From positions 124,001 through 188,000 of the forward strand of contig NZ_VOHQ01000005.1 of assembly GCF_009192765.1 (NCBI RefSeq): a DNA stretch of 64,000 nt. The letters run 5' to 3'. A program made the translations under genes and the position numbers. This DNA comes from Agriterribacter humi (GTDB lineage Bacteria; Bacteroidota; Bacteroidia; Chitinophagales; Chitinophagaceae). The notes beneath the pieces are model-generated. The model saw only the letters and a list, made by a program, of their open reading frames with translations, did not search any database and was not told the origin of the DNA. Each line of letters starts with the position of its first letter. Position 1 is the stretch's first letter. Below, in pieces: positions 1 through 64,000 of this stretch.

Positions 1-542
1 CTATTTTCAGATTCCTGTCTTTCAAACTGCGGGCTGGCAATGTACGTGAATCCATAGCGGCTTTGCAGCAAAAATGGTCTGTGCTTTTGCCAGGCACTGC
101 ATTCGACTTTACATTTATGGATGATACCATCAAAAAATTATATACAACAGAAATACAATTACAGCAGGCGTCTTATACCGCTGCTCTGCTGGCGCTTGTT
201 ATTGTATTGCTTGGCGTGCTGGGCCTAATATCTTTAAGCGTACAAAAAAGGATAAAGGAAATCGGTATCCGGAAAATACTGGGATCTTCGGTTTCGGCCA
301 TTATTGCCTTGTTTGTAAAAGAATTTCTGTCAATCGTGTTAATAGCCGGTTTGGTGGTTTGCCCGCTTGCCTATATATTAATGAACAGTTGGCTGAATGC
401 ATACGTTTATCGGGTAGCCATAACCGGCATACCATTTATGGCATCTCTTGTTTTTATTGGCGCAGTTACGATACTGATCATTGTAGCCCGCACCTATAAA
501 GCTGCTATGGATAACCCGGTGAAGAGCCTTCGCACCGAATAG
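1..542 (+). CDS. ABC transporter permease, FtsX/MacB type (5' truncated by window edge)
   Basis: This is the C-terminal end of a MacB-like permease. The reading frame is open from base 3 and the start lies before the window, so the ATG-like starts inside are not the real start. The visible part ends the second periplasmic domain and then gives three hydrophobic segments, the last part of an FtsX domain. The signature KEIGIRKILGSS sits between the first and second of these segments, and the protein ends in SLRTE, exactly like the complete permease that follows. Such proteins work with a separate ATPase in the inner membrane, and tandem copies are usual in Bacteroidota. The substrate cannot be told. 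Confidence 0.9.
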   Translation, partial: IFRFLSFKLRAGNVRESIAALQQKWSVLLPGTAFDFTFMDDTIKKLYTTEIQLQQASYTAALLALVIVLLGVLGLISLSVQKRIKEIGIRKILGSSVSAIIALFVKEFLSIVLIAGLVVCPLAYILMNSWLNAYVYRVAITGIPFMASLVFIGAVTILIIVARTYKAAMDNPVKSLRTE

Positions 543-617
543 CTACGGCTCTCAAAGAGCGTTTGAAAACGGAGTGAAGTTAATTTGAAAATGAGATGAT
601 TTGAAAATTGAAAATGA

Positions 618-651
618 GCGGCCGCCACACAACGAAGGAGCGTCAGACCGC
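618..651. repeat. Intergenic hairpin repeat, copy 1
   Basis: The core aacgaaggagcgtcagaccg at 631-650 recurs word for word downstream of the next permease gene. It is flanked by a near-inverted pair, GCGGCC at 618-623 and GACCGC at 646-651, with one mismatch. The second copy (3220-3253) has the perfect pair. Confidence 0.7.
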
Positions 652-755
652 GAATACGGGATTATGTAAAATGTTTAAATTGCTGAAAGCTGATTCGCCA
701 CGGCGGACAAGTTGCTGACGGAAAGCTAACTACTGACAGCTCAAATCATACAATT

Positions 756-3164
756 ATGTTAAGAAACTATTTTAAAATCATTCTTAGAAACCTGAAAACC
801 CAAAAAGTCTTCTCCGCCATAAATCTTCTTGGGTTAACCGTTAGCCTCACGGCTGTAATATTTATATCGCTGTATATACGGTACGAGTTGTCTTACGACA
901 AATATTTACCCACATCCGGTAATGTTTACAGGCTTTATACTGAAAATACCCGGTTAAAGGAGGATGCCAATAAACTGCAATTGCCAACCGGCCTGGCAGA
1001 AATGCTTAAAAAGGAGTTCCCCGAAGTGAAGGAGTTCGTGCAGATAAACCAGGGAAAACAGGAATTTATAGGGAAAAACGGAAATATAAAAGTCGGCACG
1101 CTTGATGCCGGCAATAATTATTTCACCATATTTCCTTTCACCTTTATTGCAGGTAACCCACAGCAGGCGTTATCGGAAAAAAATTCGATTGTTCTTACCG
1201 AATCTGCTGCTAAAAAAATATTTGGCAACACCAACCCTTTGAACCAGGTATTAATGAATACCCAAAATGAACCATTTACCGTAACTGCTATTGTAAAAGA
1301 CATCCCGGCTAATACTCATTTTGAAGCAGAGGCTATTGTTAATTTAAGCTATCCCTGGGCCTTAAAGCCGCTCAACTGGAAAGCCTATTCCGGTATATAC
1401 CAATATGTATTATTAGGAGATAACGTTGAAGCAGGGGCGCTGCAAAAAAAGTTTAAGTCTGTTTATGAAAAATATGCTTTTCCTAAAGATATACAACTTG
1501 TTTTGCAACCGGTAACAGCTATCCACCTGCACTCCAATTTCAGTGGTGAATTATCTGTAAACTCCGATATCCGGTATATCTACATTTTCGGACTGGCAGC
1601 ACTGCTGCTATTGTTTCTTGCAGGCATCAATTACATCAATCTCTCAACTGCCCGTTCGCTGCACCGTGCAAAAGAAACAGGTATCAGAAAAGTACTGGGC
1701 GCCCAAAGAAAAGGGATTATCATACAATTCCTTTCGGAAACAATCCTGTTTTTCCTTTTAGCAACCATCGCCTCAATTGTATTAACAATTATTTTTTCTG
1801 CTTTCATTGCGGGAATATTACACATTAACCCGGATGTTTTTACAGCATTTGATACCGCTTCGCTCCTTGTTTTTTTGGGAGGAATATTATTTTTTGGAGT
1901 GATAGCAGGGCTTTATCCTGCATTTTACTTATCAAAACAAGCGCCTGCATTCATTATAAAAGGGATAATGAGCAGAAACGCATTTAATGTAATATTAAGG
2001 AAAGCATTAGTGGTGTTTCAATTTGGGGTTTCCATCTTCTTCATCATTGTTACCATTACCATTTTTCAGCAACTCCGCTTCATTCAGCATAAAAAACTGG
2101 GCTTCGATAAGGAACAATTACTGATGATCGCCTTTAACAGGTATGGCAAAAATGTAGAAATATTTAAAAACAGGCTGCAGCAAAATCCTGCTATTAAAAA
2201 TATATCCATTTCTTCATGGAGCCCCGGTATAGGTTATGGAGGCAGCGGAAGCTGGGACGACCAGGCGGATTCATCTAAAAAGATTTCGGTAGACATGATG
2301 TTTACAGATGTTCATTTTATAAAAAGCATGGGTATTGAGCTCATTGCAGGAAGGGACTTTTCTGAAAAGCATCCTTTGGACACATTAGAACCGTCGGGAA
2401 ATAAAAAATTAACCGGGGAAGCTTTTCGAAAAGCGTTAAGCGACAGGTCGCTCATTTTAAATGAAACCGCTGTTAAAGTATTGGGGTTACAACTACCTGT
2501 AGTGGGAACGCGGCTCAGTTATCCCGCATTACAGGGCACCGTAATTGGCATAGTAAAAGATTTCAACGGGCTTAGCCTCCATCATAAAGTAGCTCCTTTA
2601 GCATTAAGGGCAGAAGGCAACATGACAAGCGGCTATACTTTTATTCGCATCAATCCGGGAAATATGCATGCGGCAATTGAAACCATTAAAAACGAATGGA
2701 AAAAAACTTTTCCTGAGAAATCATTTGAAATTTCATTTGTAGATGAATCGCTGGAAAAATTATACACTTCCGAAAAAAGGCTTGCGGCATTATTCAGTTC
2801 CTTTGCTTTATTGGGAATAGGAATTGCCTGTCTTGGTATTTTTGGCTTGGCCTCCTATATGGCAGAACAGCGTTCAAAAGAAATAGGGATAAGAAAAGTG
2901 CTGGGAGCCAGTGTAAAACAAATAGTGAATATGTTATCCCGGCAATTTTTGAGATCCATTTTCCTTGGCGCATTGGTCATATTCCCGGTTGCATGGTGGT
3001 TCCTGAATTACTGGCTGCGCGGATTTGCATACAGGATCAGCATTAACTGGTGGGTATTTGCTTCGGCAACGCTCATTGCAGCAATTATTGCATTGGTCAC
3101 AATAAGTTACCAGTCCATCAAAGCAGCAATAGCCAGCCCCGTGAAAAGCCTGAGAACAGAATAA
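756..3164 (+). CDS. ABC transporter permease, FtsX/MacB type
   Basis: A complete 802-residue permease of the long Bacteroidota form. It has an N-terminal membrane segment (about 20-42), a MacB-type periplasmic domain, three membrane segments (about 280-390), then a second half of the same plan starting near 425 and ending in three membrane segments. The FtsX loop signature occurs twice, as GIRKVLGAQRK and KEIGIRKVLGAS. No ATPase gene lies beside it in the window. It shares its C-terminal SLRTE and its downstream hairpin repeat with the truncated permease upstream, which suggests tandem duplication. Members of this family move peptides, lipoproteins or drugs, or act in mechanotransmission; nothing here decides which. 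Confidence 0.92.
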   Translation: MLRNYFKIILRNLKTQKVFSAINLLGLTVSLTAVIFISLYIRYELSYDKYLPTSGNVYRLYTENTRLKEDANKLQLPTGLAEMLKKEFPEVKEFVQINQGKQEFIGKNGNIKVGTLDAGNNYFTIFPFTFIAGNPQQALSEKNSIVLTESAAKKIFGNTNPLNQVLMNTQNEPFTVTAIVKDIPANTHFEAEAIVNLSYPWALKPLNWKAYSGIYQYVLLGDNVEAGALQKKFKSVYEKYAFPKDIQLVLQPVTAIHLHSNFSGELSVNSDIRYIYIFGLAALLLLFLAGINYINLSTARSLHRAKETGIRKVLGAQRKGIIIQFLSETILFFLLATIASIVLTIIFSAFIAGILHINPDVFTAFDTASLLVFLGGILFFGVIAGLYPAFYLSKQAPAFIIKGIMSRNAFNVILRKALVVFQFGVSIFFIIVTITIFQQLRFIQHKKLGFDKEQLLMIAFNRYGKNVEIFKNRLQQNPAIKNISISSWSPGIGYGGSGSWDDQADSSKKISVDMMFTDVHFIKSMGIELIAGRDFSEKHPLDTLEPSGNKKLTGEAFRKALSDRSLILNETAVKVLGLQLPVVGTRLSYPALQGTVIGIVKDFNGLSLHHKVAPLALRAEGNMTSGYTFIRINPGNMHAAIETIKNEWKKTFPEKSFEISFVDESLEKLYTSEKRLAALFSSFALLGIGIACLGIFGLASYMAEQRSKEIGIRKVLGASVKQIVNMLSRQFLRSIFLGALVIFPVAWWFLNYWLRGFAYRISINWWVFASATLIAAIIALVTISYQSIKAAIASPVKSLRTE

Positions 3165-3219
3165 TACAAATATGAAAATGCCTGCCCGACTGAATAGGCG
3201 GGTGGAAGTGTGGAAATAA

Positions 3220-3253
3220 GCGGTCGGTAAGCAACGAAGGAGCGTCAGACCGC
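3220..3253. repeat. Intergenic hairpin repeat, copy 2
   Basis: A perfect 6-bp inverted pair, GCGGTC at 3220-3225 and GACCGC at 3248-3253, encloses the same 20-base core found at 631-650. Each copy follows a permease gene. This could be a REP-like or MITE-like element, or a repeat carried along when the permease gene was duplicated. Confidence 0.7.
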
Positions 3254-3299
3254 GGATAAATGTGGAAGAATCAAAATCCTGGAATTGAACTGTAGTACC

Positions 3300-3407
3300 G
3301 TCCCTCTACACGCCGTGGAGAGGAAATCCATTATTTTTATTGCAACAATAGTGGTGCTGATCACCATTGTCGGGCAGGGACTGGTGCTTCCCGTGATCGT
3401 GAAATAA
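3300..3407 (+). pseudogene. Remnant of a CPA1-type Na+/H+ antiporter C-terminus
   Basis: In the frame ending with TAA at 3405-3407, about 30 codons read as a charged ERK turn followed by a hydrophobic helix (IIFIATIVVLITIVGQGLVL) and P-V-I-V-K. This is the pattern of a late transmembrane segment of NhaP/CPA1 antiporters, where a helix ends in V-x-x-Q-G-L-x-L-P. No upstream part of such a gene can be followed in any frame, so it looks like the last scrap of a deleted gene left after the permease. It also makes up much of the otherwise gene-free stretch 3165-3499. The family assignment rests on this one segment. Confidence 0.55.
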
Positions 3408-3499
3408 ATCCCGGCCTGACACAGAGTTGAGTTAAATTGTAATATGTGGTATTGCCCTTTCTCCTTTCTCCTCTCTCCTCTCTCCTTTCTCGTCCCAGG

Positions 3500-5248
3500 T
3501 CATTCCGCGGCCTCATCTTCTTCAACAACGGGAGGAACAGGATAAGCAGCCGAAGCCTCACGTGCAGCACGTTTCTGAGCCGGTGTAAGCGGCTGAACCC
3601 ATGAATTATCATAAGGTTTGAAACAGGCATTGGCCAATAATTCCTGCAGGGTTATTTTACCGTCAATGTAGCGGCATAACGCTGTGAACGCAGGCCTGTT
3701 CTCTTTTTTTAAAATCAATAAACTGGCATTGGTTCCTGCTTTCGCAGCAATAGGCACGCCTCCGCCCAGTTCGGCCCAATGGCCACCCAGCAACAGATTT
3801 TTTACCGGCGTTTGGTAATGGGCTATTTTGCTTTGCATGTTCTTTCGTCCGGGTTTTGCTCCCATCATCGTGCCATTCTTATTGCCCGTATAACGATGAT
3901 GCGTAACCGGTGTTGCCACTTCATAAAATAATATACGCGATCGCAGCCCCGGAGCTACCAGCGCTTCTACCCTTCCGATGATAATTTCAGCGGTTTCTTT
4001 CTTCAATGTTTTGTAAGCTTCCCCCCTGATATAACTACCCTTATCATCCAGTGTAGTATGCCAGTTATTACTATAGTCCATTAGCGCCGGCATAAATAAA
4101 GTGAGTGAGCCATGTCCTTCCGGCACCATCGTCTTATCTCTCACAGAGGGCGCCAGTATACTAATTTCGGTTGTAGCAGGATCGCCGGTATGATGACTGT
4201 CGTACGACTGTCTCTCGTCCGCAACATGTATCATCTCTTCACCAAAGCCCAATTCCTCCGCGGTGCAATCAAGGGCAATAGAAATGGTTACAGATGAAGT
4301 ATACAATTCAGCATGCTGCAGTTTACTTTTCAGCTTTACAGGAACAGCATCAGCCGGTAACATCTTTTCATACAGGGTTTCAATATCACAGGCGGCAATT
4401 ACATACTTACTGCTGAGCTGATGCAACTGCCCCTTATGCATAAATTTTACACCGGTACAAACATTTCCGTTCACCACGATTTCTTTAACACTGCATTGCG
4501 TGCACACCACATTATTATAAAATTCCACTACATGCTGCAGCCATTGTGGTATTACCTGCCCCCCTCCTTTTGGCGGACACTGGAAATCGTTGGCATACGA
4601 CCAGCCTATAGGAACCATACAACCAATTAATTCGGTTTCAGATGCAAAAATGCTGTGCAATTTTTCATTTTTAAAGAAACGTTTTAATCCCTTCTTTAAA
4701 CCCTTTTCCCCACTGTATGAAATAAAAGGAATAAAAGGCAGGATCACCTTAAGCACCTTTAACTTGTTTTGCAGCTTTTCTGAAAAAGACATGGTTTCTT
4801 CCGATCTGAATATCTGGTTCAGATTATTAAGTGAGTTCCCTATTTTTTTGGCTTTTAAAAAAAAACGTTCAATTCCTTCTTTTTCATTTGGGAATTCTGC
4901 ACTCAACTGATCTTTTAATTCGTCAGGATTATTGGTGAGCAGGTAATCATAACCACTGCCCTTATATCGCCGGGTGCGCTCCAGGGTAATGGCTTTTGGA
5001 TGATCATTACCCAGCACATCAAAAAGTTTGGTTACCATTCCCTCCGGCCCATATTGATTGAGCCAGTGAATAGCGGTATCAAAAATAAAATCCTTTCTCC
5101 TGAAACCGGCTAAGTATCCTCCCACATGCGGCTCTTTTTCCAGCACACAAACCGAAAGTCCGGCCTTGCTTAATAAAGCTGCCGCAGTTAGTCCGCCTAT
5201 GCCGGCGCCTATGATCACCACATCATAATGCGTCTCCAGTTTTTTCAT
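3500..5248 (-). CDS. Phytoene desaturase/retinol saturase-like FAD oxidoreductase
   Basis: A 582-residue flavoenzyme of the CrtI/carotenoid isomerase/retinol saturase group. The Rossmann FAD motif VVIIGAGIGGLTAA is at residues 11-24, followed by the acidic end of beta-2 (VLEKE) and the GGY turn. Near the C-terminus LLLGGHWAELGGGVPIA is the second FAD contact. The tail after about residue 545 is rich in Ala, Pro and Glu and is not part of the usual fold. No crtB or other carotenoid gene is adjacent, so the substrate is unknown. A second member of this broad family is in the operon at 10796-12307. Downstream on its strand is a 40-base run of only G and A (3447-3490). Confidence 0.85.
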   Translation of the reverse strand: MKKLETHYDVVIIGAGIGGLTAAALLSKAGLSVCVLEKEPHVGGYLAGFRRKDFIFDTAIHWLNQYGPEGMVTKLFDVLGNDHPKAITLERTRRYKGSGYDYLLTNNPDELKDQLSAEFPNEKEGIERFFLKAKKIGNSLNNLNQIFRSEETMSFSEKLQNKLKVLKVILPFIPFISYSGEKGLKKGLKRFFKNEKLHSIFASETELIGCMVPIGWSYANDFQCPPKGGGQVIPQWLQHVVEFYNNVVCTQCSVKEIVVNGNVCTGVKFMHKGQLHQLSSKYVIAACDIETLYEKMLPADAVPVKLKSKLQHAELYTSSVTISIALDCTAEELGFGEEMIHVADERQSYDSHHTGDPATTEISILAPSVRDKTMVPEGHGSLTLFMPALMDYSNNWHTTLDDKGSYIRGEAYKTLKKETAEIIIGRVEALVAPGLRSRILFYEVATPVTHHRYTGNKNGTMMGAKPGRKNMQSKIAHYQTPVKNLLLGGHWAELGGGVPIAAKAGTNASLLILKKENRPAFTALCRYIDGKITLQELLANACFKPYDNSWVQPLTPAQKRAAREASAAYPVPPVVEEDEAAE

Positions 5249-5445
5249 GGCAGGAAATTACTAAACAGATTTCAATTGTATGTTTTAATTATTCTTTTTA
5301 CCCGCATTTCGGATTCATAGGGTCCGTGATCCCTCTTTTAAAGTAATTGAATAGGATGAGTACCGGTATAGATTGTGATGCAGGAAGGCGCAAATTACAT
5401 TGGTTGAAAAGAGCTAAGATTATCATATACCTAAACTTAAAAGTG

Positions 5446-6237
5446 CTATACTTTTCCGATCACATATAATTGAGACATTGTAGGCACAGCGCTGCCCCCG
5501 GCATTTTCAAGTGTAATAGCAAATGCCTCAGCCCTGGGTATATTCTTCATTTTACAAAGCACATCGCCGCAGTCCCCAACCATGCCTGCATCAACGGGCT
5601 TGCCGTCTACAATTGCCCACAACTGGTACTGTTTTCCCTGCGGCACTTTGGCCATTTCATTCTGCAATACGTATACATCTTTTGTACGCGAATTCCAGTA
5701 TACGGTAGCTTTGCTGTTTTTGCCTGTCATGGCAATAATCTGCATGGCCGTATCTTTCATCATCTGCATACTACTGTCCAACACATTCAGTTTTGTTTGA
5801 GCAGCATCAAGGTTCGCAAAAAGTGAACTACGTTCGGCAAGCAGCCCGTTGTACTCACGCCGCGCATCAGCATATTTGTTGTAGTAATAAATGTTCAGCA
5901 CAGCGCTGATCAATAAAAGCACCAGGCTGGCGGCTGCCAGATATTTCCAGGTAGCGGGCCGTCTTACTGCAGTTCCGGTAATAGCCGGGTCTTCCTTAAT
6001 TACCGGCAAAAAATCAGGATTAAGCTCATTCCATATCGCCTGCTTTACATCAGGCGATGGTACAACTGCATTGGCTGTTAAATGCTGCTCAAGACTGATC
6101 TCAAAGTCATTTACCGCTTTGGCAATTTCGGGATAGGCAGACATCATAGACACAACATCAGCAGTTTCTTCCGGAGAAGTAAGCCGCATGACGTAACTTT
6201 CAATTATTCCACTTTCTATGTATGCTTTAATATCCAC
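5446..6237 (-). CDS. Anti-sigma factor, RskA C-terminal type
   Basis: A 263-residue membrane protein immediately downstream of the ECF sigma gene (17-base gap). Residues 1-90 are the cytoplasmic part that would hold the sigma factor; the zinc-binding His/Cys pattern of classical ZAS domains is not visible. One membrane segment spans about 98-118, followed by a short coiled coil. The outer domain has the RskA-type features VYVLQNEMAKVPQGKQYQLW and PVDAGMVG. By analogy it releases the sigma factor after regulated proteolysis; the signal is unknown. The call rests on position plus the RskA-like domain. Confidence 0.85.
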   Translation of the reverse strand: MDIKAYIESGIIESYVMRLTSPEETADVVSMMSAYPEIAKAVNDFEISLEQHLTANAVVPSPDVKQAIWNELNPDFLPVIKEDPAITGTAVRRPATWKYLAAASLVLLLISAVLNIYYYNKYADARREYNGLLAERSSLFANLDAAQTKLNVLDSSMQMMKDTAMQIIAMTGKNSKATVYWNSRTKDVYVLQNEMAKVPQGKQYQLWAIVDGKPVDAGMVGDCGDVLCKMKNIPRAEAFAITLENAGGSAVPTMSQLYVIGKV

Positions 6238-6254
6238 TTTTAGCTATACTATTA

Positions 6255-6830
6255 TTATAAAAGTTGTTTTAGTACAATTAGTGCTTTTCTGATCCTTGTT
6301 TTAACCGTTCCCAAAGGGATGTTTTCCTCCTTTGATATTTCCTCATGCGTATATCCTCTAAAATAAGCCAGTGTTATTAATTTTCCATACTCACCAGGTA
6401 AGCGTTTTACAATACCCGCAATTCCTATCCTGTCGGTATCAAATGGAATATTTTCCGGCAAATGACCCATAGTATCAGAGATGTCAAGATGCTTACGGCT
6501 GTTTTTAAATTGCTTTCCCCGTGTAAAATCTATTGATGCATTCCGCGCTATGTTAAGCATCCAGGTAAAAAGCCTGCCTTTCGCCGGATCATACTGATCT
6601 GCCTGCCTCCATATCTTTACAAATACGTCCTGCAAAATATCACTGGCTGTTTCTCTGTCCGTAATAATATTGAGTATTACCGCGTATAATGCGCCTGAGT
6701 ATTGTTCGTACAGGTAATCAAAAGCAGAGCGGTCGCGCTGTTTCAGCAACAGCACAAGATCTGCTTCTTTATAATTTCCGGTAACTGGCATTAATCCTGC
6801 TAAATTAGTCCTTTCCTTTTTAATATGCAT
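6255..6830 (-). CDS. RNA polymerase sigma factor, ECF family
   Basis: This has region 2 (FDYLYEQYSGALYAVILNI, then ASDILQDVFVKIWRQ) and region 4 with its helix-turn-helix (YTHEEISKEENIPLGTVKTR). It is followed directly by its presumed anti-sigma factor. The open frame extends to a TTG at 6902, but those residues are not sigma-like. ATG starts at 6830 and 6791 are both possible; the 6791 start (MPVTGNY) would match the usual length of the family. Upstream on the same strand, after a 122-base gap, are two exported ferritin-like genes, which could belong to its regulon or operon. Confidence 0.9.
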   Translation of the reverse strand: MHIKKERTNLAGLMPVTGNYKEADLVLLLKQRDRSAFDYLYEQYSGALYAVILNIITDRETASDILQDVFVKIWRQADQYDPAKGRLFTWMLNIARNASIDFTRGKQFKNSRKHLDISDTMGHLPENIPFDTDRIGIAGIVKRLPGEYGKLITLAYFRGYTHEEISKEENIPLGTVKTRIRKALIVLKQLL

Positions 6831-7024
6831 TATTTTCAGGCACGCGTAATATAAATGAATATCATCTGCATTTAACAGGTAAAAAAGTATGTCGATGCGC
6901 AAATAAATGCCGGAACCGGCTGCAACAATTGAGTAGAGTTTAAAAGGTTAACAGGGTTGAAACTATAGGAAGATATATTGCTAAGACCTGATGATACCTT
7001 ACATCACATAAAAACTTACTATTT

Positions 7025-7870
7025 TTATTTAGGCAAAAACGGATCAACAATGGCCAATATCTGTTCCATGGAAAGGGGTTCATCAAAGCTTTCCGAAGCG
7101 GCTTCCATGCTAATATTCTGACCATTAATATTTACGATATTAACACCTGCCTGTGTGGTTATTTCTTCCCCGTCATAACTTGCCTGCACAGCAGCCCCAA
7201 TTCCGCCACTATCCTTTCCTGTTATCCACGGCTTCAGATCATTGTTTTGCGTGGTTGCCCGGCGCATACTACGGATATGAGCTGCATGCCTGGCTTCTAC
7301 GGAATGTATATTCAGCGCTGCCGTAAGTACATCGTTATTGGAAATTAAATTTCCCGCCTGGCCCTTATACGCTCTCACTCCCGTGTCTTCAAAGGTTTGC
7401 GCTACCGCAAGGAACAAGTCATAATTAGAGAAGGCGTCTTTAAAAGGTCCGTTGCCATCGCCCTTTGCTCCTGAAAAATCAAACTCAGGTTTGGATACAG
7501 GTGTAGCGCCCATTGCCATTATAGCTGTTTTAAGAAATTCCACATGGGCCACCTCATGATCCCTGATGGTAGTGATGGCCCCGGTGGCAGCGCCAGCAGG
7601 CAAAAGTCCCGGAGCTGCTACTGCTTTAGTGTAAAACTCAGCTTCAAGATATTCGAGTGTTAAAGCGAACTGAAGTACATCTGTAACACTTGCGGTGGTT
7701 TGTCCGTATGCTTTTTGAAACATGGAGCCAAAGGCGAGAGGAACCGTAGCTAAGGCAATTTTTCCACTCATTTTAGTAAAGCCGCTTATCACTTTTCTTC
7801 TTGAATCTAACCTGTTGTATACTTCGGGATCGGCTTTTTCAATTTCAGAAATAATATTATATAAGTTCAT
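7025..7870 (-). CDS. Exported ferritin-like (Ferritin_2) protein
   Basis: A 281-residue protein with the helical metal-site pattern of Ferritin_2: an E-Y-L-E-A-E-F-Y helix near residues 72-80, RDHEVAHVEFLK, and SVEARHAAHIRSMRR. A twin-arginine-like start (SRRKVISGF at 23-31) precedes a hydrophobic stretch ending near GQ at 56-57, so export through the Tat system is likely. It lies 34 bases downstream of a paralogue on the same strand and is probably co-transcribed with it. Proteins of this family are often found next to ECF sigma genes in Bacteroidota; iron or oxidative-stress roles are usually inferred and not proven. Confidence 0.85.
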   Translation of the reverse strand: MNLYNIISEIEKADPEVYNRLDSRRKVISGFTKMSGKIALATVPLAFGSMFQKAYGQTTASVTDVLQFALTLEYLEAEFYTKAVAAPGLLPAGAATGAITTIRDHEVAHVEFLKTAIMAMGATPVSKPEFDFSGAKGDGNGPFKDAFSNYDLFLAVAQTFEDTGVRAYKGQAGNLISNNDVLTAALNIHSVEARHAAHIRSMRRATTQNNDLKPWITGKDSGGIGAAVQASYDGEEITTQAGVNIVNINGQNISMEAASESFDEPLSMEQILAIVDPFLPK

Positions 7871-7904
7871 ATTAGTAAGTTTTTAAGTGAATAATAAATG
7901 CTGA

Positions 7905-8609
7905 TTAACTTGTTGGCAATCCGCTTGCATCAATTTTTGATTTAAGGTAAGTGGATGCAATAGTCAATACTTCTCCGGGCAAACGTGATTTGTCCAGCCC
8001 GTTACCATCAATAACTGTGTTGTCGGCAAATGAACCGTTGCTGATCATATCCCTGATGGTTGCCGCATGCCTGGCTTCAACCGAAACGATTTTACCGGCA
8101 AGCAACAGATAGTTGCCATCTTTTATCAGGTGGCCCGCCCCGTTATAGGCCGATACACCGAGGTCTTCAAAAGCTTTGGCCGTTCCGAGTACACTGTCCC
8201 TGCTTCCAAAGTCTATGGAACTGAAATCTACTTCCAGGGCAGGAATAGCTTTTGCACCCAAAGCCGATTTAAAAAATTCACGATGAGCAATTTCATGATC
8301 GCGGATATCGGTAAGATACGACTGCTCAGTTGCGGTAATGCCGCTGTATAGCGTACTTATTACCTGCACGTAAAAAGCAGCTTCCAATTGCTCCAGTGCA
8401 TAAGCATAATTCAATATCCCTATGTCATCGCTGCCAAGTGGTATGCCTTTGTTGTTTCCGTTATTATTATTATTATTATTGTCTTTTTTACATGCTGCGG
8501 CTACAGCCATTACGGAAACAGTTCCTCCTATATATTTGAGAAAATTACGCCGTTGCATGCCTTCGGAAAACTGGTCGCTCTGAAATGCTGACTGGATTGT
8601 ACTTTTCAT
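7905..8609 (-). CDS. Tat-exported ferritin-like (Ferritin_2) lipoprotein
   Basis: A 234-residue paralogue of the gene downstream. Residues 20-28 form a clear twin-arginine motif (RRNFLKYIG), and a hydrophobic stretch ends at the lipobox VAAACK with Cys40 as lipid anchor. A run of seven Asn (44-50) is an exposed linker. The ferritin-like helices carry LEQLEAAFY, RDHEIAHREFF and SVEARHAATIRD, giving paired E-x-x-H sites. The first gene of its transcription unit, it is preceded by three AAATCC half-sites (8658-8685). It probably sits on the outside of the inner membrane or on the outer membrane. The function is inferred from fold only. Confidence 0.85.
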   Translation of the reverse strand: MKSTIQSAFQSDQFSEGMQRRNFLKYIGGTVSVMAVAAACKKDNNNNNNNGNNKGIPLGSDDIGILNYAYALEQLEAAFYVQVISTLYSGITATEQSYLTDIRDHEIAHREFFKSALGAKAIPALEVDFSSIDFGSRDSVLGTAKAFEDLGVSAYNGAGHLIKDGNYLLLAGKIVSVEARHAATIRDMISNGSFADNTVIDGNGLDKSRLPGEVLTIASTYLKSKIDASGLPTS

Positions 8610-8657
8610 AATTTCTGAATTAAAGTTTTAAAATGCTTTAATACACATACGAAAAGC

Positions 8658-8685
8658 AAATCCATATGGATTTAAATGCGGATTT
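8658..8685 (-). promoter_or_regulatory. Candidate operator with three AAATCC/GGATTT half-sites
   Basis: AAATCC at 8658-8663, GGATTT at 8668-8673 and GGATTT at 8680-8685. The first two form a perfect 16-bp palindrome, AAATCCATATGGATTT. The sites lie 49-76 bases before the start of the ferritin-like operon, where an operator would be expected. The regulator is unknown. Confidence 0.5.
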
Positions 8686-8768
8686 TTAATTTATCGGGGA
8701 ATAGTAAATATTATGGAGAAAAGCGATATAACGCTAACAATATTCTTAAAGGATTACGGCACTCCTCT

Positions 8769-9134
8769 TTATTGCTCTACCAGCACCACTGCCGTTGCTA
8801 TTCTTTTAACATGCGATAAGGAAACATGTATCTTCATAAGGCCAATTGTAACGGCAGTTTCTCCAAGCAATTTTAGTTCCGGCTTACCATTTTCATTGTT
8901 AACAATTTCAACTTCATTAAAAGCCGTTCCATTTTTCCACCCGGTGCCGATCGCTTTAAAAAAAGCTTCCTTGGCTGCAAACCGCGCTGCGTAATGCTGG
9001 TATTTATTCGTTTTTGATTCGCAATAGGCTATTTCATTTTTTGAAAATACCAGTTCCCTGAAGCCCTGTTCTTTTTCAATGGCTTTTGCCATTCTGCCTG
9101 TTTCAACAATATCTGTTCCAATACCCGCAATCAT
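8769..9134 (-). CDS. acpS: Holo-[acyl-carrier-protein] synthase
   Basis: A 121-residue AcpS-type phosphopantetheinyl transferase that moves the 4'-phosphopantetheine arm of CoA onto apo-ACP. The magnesium-binding residues are visible as Asp8 in GIGTDIVE and Glu56 in RFAAKEAFFKAIGTG, with the conserved Lys following. It starts one base after the stop of the C45 hydrolase gene, so it is the last gene of the five-gene operon. This may be the cell's housekeeping AcpS or a pathway-linked copy; a length of about 120 residues is normal for AcpS. Confidence 0.95.
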   Translation of the reverse strand: MIAGIGTDIVETGRMAKAIEKEQGFRELVFSKNEIAYCESKTNKYQHYAARFAAKEAFFKAIGTGWKNGTAFNEVEIVNNENGKPELKLLGETAVTIGLMKIHVSLSHVKRIATAVVLVEQ

Positions 9135-9135
9135 T

Positions 9136-10803
9136 TTATTGAAGTTTCTTTTGAATATCGGTTATCTGTCGCCGGATATAGGCTTCTTCCTGCTTTGTAG
9201 CGATCTCTTTCGTTAATGCCAGCCCGTAATATTTTAAAGCACGATCAAATTGTTCACGTTTAAAACAATAATCACCCGCAAGCACATACGCATGATAAAA
9301 TTGCGGGTTGCTTTCTACTAAGCTATCTGTATTTATATCTTTTCCTTCGGCTACCCGATGCTTATATTCCCTATATTTTTCAAAATTTTTATATTGCCGG
9401 CTCAATAAAAAGGTATCGGCAGCAACCGTAAGCTCAGGGTCATATATTTCCCGGTTTTCCGGCAGTCCATGCAACGCAAAAACCTTATTAAGATCGTAGG
9501 CTACAAACTCACCCAACTGCCAGGGAGCCGTGGACACCCATACCAATAATTTTTTTGGCTCAAATACAATGGCGTGATGGGCTATTAGCTGGTTCAGCGC
9601 TTTTTCATTTCCTATACCAATATTGGCATCATGCAACCCCTTCCTGTCTCTTAATATGCTAACTGTATTTTGCACAGTGTTTTTCCCTTTCTCCTGTAAA
9701 AGTTCCTGCAGTCTTTTATAACGATAAGCCGATGCGCTTTCATTCATTTGTTCAATATTGGGTTCAGACCCTGCCAATGCTTTACTCTGGAAATGATTGG
9801 CGCAAAGAATATGATCCGACTTTGGATCATACACATCTAAGGTATCGGGTGTTTTTTCAATGATCACGGCCTTATTGTCTGCCGCTGATCCCACCAAAAA
9901 CGATTCGGATACAAACATCGTTCGTTGATGCGCTATAGCAATGGCTTCATCAATCGTAGCAGCATACTGCAATATTTCCCTTGCCACCAGTGAAACCGGC
10001 GTAGCTGAACCGGAGGGTATACTGCTTTTGGCGGCGTTTATGGTTACGGTAAGTCCTTTTTCGTTCATGCCCGATACCACGCCTATAAAGCCGCCCCATG
10101 TAACGCTCATGAACTTATAACCCTGCGAAGGATTTTCAAAAAGGATGATCTTGTTTTTGGCAAAATCATCACCCACATAAAAATCAAAATTCCGGCCAAT
10201 GATCATGGTGCTGTCTTCCGAGGCTGCATTCCAGGTACCGAAAGAAGTACATCCCACCAATGCCATGTTCTGCAACGCATGACCAATATCGTGTGCTGCA
10301 TGATAATTGAGTATACGCTGATAGTTGGTACCTATATATCCATATCCATCTGAAGCGGATTCGGATATGCCGTATATTTCCTGTTTATACTCATCGGTAA
10401 TATTCTTATCCAGGTCGCGGTTGAACCAGCCGATCACATATTTTAAAAAATGCAGGTAAAAGGTGGAAGGGATCATTTTGCTGATCTGCGCACTGAAATA
10501 ATCTTCCTGTGATACCAGCAATTCTTTGGAAAGCTTACCATTTACCACTCCCCTTTCAAAAGAATCTCCTTCTACATACAATTCAAATAATCCTGATCTG
10601 CTCTTCTTTAGCCAGTTGTTTCCAAGCGTATAAAAGCCATTGCCATGATCTTCCCGCTGCCATTTCACACTGCTCCTATCTGCAACAACAGGCGGATCTG
10701 TTTTGCTTACGTATACCACATATGCAAAACCACATAGCAATATCAGCCCCAATACGCCAATACTGTATAATAACCATTTCCCTATTTTTATGATGCTACG
10801 CAT
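9136..10803 (-). CDS. C45-family autoproteolytic acyltransferase/hydrolase
   Basis: A 555-residue protein with one N-terminal membrane segment (about 10-30), so it is anchored and faces the periplasm. The NTN-hydrolase core has VGCTSFGTWNA; its Cys near residue 185 would become the catalytic N-terminal nucleophile after self-cleavage. MIIGRNFDFY and GVVSGMNEKGLTVTINA follow, as in penicillin acyltransferase relatives. The last 90 residues look like a TPR pair (FYHAYVLAGDYCFKREQFDRA). It overlaps the upstream FAD oxidoreductase gene by 8 bases. In pigment-type clusters of Bacteroidota such proteins probably form or break an amide or ester bond in the product; that role is inferred. Confidence 0.8.
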   Translation of the reverse strand: MRSIIKIGKWLLYSIGVLGLILLCGFAYVVYVSKTDPPVVADRSSVKWQREDHGNGFYTLGNNWLKKSRSGLFELYVEGDSFERGVVNGKLSKELLVSQEDYFSAQISKMIPSTFYLHFLKYVIGWFNRDLDKNITDEYKQEIYGISESASDGYGYIGTNYQRILNYHAAHDIGHALQNMALVGCTSFGTWNAASEDSTMIIGRNFDFYVGDDFAKNKIILFENPSQGYKFMSVTWGGFIGVVSGMNEKGLTVTINAAKSSIPSGSATPVSLVAREILQYAATIDEAIAIAHQRTMFVSESFLVGSAADNKAVIIEKTPDTLDVYDPKSDHILCANHFQSKALAGSEPNIEQMNESASAYRYKRLQELLQEKGKNTVQNTVSILRDRKGLHDANIGIGNEKALNQLIAHHAIVFEPKKLLVWVSTAPWQLGEFVAYDLNKVFALHGLPENREIYDPELTVAADTFLLSRQYKNFEKYREYKHRVAEGKDINTDSLVESNPQFYHAYVLAGDYCFKREQFDRALKYYGLALTKEIATKQEEAYIRRQITDIQKKLQ

Positions 10804-12307
10804 TTTTTATTTTTTCAACTACGTTTTCGTTACCCAATAGTGAAACACAGGTAAGCAGGGCGCTTATGGAAGAACCCAGCACACCGTGGATATTAATATT
10901 TTGCCCGGTAAGATAAAGGTTTCTGATCTTGGTTCTGGGTGATACAAATGTTTTTAAAGGATCTTTATAATCTTTTGCCACGCCATATAAAGATCCGTCA
11001 TAATTACCAATATAATCCCTGTAGGACAGCGGTGTGGAAGTAGTGTATGATTGTATACAATTCCGCAGTCCCGGAAACTTTTCTTCCACGCAATCCAACA
11101 ATATTTCAGCCTTATACTTTTTAAAGGTATCATACGCTGTGCCGCGTTTATTTTCGGCTGAAACCGTATTGAAAGTATCATGCCAGGGTGCTACTTCCTC
11201 ATAACGCATATAAGTAAAAATGGTCATCGCCTCTGCATATTCTCCTGTTTTGGATGAAGGAGGAAGAAAAAGCGCGTAGCCCAAAGGCCAATTGTCTTCT
11301 GTATAATCAGCAAGGTTCCATATCTGTCCTTCTTTGTGATAATAATAATTATGCCTGGCATACCTGAAACAGTTTTTCTTTAATACAATATGCAGTAAAA
11401 AAGAAGAAATGGTATGGGGAAGGTTACGTATGCGCTTGCGATAGATGTTTTTTATAACCGCCGCATCCGTCATTTCCATTGTTTTTGCCGGATGAACATT
11501 AGAAATAAACTGGTTTGCATAGTACCGGCTGCCATCAGCCGATTCCGCATATACAACCACATCATCTTCGGTTACTATTTTTTTTACCTCGCAATGCCTG
11601 ATAACTTCACCGCCGGCATCCCTGATCGTTTTGGTCAGAACCTTTCCTATCTGCGATCCGCCGTCAATGCATTTCCATGCGCTTTCAATATAACTGTTTA
11701 TAATAAGCGCATGCACATAAAAAGGAGTTTCATCTGGTATGCCCACGTACAGCGCATTATTGCCTGCAAGCACAGCCTGCAATGTTGTATTACCGGTTAA
11801 AGAGGTAATAACGGAATGGGTATCCAAGGTCAATACATCCGCCTTTTCTTCATACAACCCGTTTGTTCTCAAATTATATAGGGGAAATTTGCTGCAGGTT
11901 TCTTTTATTTTACAGCAATAATTGCGGATAGCTGTTTCTTCATCCGGAAAATCCACAACCAGGTTTTTTATAAAATTTTCATATCCCTGGGCCTGCCGGT
12001 ATACTTTCTGATCATTGCCGATGATGATCTTATCAAAGGCGTCCTCATCCATCTTTTGCAATTTCAGCTTATCCATCAAACCCAGGTATTTGAATATCTG
12101 GTAAAGGTTTTGTCCTTTATCTAATCCGCCAATATAATGTACGCCCGAATCGAAAATTACTTTTTCGCGTGCAAAGGTCTGAAGACTTCCGCCTGTTTGC
12201 TTATTTTTTTCGAGTATGCAAACACGGTATCCTTCTTTGCTGAGTATACCTCCGCATACCAACCCGCCAATACCACTTCCAATTATCACTATATCATACC
12301 TGTTCAT
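10796..12307 (-). CDS. Phytoene desaturase-like NAD(P)/FAD oxidoreductase
   Basis: A 503-residue flavoenzyme with the N-terminal FAD motif IVIIGSGIGGLVCGGIL (about 5-21) and the GGSLQTF and DSGVHYIGG features of the carotenoid desaturase/isomerase group. The C-terminal FAD contact is LYLTGQNINIHGVLG. Its start overlaps the stop of the trifunctional gene upstream by 4 bases (ATGA), and its end overlaps the C45 gene, so translation is probably coupled. Its place in the operon suggests a role in reducing or isomerising a polyene chain. It shares its domain with the 3500-5248 enzyme but the two are clearly different in sequence. Confidence 0.85.
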   Translation of the reverse strand: MNRYDIVIIGSGIGGLVCGGILSKEGYRVCILEKNKQTGGSLQTFAREKVIFDSGVHYIGGLDKGQNLYQIFKYLGLMDKLKLQKMDEDAFDKIIIGNDQKVYRQAQGYENFIKNLVVDFPDEETAIRNYCCKIKETCSKFPLYNLRTNGLYEEKADVLTLDTHSVITSLTGNTTLQAVLAGNNALYVGIPDETPFYVHALIINSYIESAWKCIDGGSQIGKVLTKTIRDAGGEVIRHCEVKKIVTEDDVVVYAESADGSRYYANQFISNVHPAKTMEMTDAAVIKNIYRKRIRNLPHTISSFLLHIVLKKNCFRYARHNYYYHKEGQIWNLADYTEDNWPLGYALFLPPSSKTGEYAEAMTIFTYMRYEEVAPWHDTFNTVSAENKRGTAYDTFKKYKAEILLDCVEEKFPGLRNCIQSYTTSTPLSYRDYIGNYDGSLYGVAKDYKDPLKTFVSPRTKIRNLYLTGQNINIHGVLGSSISALLTCVSLLGNENVVEKIKNA

Positions 12308-15300
12308 TGTATGCCTTTGCGGTTTTGAATTACAAAAATAACATTAGATGTATACTTCGTTTCATCAATCTTGCGGCATTCCATATGATGTGCCGCTGCC
12401 ATATCACTGATCAAACGGCCCGACAAAAAGGATAAGCCCGAACCGGTAGTTTTATTGAATCCAAAAAGCCTTGTGGAAAAAAACTCTGTCAGCTTAGTAC
12501 CTTTATGCTTCTCCTCCAGGTCCTTATCACCGTCACGTATAATAAGTGTTCCGCCTTCATTCAGGCTTTCCATGCACTTACCGATGATCTGTTTTTGCTG
12601 CCCGGGGGTGAGATAATGCAACATATCGGCAAGTATAATACCATCGTATTTTTTGAATGCAAAGTTCAGTACATCTGCATGTTTAAAATTGATCTGTTCA
12701 TCCTTACTGAAACAATGACCGGCTACAACCGTTTTTTCTTCATCATAATCAATACCGGTAATATTTCTATCCCTTGCAGCAAAATAAAGCATATACGACA
12801 TAAAGCCGTAGCCACAGCCAATGTCGAGCAAATTGCCCTGCAAAGGCAGCAACTGATGAAACTGCAGGTAATCCTTTTCCAGTCTCACCTTAACGCGCAT
12901 ATACCATTCAAGCACCGGTCCTTTATAAATATAATTATAAATCAGTTGTTCCCTGAACCAGGAGGGAACTTCTTCCGATGCTCTTAATTTTTCATATTCA
13001 GTTCTGAAATACTTCCCGATTTGTTTTGCCCTCTCACTGTAACCATCACCATAGCTTTTATCCAAGGGGTGTATACGCGGTAAAAACCGAACCGTTATTT
13101 TTCCATCTTTTACCAGCATATCTTTTTTGGTCATCGTGTACCCGGTACCGTGAATAACCACGGGCAATATATCTAAGTGCAGTTGCTCCGCGAGGTAAAA
13201 AGCGCCCCTGTGAAATCTTTTCATTTTCCCATCCGGCGAACGGGTACCTTCGGGAAATACTACAATCGAATAGCCCTTGTTCACTTTTTCCCGCATTTGT
13301 TCAATGCTGTTCTCCGCTCCTGCCGAGGCCGAATAATAATCCGCCATGCGAACCACCGCGCCCGAAACAGGCGCATGCCTTACCCTGTCGTTGGTGAGCA
13401 ATATCAGCTTTGGATATTGCATCATCAATATAAAATTATCTAACCCCGACTGATGATTGCAGATGATCACAGCAGGCTTTGAAAAATCCTCGCCCAACGG
13501 ATTAATGATCGTTTTCTTAACATTACCCATTATATAAATGAGCGACCCTGAAAACCGGGCAATAGCCACATGGAAAAAATATTTACCTTTTTCTTTATTA
13601 AAAGGGTTGCATTTTACCAGCAGAAAGCCCAGTATAGCCAAAATAATGCTGCCGCCAATAAACCACACATGAGCAAACATAGATTTGCAAAAGCCAAAAA
13701 AAGTCCAGGGAAACAGTTTCTTCTGTGTTCTGTTCCTGATCAGCACGGAAAATAAAAAAGGAATGCATACCTGCGCCACCAGCACTACGCATAGTATACC
13801 AATAACGGAAATCATGGCAATGGACCGCAGGGCGGGATGTTGGGCAAAGATGAGCACACCAAGTCCTACGGTAGTGGTAATGGCCGAAAGCAGGATGGAT
13901 GATTTAAAGGAAGAAAGGTTTTTTTTACCGGTTTTATATTCCTGCAACAAACCATCCATTATGAAAATACTGTAATCATCACCCAAACCAAAAATGAGCG
14001 TAGATACAATAATGTTAATAATATTAAATTTAATACCCGCTATACCCATTATGCCAAGGATCCATATCCAGCTCACCAGCATTGGCAAAAAAGCCATCAG
14101 CGCCAGCTCTATTCTTCCATACGTTACCAGCAAAACAAAAAATACCAGCAAGGAGGTAATGAGCGCTATAGTGGTAAAATCAGCATTGATGAGTTCCACA
14201 AATTTACCTGTGAGGTATTGCTTGTCTAATATGGTAGCGCCGGGCTTATTTTCAAATGCATCATATACAGCCGCCTTGTTTTGTGCGGGCACTTTCAACA
14301 AGGTTACAACAGTACTCTTACCGGGTTCTTCGGTAATATAATCATCCAGGAAGGTTTTTCGAATAGTGGCTACAGTAGTTTCGTCTGTGTCGTCAAAAGA
14401 CTTGTCAAGCAACAATGCAAAACGGTTAAAAGCTGTGGTACTATATCCTAATGCGGCTCCCTGCTGTTTCAATACCAACAATAGTTGTTGCTTTTTTTGG
14501 GGCGTCCAGTAATTATTCCAGCGGGTGATCCTTTGTTTTTGCAGGGTATCGGAAATAAGCAATGAGGATACCCCGGAGTATTTGGTAATAATATCCTTTT
14601 CTCTAAACTGCGCTATCTTTTTTGTCAGCTCTTCATTAAGCACCAATGCATCGTTGAGTGTTTTTCCTTCAGCAACAAGATAAACCGACTGCAGGGCGGT
14701 TTCATTTATCCTGTTCAGTTTAGCTTCTGCCTTCTTTAAATGTTCCGGCATAAAGTTCATATTGTTCAGCTCTGTTTCAAAGCCTACCCGTCCGGAAGTA
14801 TATACAAAAACAGCAGTTAACGCTGCAATACCAATTAAAATGTATTTGTTATGATCGGGGCGCAGGGAAGCTATCCTGTCAATCCAGGAATGTTTTGCTG
14901 CGGCATTCAGTTGATGCTTTTTTTGTGAAGGAAGGAAATGAGGTAAAAAAACCAGGGAGCAAAGAGAAGCGCCAATAAGGCTAAACCCTGCAAAAAGACC
15001 CAGATCCTTCAACATATCTGATGCTGCAAAGTTCAAACAAAAAAAACCGCCTATTGTGGTAATGCCGCCCAGCGTAAGCGGAAAAGCCAGGTCGCTTATT
15101 ACCTTCCGGATATTGCCGGTATGACGGTAATGATTAAAAACATGCAGCGAATAGTTTACGGCAATGCCTAAAATTACTGAACCCGTACCAATAGCAATTA
15201 CTGAAATACTTCCCCTTATAAAATATACAGCCATTAAAGCAAACAGGGCTCCAAAAACAACAGGGATCATTATGAGTATGGGTGCAGTTACCCGCTTAAA

Positions 15301-16164
15301 GTAAAGCCCGATAAAGACAATCAAAAAAATAACGGTAGCTGTTTGCGTAAATAAAGTATCCTTTTCCAATTGGGCGGCGTTACCGGCCGAAACTGCTGTA
15401 GCGCCAAAATAAGAGGCGTCAATACGGGGGAAAGCTGTTGCCTGCGAAGCCATCACGCTATCCAGTCCTTTTAAAAAAAATGCATTTTTCCCTGTATTAT
15501 TCGGGGAGTATACCGGTGTAATAAAGAGCAGCAGATTTTTATGATCTTTGGTTATTACCGCGTTGTCATACAATTCAAAATTCTCATCATACTGGAGTTG
15601 TTGTAGCTTTTTGAGCGCAATAAAGGAAATACCCACGGGATCGTTGCTGATCATATTTTTAAAAGCGATGCCCGCAGGGGATGTCAGGGTTTGAATATTC
15701 CGTTGAAGCGTTTGGCTAATGACATCCGGAGTAATAAGACTGTCTATAGTAAGATAATCCTGTTCTGTAAGATAAACGGGAAGGTGTTCATTGATTACAT
15801 CGAACATAGCCATCGTTACTTCATCATCTACTTTATAGCTTATCCTGCTTATATAGGATGGGAGCTTTTGCTGTACCTGTGTTACAAAATCATCCGCAAA
15901 AGCAACCAGGCTGTCCGGCTCGGCTATGGCAGTATCTTTTAAGGAAACCATTACCACCAGTTTATCCATGAATTTGGAATGCTGGAAAACATGGTTTAGT
16001 TTTTCAACCTTATCATCTTTGGGAAGTATTTTAGAAATGTCCTCTTCAAACTTCAGTTGAATTGCAAAGAGGGCCGACCCAATTAAGCAAACAAAGAAGA
16101 GCAGGTACAGTTGCCATTTACGTTTTTGAAAATAACCATATATACCGGCAAAAATCTTCTCCAT
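12304..16164 (-). CDS. Trifunctional MMPL transporter / lysophospholipid acyltransferase / SAM methyltransferase
   Basis: One 1286-residue protein with three parts. Residues 1 to about 840 are an RND/MMPL exporter: an N-terminal membrane helix, a large periplasmic domain, a helix bundle near 270-420, then a second copy of the plan, with the GLGDDYSIFIMDG helix near 724-736. Residues of about 890-1050 are a PlsC-type acyltransferase with NHQSGLD near 903 and FPEGTRSPDG near 970. From about 1075 it is a class I methyltransferase with LLDIGCGYGFMSY near 1111. MMPL proteins of aryl-polyene/flexirubin clusters export lipid-linked pigment. Here export, acylation and methylation sit in one chain. 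It is preceded by the GT2-DUF2062 gene with a 12-base gap. Confidence 0.9.
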   Translation of the reverse strand: MEKIFAGIYGYFQKRKWQLYLLFFVCLIGSALFAIQLKFEEDISKILPKDDKVEKLNHVFQHSKFMDKLVVMVSLKDTAIAEPDSLVAFADDFVTQVQQKLPSYISRISYKVDDEVTMAMFDVINEHLPVYLTEQDYLTIDSLITPDVISQTLQRNIQTLTSPAGIAFKNMISNDPVGISFIALKKLQQLQYDENFELYDNAVITKDHKNLLLFITPVYSPNNTGKNAFFLKGLDSVMASQATAFPRIDASYFGATAVSAGNAAQLEKDTLFTQTATVIFLIVFIGLYFKRVTAPILIMIPVVFGALFALMAVYFIRGSISVIAIGTGSVILGIAVNYSLHVFNHYRHTGNIRKVISDLAFPLTLGGITTIGGFFCLNFAASDMLKDLGLFAGFSLIGASLCSLVFLPHFLPSQKKHQLNAAAKHSWIDRIASLRPDHNKYILIGIAALTAVFVYTSGRVGFETELNNMNFMPEHLKKAEAKLNRINETALQSVYLVAEGKTLNDALVLNEELTKKIAQFREKDIITKYSGVSSLLISDTLQKQRITRWNNYWTPQKKQQLLLVLKQQGAALGYSTTAFNRFALLLDKSFDDTDETTVATIRKTFLDDYITEEPGKSTVVTLLKVPAQNKAAVYDAFENKPGATILDKQYLTGKFVELINADFTTIALITSLLVFFVLLVTYGRIELALMAFLPMLVSWIWILGIMGIAGIKFNIINIIVSTLIFGLGDDYSIFIMDGLLQEYKTGKKNLSSFKSSILLSAITTTVGLGVLIFAQHPALRSIAMISVIGILCVVLVAQVCIPFLFSVLIRNRTQKKLFPWTFFGFCKSMFAHVWFIGGSIILAILGFLLVKCNPFNKEKGKYFFHVAIARFSGSLIYIMGNVKKTIINPLGEDFSKPAVIICNHQSGLDNFILMMQYPKLILLTNDRVRHAPVSGAVVRMADYYSASAGAENSIEQMREKVNKGYSIVVFPEGTRSPDGKMKRFHRGAFYLAEQLHLDILPVVIHGTGYTMTKKDMLVKDGKITVRFLPRIHPLDKSYGDGYSERAKQIGKYFRTEYEKLRASEEVPSWFREQLIYNYIYKGPVLEWYMRVKVRLEKDYLQFHQLLPLQGNLLDIGCGYGFMSYMLYFAARDRNITGIDYDEEKTVVAGHCFSKDEQINFKHADVLNFAFKKYDGIILADMLHYLTPGQQKQIIGKCMESLNEGGTLIIRDGDKDLEEKHKGTKLTEFFSTRLFGFNKTTGSGLSFLSGRLISDMAAAHHMECRKIDETKYTSNVIFVIQNRKGIQ

Positions 16165-16176
16165 ATAATTGTTGCA

Positions 16177-17373
16177 TTAAACTGCCGTACTCGTTTTTTT
16201 TCTGAAAAATGCAAGCAGTGCCCATGTCAGCAGTCCGCACAATATACCCAAAACAATTGCCAGTGTTATGCTGCCGTACAGGTATTGCTGAAAATTGTTT
16301 TTTACAGAGTCGAATGTCAGGTCGCTGGTCAAAGTCAAACTTCCGCCTCCGGTTTTCATCCATACCGCACCGGTTTTGTAGCTAAAAAAAATGATCAGTG
16401 GTATTAATGGCGGTATGCTGATATTGGCTGCTATTATAACCAGCGCCTTATTTAGCTTTAACACAATGGATAAAAATATGGCGGTAACCAACTGAAAGCC
16501 CCATACAGGCATTATACCCATGCATATACCCAGTGCAACAGAAAAGGCTTTTATATGATGAGGTTCATTTACATTAAACACCTGTTCCCTGAAAAATGCT
16601 CCCCAGTTTCTTTTTTGAAAAAGAGACAGGAAAAAATTTCGTGGCTTGATGTATAAAAATGCAATCAGTACCAGTAATGTATTCAACAGGCTGATCCTGA
16701 AAAAATCTTTGAATGGCCTGAAATGTGATATCCTCTTTTCTTTCGGAGCATAGTATACGGAAACCGGAACAGACTCAATTTTAATTCCTTTCCAGGCAAC
16801 CCTCACCAGCACTTCAATTTCAAATTCATATTTGCGGGTAAAGAAAATTATGTCTTTCATTAAAGCTACAGGATAAAGCCTGTAACCCGATTGTGTATCG
16901 GGTGTATTAATGCCCGTCTCTATTTTAAACCAAAAATTAGAGAACTTATAGCCAAAGCTGCTTTTTCCCGGAACGGAAGACTGATCCATATTGCGGGCGC
17001 CTATTATTATTGCGTCTTTCGTTAATTCTAATTTATCCATGAATACCGGCAGGTCTTTGGCAAAATGCTGGCCATCCGAATCAATCGTTATGGCATGTGC
17101 ATAGCCCGATTCAACTGCTTTTTCAAAGCCTTTCCGTAATGCCCATCCCTTACCTTTATTTTTTGGATAACTGACAATGTCAATATGCGGTAAAGATGCT
17201 AAAATTAAAGCCGTATCATCGGTAGAGCCATCGTTTACCACGATAATATTGTGGGTATATTCCGCAACATCTGCAATTACTGCAGGGAGCGTAATATCAT
17301 TGTTATAAGTAGGTATGATGACACAGGTACGGTACTGGTTGAAAGCAGCCCTTAATATATCTTTATCACTCAT
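16177..17373 (-). CDS. Family 2 glycosyltransferase with C-terminal DUF2062
   Basis: A 398-residue protein. Residues of about 15-240 are a GT2 domain of the DPM/polyprenyl-phosphate type: VIIPTYNNDITLP, IIVVNDGSTDDTA, ITIDSDGQH (the metal-binding acidic motif) and SGYRLYP. After a membrane segment near 240-260 follows DUF2062 (about 270-390), with GICMGIMPVWGFQL and several hydrophobic stretches. It is the first gene of the five-gene operon; a Bacteroidota-type promoter element is 32 bases upstream. GT2-DUF2062 proteins occur in flexirubin/aryl-polyene clusters, where a sugar-lipid transfer step is assumed. The real donor and acceptor are unknown. Confidence 0.88.
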   Translation of the reverse strand: MSDKDILRAAFNQYRTCVIIPTYNNDITLPAVIADVAEYTHNIIVVNDGSTDDTALILASLPHIDIVSYPKNKGKGWALRKGFEKAVESGYAHAITIDSDGQHFAKDLPVFMDKLELTKDAIIIGARNMDQSSVPGKSSFGYKFSNFWFKIETGINTPDTQSGYRLYPVALMKDIIFFTRKYEFEIEVLVRVAWKGIKIESVPVSVYYAPKEKRISHFRPFKDFFRISLLNTLLVLIAFLYIKPRNFFLSLFQKRNWGAFFREQVFNVNEPHHIKAFSVALGICMGIMPVWGFQLVTAIFLSIVLKLNKALVIIAANISIPPLIPLIIFFSYKTGAVWMKTGGGSLTLTSDLTFDSVKNNFQQYLYGSITLAIVLGILCGLLTWALLAFFRKKTSTAV

Positions 17374-17404
17374 CTAAAATATGGTAAGATTATGATTGCC
17401 GTGG

Positions 17405-17412
17405 CAAAGATA
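17405..17412 (-). promoter_or_regulatory. Bacteroidota-type -7 promoter element for the GT2-MMPL operon
   Basis: The minus strand reads TATCTTTG (consensus TAnnTTTG) 32 bases before the GT2 start. A TTTA stands in place of the -33 TTTG about 20 bases further upstream. This supports the operon starting at the GT2 gene and not being a tail of the proline dehydrogenase transcript. Confidence 0.5.
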
Positions 17413-17507
17413 AATATTTAATAGCTAAGGGGTAAAGCATACATGCCGGATATGAGGGAATACAGCTTTTAAATGTGATGCCAAAACATGAAATGAATTG
17501 TAAAAAA

Positions 17508-18737
17508 TTACAATTTCCGGCGCTTCATCTCTTTTTTGATCAACCCCAGTTCCCTGCCTGTTTGCCCGGCCATGGAACTGTTTTCCTGCGCCCGGCGCAT
17601 AAGGTAAGGCACAACATCTTTAATGGGCCCAAACGGAAGGTATTTGCTTACCGAACAACCGGCTTTGGCAAGGTTGAAAGTTATATTATCACTCATGCCG
17701 TATAGTTGTGAAAAATGAATATGCGGATGATGCAATGAAAGCTTTTTTTGTTGAAGTAATTGTGCAGCATGCAAATTACTGTACTCATTATGCGTAGCCA
17801 CAATAACAGCAATCTTATCTATATGATCAATACAAAATGAAACAGCATTATTGTAATCGCGGTCGGTAGCCGCCTTATCGGGTTGTATGGGTGATGCATA
17901 CCCCATAGCCTCTGCCCTTTCCCTTTCTTTTTCCATGTAGGCTCCGCGAACCAGCTTAACACCCAGGATAAAACCACGCAGCTCGGCCGCTTCAAGTGAA
18001 TCTTTCAGAAAAGATAGCCTGTCGTGACGATACAATTGAACTGTATTATATACCACCACCTTCGTTACATTAAGTTTCTCCATCATTAAAATGGCGATCA
18101 CATCAACCGGATCCTGTATCCAGGTTTCTTCGGCGTCAACCAGTACGCCAACTCCTTTTTCGGCTGCCGCCCTGCAAATCGTCTCCATTCTTCTTTGCAC
18201 ATTTTGCCATTCGGCCCGCTCTTCATCACTCAGCGATGCAACTGCTTTGCTATATCTTTTCATAAGGGAGCCCTTGTGGTCCGAAACGGAAGAGTCTAAT
18301 TTTTCCAATAAACCATACCTGGCAAAACCCGTTACCTTAATACTGATGAAAGGAATATTGGGCTGGGTGGAGGCATAATCAATTACTCTTATAAATTCAG
18401 CCATTGAATGATTAAAAGCCGCCTCATCATTTTCTCCTCCCTCCACGCCATAATCGAGAATAACACGCACATTGTAATCGCCGAGCTGCTGAGCTACCTG
18501 CGCCGTTTCTTCTAATGTTTCACCTCCTACAAACTGCTCAAAAATGGTATGCCTGATCAGCCCTTTCAGCGGTAGCCCGGCCTTTAAAACCCAGGGCGTT
18601 AACCGGGTACCCCATTTTACCAGCAACGGATATCCCATTGACGAAAAAAGGAATTTCGCTTTTTTTAATTCCTTATCTGTTTTGTAAGCAAATGCATTTT
18701 CAGTATTGTCAAATGAAATGGGGACGATGGTGTCCAT
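17508..18737 (-). CDS. Proline dehydrogenase
   Basis: A 409-residue monofunctional ProDH that oxidises L-proline to pyrroline-5-carboxylate with FAD and feeds electrons to quinone. Family signatures are visible: a TIM-barrel with VLVDAEETWIQD, GVKLVRGAYMEKERERA (substrate-binding Arg and the G-A-Y turn), ATHNEYS and FSQLYGMSDN. It is longer than Bacillus ProDH but typical for Bacteroidota. The gene is alone on its strand here, with a 31-base overlap of open frame, but not of the true start, with the epimerase gene on the other strand. The P5C dehydrogenase is not in the window. Confidence 0.93.
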   Translation of the reverse strand: MDTIVPISFDNTENAFAYKTDKELKKAKFLFSSMGYPLLVKWGTRLTPWVLKAGLPLKGLIRHTIFEQFVGGETLEETAQVAQQLGDYNVRVILDYGVEGGENDEAAFNHSMAEFIRVIDYASTQPNIPFISIKVTGFARYGLLEKLDSSVSDHKGSLMKRYSKAVASLSDEERAEWQNVQRRMETICRAAAEKGVGVLVDAEETWIQDPVDVIAILMMEKLNVTKVVVYNTVQLYRHDRLSFLKDSLEAAELRGFILGVKLVRGAYMEKERERAEAMGYASPIQPDKAATDRDYNNAVSFCIDHIDKIAVIVATHNEYSNLHAAQLLQQKKLSLHHPHIHFSQLYGMSDNITFNLAKAGCSVSKYLPFGPIKDVVPYLMRRAQENSSMAGQTGRELGLIKKEMKRRKL

Positions 18738-18879
18738 ACCTGCATTATTTGTTCCAAATGTAAGTAAGGAAAATTATGTAGCGGCATTTTTCACTGCCTG
18801 CCTGTCACTTATTTCTTACGGCTTTCTGCTCTCCTTTCCTTCATTAGTTTCTTTATCTTGCAGTTTTGCAGTACATTTT

Positions 18880-19977
18880 ATGAAAATTACCCACACCGTA
18901 ATTTACAAATTCAGCATTCCCATGCATCCTTTTACCATCGCCACGGGCACGATGCATTTTGCCCAGAATATCTTCATAAGAGTATATACCAACGAGGGAA
19001 TCTATGGCGTAGGGGAATGCTCAGCCTTTCCAATGATTGTTGGCGAAACGCAGGCAACCTGTTTTGAAATGGCTAAGGATTTCGCTTTGTTATGGAAAAA
19101 TAAAGATCCGTTGAACATAGAGGAACGCATGAACGAGTTGCATGCTTATACTGCATATAATAGTACGGCTAAAAGTGCTTTTGATATGGCGCTGTACGAT
19201 ATAAGCGCAAAAGCTGCAGGCAAGCCCCTGTATGACTTTCTGGGAGGAAAGAAAAAAAGCATGGAAACAGATCTTACGATTGGTATTGATACCCCTGAGG
19301 CGATGACGGAAAAGGCGGTTGAGTTCAAAAACAGGGGAGTAAGAATAATTAAAGTAAAATTAGGCAGGGAGCCGGAAGAAGATGTAGAACGCATAATGCA
19401 GGTACGTGAAGCCATAGGCGATGCTTTACTATTGCGTATAGACGCCAACCAGGGATGGAACAAAAACCAGGCGCAACTGGCTTTAACCGCATTAAGCCGG
19501 TATAATATTGAGTTTTGCGAACAGCCCATGCGCAGGCATGACGATCATTTTCTTCCTGAATTAAAACGCATTTCTCCTGTTCCCATTATGGCAGACGAAA
19601 GTGTCTTTGATCATCACGATGCGGAACGGATTATAAAAAGCAACGGATGCAGTTATGTAAATATAAAATTTGCGAAAAGCGGGGGTATACTGGAAGCCCA
19701 AAAAATAAATGAAGTTTGCCAGCATCATCATATTCCGTGTATGATGGGCGGCATGCTCGAAAGCCGCATTGCACTTACCGCTTTTGCGCATTTCGCCTCA
19801 GCTACCGCCAATATAAAATTTTATGATATGGATACCTGCATGCTTGGACATAAGCTTGATCCGGTAACAGGCGGGGTGATCTACAATAATTTTTATGTAG
19901 AATTGCCGGATGCAGATGGTATAGGTGCGGATGCAGATGAAAGTTTTTTACTTGCCAATGAACATATTATTATTTAA
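18880..19977 (+). CDS. Dipeptide epimerase (L-Ala-D/L-Glu epimerase-like, enolase superfamily)
   Basis: This 365-residue protein is read from ATG 18880. The open frame runs 58 codons further upstream, but those residues are not enolase-like and overlap the start of the divergent proline dehydrogenase gene. Catalytic acid/bases Lys158 and Lys160 (IIKVKLG) and Lys263 (NIKFAKSGG), and metal ligands Asp188 (RIDANQGW), Glu214 (FCEQP) and Asp239 (MADES), are all in place. The MGGMLESRIALTAFAHF end matches muconate-lactonizing/dipeptide epimerases. It probably serves recycling of murein peptides by inverting L-Ala-D-Glu; the exact dipeptide specificity cannot be read. Confidence 0.9.
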   Translation: MKITHTVIYKFSIPMHPFTIATGTMHFAQNIFIRVYTNEGIYGVGECSAFPMIVGETQATCFEMAKDFALLWKNKDPLNIEERMNELHAYTAYNSTAKSAFDMALYDISAKAAGKPLYDFLGGKKKSMETDLTIGIDTPEAMTEKAVEFKNRGVRIIKVKLGREPEEDVERIMQVREAIGDALLLRIDANQGWNKNQAQLALTALSRYNIEFCEQPMRRHDDHFLPELKRISPVPIMADESVFDHHDAERIIKSNGCSYVNIKFAKSGGILEAQKINEVCQHHHIPCMMGGMLESRIALTAFAHFASATANIKFYDMDTCMLGHKLDPVTGGVIYNNFYVELPDADGIGADADESFLLANEHIII

Positions 19978-20075
19978 TTTATTTACGATTACATTGATTT
20001 AAAATTAATTCTTTTTAAAAAAATAGTATAAATTGTTATATCAGTTACAAAAGAATAACCTCTGAACCTTGATCA

Positions 20076-20648
20076 ATGATGAAAATACCTTTTCTGATCT
20101 ATTTATTAACAAGTATAACCATCACCGAAATAATTGCGCAGGAAGTTCCTGGAAAAGAGGAGAATATAGAAGACAGCAGTAAAATTTACATTAAGCAATT
20201 TACCAATACAATAAATGGCGGGGTTTCTTACAGATCTCCGGTTTTTTTTGCCATTGGTGATAAAGGAGAAAGGCTAATCGTTCAATTAAACACTACTTCA
20301 GCAAAAGATCATATTCAAATTACTTTTTTAGCAAAAGATATAGCCTGCAGTAAACAGGGCCAAAGTATAATTATATTGATGAATGAGAATCATTCTCCCA
20401 CCCTGGTAAACGCATTGCCTTCTAACTGCAGAAATATGCAGGCTGCATTTATATCAAACACAGAAGCACGTTTAGAGGACTTCGGTACCGATCAATCGGA
20501 AATTATGTTTTTGGGCTTTTTCAAAATAAAGTCCTTTACGCTCAGTGATGAATCAAAAACCATTAAGTATCACTTTGATAATCGAAGCGCTGAAAAGTTT
20601 CGAATAGCTTATAAATGTTTTGAAAAGTTTACAGGCATGTGGAACTGA
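20076..20648 (+). CDS. Hypothetical secreted protein
   Basis: A 190-residue protein not recognised as any family. Residues 1-21 are a signal peptide ending near IIAQ. The mature part is mixed alpha/beta with three Cys (91, 118, 181). Residues 104-118 contain ENHSPTLVNALPSNC, and a closely similar motif occurs in the next gene. It starts 98 bases after the epimerase stop and is separated from the next gene by 161 bases, so a shared transcript is possible. Function unknown. Confidence 0.7.
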   Translation: MMKIPFLIYLLTSITITEIIAQEVPGKEENIEDSSKIYIKQFTNTINGGVSYRSPVFFAIGDKGERLIVQLNTTSAKDHIQITFLAKDIACSKQGQSIIILMNENHSPTLVNALPSNCRNMQAAFISNTEARLEDFGTDQSEIMFLGFFKIKSFTLSDESKTIKYHFDNRSAEKFRIAYKCFEKFTGMWN

Positions 20649-20809
20649 ACATATTGGAAAATGCAATCGGTGGCTTTTCCACAAATCAGGTAAAGGATTC
20701 CTCAATAAAAGCAGAATAAGGCGGCCGGTAACTATTTATTCACAACTAAGGGCTGAAAAAACAAATGGTACGATATTATATGTATATTGTTTTATAAAAA
20801 GAGTTTGCC

Positions 20810-21208
20810 ATGATGAAAATATTTATTATTCTGCTTATGATGGCGGGTCCTGCAACGGGCTTTTGTCAGTCAAATGCCAAACAGGTAATTAAAGTGGCAG
20901 GTATCAGTTTGCAACAACTGGTCAGCGGGTTTCTGGATGCCGGATATTCTATCGAAAAAAGTGAAGCCTCCATGAGTGTAATTATAACGCATTTAAAAGA
21001 AACAAAAAAAGCGAGTGTAGCTACGCTTTTAAAAGCAAAAATTCAGGATGGCAACCTGTTGTTATCAGGCGAATATATTGTACCGGGAAAAGATGAAAAC
21101 CATTCTCCCATTACAAATGCCGGAATTCCCGGAAGTCCATGCAGCGAATCATGGGAGATGATGCACGATTTTGCACAATCTTTTAAAAAACCATTGGAGA
21201 TCCAGTGA
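20810..21208 (+). CDS. Hypothetical secreted protein
   Basis: A 132-residue protein with a signal peptide (residues 1-20, ending GFCQ). It is not recognised. Residues 96-111 read ENHSPITNAGIPGSPC, close to the ENHSP-NA-P-C motif of the upstream gene; both start MMKI and both are small and exported, so they may be diverged relatives or act on the same ligand. No membrane segment follows the signal peptide. Confidence 0.65.
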   Translation: MMKIFIILLMMAGPATGFCQSNAKQVIKVAGISLQQLVSGFLDAGYSIEKSEASMSVIITHLKETKKASVATLLKAKIQDGNLLLSGEYIVPGKDENHSPITNAGIPGSPCSESWEMMHDFAQSFKKPLEIQ

Positions 21209-21263
21209 TTCAGGAGAGCAGCTATCGGTTATCAGGCTTTAAGAAACCAGTGCTATGTGAAAC

Positions 21264-21414
21264 GTGAAAAGTGAAACGAGAAAGGTTAGAGATGAATAAA
21301 TTTCACGTCGTTTATCATCTATCCTCTCACGAGGGCTGTGCTGAATTCACGATTGCGTTAAACCGGGCGGGCATTGCCCGTTCCCTCTTTTACTTTTATC
21401 CTCTCACTTTTCAC
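21264..21414. repeat. Intergenic element with terminal inverted repeats
   Basis: GTGAAAAGTGA at 21264-21274 is exactly repeated in inverted form as TCACTTTTCAC at 21404-21414; weaker matching continues inward. It fills the convergent gap between the secreted protein and the protease gene. A small GC-rich hairpin (CGGGC-att-GCCCG) lies inside near 21369-21381. The sequence ccagtgctatgt just before it recurs near 62513. It could be a MITE-like element or a degenerate bidirectional terminator. Confidence 0.4.
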
Positions 21415-21421
21415 CCTAACT

Positions 21422-22516
21422 TTAATATCCTTTAACCATAAATACACATTCTTCAATCTTCTTCACCTGTTGGGTTCTGCCTATATTTTTTATGGTGGAA
21501 GTGGAAGGTAATTTTATGTGGAGGTTTGCGCTATCTTTTTTCAATTCATCAAGCGCCTTATAAATGTTTTTTGATTTAATAGCAAAAACAACGCCTTCCG
21601 CACTTGTTTGACGGGTGCTTAATATACCAATTATTTCTCCATCTTTATTAATAACCGGGCCACCGCTATTTCCGGGATTAGCAGAAATAGATATCTGGCA
21701 GGTGAGCGAATCGCCATTAAACCCTGTTTTTGCGCTAAGGTAACCTTCGCCATATACAATTTCTTCCCTGGGATAACCTAAAGTAAATATGGGCTCAGCA
21801 AGGTCAACAACCGATTTTTTGTTGATGGTATAAGGCAGGGCGTTCAAAGGCTTATAAAGGCTGTCGCCGATCTTAAGAATTGCAATATCTAAGCTATCAT
21901 CCGAAAATATGGTTACAGCGCTTAATTCAACCCCCGATTTACTTTGTACAGTAACTTTTTCGGCTTTGCTTACCACATGGGCGTTGGTTACCAGATACCC
22001 TTTAGCATCAATTAAAAAACCCGTTCCGCCAAACTTTGCCGGAATACCGGGAATCTCGATTTTATTCTTTACATCGGTTAATTCGCGGCGGGTATGATTT
22101 TGATTCTTTTCCAGAATATCAATCTTTCGTCCCAGGTTTTCTATTTGTGCTTTATCGGTTTTTGGTGTTAACGAGGTAATCATGCCGCTTATAATTAATG
22201 CGGTGATCCCTGCTATTGAAGCTGCAACGGCTATTGTTTTTCTGGAACGGTTCCAGAGGTAGATAAGTTTATTTCCACCAAATTTCTTTATTTTTCCTTC
22301 TGCTACTAATTTATTGTGCGCATCTTCTAAGGAAGAGCGGTATTGCTTATCCTGCTCAAACCGCTCCATTTGATTAATAAAAAAGTGATGCTCTACAACC
22401 AACTGGTCAACATCGGGATGGGTTCTGCGTAATTCCTGGAACAATATTTTTTCTTCCTCCGACAACTCCCCCTGGAGGTAACGTTCCACCATTTCAAGTA
22501 AACGAATGTCATTCAT
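21422..22516 (-). CDS. Membrane-anchored trypsin-like protease with anti-sigma-like N-terminus
   Basis: A 364-residue protein. Residues 1-90 resemble the cytoplasmic part of Bacteroidota anti-sigma factors: an acidic helical start with YLQGELSEEEKILFQEL, then DQLVVEHHFFINQM. One membrane segment spans 94-114, a coiled coil 121-155, and residues 160-330 are an S1C trypsin-like protease on the outer face, with His180 (TNAHVV), Asp210 (LDIAIL) and Ser284 (GNSGGP). There is no PDZ domain. Its ATG overlaps the stop of the ECF sigma gene by 4 bases (ATGA), so the two are translationally coupled. The likely role is control of that sigma factor by an external signal; the anti-sigma part is inferred from place and layout. 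Confidence 0.8.
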   Translation of the reverse strand: MNDIRLLEMVERYLQGELSEEEKILFQELRRTHPDVDQLVVEHHFFINQMERFEQDKQYRSSLEDAHNKLVAEGKIKKFGGNKLIYLWNRSRKTIAVAASIAGITALIISGMITSLTPKTDKAQIENLGRKIDILEKNQNHTRRELTDVKNKIEIPGIPAKFGGTGFLIDAKGYLVTNAHVVSKAEKVTVQSKSGVELSAVTIFSDDSLDIAILKIGDSLYKPLNALPYTINKKSVVDLAEPIFTLGYPREEIVYGEGYLSAKTGFNGDSLTCQISISANPGNSGGPVINKDGEIIGILSTRQTSAEGVVFAIKSKNIYKALDELKKDSANLHIKLPSTSTIKNIGRTQQVKKIEECVFMVKGY

Positions 22517-23082
22517 TTGTTACCATTTTTATATTGTGCAAAAAATAGCTTTCGCAATCTTATCAGGCATTTGTACTTCTGATTCTTTGCATTATCCGAG
22601 TTGGTATAGCCGAAAGCCTCCGCTATTTCCTGCATATTTTGTTTATGTATATAATAGGCCTCAAGCAGGCTTTTACAGGGTTCTCCGACATTTGCCATAG
22701 CATGTTCCATCATCCCAAGCTCATTGTTTCTCTTTTCATGCGCCCCAAGATCTTCCTCCACATACACCGTTTCTTCAAGTCCATTGCTTTGCAGCTCATA
22801 CCGGCTATTTTTTTGTAATCGTTTGAGCCACAATCGTTTACTAACAGAGTACAAATAGGTTTTAACCTGGCAATTCAACTCAAATACCCCCGATTTAGCC
22901 TTTTCATATAATACAATCAAAGCCTCCTGAAAAATATCTTTTGCATCATCCTCCGTTCCGTTATTGTTCAGAATCAGGCTTTGAATAATTCCATAGTTAT
23001 CCTTGTATATTGCTTCAATGGCGTTTTTATCGTTGACCGACAGGCCTTTGATTAATTCTTGTTCCTTAAGGTTACTATTCAC
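22513..23082 (-). CDS. RNA polymerase sigma factor, ECF-like
   Basis: Region 2 (AIEAIYKDNYGIIQSLILNN, then AKDIFQEALIVLYEKA) and region 4 (LEAYYIHKQNMQEIAEAFGY, then KNQKYKCLIRLRKLF) identify a sigma-70-family factor of ECF size. The open frame reaches a TTG at 23124, but that would start inside the proposed promoter. The GTG at 23082 (VNSNLKEQELIKGL) is preferred and gives 189 residues; no ATG is available. It is followed by the membrane protease through an ATGA overlap. It is divergent from the repeat lipoprotein at 23223, and the two sides share a promoter motif, which suggests self-regulation. Confidence 0.87.
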   Translation of the reverse strand: MNSNLKEQELIKGLSVNDKNAIEAIYKDNYGIIQSLILNNNGTEDDAKDIFQEALIVLYEKAKSGVFELNCQVKTYLYSVSKRLWLKRLQKNSRYELQSNGLEETVYVEEDLGAHEKRNNELGMMEHAMANVGEPCKSLLEAYYIHKQNMQEIAEAFGYTNSDNAKNQKYKCLIRLRKLFFAQYKNGNK

Positions 23083-23092
23083 TAAGCTTATA

Positions 23093-23122
23093 TTAATACT
23101 ATAATGCCATAATTGGTAACCC
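23093..23122 (-). promoter_or_regulatory. Candidate ECF promoter, sigma/protease side
   Basis: Read on the minus strand: GGGTTACC (23122-23115), 15 bases, GTATTAA (23099-23093). The same two blocks with a 14-base spacer lie on the plus strand in front of the divergent lipoprotein. The proposed start site would be only a few bases before the GTG at 23082, so the sigma message would have a very short leader. Confidence 0.6.
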
Positions 23123-23154
23123 AAAATTGGGCAAAAAATAATTTAAAAAAAATC

Positions 23155-23183
23155 GGGTTACCTTTTTTTCACTTTTGTATTAA
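23155..23183 (+). promoter_or_regulatory. Candidate ECF promoter, lipoprotein side
   Basis: GGGTTACC (23155-23162), 14 bases, GTATTAA (23177-23183), ending 39 bases before the lipoprotein start. The blocks are identical to those facing the sigma gene. The bipartite plan with about 15 bases between boxes is usual for ECF promoters. Confidence 0.6.
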
Positions 23184-23222
23184 AGGTAGATTTCATTATC
23201 AAACTATTCAAAAACATTAAGA

Positions 23223-23432
23223 ATGAAAAAGTTACTCGTTATTTTGGCTATAGGCGCTTTTGCTGCCTGCAACAATGCATCTGATTCTGCTGAAGCTACT
23301 GTTGACAGCGTAAAAACTGCCGCCGAAGCTACTGTTGACAGCGCACAAAATGCTGCAGATGCTACTGTAGACAGTGCAAAGAACGCTGCAGATGCTGCTG
23401 TTGATTCTGTAAAAGACGCAACCAAGCAATAA
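23223..23432 (+). CDS. Small lipoprotein with four 11-residue repeats
   Basis: A 69-residue protein with a signal peptide, a lipobox (GAFAAC) and lipidated Cys16. Residues 23-66 are four perfect-length 11-mers of the type A-E/D-A-T-V-D-S-x-x-x-A, with no proline; they would form one amphipathic helix, as in LEA-like or apolipoprotein-like proteins. The gene is divergent from the ECF sigma/protease pair and shares its promoter motif, so it is a likely regulon member. A strong terminator follows at 23473. A stress or envelope-spacer role is possible, by analogy only. Confidence 0.8.
   Translation: MKKLLVILAIGAFAACNNASDSAEATVDSVKTAAEATVDSAQNAADATVDSAKNAADAAVDSVKDATKQ
23289..23420 (+). repeat. 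Four tandem 33-bp coding repeats
   Basis: Units at 23289, 23322, 23355 and 23388, each 33 bases, encode the 11-residue repeats of the lipoprotein. The first two units share long identical stretches (gaagctactgttgacagcg), so copy number could change by slippage without breaking the frame. Confidence 0.85.
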
Positions 23433-23472
23433 GCGATCCCAAGTTTTTTTTATATGGCAAGCAATCGTTGAG

Positions 23473-23503
23473 GCCACTCCTGTTCAGGAGTGGCATTTTT
23501 TTT
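23473..23503 (+). terminator. Rho-independent terminator after the repeat lipoprotein
   Basis: GCCACTCCTG (23473-23482) pairs perfectly with CAGGAGTGGC (23485-23494) and is followed by a run of eight T. It separates the lipoprotein from the aromatic operon promoter. Confidence 0.92.
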
Positions 23504-23522
23504 AAAAATTGCGCTCTAAATA

Positions 23523-23552
23523 TTTGTTTGTTTATTTTTAGTCTTACATTTG
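23523..23552 (+). promoter_or_regulatory. Bacteroidota-type promoter of the aromatic amino acid operon
   Basis: TTTG at 23523-23526, 18 bases, TACATTTG at 23545-23552. This matches the TTTG / TAnnTTTG consensus fully. The start site would lie within a few bases of the leader peptide ATG at 23560, so the message begins almost directly with the leader. Confidence 0.8.
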
Positions 23553-23559
23553 CTTTGCA

Positions 23560-23646
23560 ATGAATACAACAAAAGCATACGGTTTCTTTTATTTTTATTT
23601 CTACTTTACAGGCAGACCGGGATTGCTTTTGTTGAAAAATAAGTAA
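23560..23646 (+). CDS. Phe/Tyr-rich leader peptide of the pheA operon
   Basis: A 28-codon frame, ATG 23560 to TAA 23644-23646. Codons 9-16 (23584-23607) read FFYFYFYF, with another Tyr at codon 7, so eight of ten consecutive codons are Phe or Tyr. The distal part is T-G-R-P-G-L-L-L-L-K-N-K. It lies between a consensus promoter and the attenuator hairpin of the prephenate dehydratase gene, the place and composition expected for a control peptide whose translation stalls when Phe- or Tyr-tRNA is short. No other function is likely. It is below usual gene-finder length limits. Confidence 0.9.
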   Translation: MNTTKAYGFFYFYFYFTGRPGLLLLKNK

Positions 23647-23697
23647 AAACAAAAAATTCAGCATACACAGTCCCGGCTAAAAACCGGGATTTTTTTA
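23567..23697 (+). promoter_or_regulatory. Transcription attenuator of the aromatic amino acid operon
   Basis: Four pairing segments are visible. Segment 1, caacaaaagca (23567-23577), pairs over 11 bases with segment 2, tgcttttgttg (23624-23634). CCGGGA (23617-23622), directly before segment 2, can pair with TCCCGG (23671-23676). TCCCGG can instead pair with CCGGGA (23684-23689), followed by seven T: a terminator. Stalling at the Phe/Tyr codons between segments 1 and 2 would open the first hairpin, free CCGGGA, and block the terminator. The pairings are seen directly; the control is inferred from classical phe/trp attenuation. Confidence 0.85.
23671..23697 (+). terminator. Attenuator terminator hairpin
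   Basis: TCCCGG (23671-23676), loop ctaaaaa, CCGGGA (23684-23689), then TTTTTTT (23690-23696). It stands 30 bases before the pheA start and 25 bases after the leader stop codon. Confidence 0.85.
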
Positions 23698-23726
23698 TGA
23701 CTTTTTGACAAGATATACCCAAATAT

Positions 23727-24653
23727 ATGAGTAATTATAATAATACCACACCACCTGAAACAGCAACTTCCGAAGATAATTTTGCAATGGTTGACCAGGA
23801 GGATATACCGGGAGAAAACAAACCTGTGCTGGCATCTATACAAGGCTACGAAGGCAGCTTTCACCAGGTGGCGGCACAGCATTTCTTTGGCAAAAAAACA
23901 TCTGTAATTTGTTGTGCTACTTTTGGAGAAGTGGTTAAACAAGTCACTAACAAAAAAGAAAGCGATGGTGGTGTAATGGCAATTGAAAATTCTATAGCCG
24001 GAAGCATTTTACCCAACTATAACCTGCTACAAAAAAGCAAGCTTAAAGTTATTGGTGAAATATACCTGCAAATCAAACAAAATTTATTGGTTAATCCGGG
24101 CATACAATTAGAAGACATTAAAGAAGTTCATTCACATCCAATGGCTATTCAGCAATGCCTGGAATACCTTGAAAAGTACAACTGGAAGCTTGTTGAAACC
24201 GAGGATACAGCATTAAGCGCAAAACATATTCACCAGCATAAAAGCAAACACATTGCCGCTATCGCAAGCACACTGGCAGCCAGGTTATATAATCTGGATG
24301 TGCTTGCGCCCGACATTCATACACTAACGAATAATTATACCCGCTTTTTAATATTACAGCATGAAGACCTGGCACAGGTAATTGAAAATGCCAATAAAGC
24401 TTCTGTGAATTTCCATACCGATCACTCTATGGGCAGCCTGGCCAAAGTGCTTACAAAAATTGCTGAAGGAGGGATCAACCTCAGTAAATTGCAAAGCTCT
24501 CCTATCCCGGGATCCGACTTCAGATATTCTTTTCATGCCGATATGGAGTTTGATTCGCTGGGCCGGTTTTACCAGGTAATAAAAGAAATGAAAGCCCTCA
24601 CTGAAGATTTAAAAATTTATGGAGTATATCGCAAAGGAAAACATTATTCATAA
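23727..24653 (+). CDS. pheA: Prephenate dehydratase
   Basis: A 308-residue monofunctional PDT that turns prephenate into phenylpyruvate. The catalytic domain (about 34-215) shows IQGYEGSFHQVAA, GVMAIENSIAGSILPNY and NNYTRFLIL, which holds the conserved Thr-Arg-Phe. The C-terminal ACT domain (about 230-308), with GSLAKVLTKIAEGGINLSKL, binds phenylalanine for feedback control. The first 33 residues are polar and not part of the domain; Met21 is an alternative start. It is the first structural gene behind the Phe/Tyr attenuator, and the aminotransferase follows after 38 bases. Confidence 0.95.
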   Translation: MSNYNNTTPPETATSEDNFAMVDQEDIPGENKPVLASIQGYEGSFHQVAAQHFFGKKTSVICCATFGEVVKQVTNKKESDGGVMAIENSIAGSILPNYNLLQKSKLKVIGEIYLQIKQNLLVNPGIQLEDIKEVHSHPMAIQQCLEYLEKYNWKLVETEDTALSAKHIHQHKSKHIAAIASTLAARLYNLDVLAPDIHTLTNNYTRFLILQHEDLAQVIENANKASVNFHTDHSMGSLAKVLTKIAEGGINLSKLQSSPIPGSDFRYSFHADMEFDSLGRFYQVIKEMKALTEDLKIYGVYRKGKHYS

Positions 24654-24691
24654 CACCACCCACTACTTACCACTTACTACTTACCACTATT

Positions 24692-25870
24692 ATGACAGCA
24701 AAACGATTAGAAGGTATTGGTGAATACTATTTCTCCCAAAAGCTGAGGGAAATAGATGAATTGAACCGGCAGGGCAGGCAAGTCATTAACCTCGGCATTG
24801 GCAGCCCGGATATGCCTCCGCATCCGGATGTAATAAAAACCCTGCAGGATGAAAGTGCCAAACCCAACGTGCACGCTTATCAGAATTATAAAGGGTCGCC
24901 CGTTTTGCGCAAGGCTATTGCAGCCTGGTATAAAACATGGTACGCTGTAACGCTTAACCCCGATACAGAAATATTACCATTGATAGGTAGCAAGGAAGGC
25001 ATTATGCATATATGCATGACCTATATAAATGAGGGGGATGATGTATATGTGCCCAATCCCGGATACCCAACCTACCGAAGCGCTGCAAAATTGGCCGGGG
25101 GAAATATTGTAGAATATACACTGGAAGAAAACAACAACTGGTTACCCGATTTTGAAAAGCTTGAAAAATTGATCAGCAGCTCAAAGACGAATCAGTCAAC
25201 CCGTTTGCTCTTTGTAAATTATCCCCACATGCCTACGGGGCAGTTGCCAACCCAATCATTTTTTGAAGCCCTGGTTGCGTTTGCAAAAGCAAATCAGTTG
25301 TTAATTGTGCACGATAATCCGTATAGTTTTATTTTGAACAACCGGCCCGCAAGCCTCTTAAGCGTGGAAGGCGCCAAAGAAGTAGCTGTTGAACTAAATT
25401 CATTGAGCAAATCGCAGAATATGGCCGGCTGGCGTGTGGGAATGTTATGCGGTGCCAGGGAAAGAATTGATGAAGTATTGCGCTTTAAAAGCAACATGGA
25501 CAGCGGTATGTTCTTACCGGTACAACTGGCGGCTGCAACTGCCTTAATGCTTGGCGGGGAATGGTATGACAGTATCAACACAATGTATAAAAACCGGAGA
25601 GAAAAAGTATTTGCCTTACTACAGTTGCTTAATTGCTCATTTTCGCCAGGGCAGGCAGGCATGTTTGTATGGGCTAAAATTCCCGGAAGCTACAAAGATG
25701 GCTATGCTTTAAGTGATGAGGTATTGTATACTTCAAATGTATTTATAACGCCCGGTGGCATTTTTGGAAGTGCAGGCAAGGATTATGTACGGGTAAGCTT
25801 ATGTTGCACAGAGCAAAAAATAGATGAGAGCATAAATAGAATCAAAACATCATTGAAAGGAAAAAAATAA
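24692..25870 (+). CDS. Class I/II PLP aminotransferase (probable aromatic aminotransferase)
   Basis: A 392-residue fold-type I enzyme. Lys240 in NSLSKSQNMAGWRVGM binds PLP; Asp208-Asn209-Pro210 and Tyr211 (VHDNPYSF) and the N-terminal LGIGSPDMPP are typical. It resembles LL-diaminopimelate/aspartate aminotransferases. Being between pheA and tyrA, it most likely transaminates phenylpyruvate and hydroxyphenylpyruvate, or prephenate. The 38-base gap before it contains no G except in the start codon and carries the repeat ctacttacca twice. The gap to tyrA is three bases. Confidence 0.88.
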   Translation: MTAKRLEGIGEYYFSQKLREIDELNRQGRQVINLGIGSPDMPPHPDVIKTLQDESAKPNVHAYQNYKGSPVLRKAIAAWYKTWYAVTLNPDTEILPLIGSKEGIMHICMTYINEGDDVYVPNPGYPTYRSAAKLAGGNIVEYTLEENNNWLPDFEKLEKLISSSKTNQSTRLLFVNYPHMPTGQLPTQSFFEALVAFAKANQLLIVHDNPYSFILNNRPASLLSVEGAKEVAVELNSLSKSQNMAGWRVGMLCGARERIDEVLRFKSNMDSGMFLPVQLAAATALMLGGEWYDSINTMYKNRREKVFALLQLLNCSFSPGQAGMFVWAKIPGSYKDGYALSDEVLYTSNVFITPGGIFGSAGKDYVRVSLCCTEQKIDESINRIKTSLKGKK

Positions 25871-25873
25871 ACA

Positions 25874-26722
25874 ATGTTCGATACCATTACCATTGTAGGC
25901 GTAGGCCTGATCAGCGGTTCATTTAGTATTATTTTAAAAGAGAAAGGATTAGTAAAACATGTAATTGGCGTAAGCCGTACAGAGAACAGCATAAAAAAAG
26001 CGCTGGAATTAGGCATTATTGACGAGGCGCTGCCGTTGGAAGAAGCCGTTAGAAAAAGTGATCTTATTTATGTTGCCATACCTGTAGATGCCACTATTAC
26101 GGTGATGGAGAAGATAATGGATCTGATAACCGAAAAACAAATTGTGGCAGACGCAGGTTCTACCAAGCAGGCACTCTGCGAAGCTTTGGCCAATCATCCT
26201 ATGCGAAGCCGTTTTGTTGCCACGCACCCTATGTGGGGAACAGAATACAGCGGGCCGGAAGCAGCCGTTCGTGATGCATTTGCAGGACGTACCTGTGTAA
26301 TTTGTGAGAAAGAAAAAAGCGATAAAGATGCCGTAGCTACCATTGAAGAAGTATATAAACTCCTGGGAATGCATGTTACTTATATGGATGCAGACGCTCA
26401 CGATATGCATGCTGCTTACGTAAGTCATATTTCTCATATTACCTCTTTTGCGCTGGCAAATACAGTGCTGGAAAAGGAAAAAGAAGAAAATGCCATTTTT
26501 GAACTCGCAGGTGGCGGTTTTGAAAGCACGGTCCGGCTTGCGAAAAGCAATCCCGCTATGTGGCTTCCCATTTTCAGACAAAATCGGGAACATGTATTAG
26601 ACGTACTCAATGAGCATATTACGCAATTAAGAAAATTTAAAAGTTGTATCGAAAAAGAAAACTATGTCTATTTACAGGAGCTGATGGAGAATGCCAATAA
26701 AATAAATCGTATAATCAAGTAA
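25874..26722 (+). CDS. tyrA: Prephenate dehydrogenase
   Basis: A 282-residue NAD(P)-dependent enzyme that turns prephenate into 4-hydroxyphenylpyruvate. The dinucleotide motif is IVGVGLISGSF (7-17). DAGSTKQALCEAL, THPMWGTEYSGPEAA and HAAYVSHISHITSFALA are the classic TyrA catalytic and substrate segments with the active-site His. There is no fused chorismate mutase and no ACT domain; the mutase is fused to DAHP synthase two genes downstream. It is translated almost directly after the aminotransferase. Confidence 0.95.
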   Translation: MFDTITIVGVGLISGSFSIILKEKGLVKHVIGVSRTENSIKKALELGIIDEALPLEEAVRKSDLIYVAIPVDATITVMEKIMDLITEKQIVADAGSTKQALCEALANHPMRSRFVATHPMWGTEYSGPEAAVRDAFAGRTCVICEKEKSDKDAVATIEEVYKLLGMHVTYMDADAHDMHAAYVSHISHITSFALANTVLEKEKEENAIFELAGGGFESTVRLAKSNPAMWLPIFRQNREHVLDVLNEHITQLRKFKSCIEKENYVYLQELMENANKINRIIK

Positions 26723-26783
26723 CATTAAGAGAAATACAGCATACAAAATGGCAAATAATAAGCAGAATCAGCGAAATCGTGTT

Positions 26784-26791
26784 TATCTTTG
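26784..26791 (+). promoter_or_regulatory. Bacteroidota-type -7 element before the DEAD-box helicase
   Basis: TATCTTTG (consensus TAnnTTTG) ends 18 bases before the helicase start, in the only sizeable gap (87 bases) of the first half of the operon. No clear -33 TTTG is seen. It may let the helicase and downstream aro genes be transcribed when the attenuator is closed. Confidence 0.5.
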
Positions 26792-26809
26792 CGAAAATTT
26801 TTTTAATAT

Positions 26810-28486
26810 ATGATGACATTTGAAGAGTTGGGTTTAGACGGGAGATTGGTACAGGCTACCGATGCTTTGGGATTTAAACAGCCAACCCCTATACAGGAAA
26901 AAGCGATTCCTGTTTTGCTGAGCGGCACCACAGATCTGGTGGGGTTGGCACAAACGGGTACAGGAAAAACAGCGGCTTTTGGCTTACCATTGCTGCAATT
27001 AATAGATGCAAAAGATAAGTATCCGCAGGCATTGGTGGTTTGTCCTACCAGGGAATTGTGTATGCAGATTGTGAATGAAATAGAGCTCTTTAAAAAATTT
27101 ATAACCGGCATGCATGTGGTGGCGGTATATGGAGGAACATCTATTGGTGCACAGATCAGGGACCTGAAAAGAGGAATACAGATTGTTGTAGCTACACCGG
27201 GAAGATTGATTGATTTAATTGAACGTAAAGCAATAAACCTGGAGCAGATTAAATATGTAGTGCTGGATGAAGCAGATGAAATGCTGAACATGGGTTTCCA
27301 GGATGACATTGAATTTATTTTACAGAACACCCCAAATCGGGAGAGCACATGGTTATTTAGCGCCACCATGCCCCCCGAAATACGGCGTGTAAGTAAAAAA
27401 TACATGAAGCAGCCCGTAGAAATAACGGTAGGCAAAATGAACACTGCCAATAAAAATGTTGATCACCAATACTATGTTGCCAGCGCACAGCACCGCTACG
27501 ATGCGTTGAAACGGCTAATTGATTTTAACCCCGGTATTTATGGCATCATCTTTACCCGAACCAAGGCAGATGCCCAGGCAATAGCCGAAAAGCTTACACG
27601 GGAAGGTTACGATATTGACGCTTTGCATGGCGATCTTACACAGCAGCAAAGAGACAAAGTGATGGGTGAGTTCAGAGAGAAAACACTTCAGCTTTTAATA
27701 GCAACAGACGTAGCGGCCAGGGGCATTGATGTGCAGGGTATAACCCATGTTATCAATTATGAATTACCCGATGATGTGGAAGTATACACCCACCGCAGCG
27801 GCCGTACAGGGCGTGCGGGAAACACCGGCATTTGTATGTCTGTTATACACAGCCGGGAAATTGGCAAGATCAGGCAAATTGAAAGAATGGTGCAGGTACC
27901 TTTTCATAAGCTGGAAATACCTGCAGGCAAGGATGTATGCCGTAAACAGTTTTACCATTTTATGGATAACCTGCTTCAATTAGATATAGAGGATGACAGC
28001 TATGAACCATACATACCCATGCTGGAAGAAAAATTTGCGGACGTGAGCAAGGAAGAAGTATTGAAGAGATTAGCTGCACATGAATTTAAAAGGTTCTTAA
28101 AATATTATGAAAATGCAGAAGACCTGAACGTAAGAGAAAGAACCCGCGAATACCGCGAAAGAGATCCGAAAGCATTTACAGAAAGAAGGGACATCACCCG
28201 CAGGCGCGATACACGGGGACGTGAATTTGGCGGCAATGGCGGAGACTACACCAAATTGTTTGTTAATCTCGGGACTAAAGATGGGTTTTATAAAGCAAGT
28301 TTCCTGCAATTTATTTTAGACATGAGTGATTTAAAAAAAGATTCGTTGGGCAGAATTGATATGAAGGAAATGAATAGCTGGATAGAGGTGGATAAAAAAT
28401 CTGCTCCCCAGATGATACGTTCTATTGACGGAAAAAAATATAAAGGAAGAAGCATAAGAATGAACGATGCCGATCAGAGAAGATAG
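26810..28486 (+). CDS. DEAD-box ATP-dependent RNA helicase with DbpA-type RNA-binding domain
   Basis: A 558-residue helicase with all core motifs: Q motif (PTPIQEKAIP), Walker A AQTGTGKT (47-54), PTREL, TPGR, DEAD in VLDEADEMLNMGF, SAT, ATDVAARGID and HRSGRTGRAGNTG. After the helicase core (to about 375) comes a helical linker, an Arg-rich segment and a C-terminal DbpA-like RNA-binding domain (KLFVNLGTKDGF). It is of the CshA/DeaD type for ribosome assembly or mRNA decay. It is collinear with the aromatic genes but functionally foreign to them and has its own promoter element. Two ATGs in a row make 26810 or 26813 equally good. Confidence 0.95.
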   Translation: MMTFEELGLDGRLVQATDALGFKQPTPIQEKAIPVLLSGTTDLVGLAQTGTGKTAAFGLPLLQLIDAKDKYPQALVVCPTRELCMQIVNEIELFKKFITGMHVVAVYGGTSIGAQIRDLKRGIQIVVATPGRLIDLIERKAINLEQIKYVVLDEADEMLNMGFQDDIEFILQNTPNRESTWLFSATMPPEIRRVSKKYMKQPVEITVGKMNTANKNVDHQYYVASAQHRYDALKRLIDFNPGIYGIIFTRTKADAQAIAEKLTREGYDIDALHGDLTQQQRDKVMGEFREKTLQLLIATDVAARGIDVQGITHVINYELPDDVEVYTHRSGRTGRAGNTGICMSVIHSREIGKIRQIERMVQVPFHKLEIPAGKDVCRKQFYHFMDNLLQLDIEDDSYEPYIPMLEEKFADVSKEEVLKRLAAHEFKRFLKYYENAEDLNVRERTREYRERDPKAFTERRDITRRRDTRGREFGGNGGDYTKLFVNLGTKDGFYKASFLQFILDMSDLKKDSLGRIDMKEMNSWIEVDKKSAPQMIRSIDGKKYKGRSIRMNDADQRR

Positions 28487-28535
28487 TGTGAGAAATAATT
28501 AGTAATCCAATTTGTAACAAATAAAACATTATTAT

Positions 28536-29624
28536 ATGCAAGCGGTTGAAACCAATACAAAAGCTGCAGTGCTGGAAAAACTGAATAAAAAACCACTGAT
28601 CATTTCCGGCCCATGCAGCGCAGAAACCGAGGAGCAGGTGCTGGAAACGGCACAGCGGCTGGCCAATACAGGAAAAGTAGATATGCTCCGGGCAGGTATA
28701 TGGAAACCCCGCACCCGCCCCGGAAGTTTTGAAGGAATTGGCACAAAGGGTTTACCCTGGTTACAGCAGGCAAAAAAAATAACAGGCTTGCCCACAACAG
28801 TAGAAGTAGCTACAGGTAAGCAGGCGCAGGATGCATTGCATTTTGAAATAGATATGCTTTGGATAGGGGCACGCACAACAGTTAATCCTTTCAGCGTTCA
28901 GGAAGTAGCGGATGCGTTGCGTGGTGCAGATGTTCCTGTATTCATCAAAAATCCCATCAATCCTGATCTTGAATTATGGACAGGTGCAGTAGAACGCATA
29001 GCCAAAGCCGGTATAAAAACCATAGGATTGATTCATCGAGGCTTTAGCGCATATGGCAACACAGAATACCGCAATGCCCCCATGTGGCACCTGGCCATCG
29101 AAATGAAAAGGCGTAATCCTGAATTGAAAATAATAAATGATCCTTCCCACATTTGCGGCCGGAGGGATATCCTGCTTGAAGTAGCGCAAAAAGCTATTGA
29201 CCTTGATTTTGACGGATTGATGATAGAAAGCCATATTGATCCGGATAATGCATGGAGCGATGCCAAACAGCAGGTTACGCCCGAAAAGCTGGCCGAAATG
29301 CTGGACGCTATTACCTGGAGAAAGGAAGATGTAAATTCGGAGGAGGTTCATGCGGCATTGGAAAAACTCCGCCAGCAGATCAATCACCTCGATGATGAAA
29401 TGATGCAGATATTAAGCCAGCGCATGAGCCTGGCTGAAAAAATAGGGCAATACAAAAAAGACAATAATATTACGATCTTGCAAACGTCCAGGTGGAATGA
29501 AATTCTGGAAAGAGCATTTAAAAGAGGTGATAAGATTGGTTTAAGCAATGAATTTATTACCAAGTATTTTGATGCTATACATATGGAATCTATCAACCAT
29601 CAAAATAAGATCATGAACTCCTGA
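28536..29624 (+). CDS. Bifunctional DAHP synthase / chorismate mutase (type II)
   Basis: A 362-residue fusion. Residues 1-260 are a type I-beta DAHP synthase: SGPCSAETEEQVL, RAGIWKPRTRPGSFEG, HRGFSAYGNTEYRN, NDPSHICGRR and GLMIESHIDPDNAWSDA hold the PEP- and metal-binding residues. Residues of about 270-350 are an AroQ chorismate mutase (LRQQINHLDDEMMQILSQR, then EKIGQYKK). It catalyses the first step of the shikimate route and the branch step towards prephenate, and feedback by prephenate is common for such fusions. It lies 49 bases after the helicase and 19 bases before the transposase gene. Confidence 0.95.
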   Translation: MQAVETNTKAAVLEKLNKKPLIISGPCSAETEEQVLETAQRLANTGKVDMLRAGIWKPRTRPGSFEGIGTKGLPWLQQAKKITGLPTTVEVATGKQAQDALHFEIDMLWIGARTTVNPFSVQEVADALRGADVPVFIKNPINPDLELWTGAVERIAKAGIKTIGLIHRGFSAYGNTEYRNAPMWHLAIEMKRRNPELKIINDPSHICGRRDILLEVAQKAIDLDFDGLMIESHIDPDNAWSDAKQQVTPEKLAEMLDAITWRKEDVNSEEVHAALEKLRQQINHLDDEMMQILSQRMSLAEKIGQYKKDNNITILQTSRWNEILERAFKRGDKIGLSNEFITKYFDAIHMESINHQNKIMNS

Positions 29625-29643
29625 ACCATTCCGCATCAATAAT

Positions 29644-30078
29644 ATGCAGGGCAGCATTAATACTTTTATTTATATCCATGCCATATGGTGTACTGCCGGC
29701 AGGCAGCCTTCACTTACCAGCGTGGTAAGAAAAGTATTATTCCCTTATATAAAAAAAAATGCAGAAGAAAAGGGTATACAGGTGATGGCAGTAAACGGGG
29801 CCGGGGAACATGTTCATTGCCTCTTTAAGCTGATGCCTGTTCAGTCTGTTTCCGAAATCATAAAGCAACTCAAAACTGAATCCGAGAGCTGGCTGAATGA
29901 CAATAAATTCCTCCTCCATACTTTTGAATGGGAAAAGATTTATTCCGCATGGTCTGTTAGCCCTTCCACTATTGATAAGGCTGTGGAATATATTAATAAG
30001 CAGGAAGAATATCACCTGGCAAAAACCCTTGATGAGGAACTGGCTGCGTTTGATAAGATGGTCATTCAAATAACGTGA
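29644..30078 (+). mobile_element. IS200-like / REP-associated Y1 tyrosine transposase gene
   Basis: A complete 144-residue Y1 transposase. The HUH metal motif is His56-Val-His58 (GEHVHCLFKL), and the likely nucleophile is Tyr116 followed by Gln120 (VEYINKQEEYH). Length and motif order match IS200 TnpA/RAYT proteins that nick single-stranded DNA. It sits with a 19-base gap between the DAHP synthase stop and its ATG, and 44 bases before the aroB start. There is no room for, and no sign of, the usual subterminal hairpins of an IS. The frame is intact and collinear with the operon. It may be a RAYT, possibly acting on the hairpin repeats elsewhere in the genome, or a fixed insertion. Confidence 0.85.
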
Positions 30079-30122
30079 CCCGGATAATCCGTCCATCTCT
30101 AATTTCAACTCTTAAATCAGAA

Positions 30123-31151
30123 ATGATTATAATGGATCCCGTAAAATACACATTCAGCAACGCTTCTACACATTGCTATTTTGACGCTGCTTTTCCGCAA
30201 TTAAAAAAAATTGTGGATCCCAAATCGGCGATTATTGTTACCGATGAAAATGTTTACAGCGGGCATATCAAAAAATTCAGGAACTGGAATACCATTGTAT
30301 TAAAACCAGGTGAAGCATTTAAAGTGCAGGCCACTGTTGATACCGTAATTGAACAAATGATAGCGCTGCAGGCCGACCGGAAAACTACACTTATTGGCGT
30401 TGGCGGAGGGGTGATTACAGACATTACTGGGTATGCAGCTTCGGTGTATATGCGTGGCATCCCGTTTGGCTTTGTACCAACATCGGTATTAAGCATGGTT
30501 GACGCAAGTATTGGCGGAAAAAACGGCATTGATGTAGGTGTATATAAAAACATGGTAGGGGTTATCCGTCAGCCCGCTTTTTTATTACATGATCCTGCTT
30601 TTTTGCAAACCCTGCCGCAACATGAATGGGAGAATGGCTTTGCCGAGATCATCAAACATGCCTGTATAAAAGATGCTGCTATGTTCAGGGAACTGGAAGC
30701 CAATACGCTAAAAACATACCAGAACAAAAGACAGGCAATGCGCACCTTAATTCAGCGCAATGCCGTGATCAAAATTAAAGTGGTGCAAAAAGATGAATTT
30801 GAAAAAGCCGGCAGGAAGCTATTGAACTTCGGCCATACACTGGGGCACGCTTTGGAAAACCAATACGACTTATCGCATGGACAGGCGATTTCCATTGGCA
30901 TGACCTATGCCTGTCATATTTCAGCACAATTAAGAGGATTTAAGGATACGGAAAAAGTAGTGCAATTATTAGAACAGTACGGGCTCCCCACCTACGCTTC
31001 TTTTAATAAAAAAAAGGCTATAGAAGTACTGAAAATGGACAAAAAGAGGGAGCGAAAAGAAATGAACTATGTATTATTGGATAAGATAGGTAAGGCTGTG
31101 ATTGAGTTAATACCTTTACAGCAATTGGAAAAAATAATATCAGCATTATAA
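30123..31151 (+). CDS. aroB: 3-dehydroquinate synthase
   Basis: An enzyme of 342 residues that cyclises DAHP to 3-dehydroquinate with NAD and a divalent metal. Motifs are clear: GVGGGVITDITGYAASVYMRGIPFG (first 20: GVGGGVITDITGYAASVYMR), PTSVLSMVDASIGGKNGIDV, a metal-site Glu in NGFAEIIKHACIKD, and NFGHTLGHALE with the metal-binding His. The open frame begins with a GTG at 30075 inside the transposase gene, but ATG 30123 (or 30132, MDPVKYTF) fits the family better. The stop is three bases before the aroA start, so aroB and aroA are tightly coupled. Confidence 0.94.
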   Translation: MIIMDPVKYTFSNASTHCYFDAAFPQLKKIVDPKSAIIVTDENVYSGHIKKFRNWNTIVLKPGEAFKVQATVDTVIEQMIALQADRKTTLIGVGGGVITDITGYAASVYMRGIPFGFVPTSVLSMVDASIGGKNGIDVGVYKNMVGVIRQPAFLLHDPAFLQTLPQHEWENGFAEIIKHACIKDAAMFRELEANTLKTYQNKRQAMRTLIQRNAVIKIKVVQKDEFEKAGRKLLNFGHTLGHALENQYDLSHGQAISIGMTYACHISAQLRGFKDTEKVVQLLEQYGLPTYASFNKKKAIEVLKMDKKRERKEMNYVLLDKIGKAVIELIPLQQLEKIISAL

Positions 31152-31154
31152 GTT

Positions 31155-32474
31155 ATGATTGCAACTATTCAACCTTCGCGGTTATCAGATACCATCCAGG
31201 CGCCTGCATCCAAAAGTTCCATGCAACGGGCCTGTGCTGCGGCTTTGATATCGAAGGGCAAAAGTTTCATTTATAATCCCGGCCATTCTAACGATGATAA
31301 AGCTGCACTACAGGTAATTGCAGCAATGGGAGCCAAAGTTAACCAGCTCAGTGATGGTTCAATAGAAACAGACAGCACTGGCATTGATCTATCTTCACCC
31401 GGCAAAGCACAGTCTTCAACAGTAGTAAATTGCGGTGAAAGCGGGCTGGGCATACGCATGTTTGCACCCATCATTGCATTAAGCAAACGACCGGTTACCA
31501 TACAGGGAGAAGGTAGCCTGCTTTCGCGCCCCATGGATTTTTTTGATGAAATATTACCACGTTTAAACGTTACAGTTAGTTCAAATAAAGGCAGGTTGCC
31601 CATTACGCTTTCCGGTCCGCTGCAACCCGGGGATATTGAAATTGATGGTTCGTTAAGTTCCCAGTTTTTAACAGGTTTACTCATGGCATATGCCGCTGCG
31701 GATGCAAAAGGTGTAACCATTACCGTGAACAATTTAAAAAGTAAGCCTTATATAGATCTCACACTAAAAGTGATGCAGGCTTTTGGATTGAATGCACCAC
31801 GTAATAAAAATTACGAAGAATTCTATTTTGAAGCACCCATTACCGGGCATACAGCATCACAAACCCGGTATACTGTAGAAGGAGACTGGAGTGGCGGAGC
31901 ATTTTTACTGGTAGCAGGAGCTATTGCAGGAAATATAGAGGTATACGGGCTTGATCCTGATTCTGCACAGGCCGATAAAAAAATTCTGGCAGCATTGCGG
32001 GATGCCGGCGCAGGAATGGAAGTCAGCAATAAAAGCATTAAATTATTTACGGGTAAATTAAAAGCATTTACGTTTGATGCAACAGACTGTCCTGATCTTT
32101 TTCCTCCATTGGTGGCATTGGCAGCATATTGCAGCGGGTTAACCACAATAAAAGGGGTAAGCAGGCTGGCGCATAAAGAAAGTAACCGGGGATTAACCCT
32201 GCAGGAAGAATTTGGTAAAATGGGGTTGATTATAGATTTGGAGAAGGATACTATGCGGATACAGGGTGGAAAAGGATTAAAAGGAGCAACAGTGCATTCC
32301 CGCCATGATCATCGCATTGCCATGGCCTGTGCTGTGGCTGCACTGCAGGCCGCGGGAGAAACAATGATCGAAGAAGCAGAAGCAATAAACAAATCGTACC
32401 CTGATTTTTATGATGATCTGACAACACTGGGAGCCGGAATAAAAATAAAGCAGCAAACAATACATATTCAATAA
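31155..32474 (+). CDS. aroA: 3-phosphoshikimate 1-carboxyvinyltransferase (EPSP synthase)
   Basis: A 439-residue enzyme that joins PEP to shikimate 3-phosphate. Substrate segments are visible: PASKSSMQRACAAALI, NCGESGLGIRMF, GSLSSQFLTGLLMA, EGDWSGGAFLLVAGA and HRIAMACAVAAL. The usual active-site pattern L-F-R-N-A-G-T is replaced by the C-G-E-S-G form found in Bacteroidota, and the start APASKS has S where others have GSKS. It is three bases after aroB and 29 bases before aroC. Confidence 0.94.
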   Translation: MIATIQPSRLSDTIQAPASKSSMQRACAAALISKGKSFIYNPGHSNDDKAALQVIAAMGAKVNQLSDGSIETDSTGIDLSSPGKAQSSTVVNCGESGLGIRMFAPIIALSKRPVTIQGEGSLLSRPMDFFDEILPRLNVTVSSNKGRLPITLSGPLQPGDIEIDGSLSSQFLTGLLMAYAAADAKGVTITVNNLKSKPYIDLTLKVMQAFGLNAPRNKNYEEFYFEAPITGHTASQTRYTVEGDWSGGAFLLVAGAIAGNIEVYGLDPDSAQADKKILAALRDAGAGMEVSNKSIKLFTGKLKAFTFDATDCPDLFPPLVALAAYCSGLTTIKGVSRLAHKESNRGLTLQEEFGKMGLIIDLEKDTMRIQGGKGLKGATVHSRHDHRIAMACAVAALQAAGETMIEEAEAINKSYPDFYDDLTTLGAGIKIKQQTIHIQ

Positions 32475-32503
32475 CCAATCATTAGCTTTAAGCAAAATCG
32501 CAT

Positions 32504-33550
32504 ATGAATTCTTTTGGGAGATTTTTTCGTGTACATATTTTTGGCGAATCACATGGCGAAAGTGTGGGTATTACCATTGACAATTGCCCGGCTGGTCTGC
32601 CGCTGAAAGCTGATGATTTTTTGAATGATATTGAAAGAAGGAAAGGAGGCACGCAAAAAGGAACAACTCCGAGGCAGGAATCGGACCTGCCTATTTTTAA
32701 AAGTGGTATTTTTAACGACACAACAACGGGTGCGCCTGTTACCATACTGTTTGAAAATAACAATACCCGTTCAGGAGATTATCAAAAACAAAGAGCGGTA
32801 CCACGACCAGGGCATGCTGATTTTGTAGCGCATCAAAAATATGGAGGATTTGAAGATTACAGGGGTGGCGGTCATTTCAGCGGGCGTCTTACAGTAGCAC
32901 TGGTAGCTGCGGGTGTAATAGCAAAAAAATTATTACAGTTGGCTCCAACCAGCAACAATGAAGCTTTAACTGAAGTTAAATCTGCAGGCATCTCTGTGAT
33001 TGCATCTATATTAGAAATTGGCGGTGAAAAAGACCTGGAAAAAGGTCTGCAAAAAGCCATTGACGCTAAAGATAGTATTGGAGGTATTGTAGAGTGCAGG
33101 GTGAATGGCCTGCCGGCAGGCCTGGGTGAACCTTTTTTTGACTCTGCAGAGTCATTACTGAGTCACGCTGTTTTTGCCATACCCGCTATTCGTGGAATTG
33201 AATTTGGAACAGGCTTTGCCGCTGCCAGCATGTTTGGAAGCGATCATAATGATGCTATTGCCGACACGAGTGGCACAACAATTACCAATCACGCAGGAGG
33301 AATAGCAGGAGGCATAACCAATGGAAATGAATTGGTTTTTCGCATTGCTGTTAAACCCACTTCTTCCACACCCAAAGTACAACAAACCTTAAACTGGGAA
33401 ACCGGTGCTGTGGAAGCGTTTTCAGTAAAAGGTCGTCATGATCTCTGCATAGCTTTGCGGGTGCCTGTTGTGCTTGAAGCCATTACAGCTATTGTTTTAG
33501 CCGACCTGATGCTAATTGAACAAAAGATACCGCGGATAATACATACTTAA
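32504..33550 (+). CDS. aroC: Chorismate synthase
   Basis: A 348-residue FMN-dependent enzyme that makes chorismate from EPSP. The signatures GESHGESVGITIDNCPAG, RPGHADFVAHQKYG with FEDYRGGGHFSGR, and SDHNDAIADTSG and GGITNGN are as in the family, including the paired His residues near the N-terminus and middle. It is the last biosynthetic gene of the aromatic cluster. A DUF952 gene follows after 18 bases and may be in the same transcript. Confidence 0.95.
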   Translation: MNSFGRFFRVHIFGESHGESVGITIDNCPAGLPLKADDFLNDIERRKGGTQKGTTPRQESDLPIFKSGIFNDTTTGAPVTILFENNNTRSGDYQKQRAVPRPGHADFVAHQKYGGFEDYRGGGHFSGRLTVALVAAGVIAKKLLQLAPTSNNEALTEVKSAGISVIASILEIGGEKDLEKGLQKAIDAKDSIGGIVECRVNGLPAGLGEPFFDSAESLLSHAVFAIPAIRGIEFGTGFAAASMFGSDHNDAIADTSGTTITNHAGGIAGGITNGNELVFRIAVKPTSSTPKVQQTLNWETGAVEAFSVKGRHDLCIALRVPVVLEAITAIVLADLMLIEQKIPRIIHT

Positions 33551-33568
33551 TTACTTAAACCAACTGCC

Positions 33569-33877
33569 ATGCCTCTCATCTACCATGTTACAACCGCTTC
33601 TGAATGGAACGATGCAAAACAAAAAGGATATTATGAATCCCGGGCGCTCAAAGAAGAAGGATTTATTCATTGCAGTGAAGAAAGGCAAATACCTGATGTG
33701 TTGAAAAGGTACTATAGCGACAAAACTGATCTTGTTAAATTAACCATTCAAACAAACAAATTAACCAGCCAGCTAATATACGATTGGTCCAATGCTATTG
33801 AAGATACATTCCCGCATGTTTACGGACCTATCAATCTTGATGCAGTTGTAAGCGTTGAAAAAATACAGGCTGATTGA
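33569..33877 (+). CDS. DUF952 domain protein
   Basis: A 102-residue protein covering the whole DUF952 domain: IYHVTTASEWNDAKQKGYYE at the N-terminus, EGFIHCSEERQIPDVLKRYY, and FPHVYGPINLDAVV at the end. The fold is thought to be related to ADP-ribosyl-binding or glutathione-transferase-like proteins, but no activity is established. It follows aroC by 18 bases. The stop codon lies in a 14-bp palindrome, TTGATATATATCAA (33874-33887). Confidence 0.85.
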   Translation: MPLIYHVTTASEWNDAKQKGYYESRALKEEGFIHCSEERQIPDVLKRYYSDKTDLVKLTIQTNKLTSQLIYDWSNAIEDTFPHVYGPINLDAVVSVEKIQAD

Positions 33878-34047
33878 TATATATCAACACATCCATGGCT
33901 TTCTTTTTTGATTATTGTTGAGCTATGATAATAAATCATTCCTTCAGTTAATTTACATAGTGTTTCATGCAGTTTTCATCATTTATGTAAGTATTTTTAC
34001 TTACCCTTACGGGGATAATACTATAGCTCACAGTAAAAAAAACACGT

Positions 34048-34722
34048 ATGAAAACTTTATTAATCATTACCAGTATTATCCTTTTATCCTTCCAGATAGA
34101 CCGCCTGCTGGTAATCAATTTATCAGATGCCAGCGTTGAAATGCCATCATTAACCAATGCCTTTTCCGTTTATGAAAGTTTGCCGGACATAAAAGCCGCA
34201 AACAGCCATATAAAGGCGCCTGTTAAGGTAAATGAAATCAGCTCCGGCGCATTAACTTTAAAATCCGCTCCGGAGCGTATAGAAAAAAACAGGCCTGCAA
34301 AAATAAAACCCGGCATGAATCGCTCTAACCGGATGAATAGTAAAAACAGCCTTCTTCATCATGAAATAAAGCAATCCGGCAAATATCTTGAACTAAACAC
34401 ACTGCTGTTTGATTTTGATCAGTATGAGAATGTAGAAACTGAAGAATTTAATATTATTCTTCAGCTTGCAGACAAGCTGATCTTTGACGAATCATTAAAG
34501 ATAAGTATAGCAGGTTTTACAGATAACACAGGTAATGCGGAATACAATAAAAAACTTTCCCTTTTACGTGCCGAAAATGTAAAGCACTATATGCTTGACC
34601 TGGGCGTAAATGAAGGCCAGATCATCGTTTCAGCAAACGGCATTTCATATCCTGCGGCAAACAATAACACAATGGAAGGAAGAGCAACAAACAGGAGAGT
34701 GGAAATGTTGCTTATACCATAA
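34048..34722 (+). CDS. OmpA-family C-terminal domain protein
   Basis: A 224-residue protein with an N-terminal hydrophobic signal or anchor (residues 2-25), a polar linker rich in Lys and Asn, and an OmpA-like peptidoglycan-binding domain from about residue 110: LLFDFDQYENVETEEFN, ISIAGFTDNTGNAEYNKKLS, RAENVKHYML and GRATNRRVEMLL, holding the conserved Asp and Arg that bind diaminopimelate. There is no beta-barrel. It probably tethers the envelope to murein. It is 170 bases downstream of the DUF952 gene and monocistronic. Confidence 0.88.
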   Translation: MKTLLIITSIILLSFQIDRLLVINLSDASVEMPSLTNAFSVYESLPDIKAANSHIKAPVKVNEISSGALTLKSAPERIEKNRPAKIKPGMNRSNRMNSKNSLLHHEIKQSGKYLELNTLLFDFDQYENVETEEFNIILQLADKLIFDESLKISIAGFTDNTGNAEYNKKLSLLRAENVKHYMLDLGVNEGQIIVSANGISYPAANNNTMEGRATNRRVEMLLIP

Positions 34723-35026
34723 TAGTCACGGAGCTGGCTTTCCTGCAGAAAATCAAACAGGCAGACTGTTTTATAAAATATGCACACAAACCGGCCTGAA
34801 ACTAAAAGGGACCGGGGGGGTCAGCAGAAAAGTCAATCAACATTGTTTGACCGGTTTGCATGCAAATGGGTACGGATTTTCGCGGTTCGGCGAAACGTTA
34901 TTATACTATGCTAAGGGTAGGGATAAACTGAAACCGGCAAAGGTATTGCCCAACGGATATAAGGAAAATTAAAAACGAGATTTCAACAATACAGACGGGT
35001 GGTTGTCACTAAAAAGTTGCAGCGTT
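34723..35026. other. Gap without a supported gene
   Basis: After the OmpA-domain stop a frame stays open to 34972 and ends in a basic stretch, but it starts inside the OmpA gene in another frame, has no start site of its own and no recognisable domain. It could be a decayed gene. No promoter or repeat was recognised. Confidence 0.4.
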
Positions 35027-35076
35027 AAAAAAAATACTCCTGCAAACAAAGTACGGATTACATTTATTTACAGGAG
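35027..35076 (-). terminator. Terminator downstream of queA
   Basis: On the minus strand CTCCTGTAAATAAA (35076-35063) pairs with TTTGTTTGCAGGAG (35050-35037), 14 pairs including two G-T wobbles, followed by TA and eight T (35034-35027). Confidence 0.85.
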
Positions 35077-35106
35077 CCAACGCAGTAAACTGAAAGTATA
35101 AATCAT

Positions 35107-36156
35107 TTAAATGATCAGCATGGCATCTCCATAGCTGAAAAAACGATATTTATCTTTTATAGCCTTTTTATATGCTTCCATAGCAAGATCATATCCGGCA
35201 AAAGCACAAGCCATAATTAAAAGACTTGTTTTAGGAAGATGAAAATTAGTAATGAGTGAATCAGCTATAGAAAAATTATATGGCGGATGAATGAAAGTAT
35301 TCGTCCATCCTTCAGAAGGTTTTAGTAATTTTTCAGCAGTAAATGACGATTCCAGCGCTCTCATGGTAGTAGTTCCAACTGAGCAAATTCTTTTCCCTTC
35401 CAGCCTGGCCTTATTTACAATACCGCAGGCTTTTTCTTCAATTCTGTAATATTCCGCATCCATTTTATGTTTGCTGAGGTCTTCAACTTCAATAGGCCGA
35501 AAAGTTCCCAGCCCCGTATGCAGTGTTATTTCGGCAAAACGGATGCCTTGTATTTCCAGGCGCTTAATAAGCTCAATGCTAAAGTGCAAGCCGGCGGTTG
35601 GCGCGGCAACTGCTCCTTCATGTTTGGCATACACAGTTTGGTAGCGTTCCCGGTCTTCCTCATCAGGCTTGCGTTTAATATATTTCGGTAAAGGCGTTTC
35701 ACCTAAAGTATTTAAAACCTGTTTGAACTCTTCATTACTCCCGTCAAAAAGAAACCGGATCGTACGTCCACGGGAGGTAGTATTATCAATTACTTCGGCA
35801 ACAAGGTCTTCTGCTTCCCCAAAATACAGCTTATTTCCAACTCTTATTTTACGTGCAGGATCAACAATAACATCCCACAATTTATTCTGGTGATTCAGTT
35901 CCCGAAGCAAAAACACTTCAATTTTAGCACCTGTTTTTTCTTTACGTCCATACATACGGGCGGGAAACACCTTGGTATTGTTTACAACAAATACATCCTT
36001 ATCGTCAAAATAATCAAGTACATCGCGAAAATGTTTGTTTTCAATTTGGCCTGTAGCGCGATGAACTACCATCATACGGGCGTCTTCTCTTTTTTTGGCA
36101 GGGTGTTGTGCGATAAGATTAAGTGGGAGGTCAAAACGGAATTGTGATAATTTCAT
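35107..36156 (-). CDS. queA: S-adenosylmethionine:tRNA ribosyltransferase-isomerase
   Basis: A 349-residue QueA that moves the ribosyl part of AdoMet to preQ1 in tRNA, the penultimate queuosine step. Typical segments are [74 protein letters not shown] and [19 protein letters not shown]. The gene stands alone on the minus strand with its own promoter, a structured leader (36183-36261) and a strong terminator, so it is regulated independently of its neighbours. Confidence 0.96.
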
Positions 36157-36182
36157 CTGAATGTTTATTATTTTTTGCAGTC

Positions 36183-36261
36183 ACATGAAACTTACCCTTA
36201 TCAATGCGGCGAGGTATCTTTGTTTGCCCTGAACCTGATCTTACGGTACCAGGTTTCATGT
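36183..36261 (-). ncRNA. Structured 5' leader of queA (candidate riboswitch-like element)
   Basis: On the minus strand ACATGAAAC (36261-36253) and GTTTCATGT (36191-36183) form a perfect 9-bp closing stem around 61 bases. Inside, AACCTG (36255-36250) can pair with CAGGTT (36237-36232), using three bases of the closing stem, so two folds compete. The element lies between the promoter (36285-36292) and the queA start. It does not match the preQ1-I, -II or -III patterns I know. Whether it binds a ligand is unknown. Confidence 0.5.
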
Positions 36262-36284
36262 AAATAGCTGTATTTAACAGCGTG

Positions 36285-36292
36285 CAAAGGTA
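36285..36292 (-). promoter_or_regulatory. Bacteroidota-type -7 element for queA
   Basis: The minus strand reads TACCTTTG (consensus TAnnTTTG). The start site would be near 36278, giving a leader of about 120 bases that contains the whole stem-closed element. No convincing -33 TTTG is seen. Confidence 0.55.
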
Positions 36293-36392
36293 AGGAAATA
36301 ATTATTTCAATAATGAAATCTTCAAAAAACAGATAAAAATGCAATACATTGCCGGAGAGTCCCTAAAATTCGGTGAAATATAAAATACCAGT

Positions 36393-38135
36393 TTAGCCGG
36401 GTAATATTCCCTTTGGTATAGCTGCAATCAATTGCTTTGTATATGCACTTTGGGGTGCATTGTATACATCCTCAGCAGCACCCGCTTCTTCTATTTTTCC
36501 TTTATACATCACCAGGATACGGTCGCTGATGTAACGGACCACGGAAAGATCATGGGAGATAAAAAGTGCCGCGAAACGAAATTCCTTTTTCAGATCATTA
36601 AGCAAATTAAGCACCTGTGCCTGCACGCTTACATCAAGAGCAGAAACAGATTCATCGCAAACAATAAACGATGGATTTAACGCTAAAGCCCGCGCAATAC
36701 CTATACGTTGACGTTGTCCGCCGCTAAATTCGTGCGGGTAGCGGTTGTAATGATCAGCGCTTAAGTTTACTTTTTCTAAAATGTTAATTATCAAATCCTT
36801 TCTGTTTTTGATGCTGCTTCCTACGCCATGTATACTCATGCCTTCGTGTATAGCGTTGCCTACAGAAAGACGGGGATTCAGGGAGGAATACGGGTCCTGG
36901 AAAATGATCTGGAAATCTTTTCGAACATGCCGCAATTGCGTAGGAGACAGATCCGGTAAATTTTGTCCATGAAAATGAACTGTTCCGGAAGTAGGATCAA
37001 TCAAACGGAGCAAACTTCTTCCTAATGTTGTTTTACCGCAACCCGATTCTCCCACCAGCCCTACCGTTTCCCCTTCGTATATATCAAAACTCACATCATC
37101 CACAGCCTTTATATAACGCTTATGTGTACCCCTCATTCTTCTTTCCGCCGGAAACCATACTTTCAGGTTTTCCACTTTTACCAGTGGGGATGCAATGTCC
37201 GGGGTATCCTGTTTTGCCTCAATGGTTATGTGTTCTGTTTTTTCATGATTGCTACTCAGTCTTTCCTTCCTTACTATACTCCCATCTTCATTCATTTCCA
37301 TAAAATCGCTTACTACAGGCAACCGTTCTCCTTTTGCATGAAGTACGGGACGGCACTCCAACAAAGCTTTGGTGTAAGGATGGCGGGGATCAGTAAACAA
37401 CTCATGTATTGTATTTTGTTCAACGATCTTTCCGTTAAACATTACTATGGCCCGGTCTGCTATTTCGGCTACCAAACCGAGGTCGTGACTGATAAAAATT
37501 ACACCGATATCTTTTTCAACCTGCAACTCTTTTATTAAGCGAAGAATGCTTTGCTGCACGGTTACGTCTAATGCGGTGGTAGGTTCATCGGCAATCAGCA
37601 ATGAAGGTTCACAACTCATAGCCATAGCAATCATAACCCTCTGCTTTTGACCGCCGCTTATTTCATGCGGGAAACGATTGAATACAGCAACAGGGTCGGG
37701 CAGTTGAACTTTTTCAAATAATTCAATTGTTTTTTGCTTCGCGCTTTTATAATTGATATGCTGATGTAATAATATGGCTTCTGTAACCTGGTTTCCGCAG
37801 GTATATAAAGGATTAAGCGACGTCATGGGTTCCTGGAAGATCATGGCAATTTTATTACCCCGCACATATTGCATTTCCTTTTCAGAAATCCTTAAAAGGT
37901 CAACACCTGTTTCGCCTTGTGCAGAAAATATAATTTTGCCGCTTGTATATGCTGCAGGAGGTAATAATTGAAGTACAGCAAGCGAAGTAATTGATTTTCC
38001 GGAACCGGATTCTCCCACTATTGCTACGGTTTCGCCACGATTTACAGAGAAAGATATATTGTGGAGGGCGGGTGCAGCCTTTCCTTCCTGGCTGAAGCTG
38101 ATACTGAGATTTTGTATGGATAAAAGAGGAAACAT
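36393..38135 (-). CDS. Fused oligopeptide/dipeptide ABC transporter ATP-binding protein (DppD-DppF type)
   Basis: A 580-residue protein with two ATPase domains in one chain. The first has [20 protein letters not shown] and the [13 protein letters not shown] Walker B; the second (from about 325) has [20 protein letters not shown] and [13 protein letters not shown]. Each is followed by the oligopeptide-type C-terminal segment ([24 protein letters not shown]). It is equivalent to separate DppD and DppF, or YejF. No permease or binding-protein gene is adjacent, so partners must be elsewhere. The AMP nucleosidase gene lies 7 bases upstream on the same strand. Confidence 0.94.
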
Positions 38136-38142
38136 GCAAAAA

Positions 38143-38913
38143 TTAGAATCTCAAATGCCTTACCGTTAGCCCATCATTAATCAGTTGTTTTAAGGAATCA
38201 ATGCCGATCTTTATATGTGTTGCAACAAATTCTTCCGTCACTTTTTTATCACTCTCTTCCGTTTTAACGCCTTCGGGTATCATAGGCTGATCGCTTACCA
38301 GTAAAAGCGCCCCCGTAGGAATTTTATTATAAAATCCCACCGAGAAAATGGTGGCGGTTTCCATATCAATAGCGTATGCCCGTACTTTTTGCAGATAGTT
38401 TTTAAACTCTTCGTCATGTTCCCAAACGCGCCGGTTAGTAGTGTACACGGTGCCGGTCCAGTAATCCACACCGTAATCTCTTATAGTGGTAGAGATGGCT
38501 TTTTGAAGGGCAAATGCAGGTAATGCAGGAACCTCGGCAGGAAAATAATCATTCGATGTACCTTCTCCGCGTATAGCAGCTATGGGCAGTATCAGATCGC
38601 CCAGTTTGTTTCTTTTTTTTAATCCTCCGCATTTGCCTAAAAATAATACCGCTTTGGGCTCAATAGCTGTGAGTAAATCCATAATGGTTGCAGCACCCGG
38701 GCTGCCCATTCCAAAATTTATAATCGTAATGCCTTCAGCCGTAGCACATTCCATTGATCTGTCTTTCCCAATTACCTCAACCTTGTTCCACCGGGCAAAA
38801 GTGTTAACATAACTGCTGAAATTCGTTAATAATATGTATTTACCGAAATTTTCAAGCTTTTCGCCAGTATAACGGGGCAGCCAGTTTTTAACAATATTCT
38901 CTTTTGTGTGCAT
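38143..38913 (-). CDS. amn: AMP nucleosidase
   Basis: A 256-residue nucleoside-phosphorylase-fold enzyme that splits AMP to adenine and ribose 5-phosphate. ITIINFGMGSPGAATIMDLL, VLFLGKCGGLKKR and AYAIDMETATIFSVGF are the phosphate, base and ribose segments. It lacks the extra N-terminal domain of E. coli Amn and matches the short form found in Bacteroidota. It is translated just ahead of the ABC ATPase gene (7-base gap), so the two are likely co-transcribed, though no functional tie is evident. It diverges from the HSDR_N-type gene with 40 bases between. Confidence 0.9.
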   Translation of the reverse strand: MHTKENIVKNWLPRYTGEKLENFGKYILLTNFSSYVNTFARWNKVEVIGKDRSMECATAEGITIINFGMGSPGAATIMDLLTAIEPKAVLFLGKCGGLKKRNKLGDLILPIAAIRGEGTSNDYFPAEVPALPAFALQKAISTTIRDYGVDYWTGTVYTTNRRVWEHDEEFKNYLQKVRAYAIDMETATIFSVGFYNKIPTGALLLVSDQPMIPEGVKTEESDKKVTEEFVATHIKIGIDSLKQLINDGLTVRHLRF

Positions 38914-38953
38914 ACTTCTTTAATTGGCTAAATTAGCAAATTCATTATTAAGT

Positions 38954-39397
38954 ATGATTAAAATAGAATACCCTGCATACCAGTATAAGATCAAAACAGA
39001 AAACAACAGGGAATTTATTTTTGACGCTATACGCAAACAATGGGTAATGCTTACTCCTGAAGAATGGGTGAGGCAAAATTTCCTGCAATATTTATTACAG
39101 GTAAAAAAATTCCCGGGTTCATTAATTGCCGTGGAAAAAGAAATTCGTTTGGGTGAGCTCATCAAGCGTTGTGACATTGTTATTTATGACAGGAATGCAA
39201 CGCCACTGCTAATGACTGAATGTAAGGCAATGGAAATAGAAATTAACGCCAGTGCAGCAGAACAGATTTTACGATATAATATTTCATTGCCTGTACAATA
39301 CCTGGTTATTACCAACGGATCTTATTGCTTTGCATTTGAGAGAACAGGAAAGGATTTTCAACCTTTGATGGAAATACCGGAATGGAAGGATGGCTGA
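38954..39397 (+). CDS. Stand-alone type I restriction HsdR N-terminal-like nuclease domain protein
   Basis: A 147-residue protein that is almost only the HSDR_N_2 domain. A PD-(D/E)xK-type site is visible: a conserved Glu in AVEKEIRLG, Asp in KRCDIVIYD, then E-C-K in LMTECKAMEIEI and Gln in AAEQILRYN. The open frame begins at a TTG ten codons earlier; ATG 38954 (MIKIEYP) fits best. There are no HsdM/HsdS or motor genes nearby, so this is not a restriction system. Such single-domain proteins are common in Bacteroidota; a DNA repair or processing role is possible but unproven. Confidence 0.85.
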   Translation: MIKIEYPAYQYKIKTENNREFIFDAIRKQWVMLTPEEWVRQNFLQYLLQVKKFPGSLIAVEKEIRLGELIKRCDIVIYDRNATPLLMTECKAMEIEINASAAEQILRYNISLPVQYLVITNGSYCFAFERTGKDFQPLMEIPEWKDG

Positions 39398-39404
39398 TGA
39401 AAAG

Positions 39405-40823
39405 CTACTCTTCCACGGTTTTTGGACTTTCATAATCCTTTATCTTATTGTACAGGGTTTTGCGGTCAATTTTAAGAATTTCGGCAGCTTTTGTTTTATT
39501 GTAATTCACCTGTTTCAATACTTTTAAAATCGTGTCATACTCAGCCTGCGATGCAGCACCTTTCAGATCAGGGTTTTTAGCAGGAGTAATGCTATGAAAA
39601 ACAGGTTCTTTTCCCGTTTCAATAAGTGATGCCGGTTGTATAATTTCATTGGGTAATACAGATGCACTGATCCGCGGTGCATTGGTTAATAAGGCAGCAC
39701 GACGAATTACATTTCTAAATTCACGCAGGTTACCCGGCCACGAATAATGTATAAATAACTGTAAAACTTCATCGTCAAATCCTTCAATGTCCTTATCCAG
39801 TTCATTGCAGGCTTTTTGTAAAAAGAAGTCTGCAAACAACAGGATATCTTCTTTACGATCCCGGAGTGCAGGTATGTGAATAGAAAACTCATTAAACCGA
39901 TGAAAAAGGTCTTCCCTGAATTTCCCTTTGCGGTAGCCTTCCTGCAGATTTTCATTAGACGCTACAATTATCCGGATATCCAGGTTCATTTCTTTTGTGC
40001 CCCCTACCCTCTTAAACTTACGCTCTTGTATTACCCGCAATAAACCAGCTTGCACGTCTATCGGAAGATTACCAACTTCGTCTAAGAAAATAGTACCTCC
40101 GTTAGCCATTTCAAAATGTCCTTCTTTATCATTTATAGCTCCGGTAAAGGAGCCTTTCATGTGTCCGAACAATTCGCTGCCCGCCAGTTCTTTTGATAAA
40201 GTACCGCAGTCTAATGCTATAAAAGGTTTATTGGCCCTGTCGCTGTATTGGTGGATTGTTTTTCCTATTACCTCCTTGCCCGTTCCGCTTTCGCCATATA
40301 ATATAACACTATAAGGTGTAGGCGCTACCAGTTTAATCTGCTTATACAATTCTTTCGTGGCAGGATCCTTACCTACCAGGTATTCGTCATCCTGCAGTAC
40401 TGGCTTTCCTTTCTGTTTACTTGTACTGATATTTGAAGAAGAAACAGACGCGCCGGCATTGGAAATATGTGCCTGCGATTTTTTTATAACACTTAATACT
40501 TCATCAGGAATAAGCGGTTTGGCAATATAATCGAATGCCCCCTGTTTAATTATATCAACTGCCGTTTTAATATCAGAATAACCCGTAATAATAATAACAG
40601 TTGTAGAAGGCTTAAGAGATTTAACTTCTCTTAATACATCATTGCCTTCTTTATCACCCAATCTAAAATCACACAGTACTATATCAAAATGCTGCTCCTT
40701 AAACTTAGATATTCCTGAATTTCCTGTAAACGCTGTTTCCGTCTCAAAACCTTTACGCTGCAAAAATCTGCTAAGTAATGCACACATATCCATATCATCA
40801 TCCACTATCAATATTCTATTCAT
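39405..40823 (-). CDS. Sigma-54-dependent response regulator (NtrC family)
   Basis: 472 residues. Receiver domain 1-118 with phospho-acceptor Asp52 (LCDFRLGD) and switch residues Thr80 and Lys102; AAA+ domain with Walker A GESGTGKE (177-184), the sigma-54 contact loop GSFTGA (224-229, Ser in place of the usual Ala) and Walker B TIFLDEVGNL (244-253); Fis-type helix-turn-helix at the end (AAEILKIDRKTLYNKI). It diverges from a receiver-only gene that has a sigma-54 promoter, so that gene is a likely target. The CHASE3 kinase at 42371 is the nearest candidate partner. Confidence 0.95.
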   Translation of the reverse strand: MNRILIVDDDMDMCALLSRFLQRKGFETETAFTGNSGISKFKEQHFDIVLCDFRLGDKEGNDVLREVKSLKPSTTVIIITGYSDIKTAVDIIKQGAFDYIAKPLIPDEVLSVIKKSQAHISNAGASVSSSNISTSKQKGKPVLQDDEYLVGKDPATKELYKQIKLVAPTPYSVILYGESGTGKEVIGKTIHQYSDRANKPFIALDCGTLSKELAGSELFGHMKGSFTGAINDKEGHFEMANGGTIFLDEVGNLPIDVQAGLLRVIQERKFKRVGGTKEMNLDIRIIVASNENLQEGYRKGKFREDLFHRFNEFSIHIPALRDRKEDILLFADFFLQKACNELDKDIEGFDDEVLQLFIHYSWPGNLREFRNVIRRAALLTNAPRISASVLPNEIIQPASLIETGKEPVFHSITPAKNPDLKGAASQAEYDTILKVLKQVNYNKTKAAEILKIDRKTLYNKIKDYESPKTVEE

Positions 40824-40934
40824 ATCAGAATCAATTTAAACAATGTCTAAGTTAGTTGAAAACATTTAAAAATCCCGTTTCTATAATAGCTTATATAATT
40901 TTAGTATCCTGAAATACATCTTAAGGAGCTTAAT

Positions 40935-40967
40935 TTATAAGCCACTGCAAAATGCAGTGGCTTATAA
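40935..40967. promoter_or_regulatory. 15-bp perfect inverted repeat, candidate enhancer site
   Basis: TTATAAGCCACTGCA (40935-40949), aaa, TGCAGTGGCTTATAA (40953-40967). It lies in the 539-base gap between divergent regulators, where no gene ends, and has no T run in either direction, so a terminator role is unlikely. It is 309 bases upstream of the sigma-54 promoter and 112 bases before the NtrC-type gene. The gap otherwise holds AT-rich sequence without recognised features. Confidence 0.55.
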
Positions 40968-41275
40968 TTATCCCTTTTCATAAATCTACCTAAAAAATAT
41001 TATAGTTTTAATTTTAAGTATTCCGATGAGGACATTTTCCAGCCAGCTTACAAAATTAAAAAATCCTGCCAATAGCCAAAAACCTATCTAGCCCCATGTG
41101 ATGGTACTATGGCTTTTATTTAATCATAATTCGTTGGTGAGTAAAATCGCCATATTGGGGAAATTTATGCCCAGTAGGCAATAGATTATAATTTCTTTTT
41201 TTATATATAATATTTAAATTATGCGTAAATTGGGTAATATAGTTTTACGGTGAATAAAAACGCTGCAACACAATA

Positions 41276-41291
41276 TGGCAGGCAAGTTGCA
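41276..41291 (+). promoter_or_regulatory. Sigma-54 (-24/-12) promoter
   Basis: TGGCAGG, four bases, TTGCA. This matches TGGCACG-N4-TTGCW with one substitution; the invariant GG and GC are at the right distance. Transcription would start near 41303, 60 bases before the receiver-only response regulator. Confidence 0.8.
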
Positions 41292-41362
41292 ATGAAAAGA
41301 CGTGATTGTTTTAACCCAATGGCTTAAATTCACGTTGAAAATATGTTTAGCCCCCATTTTTT

Positions 41363-41716
41363 ATGAAAGTTTTGATTATTGATGACGAATTGGATATATG
41401 TTATTTGCTAAGCGGTATATTAAAACAGCAACATTACAGTACCCGTTATGTAACTTCATTATCTGATGCGGAAATTGCTTTAAAAAACGATCCCCCTTCA
41501 ATCATTTTCCTCGACAACCACTTGCCCGATGGATTGGGAATTGATTTTATCCAATTTATAAAATCCCGGTATCCTGTAAGTAAAATAATAATGATAACAG
41601 CCCATGATAGTCCTGCTGAGCATCGAAAAGCATATGCCGAAGGAGTAGATGTTTTTATTCCTAAACCTTTTACAAAAGAAAAGATCTATTCTGCAATTAA
41701 TGAGATTACAGCATAA
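41363..41716 (+). CDS. Single-domain response regulator
   Basis: A 117-residue receiver domain with no output domain: acidic pocket IIDDELD (5-11), phospho-acceptor Asp51 (IIFLDNHLPDG), Thr in MITAHDSP and Lys in FIPKPFTKE. It is driven by the sigma-54 promoter at 41276, so it is probably induced by the divergent NtrC-type regulator. It may pass phosphate on, or act as a phosphate sink for the nearby kinase. A 164-base gap with long A/T runs separates it from the small membrane protein gene. Confidence 0.93.
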   Translation: MKVLIIDDELDICYLLSGILKQQHYSTRYVTSLSDAEIALKNDPPSIIFLDNHLPDGLGIDFIQFIKSRYPVSKIIMITAHDSPAEHRKAYAEGVDVFIPKPFTKEKIYSAINEITA

Positions 41717-41880
41717 TTGGATTTATTTGCTCATTGTGTAGAAATTATTTCACGCTCATTTCTTAAAAATTTATCCCGGTCACGTTAAAACCCTTATCAG
41801 GTAAGATTTTTAAAGAATTATTTTTTTTGGCAATATTTTTTAATATGGTATAATCATTCATCATTTAAAATTTATTTAGT

Positions 41881-42033
41881 ATGGGAAATTTATTATACCT
41901 GATAGCGGTAATTTTAGTTATAGCATGGGCTATCGGCTTTTTAGGTTATCATGCCTCCGGATTAATACATATTTTACTGGTAATAGCCGTTGTTGTTGTT
42001 CTGTTAAGAATAATAAGAGGGGCAGCCAACTAA
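41881..42033 (+). CDS. lmo0937-family small membrane protein
   Basis: A 50-residue protein of two hydrophobic helices ([20 protein letters not shown] and, after [24 protein letters not shown]) ending in a short basic tail. The length and the G-x-x-H-x-L-L-V-I-A-V-V pattern match the lmo0937 family. Such proteins are often encoded beside CsbD in Bacteroidota and are linked to general stress. It starts at ATG 41881 and ends 56 bases before the CsbD gene. Confidence 0.8.
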
Positions 42034-42089
42034 TTTTCTTTGTTAAAGCACATGAAACAGGCGTTTATTTTTTATCAAAAATATTATTT

Positions 42090-42281
42090 ATGGAAAGCTG
42101 GAAATTAAAGCTAAAAGGCAGTTGGAATGAAGTTAAAGGCAAGATCAAACAAAAATATGGAGATCTAACCGAAGATGATCTTATATATGAAGAAGGTAAA
42201 GATGATGAATTACTGGGAAGGATTCAGCAAAAAATTGGAAAGTCCAAACAAGATGTAAAGAAGTGGATTGAAAGTTTATAA
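42090..42281 (+). CDS. CsbD family stress-response protein
   Basis: A 63-residue protein covering the CsbD domain: [45 protein letters not shown] and a Val-Lys-Lys-Trp-Ile end. It is hydrophilic, helical and soluble. The frame is open further upstream, but ATG 42090 is the CsbD start. The family is induced by general stress in many bacteria; the molecular role is not known. It lies in line with the lmo0937-type gene and may share the sigma-54-controlled transcript from 41276. A bidirectional hairpin follows. Confidence 0.9.
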
Positions 42282-42302
42282 TAAACACAGCTCATACCGT
42301 AG

Positions 42303-42339
42303 TACGGCAAATCCCTATCTATAGGAGTTTGCCGTATTT
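42303..42339. terminator. Bidirectional terminator between CsbD and the kinase gene
   Basis: TACGGCAAATCCCTAT (42303-42318) pairs with ATAGGAGTTTGCCGTA (42321-42336) apart from two central mismatches; TTT follows on the plus strand. The genes on both sides converge here. Confidence 0.75.
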
Positions 42340-42370
42340 CATTAAAGAAGTAAATTTATACCAATTGGCG

Positions 42371-43786
42371 TTACACAAAATCAAACGTAATAATGAAACG
42401 TGTACCTTTCCCCGGTTCACTTTCAACATGGATAGTACCTTTATGACTTAGTATAATATTTTCGGTATTGGTCAATCCCAATCCTGTTCCCTTCGCTTTT
42501 TTACTGTAATAGGGCTCAAATAACTTATTAAGGGTTTCACTATCCATTCCGCATCCATTGTCATCAATTTCAACTATACATTTATTATCTTGGTCATAAG
42601 TTAAAATAGTCAAAATTCCCTTACCGGGTTCCATAGCTTCAATGGCATTTACAATAATGTTTAAAAAAGCTATTTTTATTTTTTCTTTATCTACCGATAT
42701 GCTACATATGTCCTTATTGTACTTTTTTACAATTTTAATATCATTTAGTTTTAACCTGTCTTCGGCCAGTTGCAAAGCATCTTCCAGTAAATGGTTAACA
42801 GAAACCGCTTCTGCTTTGGGCTCTATAAATTTCGTAGAGTTCAGCAGTTCAGTAATAAGCATATTAATGCGCTGGCTGTTTCTCGTAATCATGTCATAAA
42901 AAACATTTCTGTTTTCCTCGTCAGAATCTGTTTCAGATCTGAGCTGGTCTACAGACAGGTTAATATTGGTAAGGGGATTCCGGACTTCGTGTGCAATGGT
43001 TCTGGCTATACGGCCTGTAGAAGCAAATTTTTCCATCCTGCGCATTTCCAGTATTTCTTTATTTACTTTATCCAATTGCTTAATTCTTTCTTCCAGTTCG
43101 TAACGATACTCTTCAGCACGTCTGTCTGCAAGCCGCCTGCCCCGATTTTCTGTTACATAAGTAACGAATCCAAAAACAAATAACAATAAAGCAACAATAA
43201 GTGAAACAATTACAACAATGTTGAGCAAACTGGACCGGGATATCAGATCAATATTTCTCTGTTCCAGCAGATTGCGTTCAGATTTCTGCATCGTTTTAAT
43301 AATGGCATCCAGGCTTTCCATATTTGCTTTCCCTTCTCTTTCGAAGTGTAGCATACTATCGGTTAGCTGATAATTGTTTCCACTAAATGTATCAACAGCA
43401 CTCTGGATAAGATCATATTTCTTATCCATCAGCTTCTTTGCCTGTTGCATCAAATCGCGCTGCGTTTTGCTATTAATTATTTGGGTAAGCAGATCATAAA
43501 ACAAAGGGCCCGATTTCATTTTACTCTGGTAGTAGGGGCTCAAAAAACTTTTATCCTTATTGATAACAAAACCCCTGAAACCTAAATCAGCGTCTTTCAT
43601 GAGTGAAAGAAAATCTTCCAGTTTATGTATTACCTGGTTGGTATGCTCAATCAGCCTGGATTGCTTAAGCACCTGCTTATTAATATATAAAGTGATAAGA
43701 TAGGAAATAAGTAAAATAAAGAAAGCAGAGCCATACCCCACCCTGATCCTTTTATCAATTCTGAATTTTTTTATAATACGTTTCAT
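42371..43786 (-). CDS. CHASE3-type sensor histidine kinase
   Basis: 471 residues. Membrane segments at 19-36 and 187-210 enclose a helical CHASE3 sensor domain. After a coiled coil (215-250) come the dimerisation domain with His266 (ARTIAHEVRNPLTNI) and the ATPase domain with IVNAIEAM (N box), DDNGCGMD (G1) and GTGLGLTNT (G2). There is no receiver. It is the only kinase in the island containing the NtrC-type regulator and the receiver-only protein, so it is their likely phosphate donor; CHASE3 ligands are unknown. Confidence 0.93.
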   Translation of the reverse strand: MKRIIKKFRIDKRIRVGYGSAFFILLISYLITLYINKQVLKQSRLIEHTNQVIHKLEDFLSLMKDADLGFRGFVINKDKSFLSPYYQSKMKSGPLFYDLLTQIINSKTQRDLMQQAKKLMDKKYDLIQSAVDTFSGNNYQLTDSMLHFEREGKANMESLDAIIKTMQKSERNLLEQRNIDLISRSSLLNIVVIVSLIVALLLFVFGFVTYVTENRGRRLADRRAEEYRYELEERIKQLDKVNKEILEMRRMEKFASTGRIARTIAHEVRNPLTNINLSVDQLRSETDSDEENRNVFYDMITRNSQRINMLITELLNSTKFIEPKAEAVSVNHLLEDALQLAEDRLKLNDIKIVKKYNKDICSISVDKEKIKIAFLNIIVNAIEAMEPGKGILTILTYDQDNKCIVEIDDNGCGMDSETLNKLFEPYYSKKAKGTGLGLTNTENIILSHKGTIHVESEPGKGTRFIITFDFV

Positions 43787-43985
43787 GTATAATTAAAATA
43801 ATAGCCGAAGATTCTGGTAAGGCAATATGATAAGGATTTTGTTTTTAGTATGTACAGTTGGTATTAAAAACGTACCAAAACAAGGGTAAAGCTAAATGAA
43901 AAAATGGTACAACAATTGTTTTATAAACAGACTGGCCTCCGACCTTGTTATTTCTTTTCAATTTGCCTGTACTTTAACCGAGCAT

Positions 43986-44453
43986 ATGATACAACCCAGC
44001 ACATACAAAGCTCCTCCGTACGTTTTAGAGCGCCTATCACATTTACTGAATTTACTGAAAATTGAAAAGGAAAAATATGAACGGGTTGCATTTTCTGTAA
44101 CTGACCGGCAATTAAAATATGCAGTGAGCATTTTAGCACAGGAAAGTAACCAATATATATGTGAACTGGTATCCCAATTAAGATCACTTGGTGCGGATGC
44201 AAATACCGAACAGAATGAAAATATAAGAAGCAAAGAATATCCGGCGCCTGAAATGGATGCTACCCGGGACAAGATTGTAAACGTTACCACATTAGAATTT
44301 TGCAGGGAAAGTGAAAAACAAATGATTAATGCTTATAGGGCAGTGCTGAATGAACCCTTTCTGATGGAAGGAGTAAGAAAATTAATGCGTACTCAACTTA
44401 ATGGCATAATGTACGCTTTTTTGCAATTAAAACTCTTTAGTACAGCCAGTTAG
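43986..44453 (+). CDS. DUF2383-like four-helix protein
   Basis: 155 residues from ATG 43986; an earlier ATG at 43896 would add 30 residues that look unlike the domain. It is all-helical with the layout of DUF2383/PA2169 proteins: an N-terminal pair of helices with EKEKYERVA, then LAQESNQYICELVSQLRSLG, an acidic linker, LEFCRESEKQMINAYRAVL and a last helix RTQLNGIMYAFLQLK. The fold is ferritin-like, but a complete metal site is not visible. It is divergent from the CHASE3 kinase, in a stress island with CsbD. Function unknown. Confidence 0.7.
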   Translation: MIQPSTYKAPPYVLERLSHLLNLLKIEKEKYERVAFSVTDRQLKYAVSILAQESNQYICELVSQLRSLGADANTEQNENIRSKEYPAPEMDATRDKIVNVTTLEFCRESEKQMINAYRAVLNEPFLMEGVRKLMRTQLNGIMYAFLQLKLFSTAS

Positions 44454-44499
44454 TATGCAATGAAATGAGCCCGAAAAGGAAATGTATTATAAAAATGAA

Positions 44500-44528
44500 G
44501 GGATAAATCTTGGTGATTTATCCCTTTT
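44500..44528. terminator. Terminator between convergent genes
   Basis: GGGATAAATC (44500-44509), loop ttggt, GATTTATCCC (44515-44524), then TTTT. On the minus strand the stem is followed by T-rich sequence as well (CTTCATTTTT), so it can serve both the DUF2383-like gene and the CapD-type gene. Confidence 0.85.
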
Positions 44529-44544
44529 GTATATGTTTTTTATA

Positions 44545-46569
44545 TTATGACATTTTTATGGAATCCGTATATGCAGGAACAAACAGCACCTTCTTTTTTG
44601 TTTTAACTTCATCCAACTTAGAGAATTCAGAATTATTGCTGATAAATTCAGGAACAATTTGTTTCATTTTTCCAACCAGCTTGAGATGATCTCCCTGTTT
44701 GCATAGGTCGGTGAGGTTTTCAATATCGTTAAGCACCTCCTTATATGACCTGGAAACTACTTTTGCTATTTTAATTTTTTCATGATGAGTAGGTAAAGTC
44801 TTTTCCGCTTCATTCAACAACTCTTCATATAATTTTTCACCCGGCCGCAAGCCAGTATATACTATATTAATATCCTTATCAGGTATCAGTCCGGATAATT
44901 TAATCATGTTTGCTGCCAGGTCAGCGATTTTCACAGGCTCACCCATGTCAAAAACAAATATTTCCCCGCCATGTCCTACGGTAGCAGCTTCTAAAACCAG
45001 TTGTACAGCTTCCGGGATAGTCATAAAGTAACGGGTTATATCCGGGTGAGTAACTGTTATGGGGCCGCCATGCTGTATCTGAGTCCTGAAGCGGGGAATA
45101 ACAGAGCCATTAGAACCTAGTACGTTTCCAAACCGGGTAGTAATAAATTTTGTTTTAACGTTGGCGGTAATCGTAATTGAATCATCATCATCATCCTGTA
45201 TAAGACGGGAAAGGAATTCTGCTGCAGGCGGATTATTGGATGCATGATTTAGCGATTGAACATATGTTTCAGCAATGCGTTTGGAAGCACCCATGATATT
45301 TGTTGGATTCACTGCTTTGTCGGTAGATATCATAACAAATTTCTCTACTCCAAAACAAACTGATAAATCCGCCATATTTCTTGTACCCATTACATTGGTA
45401 AGTATCGCTTCCTCGGGATGCTTTTCCATCATAGGAACATGCTTATATGCCGCAGCGTGGAAAACAATATTAGGACGATATTCCTTGAAAGGAATGAGCA
45501 TTCTTCTCAAATTCCTTATACTGGCAATAAAAGTTTTTATTTTGGCTGAAGGATATTTTTCTTCCAGCTCAAGCTGTATCTCATGAAGGGGTGATTCAGC
45601 CTGGTCGCATAATATAACCATTTCCGGGCGATATGACATGACCTGCCTCACAATTTCGGCTCCAATAGAACCGGCGGCACCTGTAATAAGCACCCTTTTC
45701 CCGAAAATCTCTTCAGAAACCAATTGGTTATTAATCTCAATAGGCTTACGGGGAAGCAAATCTTCAATCTTCAAATCCTGCATCTGGCCAAGGCTAAGTT
45801 TGCCGCTCACCCATTGTTCTGATGGCGGTACTGTTTGAACTTTGATGCCCAAATTAAGACAACGGTCAATAATTGCCCTGAACTCAGGTTTGCCCGACTG
45901 TCCGTTAGGAAGAATAAGCTTGTCTATTGTAAGCTTTTTGTGCAATTCGGCCAATTCACGCGTATGGTACACTTTCTTTTGCTCTATGGTACTATTGATC
46001 TTTTTGCCTCCCGATTGAATAAAACCGCTTACAACAAATTTATGATTTCCGGCTGCTTCAATTGCCTGTTTAATAAGAATAGCATGATTATCCGATCCGT
46101 ATATTAATACTTTTTTTACATCGGTCATTGCATACCCTTTGGCTAAAATGTATACTTCTTTGATAGAAGTACGGAACATGATCAGTAAAGAAGAGCTAAT
46201 GAAAAAATTCAATACCAGTAAAGTTGGCATATCAAGAGATGGAATATGGTATATGCGATTCGCTATTATTTCTGAAACAAACGGATAGATCAGGCTAACC
46301 ATAAGGATTGCTGAAAATATCCTGAACATATCCTTTGTATTGGAATAACGGATAAGCCCTGTATAAATCCGCATAAAATAAAACACTGCAAGAGATAAAA
46401 AACTGAATAATCCTGCGTGGATAAAAAAGTGCCCACGCACCAAAACCGGAAAACGGAATTGTTTTAAAATAAAATAAGACAGTGCAAAAGATGCAGTTAC
46501 AATAACTGTATCTACCATCAAAATGATCCAGCGTGGAACAATGAAGGGTTTGTCGTAAAAAATTTTCAT
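44545..46569 (-). CDS. Nucleotide-sugar 4,6-dehydratase, CapD/WbpM type (polysaccharide biosynthesis)
   Basis: 674 residues. Four membrane segments (about 15-135), a first Rossmann domain (VKKVLIYGSDNHAIL near 155), then the catalytic SDR domain with VLITGAAGSIGAEIV near 289-303. The catalytic region MISTDKAVNPTNIMGASKRI has Met where ordinary SDRs have Tyr, as is known for this subfamily, which uses the Thr-Asp-Lys triplet. It probably converts UDP-GlcNAc to the 4-keto-6-deoxy sugar for exopolysaccharide or O-antigen. The last 60 residues are polar. It stands alone here, not in a polysaccharide cluster. Confidence 0.92.
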   Translation of the reverse strand: MKIFYDKPFIVPRWIILMVDTVIVTASFALSYFILKQFRFPVLVRGHFFIHAGLFSFLSLAVFYFMRIYTGLIRYSNTKDMFRIFSAILMVSLIYPFVSEIIANRIYHIPSLDMPTLLVLNFFISSSLLIMFRTSIKEVYILAKGYAMTDVKKVLIYGSDNHAILIKQAIEAAGNHKFVVSGFIQSGGKKINSTIEQKKVYHTRELAELHKKLTIDKLILPNGQSGKPEFRAIIDRCLNLGIKVQTVPPSEQWVSGKLSLGQMQDLKIEDLLPRKPIEINNQLVSEEIFGKRVLITGAAGSIGAEIVRQVMSYRPEMVILCDQAESPLHEIQLELEEKYPSAKIKTFIASIRNLRRMLIPFKEYRPNIVFHAAAYKHVPMMEKHPEEAILTNVMGTRNMADLSVCFGVEKFVMISTDKAVNPTNIMGASKRIAETYVQSLNHASNNPPAAEFLSRLIQDDDDDSITITANVKTKFITTRFGNVLGSNGSVIPRFRTQIQHGGPITVTHPDITRYFMTIPEAVQLVLEAATVGHGGEIFVFDMGEPVKIADLAANMIKLSGLIPDKDINIVYTGLRPGEKLYEELLNEAEKTLPTHHEKIKIAKVVSRSYKEVLNDIENLTDLCKQGDHLKLVGKMKQIVPEFISNNSEFSKLDEVKTKKKVLFVPAYTDSIKMS

Positions 46570-47023
46570 ACTTCAGTACAGTATTAGATTCGGATAACAA
46601 ATAATTACCAGGTTTTAAAATACAATACTGGAATTAAGGATGTAAAGGAAAGGAATAAGGTTTAGTTTGCCCGTATTCATACAGCAGGCAACAAGCTTTT
46701 TTGGCAATACATTAACGATACTGGAAATGATTTCATCTAACTCAGAAGGAACATCCGAGAATAGGAAATTGGGGTTATCAGTAGAGAGCAAAAAGAAACA
46801 ATTCGTTGCAAAGATGATAAAAAAAATTCACATTCAAGCACTTTCTGCTCATTTTATCTTTAATCAATTATATAAAAGGTATCTGATACACAACTTACTG
46901 CAAACATTTAATTATACAGCAAAACGAATATTTATTTTTCATAATGTATTTATACAACAATTATTATTATCATCTACCACTAATATCACACAGGTTAAAG
47001 CATTGTTACCTTCTTTCGGGCAA
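46570..47023. other. AT-rich gap without a supported gene
   Basis: 454 bases upstream of the CapD-type gene. A plus-strand frame (46667-47065) is open but begins with TTG, is composed of AT-driven residues, has no domain, and runs into the rhodanese gene on the other strand. A weak minus-strand -7-like element (CATCTTTG near 46815) could serve the CapD-type gene through a long leader. Confidence 0.5.
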
Positions 47024-47332
47024 TTAATTATGATATTTTTCCTGCCAGCCCAACATACCACCTGAAAGATTTTTGGTTTTGGTAAAACCTAATGTATCCA
47101 AAATCAGGCATGCCTGGCCGCTCCGGTTGCCGCTCCGGCAATAGCATATAACTTCTTTTTCCCTGAGAGGTTCAATTTCATCAATGCTCATACTTTGAAT
47201 TTTGCCGAGTGGCAAAAGAATACCTCCAATGTTGAACTCCGCATTTTCACGCGGTTCACGTACGTCTATTAAATTAAGTTGTTCACCTGCGTCCAATCTG
47301 CTCTTTACTTCTTCTGCAGTTATAAGTTCCAT
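47024..47332 (-). CDS. Rhodanese-like domain protein
   Basis: 102 residues, a single rhodanese domain: LIDVREPRENAEFNIGG, the active-site loop CYCRSGNRSG with the catalytic Cys before R-S-G-N-R-S, and NLSGGMLGWQ at the end. It is cytoplasmic; no signal peptide. It probably carries persulfide sulfur. It is the last gene of a minus-strand group ddl - PASTA protein - rhodanese, with a 27-base gap to the PASTA gene. Confidence 0.93.
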   Translation of the reverse strand: MELITAEEVKSRLDAGEQLNLIDVREPRENAEFNIGGILLPLGKIQSMSIDEIEPLREKEVICYCRSGNRSGQACLILDTLGFTKTKNLSGGMLGWQEKYHN

Positions 47333-47359
47333 TTTATTTGCTTTATGCTATTAATCTAA

Positions 47360-48196
47360 CTAATATTCGTTCAATGCCGGTTCAGGGTTGGGTGCATCAA
47401 CATTTGTACTATCAATTTTTCTAACCGGTTTGTTATTGGTAATCCAAACGTCTATCATTTGCCCTTTTCGAATGCGGTTCAGATTTCCGTTATCGTTATA
47501 ACGCTCCGGCTGCTGCCTGAATACATAAGAAGAACCGGTATCCTGGATTGTGCCGTCCTGAATAACACTACCAGGTATAATTCCATTGGCTTCCAGTAAG
47601 GTAACAGCTTCTTCATAATTCATACCAAAAAGATCAGGTACAGGCATTTCTATACTTCCGATCCCGGCTCCTAAAACCAATGACACCACTGAACCCATTG
47701 TAATTTTTGCCCCCGGTTTTATCGTTTTATTATTCAACGACTGATCCAACACTGCATTTTTGGCTATATCCGGCGTATAGGTTGTGTCGCCTAATTTCAG
47801 GCCTCTTGCTTTTAATTCAAGTTCCGCATTTCTAAAGCTCATCCCCACCAGGTTAGGCATTTCAATTACAGGCGGAACCGCCCGGTTTATTGTTAAATAA
47901 ACCACGCGATTTACTTTCACGGATGCATCTGGTTCGGGAAACTGCTTTACAACAGCAAGAGGTGCAAGCGTATCATAATATACGGAGTCCTGCACCCACA
48001 CCTCAAACCCCTGCTTATTAAGCAAAGCAGTAGCTTCTTTGATATTTTTGTTGCCCACATCGGGAACTTTAAGATAAGAACCATGATGCGTGAAATATTG
48101 AAGTGATTGCAGAGACAAAAAAACGAGGAGAAAAATGGTTACAGCAGCAACCAATACATTGAACCATAATGGACGTTGAGTTATTATCTTAAACAT
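47360..48196 (-). CDS. PASTA domain protein, membrane anchored
   Basis: 278 residues: a short cytoplasmic start, one membrane segment (about 12-32) and three PASTA repeats outside. Each repeat begins with the V-P-D/N-L-x-G-x-x pattern: YLKVPDVGNKNIKEATALL, EMPNLVGMSFRNAELEL and MPVPDLFGMNYEEAVTLL. There is no kinase or transpeptidase domain. PASTA domains bind muropeptides or help divisome proteins; ddl next door (67-base gap) supports a cell-wall role. This stand-alone form is usual in Bacteroidota. Confidence 0.92.
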   Translation of the reverse strand: MFKIITQRPLWFNVLVAAVTIFLLVFLSLQSLQYFTHHGSYLKVPDVGNKNIKEATALLNKQGFEVWVQDSVYYDTLAPLAVVKQFPEPDASVKVNRVVYLTINRAVPPVIEMPNLVGMSFRNAELELKARGLKLGDTTYTPDIAKNAVLDQSLNNKTIKPGAKITMGSVVSLVLGAGIGSIEMPVPDLFGMNYEEAVTLLEANGIIPGSVIQDGTIQDTGSSYVFRQQPERYNDNGNLNRIRKGQMIDVWITNNKPVRKIDSTNVDAPNPEPALNEY

Positions 48197-48263
48197 ATTT
48201 ACTGATAAGTCTTTAAATCGGAAACCTAAGTTTTACTCCATATATACCTGTTAATCCTATTGT

Positions 48264-49253
48264 TCATTTCCTTCGCAACAAAGCCTCATCAATTAAAGCT
48301 GAATAAAACGCCTTCAATGTCCAATTTAAGGCTTTTACCTGTTGTGGAACTATACTGGCTTCGCTCTGACCGGGAACTGTATTGATTTCAAGTAAGTAAG
48401 GAAGCTCATTTTCCTCATTATAAATAAAATCCATTCTAACAATACCGCGGCAGTTGAACAATTCGTATACCTTCCTGGCATTTTGCGTTAACTTTTCCAA
48501 AATTCCTTCCGGAATTTGTGCCGGTGTAACTTCCGTAGACATTCCTGCGGTATATTTCGCCTCATAATCAAAAAAATCTTTCTTACTGATTACTTCTGTA
48601 ACAGGCAGAATGATAATCTCCTCTTTGGTTTTAAATACCCCGATGGTAAACTCTCTTCCTTTTATAAATTCCTCCACCAATACCTGCTCATCTTCATTAA
48701 AAGCTTTTTCCAACGCCACAGGTAACGCTGCCGGGGTAAGCACCTTGCTCATGCCTATACTGGACCCTCCATTATTGGGCTTAACAAATACAGGGAGCTG
48801 TACCTGCGCCAGTATTTCTTCCGGCAATATGGCATTGTGCCTGAAAAGATGCACAGACTTGGCTACACGGATCCCTGAAAAAGCAGCTATGGCCACAGTG
48901 TACCGTTTATTAAACGTAAGGGCCGAAGTGGCGGCATCGCAGGAAGTATAGGGCAGGTTTAGCAAATCAAAATATCCCTGCAGCTTTCCATCCTCGCCCG
49001 GCGTGCCATGTATACCAATTAAAACAGCATCGAACTTTATGATGGTTCCGTTGATATTAATCGAAAAATCATTCTTATCTACCGGTAAATTATCATTACC
49101 GGTACTGTAAAACCAACCACCGGGGGTTATGTTTATCGTATAAACGTCATATTTATCCTTATCAATATTATTTTCAATAGTGATGGCACTTTTATAGGAA
49201 ATAACCGCTTCACCTGAATAGCCGCCGGTAACAAAAGCAATATTGGGTTTCAT
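48264..49253 (-). CDS. ddl: D-alanine--D-alanine ligase
   Basis: A 329-residue ATP-grasp ligase making D-Ala-D-Ala for peptidoglycan. VAFVTGGYSGEAVIS is the N-terminal loop, then LIGIHGTPGEDGKLQGYFD, FVKPNNGGSSIGMSKV, VEEFIKGREFTIGV, VRMDFIYNEE and LEINTVPGQSEASIVPQQ with the metal-binding Glu and Asn. The N-terminal signature is GGYSGE where many have GGxSxE. It is first in a likely operon with the PASTA and rhodanese genes. Confidence 0.96.
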   Translation of the reverse strand: MKPNIAFVTGGYSGEAVISYKSAITIENNIDKDKYDVYTINITPGGWFYSTGNDNLPVDKNDFSININGTIIKFDAVLIGIHGTPGEDGKLQGYFDLLNLPYTSCDAATSALTFNKRYTVAIAAFSGIRVAKSVHLFRHNAILPEEILAQVQLPVFVKPNNGGSSIGMSKVLTPAALPVALEKAFNEDEQVLVEEFIKGREFTIGVFKTKEEIIILPVTEVISKKDFFDYEAKYTAGMSTEVTPAQIPEGILEKLTQNARKVYELFNCRGIVRMDFIYNEENELPYLLEINTVPGQSEASIVPQQVKALNWTLKAFYSALIDEALLRRK

Positions 49254-49347
49254 GTATTATAGCCAGTTTGCATGCAAAGAAACGATTTTTGATATCAAAT
49301 ATGATAATTGAAAAGCTAAATTTCATCGTTTGCCACCCATTGTTTAC

Positions 49348-49830
49348 TTACTTATCTTCTTTCATTTCTGCACCCACCCCTTCATTTCCCGCATCTAAAA
49401 CAAATTTCCATCTCCCGTCTGCCTGCTTTTTCCAGATGGTTACATAGGTTCCCCGGCGCGCAGAATCTCCTGTTTGCATACTATAAACCCCATAGGTATA
49501 ACCCATATCTGCAGATGTTGCAACATCGCCGCCCACGGGCTGCCAGGTAAGTATAACCGAAGAATCATTAAAGGAACTAATGAAATCTATAGCATCAGCA
49601 CCTTTTACCGGCAAACTGTTTGGCTGTAATAACACGCCATCAGCCTCAATATATTCAAGAAAGGCTTTCTTCATTCCCACTTCTTTTGAACGATTGGAGA
49701 AATCAACATCCGTTTGCTGCATTTCATTTAATGCATTCATCCGTTCAGTATTCTCCCTGAACTGAAGATTGCAGGAAGCATTAATCAGAAATAATAAAGC
49801 AGGTGCAAAAGAAATCACAGTCCTTTTCAT
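49348..49830 (-). CDS. SnoaL/DUF4440-like (NTF2-fold) lipoprotein
   Basis: 160 residues from ATG 49830; the frame is open seven codons further. A signal peptide ends in a lipobox (FLINASC). The mature part has the cone-like NTF2 fold pattern of DUF4440 proteins: a helix with VGMKKAFLEYIEADGVLLQP, GADAIDFISSF, LTWQPVGGDVATSADMGYTY and a last strand VTIWKKQADGRWKFVLDAG. It is a secreted lipoprotein of unknown ligand or activity. The terminator of the upstream ferredoxin gene lies between the two, so it is transcribed separately. Confidence 0.85.
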   Translation of the reverse strand: MKRTVISFAPALLFLINASCNLQFRENTERMNALNEMQQTDVDFSNRSKEVGMKKAFLEYIEADGVLLQPNSLPVKGADAIDFISSFNDSSVILTWQPVGGDVATSADMGYTYGVYSMQTGDSARRGTYVTIWKKQADGRWKFVLDAGNEGVGAEMKEDK

Positions 49831-49842
49831 AATTCTATATTC

Positions 49843-49881
49843 AAAAAACAAGGGTGAAGAATCATTTTCATGTCTTCACCC
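49843..49881 (-). terminator. Terminator after the ferredoxin gene
   Basis: On the minus strand GGGTGAAGA (49881-49873), a 12-base loop, TCTTCACCC (49860-49852), then TTGTTTTTT. A second small hairpin, ATGATGC-gaa-GCATCAT (49911-49927), lies just before it. Confidence 0.75.
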
Positions 49882-49983
49882 TGAAACGGGAAATATCACC
49901 CGCCTGTAATATGATGCGAAGCATCATTAGTTAAGAATGTAAAACTGCTCTTTATTTGCCGCAGCGCACGCCCTTCCAAAAGG

Positions 49984-50331
49984 TTATACGTGCAACTTTT
50001 CTTTTTTAGCCATTAATTCCTCTACTGTTTCCTGATACATTTCATCAGGTACGCAACAATCTACCGGGCATACCGAAGCACACTGAGGCTCTTCATGAAA
50101 CCCCTGGCATTCGGTACATTTATCAGGAACAATATAATAAATATCAACACTTACAGGAGGGTTGCGTTGATTTACTTCCATAACCGTTCCGTCCATCAGT
50201 GTAAAATCCCCCTTTATAGTAGTGCCATCAGCAATTGCCCACTCCACTCCACCTTCATAAATTGCATTGTTCGGACATTCAGGTTCACAGGCTCCACAAT
50301 TAATACATTCATCTGTTATTTTAATCGCCAT
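49984..50331 (-). CDS. 4Fe-4S dicluster ferredoxin
   Basis: A 115-residue soluble ferredoxin. The first cluster motif is [12 protein letters not shown] (residues 9-20), the second [18 protein letters not shown], with an insertion between the cysteines, and the two Cys groups cross-supply the two clusters. The C-terminal helix is acidic. This Bacteroidota form is usually found divergent from the acyl-CoA reductase gene, as here, which suggests it may pass electrons in that context; the partner is not proven. Confidence 0.94.
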
Positions 50332-50365
50332 ACTAATTTACAATTTTTCGGATAATTTTTAGCAA

Positions 50366-50386
50366 TAGATTTGCACATCAAAGATA
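50366..50386. promoter_or_regulatory. Back-to-back Bacteroidota-type promoters
   Basis: Plus strand: TAGATTTG at 50366-50373, 34 bases before the acyl-CoA reductase start. Minus strand: TATCTTTG at 50386-50379, 47 bases before the ferredoxin start. The two -7 elements are five bases apart and face away from each other, so polymerase binding at one should exclude the other. Confidence 0.65.
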
Positions 50387-50407
50387 ATCACACTGAATTT
50401 AAAATCC

Positions 50408-51418
50408 ATGTTGAATTTACAACAACGAATCAATATATTAACCTATCTGCAAAAATATATAGCCGGTAACGATCCCGTTTGGCTGAATATAAAAACGCAG
50501 GCAGCCGAAAGCAATCCCTGGTTTATCGCTCCATTTATTGATAACGCCATTCAGAATATAGCTTTACAGCTTCTTGAACCATCGAAAATGAATACTTGGG
50601 CTGCTTCATACGATATACCCGAGCAAACCCCCGCTCCTGTTAATATAGGTATTACCATGGCGGGTAATATTCCCCTTGCAGGATTTCATGACTTTTTATG
50701 TGTTTTTATATCCGGCCATAAACAAACCATTAAGCTGTCTTCTAAAGATAATGTACTCCTGAGGCATATCGCCGAAAAGATGATATCCTGGGATCCAGCA
50801 ATAAAGGATTACATTGTTTTTGCGGATATGCTTAAAGGATGTGAGGCCTATATTGCCACAGGATCCAATAATACTGCCCGGTATTTTGAATATTATTTCA
50901 GGAAATATCCTCATATCATCAGAAAGAACCGAACTTCCATAGCCATATTAAAAGGAGATGAAACCGGGGGGCAACTGGAAAAACTGGCGGACGATGTTTA
51001 CCTGTATTTTGGATTGGGGTGCCGGAATGTTACTAAAATTTATGTGCCTGCCGGCTATGATTTTCTACCGCTGTTAGAATCATTTAAAAAATATGACAAC
51101 CTGATCGAAAATCATAAATATAAACATAACTATGATTTTAACCTGGCAATGCAAATGATGAACCAGCAATTTTATATGACTAATGGTTCTGTCATCTTAT
51201 CTGAAAATCCATCCGTTTTCTCGCCGATAAGCCAGCTACACTATGCGTTTTATAACGAGCCGGAAGATATATACAGCACCCTTAACCCGGAAGAAATTCA
51301 ATGCATTATTGGAACAGGTAAAATTCCTTTGGGTACTGCCCAATCGCCCGGCTTAACCGATTACGCGGATGGAATTGATACTATGAAATTTTTAAACCGG
51401 CTCACAAAAAGCAATTGA
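50408..51418 (+). CDS. LuxC-type acyl-CoA reductase
   Basis: 336 residues of the LuxC-like acyl-CoA reductase family in the aldehyde dehydrogenase superfamily. Visible landmarks are the nucleotide-binding region GITMAGNIPLAGFHDFL, EAYIATGSNNTARYFEYYF, and GLGCRNVTKIYVP, whose Cys within the G-C-R-N motif is the likely thioester nucleophile. It reduces an acyl-CoA to the aldehyde with NADPH; the physiological acyl group is not known. It is divergent from the ferredoxin gene and monocistronic. Confidence 0.88.
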   Translation: MLNLQQRINILTYLQKYIAGNDPVWLNIKTQAAESNPWFIAPFIDNAIQNIALQLLEPSKMNTWAASYDIPEQTPAPVNIGITMAGNIPLAGFHDFLCVFISGHKQTIKLSSKDNVLLRHIAEKMISWDPAIKDYIVFADMLKGCEAYIATGSNNTARYFEYYFRKYPHIIRKNRTSIAILKGDETGGQLEKLADDVYLYFGLGCRNVTKIYVPAGYDFLPLLESFKKYDNLIENHKYKHNYDFNLAMQMMNQQFYMTNGSVILSENPSVFSPISQLHYAFYNEPEDIYSTLNPEEIQCIIGTGKIPLGTAQSPGLTDYADGIDTMKFLNRLTKSN

Positions 51419-51660
51419 TTTTACAGAGCACTGTTTTTCACAACCATCTAACATTCCTTAACATTTTCATTACGTATTCCTTCGTAACTTCACAACACTT
51501 CTTTGAAATACGAAATTGTTCCTAATCATTTGTTAAGCCTGTTACGATGAAATGTCATATTCACGGCCGATTTATTTATTTTGTATCAGTAAAGGCATAG
51601 CGTTTGATTGAACAATTGAAGTCTATTTTAATTTAGCTAAAAAATAAAATTCACATACAA

Positions 51661-53166
51661 ATGAAAATTAAACAGATAGTATTCACAGTGTTGATAAGCG
51701 CCGCTACCGCATTAGGTGTAATGTATGCTTACAACTCATTTGTTACAAAACCCGTGGCTATTCAGGATGGTGTAAAAATTCCGGCTAATTATGCAGGGTT
51801 ATTTAATGGAGACAATATTCCTGGTCCTGTAGACTTTGAACAGCCCTCAAAAGTAGCTGTACCCGCTGTAGTGCATATCACCACAGTGATTGGAAAATCA
51901 GAGGCCAGCAATAACCTGCCCCGCAAGAGTAACCCTTTTCAGGGACTTGTGCCTGATGACTTTTTTGACGATTTTTTTGGTAACGGGCCCAATATGAGGA
52001 GCATGCCGCAAAGAGCTTCGGGGTCAGGAGTTATTGTAAGCCAGGATGGTTACATTATTACCAATAACCACGTAATTGATGGCGCCTCTGAAATTAAAGT
52101 AAGCCTCAACAATAATAGCAGCTATACAGCAAAAGTAGTAGGCGCCGATGCCAGCAGCGATCTTGCAGTATTAAAAATTGATGCAAAAAATCTTCCCTTT
52201 TTATTGTATGGTAACTCCGATAATGTGCAAATAGGACAATGGGTGCTGGCCATTGGCTATCCCTTAAACCTGGAAACTACGGTAACTGCAGGTATAATCA
52301 GTGCTAAAGGAAGAACACTGGGTTTAAATGCACGCCGGAGCAAAACGCCTATAGAATATTTTATACAAACGGATGCGGCGGTTAACCAGGGAAACAGTGG
52401 CGGTGCGCTGGTTAATACAAATGGTGAATTGGTTGGTATTAACTCTGCTATTGCATCCCCCACCGGATCATATGCCGGCTATTCCTATGCCATTCCGGTA
52501 AATATTGTAAAGAAAATAGTAAACGATCTGATCCAGTTCGGTACCGTTCAAAGAGCATATCTGGGCATAAGCTATTTGCCCGATGGGGCTCCGGATTCTG
52601 AAAAAGAAAAAGTGGGCTATAAAACCGGGCAAGGTGTGTATGTAAGAGAAGTTGCAGAAGACGGTGCTGCCGCAGCTTCAGGCATCAAGGCCGGTGATTA
52701 TATCTCCAAGCTTAATGATGTTCCCATTACGTCAGGCAATGAACTGGTAGAAAAAGTTGCGAGACTGAAACCCGGCGACAAGGTTAAAATTACTTATCTA
52801 AGAAACGGAAAAGAATCCACTGTAAATCTTACGCTAAAAAACAAAACAGGTACATATGATATTGTAAGAACTTCTGTGCTGGATGATTTTGGAGTGGATT
52901 TTGTGCCTCTTGATAAGAAAAAAGCAAATGAATACGGGCAAACTGGTGGCGTAATAGTGAAGAAGATAAACCCCAACGGCTTAATAGAAGCACAAACAAG
53001 GATGCGTGACGGCTTTATTATTCTTCGTGTAAATGATAACCCTGTAACATCTGTGGATGAATTATCCGCTGAAGTTGAAAAGGCAGGAAACAGCATTAAA
53101 CTTGATGGGTTTTACCCCGGGTTTGAAGGGTTGTATACTTATAATATCAGTAAAGAACCCCAGTAA
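51661..53166 (+). CDS. Periplasmic serine protease, Do/HtrA family
   Basis: 501 residues: N-terminal signal or anchor (1-25), trypsin-like domain with His137 (IITNNHVIDG), Asp167 (SSDLAVL) and Ser246 (NQGNSGGALVN), then two PDZ domains (from about 295 and about 400). GSGVIVSQDGYI precedes the catalytic part. It degrades or chaperones misfolded envelope proteins. The 242-base region upstream contains two thymine-rich tracts and no further gene. A strong terminator ends the unit. Confidence 0.95.
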   Translation: MKIKQIVFTVLISAATALGVMYAYNSFVTKPVAIQDGVKIPANYAGLFNGDNIPGPVDFEQPSKVAVPAVVHITTVIGKSEASNNLPRKSNPFQGLVPDDFFDDFFGNGPNMRSMPQRASGSGVIVSQDGYIITNNHVIDGASEIKVSLNNNSSYTAKVVGADASSDLAVLKIDAKNLPFLLYGNSDNVQIGQWVLAIGYPLNLETTVTAGIISAKGRTLGLNARRSKTPIEYFIQTDAAVNQGNSGGALVNTNGELVGINSAIASPTGSYAGYSYAIPVNIVKKIVNDLIQFGTVQRAYLGISYLPDGAPDSEKEKVGYKTGQGVYVREVAEDGAAAASGIKAGDYISKLNDVPITSGNELVEKVARLKPGDKVKITYLRNGKESTVNLTLKNKTGTYDIVRTSVLDDFGVDFVPLDKKKANEYGQTGGVIVKKINPNGLIEAQTRMRDGFIILRVNDNPVTSVDELSAEVEKAGNSIKLDGFYPGFEGLYTYNISKEPQ

Positions 53167-53200
53167 GAATTATAGTAATTCAAATTTATGCATATAAAAA

Positions 53201-53227
53201 ATGTCCCGGAAAACCGGGACATTTTTT
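53201..53227 (+). terminator. Terminator of the HtrA-family protease gene
   Basis: ATGTCCCGG (53201-53209), loop aaaa, CCGGGACAT (53214-53222), then TTTTT. Nine perfect pairs, 35 bases after the stop codon. Confidence 0.93.
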
Positions 53228-53365
53228 ATAATAAAACACATTGATGATAAGCGCTCCTTCCCTTTTACACAATGCCCTCAATTATTATAACACGCTCTAC
53301 TCCCCCGGCTGTTTTAAATTAACGCTATTATAACCGCATGATTCTTTACCGGGGGTTCCCGGTTA

Positions 53366-53383
53366 CTAATGGTAACCCATTAG
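53366..53383. promoter_or_regulatory. Palindrome upstream of the NarX-type kinase gene
   Basis: CTAATGG (53366-53372), taac, CCATTAG (53377-53383): a perfect 7-bp dyad 70 bases before the kinase start. It could be an operator. It contains GGTAACCC, which resembles the ECF motif at 23115, but no second box follows. Confidence 0.35.
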
Positions 53384-53453
53384 GTGAATGACCCTGGCGT
53401 AATAATGTTGTTATGAAACCAATGGAAAGCCCGGGAAAAAATATATATTCGTA

Positions 53454-55250
53454 ATGATGAAAGGAGAATTTCTGAACCCCAAAAAAATAAGCCTCTCTTT
53501 GCAGGGATTGTCCCTCCGGCAACGCATTCCTTTACTGATATGCCTTCTTTTATGCAGTGTAGTAGCGATTTTTAGTCTCATGTCCTATATAAGTGTCAGA
53601 AGTCTTGAAATGAACGCAGGTAAACAACGACTTATTAACCTTGCTTCCCAGGCAAGCGGCATGATAGAGGAATCCCTGCGCGATATAGTAATGGATACAG
53701 AAGAAGCCATTACAGAACATACTGTCCTTGCTTATTTAAAAAGCGGCACCGCAGAATCAAAAAGTGCAACACTCCATTTATTACAGCAGATAGGTGGTGA
53801 CGGGTCTTCGGTTTATGCAGAGTTGATGGACAACAATTTTAATATTTTATTGTCGGCAGGCAGAGCTCCGGATCGCAGGCCCCGTAGCTTAAAACCATTA
53901 CCAGATACTTCGTTAAAAAATTTTACAAATAAAGCAGGCAATATTTACCAGGTTAATGATTCTATTTATTTTCCTGTTATCATTCCGGTTATGGAGAATA
54001 AAAAGGCAATTGGATATATTGTCAGGTATCGGCAGGTGAAAATAACTTCCAAATTAATAGAACAATTTTCAAAACTCGCGGGAAGAGGAGCAGCCCTGTA
54101 TGTGGGTAACAGGGATGGCAGCCTTTGGACAGATCTGGTACATCCTGTATCGTACCAGCTTCCGGTAGGCCACTTTAATAAGGACAAAACCTATGAATAT
54201 GTTCAGAAAAACAATAATAAATTAATCGGCGCAGTGCGGTATATACCAGATGCACCCTGGGTAGTAGTGCTGGAGTTTCCGCACCAGGCATTTCTGCAGG
54301 CTTCAACTCAATTTTTTAACTGGCTGATTGTTGTAGGTCTTATTCTTATCGGAGGGGGCATCATAGCAGCGTGGCTGATGAGCCGCAACCTCACCCGTCC
54401 GCTCAATACATTGACTGCTGCTGCTGCAGCCATTGCCGGCGGGCACTATGCTTCAACTGTAGATGTTAGCGGTAGCGGCGAAGTGGGCAAACTAGGGAGG
54501 TCTTTCAATGCCATGTCCGCAAAACTAAAGGCTGCCCAGGATGTAATGAAACAGCAAATACTTGAGGCAAAGCAGATGAATGAACAGTTGCGTAACCTTT
54601 CTGCCCATATGGAAAATGTGAGAGAGGAAGAAAGGCTGCATATTGCCAGGGAAATGCACGATGAGCTGGGTCAATTGTTAACAGGATTTAAAATGGAGGT
54701 ATATCTTTTAAAAAGAAAATTGGCAGGTGATGAAGACCCGGCCATAGCAGAAAAAATTCATTCTCTCGAAAATGCCGCGGGTGAAGCAATACAGTTTGTG
54801 AGAAGACTTTCATCAGAGTTGCGGCTTGGCCCCCTGGAAGACCTGGGACTGATTGCAGCACTGGAGTGGTATTGCGGTGAATTCACAAAACGCTTTAATA
54901 TTCCTGTTGCTTTTAGTAGCTCGGTTGCAAACCTCCAAATATCCGGCCTCATTAAAACCGGGCTGTTTCGTATTTACCAGGAGTCGCTTACTAACGTTGC
55001 CCGCCATGCCGCGGCCACCAGCGTTGAAGTTAGTTTTGACATCATCAATGATAAGCTGTCACTTACCATACGGGATAATGGCAAGGGGTTTAATGCCAGC
55101 TCGTCTGAAAAGAGGAAAACCCTTGGTTTGCTGGGAATGAACGAAAGGGCTATAATGATCGGAGGATCACTGAAAATCAGGTCTGCCAAAGGACAAGGTA
55201 CTGTTGTGGAAATAACTGCCCCGCTCATAAATGATGCGGTAACCGCATGA
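53454..55250 (+). CDS. Sensor histidine kinase, HisKA_3 (NarL-partner) type
   Basis: 598 residues. A membrane segment near 22-45, an extracytoplasmic cache-like sensor (about 50-275), a second membrane segment near 280-305, a HAMP domain with SRNLTRPLNTLTAAA, then HisKA_3 with His402 (REEERLHIAREMHDELGQLL) and a compact ATPase domain with IYQESLTNVARHA and IRDNGKGF. This class phosphorylates LuxR-type regulators, but none is adjacent on either side, so the partner is elsewhere. The gene is monocistronic, as far as the sequence shows. Confidence 0.93.
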   Translation: MMKGEFLNPKKISLSLQGLSLRQRIPLLICLLLCSVVAIFSLMSYISVRSLEMNAGKQRLINLASQASGMIEESLRDIVMDTEEAITEHTVLAYLKSGTAESKSATLHLLQQIGGDGSSVYAELMDNNFNILLSAGRAPDRRPRSLKPLPDTSLKNFTNKAGNIYQVNDSIYFPVIIPVMENKKAIGYIVRYRQVKITSKLIEQFSKLAGRGAALYVGNRDGSLWTDLVHPVSYQLPVGHFNKDKTYEYVQKNNNKLIGAVRYIPDAPWVVVLEFPHQAFLQASTQFFNWLIVVGLILIGGGIIAAWLMSRNLTRPLNTLTAAAAAIAGGHYASTVDVSGSGEVGKLGRSFNAMSAKLKAAQDVMKQQILEAKQMNEQLRNLSAHMENVREEERLHIAREMHDELGQLLTGFKMEVYLLKRKLAGDEDPAIAEKIHSLENAAGEAIQFVRRLSSELRLGPLEDLGLIAALEWYCGEFTKRFNIPVAFSSSVANLQISGLIKTGLFRIYQESLTNVARHAAATSVEVSFDIINDKLSLTIRDNGKGFNASSSEKRKTLGLLGMNERAIMIGGSLKIRSAKGQGTVVEITAPLINDAVTA

Positions 55251-55481
55251 TCTGTATAATTGTCATGTTCTGCCAGTTGTTTTTTGCAATTCTCCCTGTA
55301 ACAACGTACATGTGCAACCGAAGATGCAATTGACGCGGCTAAAACCGCTTAATGAATCACAGGATTTGAATAGCAAAGGCTTACAATGCATTTATATCCG
55401 GGCCGCATTTTCTGTTCAATTGTTTATTTTACCCTAAATACATATTTCAGGCACTGGGTTTGCATTAGACCTAATAAATTA

Positions 55482-56225
55482 ATGGTTATGAAAATTATTA
55501 TCACCGCTCTCCTGTTTGCTATTGTCATGCCATCCTTTGCGCAGCGGGAGAATGAGCACAATAAACACGACATGGAAAAAATGGAGCAGTTTCTGCCTTC
55601 GGTTACGCGTAGTATAGGTGGGAGCTTTCAACAATTTGACGGGCTGAATGCACGTGTGGCAAATTTGCCCCAGTATGAACATTTAAAGGACTATACGGCT
55701 ACCCTTGGATTGGGCTGGATGAAAGAAAAGGATCGGTTTATTTCCGACATGGGCATTACCATTGGCAGCAGCCTTAGTCGCCACAGAGATGAAAAAAGCA
55801 GCACCATCCGCTATATTGGCTTCAACGCCAATGCCGGCTATGATGTATTAAAAGATGAAAGAATAACACTATGTCCGCTGGTGGGTATTGGGTTTCAGGC
55901 ATACCAGGCCATTTTTTATAAGGACAACTCAGCAGTAGATTTTGATGATGTACTCCAATCGCCTGCTGTAGAGAACAGTATTCATCCGGTGAAATTTAAT
56001 AACGGGTTCTGGGTATATCGTGCCGGGCTGGGTTTGTCATTTAAGTCTCCCAAACATCCGTCAAGTTCAATAGGTTTGCAGGCCGGGTATACAGGCAGTT
56101 TTCAGAAAAGAGCATGGAGGAGCAGGGAAAATCAGTCTTTGCGCAATGCCCCCAAAGACAGGATTTCGCAGTTCTACGTTAGTCTTATTTTAACCAGTAA
56201 GCCCTGGATGATGATGAAAAAGTAA
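55482..56225 (+). CDS. Hypothetical outer-membrane beta-barrel-like protein
   Basis: 247 residues from ATG 55482 (55488 is equally good); the frame is open to 55386, but those residues come before a clear signal peptide (KIIITALLFAIVMPSFAQ). After a short acidic/His-rich segment the mature part alternates polar and hydrophobic residues in strands ending with aromatic residues and Gly, as in small Bacteroidota outer-membrane barrels: YTATLGLGWM, IRYIGFNANAGYDVL, LVGIGFQAYQAIFY, YRAGLGLSFKSP, SIGLQAGYTGSF and a last strand ISQFYVSLIL. It lies 232 bases after the NarX-type kinase. No family recognised. Confidence 0.7.
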   Translation: MVMKIIITALLFAIVMPSFAQRENEHNKHDMEKMEQFLPSVTRSIGGSFQQFDGLNARVANLPQYEHLKDYTATLGLGWMKEKDRFISDMGITIGSSLSRHRDEKSSTIRYIGFNANAGYDVLKDERITLCPLVGIGFQAYQAIFYKDNSAVDFDDVLQSPAVENSIHPVKFNNGFWVYRAGLGLSFKSPKHPSSSIGLQAGYTGSFQKRAWRSRENQSLRNAPKDRISQFYVSLILTSKPWMMMKK

Positions 56226-56390
56226 CATATCGAATTGTTTTGGATTCGCCCCGATCCGGTATGGATGCCTGCGCTTAGCTGAGGTTACATTATCATCTCT
56301 GATTTTGAAATTTGATAGCGCTCCGCATCTGTTTGCCCGCATAAGATTATACAGCGGGTAATCAATAAAAATAAAAAGGGGCTGCTTTAA

Positions 56391-56508
56391 AATTCTGCTT
56401 TTAAGGCAACCCCCGCTTCTTTCATATCTCTGCCGAATCAAATATCGCCTCTTGTTGTTGGTGATGCCAACACACGTTGCCCGTTGCACGAACACCAACA
56501 ACGGCGGA
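56391..56508. repeat. Interspersed repeat, copy A
   Basis: About 118 bases sharing long stretches with 56899-57051, among them cgaatcaaatatcgcctctt and cgaacaccaacaacggcgg. An internal inverted pair, TTGTTGGTG (56456-56464) and CACCAACAA (56494-56502), can form a hairpin. It abuts the point where the alpha/beta hydrolase fragment loses homology. Confidence 0.75.
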
Positions 56509-56655
56509 AAATAATTCTTCAAAAGGGGCATCATAATTAAACTTAAAATCGGCGGGTAACTTTTCAGGCTTAAAAATAAATTTATCTTGTACAAAATAAA
56601 GAACAATAGTTAATACGATAATTCCACCAATAATATATAAAAGCGCAGCAGGCAA
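56509..56655 (-). pseudogene. Truncated alpha/beta hydrolase (N-terminal fragment)
   Basis: 49 codons read as a membrane segment (LYIIGGIIVLTIVLYFVQDK) followed by FIFKPEKLPADFKFNYDAPF-EELF, the start of membrane-anchored alpha/beta hydrolases typical of Bacteroidota. The homology stops exactly where repeat copy A begins, and the G-x-S-x-G catalytic part is nowhere in the window. The frame begins with TTG and no in-frame ATG precedes it, so the start is damaged too. A dead gene. Confidence 0.7.
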
Positions 56656-56789
56656 TGCAACAGGTAGTTTTGTTGCATGAAATTACGGAAACCAATAACA
56701 GCTTTCAGCCGTTAATCAGCGAATGTATACTATTCCTGATTTCGGATTTGTTGATTTCTGATTTTTAGTTTACCGTGTATTCCTTCGGA

Positions 56790-56817
56790 TTTCGGATTTG
56801 AAATTTCGGATTTGAAA
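56790..56817. repeat. Tandem 14-bp repeat (two copies)
   Basis: tttcggatttgaaa at 56790-56803 and again at 56804-56817. Further pieces of the same word (tttcggattt) lie near 56742 and 56785. The stretch 56656-56898 between the repeat copies otherwise holds no gene. Confidence 0.7.
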
Positions 56818-56898
56818 TTTCTTTGGTTCTTGTTTTTTGTGATTTGGTTCTTCTGCTGCTACCGCTCCCGCCTGGTGTTGTCACCAGCGGGATAACCA

Positions 56899-57051
56899 AT
56901 TCTGCTTTGCTTTAAGGCAATCCCCCTTCTTTCTTTTCATATCATTACCGAATCAAATATCGCCTCTTGTTGCCCGCCCGGATGACCCAGTCGGACGGGT
57001 TGGTGACGCCGACACACATTACCCATCCCACGAACACCAACAACGGCGGCA
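56899..57051. repeat. Interspersed repeat, copy B
   Basis: This matches copy A from aattctgctt to acggcgg but is about 35 bases longer: after cctcttgttg it carries a GC-rich insert (56974-57000) whose ends, CCCGCCCGG and CGGACGGG, can pair. The conserved part includes cgaatcaaatatcgcctctt and cgaacaccaacaacggcgg. Minus-strand open frames across both copies give similar residues, but these are part of the repeat and not a gene. Confidence 0.75.
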
Positions 57052-57193
57052 AACGTTGTTTTGTTGTTGGTAATCTCTGTAGTTTTTGATACGGAAAAAT
57101 TAATGCCAGGGAATTTTAACCATTGAATGCAGGCTGCGAAACGGATTTCATCCAACATGCCTTTTATTTTGGCGATAAGGCGGAAACAAGTAG

Positions 57194-57796
57194 TTACAGC
57201 AGGTCTTTCAGTTGTTGTATAAAACCAGGTGTGTTATAGCCAGCAATGCCTTCCTGCTTTAATACCAGTTTTCCCTCTTTATCCAAAACAACGGTAGTTG
57301 GCAATGTGCCACTAAAAATTTGAGAAGGTACAATACCTGTGGAGACGGTTAAAGGAATATCAAATTCTTTTTTTTGCAAATAGCTTCTTGCTTTAGACAA
57401 GTCATCATCTTCACTGATGAATAAAAAAACAAACCTTTTATCGTCTTTAAACTTATTGTATAGCGCATGAAGTGAAGGCATTTCTGCCCGGCACGGCGGG
57501 CACCAACTGGCCCAAAAGTTAATGAAAACAACCTTGTCTTTTAAATCCGCTGTTGATATTTGTTTTCCATTGGTATCGCTGAAAGAAAACGACAGATCGT
57601 TTTGTGGTGGATTTTTGCTGTGGGCGTCCTTTTTAATTTCTGCATTAAATAAACCTATAGAAACCAGTTGTCGCAGTACCCAGGATTTTGCATCGGTATT
57701 GAAAACAAAAAAAAGCAGTAGCACAATAAATAAAACATTCCCTGCTTTTTTCAGCATCATTTTCGAAGGCATCTTTTCAGCACTCATGCTAATCAT
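57194..57796 (-). CDS. TlpA-family thiol:disulfide oxidoreductase
   Basis: 200 residues: one N-terminal membrane segment (about 20-34) as signal anchor, then a thioredoxin-fold domain with the redox motif FINFWASWCPPCRAEMPSL and the cis-proline loop GTLPTTVVLD. It faces the periplasm and would reduce or exchange disulfides, for example in cytochrome c or outer-membrane proteins. The DUF2795-like gene lies 77 bases upstream on the same strand. The repeat-rich scar begins about 140 bases downstream. Confidence 0.92.
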   Translation of the reverse strand: MISMSAEKMPSKMMLKKAGNVLFIVLLLFFVFNTDAKSWVLRQLVSIGLFNAEIKKDAHSKNPPQNDLSFSFSDTNGKQISTADLKDKVVFINFWASWCPPCRAEMPSLHALYNKFKDDKRFVFLFISEDDDLSKARSYLQKKEFDIPLTVSTGIVPSQIFSGTLPTTVVLDKEGKLVLKQEGIAGYNTPGFIQQLKDLL

Positions 57797-57873
57797 TTAA
57801 ACCAACAAATAAAACATTACTTGTTGGTAATTTTTGTTCCCCTGAGATTGCTTTATTGACAGAGGTATTAAAA

Positions 57874-58101
57874 TCAATATTCTTCCTGGTTAAATAAAAA
57901 ATCTTCCTGCGTGGGGTAGTCCGGCCAAATTTCTTCCATTGATTCATATACATAAGAATCATCTTCGCTTTCCAGTGTCTGGATATTCTCTATCACTTCC
58001 ACGGGAGAGCCGGAACGGATCGTATAATCTATTAATTCATCCTTTGTTGCCGGCCAGGGCGCATCGTCTAAGTGCCTTGCCAATTCTAATGTCCAGTACA
58101 T
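57874..58101 (-). CDS. DUF2795 family protein
   Basis: A 75-residue acidic protein: MYWTLELARHLDDAPWPATK at the start, ELIDYTIRSGSPVEVIENIQ, then an acidic tail with Y-V-Y-E-S-M-E-E-I-W-P-D-Y-P. The pattern of a small helical domain with W-P-A-T-K-x-E-L matches DUF2795, a family common in Bacteroidota with no known function. It is soluble, without a signal peptide. Confidence 0.85.
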   Translation of the reverse strand: MYWTLELARHLDDAPWPATKDELIDYTIRSGSPVEVIENIQTLESEDDSYVYESMEEIWPDYPTQEDFLFNQEEY

Positions 58102-58440
58102 ATAATTTATTTGAGATCGCGAAGATAAAACAATGATAACGATTTATTCTTTCTGTTCTGCGTTTATCCTTTTTAACAATATAGCTGACACTTTTGTTGT
58201 CAGCAAAGGGATCAGATAGAATTTTTACTACCTGGTTTCTGTATTTGCGTGCAGCCTCAATAATTGAAATCAGAAATGATACCAGTCCGATACCGGTAAT
58301 CCTACAGTTAAGATTTATGCATGAAGTAATAATAAAGTATCAAATCCGCAGCTTACCAACTTGTATGTTTGCTCAATAAAGAATTCAACACCGGGGTAAT
58401 AAAGCAGATGGTTAACAGGATACCGTATTTTCAAAATTGA
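58102..58440. other. Gap upstream of the carbohydrate cluster
   Basis: 339 bases between divergent units. A small hairpin, GCTGACA-N7-TGTCAGC (58184-58204), stands 250 bases before the SDR gene and may be an operator. A 61-codon open frame at 58194-58379 has no recognisable features. No full promoter consensus was found. Confidence 0.4.
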
Positions 58441-58458
58441 ATGCTGTATATTTTTCTT

Positions 58459-59256
58459 ATGCTCAACAATAAAAATATTGTCATTATAGGGGGAACAACC
58501 GGAATAGGCTTCTCAGCGGCAAAAGCATTTATCCGGCACGGGGCAAATGTAGTTGTGGTTGGCCGCAATTCTGATAATAACCAGCAAGCTCAACAGGCAT
58601 TCGGCGATTCAGGTTTGGTTTTTACCGGAGATGCAATTCATGAAAATACTGCGGCTGATGCGATTGAATTATGTGTAAGAACCTGGGGAAGTTTGGACGG
58701 ACTTTATCATGTAGCAGGCGGAAGCGGTCGTAAAATGGGAGATGGCCCATTGCATGAACTTTCGCTGGATGGTTGGAATAAAACGCTGGCATTGAATCTT
58801 ACTTCTTTAATGCTTTCCAACAGGGCTGCAGTGAAATTTTTCTTAAACACTAAACGCGGAGGCACTATTTTGAATATGGGTTCCGTTCTGGGTTATTCGC
58901 CAGCGCCCAAATATTTTACTACACATACATATGCTGCTGCTAAAGCCGCTGTCATTGGTCTTTCTAAGTCTTTAGCGGCTTATTATGCAAAAGACAATAT
59001 ACGCATTAACGTGATTGCCCCGGGCCTGGTAGAAACACCAATGGCACAACGGGCCGCTAGCGATGCGGATATTCTATCCTATATCAAAAGTAAGCAACCC
59101 TTAGACGGAGGAAGAATTGGGAGGCCTGAAGATCTGGACGGCGCTGCCTGTTACTTTATGTCTGACAATTCCAGCTTTACTACCGGACAAGTATTGGCGA
59201 TTGACGGAGGCTGGAGTGTAAGTGAAGGGCAAATATCTTCAAAGTATAAACAATAA
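58459..59256 (+). CDS. Short-chain dehydrogenase/reductase
   Basis: 265 residues from ATG 58459 (MLNNKNIVIIGG); an ATG six codons earlier is less likely. NAD(P) motif GGTTGIGFSAAKAF, Ser in MGSVLGYSPAPK, active-site Tyr and Lys in TYAAAKAAVIGLSKSLA, and NVIAPGLVETPM are as in classical SDRs. It is the first gene of the cluster to 63569, with only two bases between its stop and the ROK kinase start. It probably oxidises or reduces a sugar or sugar acid in that pathway; the substrate is unknown. Confidence 0.92.
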   Translation: MLNNKNIVIIGGTTGIGFSAAKAFIRHGANVVVVGRNSDNNQQAQQAFGDSGLVFTGDAIHENTAADAIELCVRTWGSLDGLYHVAGGSGRKMGDGPLHELSLDGWNKTLALNLTSLMLSNRAAVKFFLNTKRGGTILNMGSVLGYSPAPKYFTTHTYAAAKAAVIGLSKSLAAYYAKDNIRINVIAPGLVETPMAQRAASDADILSYIKSKQPLDGGRIGRPEDLDGAACYFMSDNSSFTTGQVLAIDGGWSVSEGQISSKYKQ

Positions 59257-59258
59257 CA

Positions 59259-60179
59259 ATGACAACAGCTATAGGTATTGACCTGGGAGGCACCAATATC
59301 AAGGGTGTATTACTAAATGCTAAAGGTGACCTGATACATCAGGTGGCACGGGCAACGGAACCAGGCAGAACCCGCAACAATGGGGAAGAACAGTACTGGA
59401 AACAAACCGTATCCCAAATGATCCTGGAACTAAAATCAAAAAGCGCCAACCCGGTAAATGCTATTGGATTAGCAGCTCCCGGCCTTCCCAACGAAAACAA
59501 TTCAGCCATCCGGGTAATGCCTGGAAGGCTTGATGGATTGGAAAATCTTATCTGGACGGATTACCTGGACGAAAAAGCCGTTTGGGTTTTAAATGATGCA
59601 CATGCCGCCTTAATAGCTGAGGCAAGATTCGGAATTGGGCAGGGCATAAAAAACATTGTTATGTTAACCTGGGGAACGGGCGTGGGCGGCGGCGTATTAA
59701 TTAATGGAGAATTATATCAGGGCAATTATCAGATGGCGGGGCACCTGGGACATATGATATTAGATGTTTATAATGAAGATCCCGGAATTGTAGGTATGCC
59801 CGGAACGCTTGAAAATGCTATAGGCGATGCCACGGTATCAAAACGATCTTTTGGAAGAATCCAGTCAACGCATGAACTCGTAAAAGCCTATCGGCAGGGA
59901 GATTCATTTGCAACTTATATCTGGCTTAACACGGTACGACAATTGGCCCTGGGTCTTTGCTCCCTATGCAATTTACTTTCCCCAGAACTGATCATTTTAG
60001 GTGGAGGCGTTACAAAAGCCGGTGACGCCTTATATAAGCCGTTAGCCGATTTTATAGACGTATATGAATGGAAAAATACAGGTAAAAAAACACCCATTAA
60101 ACAAGCGGGATACGGTGAAATGGCCGGGGCAGTAGGTGCTGCGGGTTTTGCTTTTGACAAAGTTGCATTGGTTAGTTGA
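59259..60179 (+). CDS. ROK-family sugar kinase or regulator-like protein
   Basis: 306 residues. The ATP/phosphate segments GIDLGGTNIKGVLL and TWGTGVGGGVLINGELY are present, the catalytic Asp is in VLNDAHAALIAEA, and LIILGGGVTKAGD is near the end. After the conserved GHLGHMILD the usual zinc-binding Cys motif of ROK proteins is missing: the loop reads YNEDPGIVGMPGTLEN. There is no N-terminal DNA-binding domain, so it is a kinase-type ROK. It is the second gene of the carbohydrate cluster, and the SIS gene follows after 69 bases. Confidence 0.9.
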   Translation: MTTAIGIDLGGTNIKGVLLNAKGDLIHQVARATEPGRTRNNGEEQYWKQTVSQMILELKSKSANPVNAIGLAAPGLPNENNSAIRVMPGRLDGLENLIWTDYLDEKAVWVLNDAHAALIAEARFGIGQGIKNIVMLTWGTGVGGGVLINGELYQGNYQMAGHLGHMILDVYNEDPGIVGMPGTLENAIGDATVSKRSFGRIQSTHELVKAYRQGDSFATYIWLNTVRQLALGLCSLCNLLSPELIILGGGVTKAGDALYKPLADFIDVYEWKNTGKKTPIKQAGYGEMAGAVGAAGFAFDKVALVS

Positions 60180-60248
60180 AATGCTTTGTACCCGGATGAA
60201 TCAAAAATAATATTGACTTCTTAAATCTTTGGCCTAAAATCAATTGAT

Positions 60249-61046
60249 ATGGATGTAATTAATGAATACCTCACTAAATGCCGTCAAATCATTGAGGTTG
60301 TAGAGAAACAATCTGAGAGCATACGAAAAGCAGCAAATCTGTTTACCGAAACCATTCTGGCCGGTCGCATGGTCCATGTGTTTGGTTCCGGCCACAGCAG
60401 GATCATGGTAGAAGAAATGTGGCCCCGTTACGGCTCTTTTCCGGGATTCAATCCAATAGTTGAACTATCACTCACCTTCCATAACCTGGTAGTAGGGTCC
60501 AATGGACAAAGGCAGGCCATGTTTTTAGAAAATGTACCAGGACTTGCTGAAAGAATCTTACGCAACTTTGATTTGAGTACCCGGGACACGGCCCTGATTA
60601 TTTCGTCAAGTGGTTGTAATGTTGTTCCGATTGAAATGGCAGAAAATTTTCAGCAGAAGGGCATTAAAGTTGTGGCTTTACTTACAGCAGCGCATGCTGC
60701 AAACAGCAGCAGTAAGCGGAAAGATGGGAAAAAACTGGGTGATTTTGCAGATATAATATTAGACACAGGTGCTCCCTTAGGTGATGCGATGATAAAGATA
60801 CCCAACCTGGAAACGCCCGTATCTCCCGGATCTACAGTTGGAGGAGTCTTGATTATTAATACCATCAAAGCTGAAGTAGCCCGCTTGCTGACAGCGGCCG
60901 GACAGCCACCTAAAGTATTGAGTAGTGCAGCTATCGTTGGAGCAGAAAAGGCTGTTCAGTTATTTGAAAGCGCTTATGATGAACATGCGCATCGCCTGGC
61001 AGAATTATATAAATCTGTTGGAAAGCCGGTATCTTCTATTCATTAA
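60249..61046 (+). CDS. SIS-domain phosphosugar-binding protein (UPF0309-like)
   Basis: 265 residues with one SIS domain: the phosphosugar loops are VHVFGSGHSRIMVEE and ALIISSSGCNVVPIEMA, and the domain ends with TVGGVLIINTIKAEV. The layout matches the UPF0309/sugar isomerase group that binds amino-sugar phosphates, and no kinase or aminotransferase domain is attached. Together with the ROK protein it suggests that a phosphorylated hexose or hexosamine is an intermediate. Only 14 bases separate it from the FAD oxidoreductase gene. Confidence 0.88.
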   Translation: MDVINEYLTKCRQIIEVVEKQSESIRKAANLFTETILAGRMVHVFGSGHSRIMVEEMWPRYGSFPGFNPIVELSLTFHNLVVGSNGQRQAMFLENVPGLAERILRNFDLSTRDTALIISSSGCNVVPIEMAENFQQKGIKVVALLTAAHAANSSSKRKDGKKLGDFADIILDTGAPLGDAMIKIPNLETPVSPGSTVGGVLIINTIKAEVARLLTAAGQPPKVLSSAAIVGAEKAVQLFESAYDEHAHRLAELYKSVGKPVSSIH

Positions 61047-61060
61047 TACTGATTCATACA

Positions 61061-62437
61061 ATGATAGCATTTATTGATCATCATCAAATTCCTTTACTCG
61101 CCGAAACGGACATCCTGGTAATAGGCGCAGGTTCTGCCGGTTGTTTAGCTGCGTTGGCTGCAAGGCAAAGTAAGAAATACGAAGTGATGTTGGTTGAACG
61201 ATACGGTTTTCCCGGCGGCACATCTACGCAGATGCTCGATACATTTTATGGATTTTTCACGCCGGGGGATACACCCAAAAAAATTGTGTCCGGTTTGGCC
61301 GATACGATTGTAAATACATTGAATGAAACAGGGGATATTTTTTTACGTCCCAATACTTATGGAGCGGGAACAGGGGTAAATTATAATCCGGAGCGTTTAA
61401 AATATGTGTGGGATCAAAAGATCATGGAAGCTGGTATCCGTTTTTTGCTGCATACTACTTTGGTTGACGTGGTAAGGGAAGAAGCAGAAAAACAGAGTTG
61501 TATTTTCTGGAATAAAAGTGGATTTTATAAAGTTAAAGCCAAAAGAGTTATTGATGCTTCCGGTGATGCTGATTTTTGTCATTTGGCGGGATTTTCTTAT
61601 GAAGTTGCCGGTGAGTCAGCGCCTGCACAAAGTATGACTACTACTTTCAGGATGAGCAATGTGAACTTAGAAAAATACAAACAGGCAGGCGGTAAAAAAA
61701 TGATGAATGAAAAAATGAAAACCGCCTTTGAAACCGGAAGCTATGCATTACCCCGGAAAGAAGGATCGGCTCATGAAATGTGCCAGAAAGGATGTATCTC
61801 TACTGTGGCGGTGAAAGTAGGCGATTTAAATCCATTAAATGCAGAGGAGCTCACCCGGGCTGAGATTGAGGGCCGCAGACAGGCATTCGTTTTCGAGGAG
61901 TTCTTTAGAAACGAAGTGCCGGGGTATGAAGAATCAAAGATTATCGGCCTTTCACACCAGATCGGGGTTCGGGAAACCAGGCGTGTATATGGCGAATACC
62001 GCCTCGAAAAGAATGATTGTCTGTCTGGCAACATTTCACCGGATAGCATTTTTCTCTGCGGGGCGCCTATTGAAGATCATCGAAAGTCCAAAAACGGAGA
62101 AAGTGAAACTTTCTGGCAATATATTCCTGATAACGGAGTGTATGGAGTTCCCTATGGAACAATTGTGCCTAAAGGAAGCGAATTGGTATGGGTGGCAGGA
62201 CGTTGTTTTTCTGCTACGCATGATGCCCATGCCTCATGCCGCTCGATGGCCCAAACGATGTGTATGGGACAAGCTGCGGGACTTGCCGCTGCGTTATCCA
62301 TAGATGAAGATATGGCCGCTCATTCCTTAGATATTTCCAAATTACAATCAAAACTGTTACAGACAGGAGCCATCCTGGAGGTTCCTCAAACTTTGGCAGA
62401 TACAAGCAGAAATGGTTGGAGATATAATTTTAGGTAG
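61061..62437 (+). CDS. FAD-dependent oxidoreductase (FAD_oxidored family)
   Basis: 458 residues. The FAD motif DILVIGAGSAGCLAALAA (about 18-35) and the conserved VERYGFPGGTSTQMLDTFYG, then KAKRVIDASGDADFCHLAG, RETRRVYGEYRL and AGRCFSATHDAHASCRSMAQ, are as in the FAD_oxidored (PF12831) group often linked to sugar breakdown in Bacteroidota. No signal peptide is seen, so it is cytoplasmic. It is preceded by the SIS gene and separated from the hydrolase gene by 172 bases of repeat-like sequence. Confidence 0.9.
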   Translation: MIAFIDHHQIPLLAETDILVIGAGSAGCLAALAARQSKKYEVMLVERYGFPGGTSTQMLDTFYGFFTPGDTPKKIVSGLADTIVNTLNETGDIFLRPNTYGAGTGVNYNPERLKYVWDQKIMEAGIRFLLHTTLVDVVREEAEKQSCIFWNKSGFYKVKAKRVIDASGDADFCHLAGFSYEVAGESAPAQSMTTTFRMSNVNLEKYKQAGGKKMMNEKMKTAFETGSYALPRKEGSAHEMCQKGCISTVAVKVGDLNPLNAEELTRAEIEGRRQAFVFEEFFRNEVPGYEESKIIGLSHQIGVRETRRVYGEYRLEKNDCLSGNISPDSIFLCGAPIEDHRKSKNGESETFWQYIPDNGVYGVPYGTIVPKGSELVWVAGRCFSATHDAHASCRSMAQTMCMGQAAGLAAALSIDEDMAAHSLDISKLQSKLLQTGAILEVPQTLADTSRNGWRYNFR

Positions 62438-62609
62438 AGCAATCTTTGATAAGCATTCAGCGATCAGCCATCAGCATTCAGCCAGAAGCGATGGTTGAAA
62501 GCCATAAGCAATCCAGTGCTATGTTAATCGTGAAACGTCAGAAGTCAAACGTGGAAATCTCACGTCTCACAATTGTTTACGATGCAATAGTCTTAACTTA
62601 ACATTAAAC

Positions 62610-63569
62610 ATGCAATCCACTAAGATCCCATTTGTGCGAACAGTTCTGGGAGACATTTCTCCTGCTGAAATGGGATTAACCTATTCGCACGAGCACATTG
62701 TTATTGAGGAAAGTTATCCTACCCTGCAATATCCTTTGTTTCTGCTTAACGACGTAGATAAAATTTCGAAGGAATTAAAAAGCTTTTATGACGCAGGGGG
62801 ACGAACGATGGTTGATACCATGCCCGCTGATTGTGGCCGTAATGTGCTCAAACTGGCTGAAGTTTCCCGCAGAACAGGTGTACATATTATAGCGCCTACC
62901 GGCATTCATCTCGAAAAATATTATTTACCTAATCACTGGCGATATTCCTATACGGAAGAACAATTGACGCGGTTATTTATCGCTGATGTAATGATTGGAA
63001 TTGATGCCAATGATTATAACGGTCCTAATGTTGACCGCACCACGCATAAAGCCGGTATGATTAAGCTGGCCACCGGTGATGAAAAGATTACTGCCCACCA
63101 GGAAAAAATATTTCGTGCAGTAGTGAACACACACCTGGAAACCGGTGTACCTGTTTTAACCCATTCCAATTTTGGTAAACATGCCATTGACCAGGTGAAT
63201 ATATTTGAAAAGCTGGGCGCTCATTTAGCGCATGTGGTGATTTCACATGTTGATCGCTACGAGGATATTGGATACAACCGGGCATTACTTGAAACAGGGG
63301 TAAGAGTAGAATACGACAGTGCTTTCAGATGGAAAGAAAAAGAGAACTGGACCTATAAACTACTGCAAGCTTTATTGCCTGATTTTCCTGATCAGATAAC
63401 GATGGGAATGGATGCCGCTAAAAGCAGCTATTGGTTATCTTACGGTGGCAAGCCCGGATTGAATTTTTTGCTAACCACTTTTAAAGATGATCTGCAAAAG
63501 ATGGACTTAGTCCAGTATTATGAAAATATTTTTTTTAAAAACCCGGCGCAGTTGTATTCATTTTCTTAA
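62610..63569 (+). CDS. Phosphotriesterase-family metal hydrolase
   Basis: A 319-residue TIM-barrel hydrolase. Metal ligands are visible: His-x-His in TYSHEHIVIEE, the bridging Lys in AGMIKLATGDEKIT, His in VLTHSNFGKHA, His in VVISHVDR and Asp in MGMDAAKSS. Members act as lactonases, phosphotriesterases or sugar-lactone and ester hydrolases; among sugar genes a lactonase is most likely. It is the last plus-strand gene of the cluster. The 172-base gap before it includes ccagtgctatgt, also found at 21248, and related degenerate repeat words. Confidence 0.9.
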   Translation: MQSTKIPFVRTVLGDISPAEMGLTYSHEHIVIEESYPTLQYPLFLLNDVDKISKELKSFYDAGGRTMVDTMPADCGRNVLKLAEVSRRTGVHIIAPTGIHLEKYYLPNHWRYSYTEEQLTRLFIADVMIGIDANDYNGPNVDRTTHKAGMIKLATGDEKITAHQEKIFRAVVNTHLETGVPVLTHSNFGKHAIDQVNIFEKLGAHLAHVVISHVDRYEDIGYNRALLETGVRVEYDSAFRWKEKENWTYKLLQALLPDFPDQITMGMDAAKSSYWLSYGGKPGLNFLLTTFKDDLQKMDLVQYYENIFFKNPAQLYSFS

Positions 63570-63636
63570 GGCATACATCTGCTATGCATATTTAAAGAGA
63601 AATTGTCTCAAAATATTCCTTTTTAGACCGGCCCCT

Positions 63637-64000
63637 CTACAACGCTCTTATCCAGATATTCCGAAAACTAACTTCACTCCCGTGACCTTGTAATTTGATA
63701 GCTGCTTTATCATGAAGCTCGTAGCGCGGAATACCGATATATTCTATCGTTCCCTGAATTTCAAAATGGTTCAGTGTTAATACTCCGTTATGCACTAAAG
63801 TAATATAGGCTGGTTTTTCAACACTACCGTTGTAGCGGAATCGGGGAGCTGTGTAATAAATGTCAAAAGTATTCCAATCACCCGGCTTGCTGGAAGCATT
63901 TGCCATAGGGATAACCTGTTTATAAATGCTTCCCATTTGTCCATTGGCATAGAGCGGCGTTTCATTATTATAAGAATCGAATATCTGTACCTCATAACGT
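63637..64000 (-). CDS. DUF1080 (3-keto-disaccharide hydrolase-like) protein, start beyond window
   Basis: The C-terminal part, at least 120 residues, of a DUF1080 jelly-roll domain. The frame is open to the window end, beginning R-Y-E-V-Q-I-F-D-S-Y, then NGQMGSIYKQ, GDWNTFDIYYTAPRF, VHNGVLTLNHFEI and VSFRNIWIRAL. These are typical for the family, some of which hydrolyse 3-keto-glycosides outside the cytoplasm. It converges on the sugar cluster and probably belongs to the same substrate pathway. The N-terminal signal peptide expected for the family would lie outside the window. Confidence 0.88.
   Translation of the reverse strand, partial: RYEVQIFDSYNNETPLYANGQMGSIYKQVIPMANASSKPGDWNTFDIYYTAPRFRYNGSVEKPAYITLVHNGVLTLNHFEIQGTIEYIGIPRYELHDKAAIKLQGHGSEVSFRNIWIRAL

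Follow-up and report, generated by a model that had tools for sequence, protein, structure and literature searches.

The pheA gene of Agriterribacter humi is preceded by a short open reading frame (ORF) with a run of Phe and Tyr codons, an antiterminator and an intrinsic terminator, which together we regard as a classical ribosome-mediated transcription attenuator sensing Phe or Tyr (probability roughly 0.93). Judged from the sequence, the Phe/Tyr leader very probably enables the ribosome to turn on the operon under Phe/Tyr shortage, and the device is widely shared in the phylum Bacteroidota. The basis of this assignment, by sequence and comparison, is the set of parts, their conservation, an RNA segment (segment 3) common to antiterminator and terminator, and spacing that matches a ribosome footprint; we infer the transcription start, leader translation, operon extent and response to Phe/Tyr. 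In E. coli, the pheL leader ORF with its Phe codons, competing hairpins and an intrinsic terminator precede pheA. The element described here has the same arrangement as this enterobacterial pheA attenuator (RF01859), i.e., leader ORF, competing hairpins and intrinsic terminator before pheA, but it differs in mixing Phe and Tyr codons, in having tyrA and aro genes behind it, and in being probably near-leaderless.

Attenuator parts and the genes behind them

The window (the whole stretch of DNA analysed, 64,000 nt) had been described in an earlier note, made from the letters alone, as containing a promoter, a leader, a hairpin, an antiterminator strand and a terminator before pheA. All of these were present when the region was read directly, and the positions matched almost to the base. 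The parts are as follows (window coordinates):

23523..23552, + strand: predicted Bacteroidota sigma-A promoter (consensus match)
23523-23526, + strand: -33 element TTTG, 18 nt spacer to the -7 box
23545-23552, + strand: -7 box TACATTTG, predicted +1 at 23557
23560..23646, + strand: leader ORF of 28 sense codons plus stop, MNTTKAYGFFYFYFYFTGRPGLLLLKNK, ATG at 23560, stop at 23644-23646 (similar leaders in relatives)
23567..23577, + strand: segment 1, CAACAAAAGCA, 5' arm of the 1:2 hairpin (pairs with 23624-23634)
23584..23607, + strand: regulatory codons FFYFYFYF, 5 Phe and 3 Tyr (direct reading; Phe/Tyr enrichment in relatives)
23617..23636, + strand: segment 2, CCGGGA at 23617-23622 and TGTTGAA at 23630-23636 (pairing scores, relatives)
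23624-23634, + strand: 3' arm of the 1:2 hairpin, TGCTTTTGTTG (11 bp with segment 1)
23657..23676, + strand: segment 3, TTCAGCA at 23657-23663 and TCCCGG at 23671-23676 (pairing scores, relatives)
23669..23697, + strand: intrinsic terminator (3:4), stem-loop 23669-23691 and T7 23690-23696 (scan, 3:4 covariation)

A sigma-70 scan gave no match at the promoter site, and the Bacteroidota consensus was applied instead. The pattern TTG-N17-20-TAnnTTTG was matched three times on the + strand of 23001-34500, and the promoter at 23523 is the only one of these before pheA; the predicted promoter thus lies upstream of the leader and not past 23700, in agreement with the earlier note. Two copies of CCGGGATT are present, one at 23617-23624 and the other at 23684-23691 inside the 3' arm of the terminator, so that the antiterminator strand is an exact copy of the terminator 3' arm, as had been claimed, and the copy extends over 8 nt, not merely 6. 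A second antiterminator half-helix, absent from the earlier description, is formed by TGTTGAA (23630-23636) and TTCAGCA (23657-23663) with one G-U pair. Antiterminator and terminator are mutually exclusive in the window, segment 3 being common to both, and the folding of the attenuator region beats 200 of 200 dinucleotide shuffles (z -3.4). Further upstream, a strong terminator-like hairpin at 23473-23494 closes a small frame starting at 23224, and a similar hairpin also precedes the leader in several genus-mates.

The gene run behind the attenuator was assigned by Pfam:

23727..24653, + strand: pheA, prephenate dehydratase (PF00800)
24692..25870, + strand: aminotransferase class I/II (PF00155)
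25874..26722, + strand: tyrA, prephenate dehydrogenase (PF02153, PF20463)
26810..28486, + strand: DEAD-box RNA helicase with DbpA domain, within the gene run (PF00270, PF03880)
28536..29624, + strand: DAHP synthase-chorismate mutase fusion (PF00793, PF01817)
29644..30078, + strand: Y1 transposase-like (IS200-like) gene, within the gene run (PF01797)
30075-31151, + strand: aroB (PF01761/PF24621)
31155-32474, + strand: aroA (PF00275)
32504-33550, + strand: aroC (PF01264)

By these assignments the products of the run serve the synthesis of Phe, Tyr and their precursors. FFYFYFYF precedes the pheA/tyrA run, in keeping with the suggestion that the mixed codons fit an operon making both amino acids, and the genes from pheA to aroC would form one transcript. 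Four more + strand terminator-like sites were detected in the gene run (26281, 30559, 30897 and 32672), none with as many pairs as the attenuator; on both strands of the region there were 15 such sites against a shuffled expectation of 12.2, i.e., close to chance. The Y1 transposase-like gene overlaps the longest aroB frame by 4 nt. In four other loci (L015, L016, L020 and L024), what appears by eye to be the same helicase ends just upstream of the pheA leader.

Conservation of the leader and of RNA pairing

The pheA gene was found in 35 of 58 relatives and in 79 of 295 genomes of the class, and 30 loci were fetched from each set; a further 80 loci with record titles were taken from at least 588 confirmed. 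Removal of five duplicates (L031, L111, L113, L114 and L118) from the 140 loci left 135, and 133 were used in the leader enrichment test, two (L096 and L098) being too short. Near-identical loci (e.g., L057/L058) were retained, and the counts given here are raw and ignore relatedness. A small ORF with at least 6 Phe/Tyr in 8 codons, located within 400 nt upstream of pheA, was present in 113 of the 133 loci, and the same criterion picked out 7 of 1330 shuffled sequences and, on the reverse strand, 1 of 133. The small Phe/Tyr frame, whose conservation across pheA loci the earlier note had proposed as a check, is conserved. Altogether 129 leader units were found, two of which were too short to score; the remaining 127 come from 115 loci and encode 121 different peptides. 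Of the 127 leaders, 32 contain Trp codons, often adjoining the Phe/Tyr run, and these perhaps add Trp sensing.

Leader and terminator were found together in 116 of 135 loci, a joint count with no shuffle control. The 19 loci without a unit are L030, L070, L086, L095, L096, L098, L116, L119, L121, L125-L129, L131, L133, L134, L137 and L140; L086 and L095 have a leader and lack a recognised terminator, and L096 and L098 are too short for a judgement. In some of these loci pheA may not be the head of its operon, and so the negatives are no proof of loss. All seven fetched loci of one family, f32 (L126, L128, L129, L133, L134, L137 and L140), are without a Phe/Tyr leader directly upstream of pheA; the leader may have been lost in this family, or pheA may not head the operon there.

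The regular company of ORF and terminator would also fit a leader ORF that encodes a small functional protein and has a terminator to itself, the likeness to an attenuator being incidental. We consider this very improbable, however, since the peptide past the Phe/Tyr run varies by lineage and the RNA pairing with segment 3 is kept. In 111 of 127 units the antiterminator (2:3) duplex outscored 95% of shuffles, and in 98 it outscored 99%, with a median of -18.7 kcal/mol vs -9.3 kcal/mol for the shuffled sequences. Among 74 terminator types, the own 2:3 partners gave a mean of -19.2 kcal/mol vs -12.6 kcal/mol for swapped partners, and the own partner beat 95% of swaps in 34 types and 90% in 50. 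Synonymous codon choice leans towards 2:3 pairing as well: in 65 of 115 units the real codons do better than 95% of synonymous alternatives (29 of 115 for 1:2 pairing). This also argues against a protein function, as does the presence of the unit before a DAHP synthase gene instead of pheA in two genomes.

Covariation was scored in an alignment of 65 rows from 77 sequences, 12 divergent sequences being left out. The 77 had been picked from the 127 units by CGGG near the start of segment 2, a choice that favours 2:3 pairing, and the core of the alignment is invariant and therefore uninformative on covariation. The scores were 0.131 vs 0.096 shuffled for 2:3, 0.238 vs 0.164 for 1:2, and 0.177 vs 0.110 for 3:4, each above 500 of 500 shuffles and above the slid versions of the helix; 96.7% of the cells of the 3:4 terminator are paired. 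The earlier note had proposed compensatory stem changes as a check, and the outcome was divided: the covariation scores of all three helices stand above their shuffles, but the counts of double changes are matched or passed by controls for 1:2 and 2:3. A slid 1:2 control had a covariation of 0.179 against 0.238 for the real helix, yet 58 double-changed cells against 55; 1:2 pairs changed on both sides showed no excess over shuffles (428 of 500 reach the count), and a slid 2:3 control had 27 double-changed cells vs 26 real. The 11-bp 1:2 hairpin is present in the window as described, but it is the least supported part in relatives, with a duplex that outscores 95% of shuffles in 67 of 127.

The leader begins very close to the predicted start of transcription. 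Of 126 units, 82 have an exact TAnnTTTG box no more than 45 nt from the leader start; box and start are 4-9 nt apart in 60 of these 82 and exactly 7 nt apart in 31. A TTG 18-20 nt before the box gave 34 matches in the 60 units. In controls, a gap of 4-9 nt was seen for 3 of 358 long ORFs of the fetched loci (150 aa or more, start codons unverified) and for none of 19 window ORFs of at least 120 aa. The promoter box of Flavobacterium psychrophilum spans -12 to -5 according to the available part of a published study (PMC9723704), which would place the window's +1 at 23557 with a 5'UTR of 3 nt. This agrees with the earlier claim that the leader starts within a few bases of the predicted transcription start, and a -7 box so near the leader start (4-9 nt) makes a nearly leaderless transcript probable. 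In six Chitinophaga-type loci the first leaders have gaps of 19-24 nt, and the near-leaderless feature is thus lineage-specific. For comparison, leaderless mRNAs made up 5.5% of those examined in F. psychrophilum (PMC9723704) and 5'UTRs shorter than 10 nt about 3.7% in B. thetaiotaomicron (PMC7366714), as far as the accessible portions of these papers go.

Stalling geometry and the proposed switch

In 98 of 127 units, vs 26% in shuffles, 6-10 nt separate the last Phe/Tyr codon from the start of the 2:3 helix, a gap of about one ribosome footprint. A metabolite- or tRNA-binding riboswitch (T-box-like) in place of a ribosome-sensed leader would share the structured 5' region with terminator and antiterminator. 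Against it stands the conserved core, a run of Phe/Tyr codons that can be translated and that keeps a fixed distance to the antiterminator. T-boxes have a specifier loop and the T-box sequence, and Rfam has a T-box model; no family of Rfam 15 reached its gathering score in the window or in six loci. We rate the riboswitch as less probable still than the small-protein gene. The element was also considered for membership in RF01859 (Phe_leader) and rejected at 27.6 bits vs a gathering score of 55. Ribosome-mediated attenuation, the mechanism proposed in the earlier note, is supported by three features of the relatives: conserved leaders, antiterminator-terminator pairing and footprint spacing.

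According to this mechanism, transcription would begin at about 23557, three bases before the AUG, and the ribosome would load on an almost leaderless RNA. When charged tRNA-Phe or tRNA-Tyr is scarce, the ribosome would stall in FFYFYFYF and cover the RNA to about 23616, leaving segment 2 free to form the 2:3 helix (CCGGGA/TCCCGG and TGTTGAA/TTCAGCA); the 3:4 terminator would then be blocked, and RNA polymerase would read into pheA, tyrA and the aro genes. When Phe and Tyr are both plentiful, the ribosome would proceed toward the stop codon at 23644 and mask segment 2, the terminator would form, and transcription would stop at about 23697. Without translation, termination would be the default, owing either to the 1:2 hairpin or to how strong the completed terminator is.

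Ribosome positions were modelled in full-length folding with an assumed 12-nt downstream footprint counted from the first base of the A-site codon, upstream RNA being ignored. For the window, the predicted terminator probability was 0.15 with the ribosome at codon 2, at most 0.05 at codons 3-16, at least 0.99 from codon 17, the codon right after the last Phe, and 1.00 in free RNA; with a footprint of 9 or 15 nt the boundary moves one codon later or earlier. Full-length equilibrium was rejected as a general proof: the window gives a clean result, yet 72 of the 127 units stay terminated throughout. Only 55 of 127 units ever fell below a terminator probability of 0.5, and 25 of 127 combined a low mean in the Phe/Tyr run with at least 0.5 when free; with only 55 units leaving the terminated state at equilibrium, most units must switch kinetically. 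Folding was then repeated on transcripts ending ahead of the terminator 3' arm, upstream RNA again being ignored. A ribosome placed in the Phe/Tyr run was predicted to leave segment 3 sequestered in 127 of 127 units, and one at the stop codon to release it (< 0.5) in 99 of 127. It was free (< 0.5) in only 9 of 127 untranslated transcripts, and the Phe/Tyr-stalled state exceeded free RNA by 0.2 in only 17 of 127; for the window, sequestration of segment 3 was 1.00 stalled, 0.51 at the stop and 0.98 free. Untranslated cut RNA thus rarely frees segment 3, and folding does not show how it would terminate, so the default of untranslated RNA, the least secure step, depends on kinetics or on how strong 3:4 finally is.

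It is possible, though on balance unlikely, that attenuation is real and that the untranslated default is not set by 1:2, which would serve as a pause site only, or that Rho or translation coupling contributes. The weaker 1:2 pairing in relatives and the preference of untranslated cut RNA for 2:3 point in this direction, but the 1:2 covariation score above all shuffles and the well-kept pairing of the intrinsic terminator point away from it.

Distribution and relation to known systems

A covariance model of the element, for which many of the same pheA loci served as input, had one match in the window's genome, and in 58 relatives its 27 best matches (E ≤ 5.7e-5) were all directly before pheA. 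Among 198 genomes of the phylum, 44 had a match at E ≤ 0.01, some by chance. Ten matched stretches were inspected: those of G454, G499, G474 and G399 are leaders before pheA, G474 and G399 being listed in the same phylum and a different class, and four are unrelated. The inspected matches with E above about 1e-4 were of two kinds, L217-L220 being unrelated terminators and L216 a real leader. The match G008:C46:205022-205150 was rejected as a pheA element, its position being that of a trpE leader. In the two genomes G182 and G501 (loci L211 and L213 noted), the Phe/Tyr leader precedes a DAHP synthase gene that heads the gene run, and the attenuator seems to follow the head of the operon.

Two leaders, each with its own terminator, precede pheA in 12 loci. 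By record title or leader, six of these are Chitinophaga (L027, L077, L078, L081, L083 and L109) and four Hymenobacter (L082, L084, L102 and L117), the others being L099 (Phaeodactylibacter) and L029. For tandem units of the Chitinophaga type the 2:3 pairing is well supported, with p ≤ 0.01 in 11 of 12 units and 0.09 in the remaining one; for those of the Hymenobacter type, which is GC-rich, support is mixed. L092, L100 and L130 have two leaders with the first terminator below the scorer, and L097 has one unit; L036, L059 and L101 were dismissed as tandem, the double listings sharing one terminator. We lean towards the view that Phe/Tyr attenuation is ancestral and Bacteroidota-wide, following the operon head (pheA or DAHP synthase), nearly leaderless in much of Chitinophagaceae with about 7 nt from -7 box to start, and doubled in series in Chitinophaga and Hymenobacter.

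Leaders followed by terminators were also found before hisG in 10 of 10 loci (9 from the genus, 1 from the order), before trpE in 9 of 12 loci, the other three being weak partial family matches, and before ilvD in 6 of 20 loci, all three counts having no shuffle control; the distance from ilvD leader to match was 314 nt in the window's genome and 1.2-1.4 kb in the other five, where another gene lies in between. Homoserine dehydrogenase had no leader within 1500 nt in any of 18 loci, the flanks stopping short of the start of the long fused genes. These matched leaders before trpE, hisG and ilvD make attenuation look like a genome-wide strategy. In the window's genome, the trpE leader (L178) carries WWW, the hisG leader (L145) HHHHH and the ilvD leader (L154) a long Ile/Val run, with terminators after each, and the trpE leader begins 10 nt after a TTTG. 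The genus' own leaders are thus alike in having runs of His, Ile/Val or Trp codons and then a terminator, but they differ from the pheA unit in the amino acids, the features scored there being leader and terminator.

The earlier note had called such an attenuator notable in this phylum, a claim of novelty that is weaker than stated, since signs of it already exist in F. psychrophilum. In the available part of that study, RNA-seq gave strong hints that leader peptides attenuate amino acid biosynthesis operons. Conserved 5' elements that are structured and have no Rfam match were reported before pheA and hisG, the pheA element in F. psychrophilum and other Flavobacteriaceae (PMC9723704). The window unit is like this pheA 5' element in belonging to the same phylum and the same gene, and differs from the account seen there in that leader sequence, pairing and footprint analysis are given for it. 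A 2010 survey recorded leader peptides as known from Proteobacteria and Actinobacteria and added Firmicutes, and the word "Bacteroidetes" is absent from its main text in the form available (PMC2965389); leader genes near structural genes have been counted in Bacteroidetes among others, for reinitiation, as far as the available text of that paper goes (PMC4833913). Among publications seen by title or opening of the abstract, with few subscription journals, no pheA attenuator of Chitinophagaceae and no tandem version was described. Work by Lopatovskaya et al. (2010) may cover the phylum. Canestrari et al. (2020) reportedly described leaderless polycysteine short-ORF attenuators of mycobacteria, which by title resemble the present element in combining an amino-acid-sensing leader ORF with a leaderless transcript, and which are unlike it in being Cys attenuators of Actinobacteria. 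What is new here is the anatomy, the breadth, the near-leaderless design and the doubled units in Chitinophaga and Hymenobacter.

Shine-Dalgarno sequences are reported absent in F. psychrophilum in the part of the study at hand (PMC9723704), and the present work gives a base-level account, broadly backed by comparison, of ribosome-mediated attenuation in such a phylum, with the leader start almost on the predicted +1. This makes the need for early ribosome loading and for transcription-translation coupling in Bacteroidota directly testable. The sequences offer a starting set for an RNA family not recognised here by Rfam 15, and the uncharacterised pheA 5' element of Flavobacteriaceae is likely explained by a leader attenuator. 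The tandem units constitute a natural experiment in serial attenuation, and doubled leader-terminator units, if true, would multiply the switch ratio.
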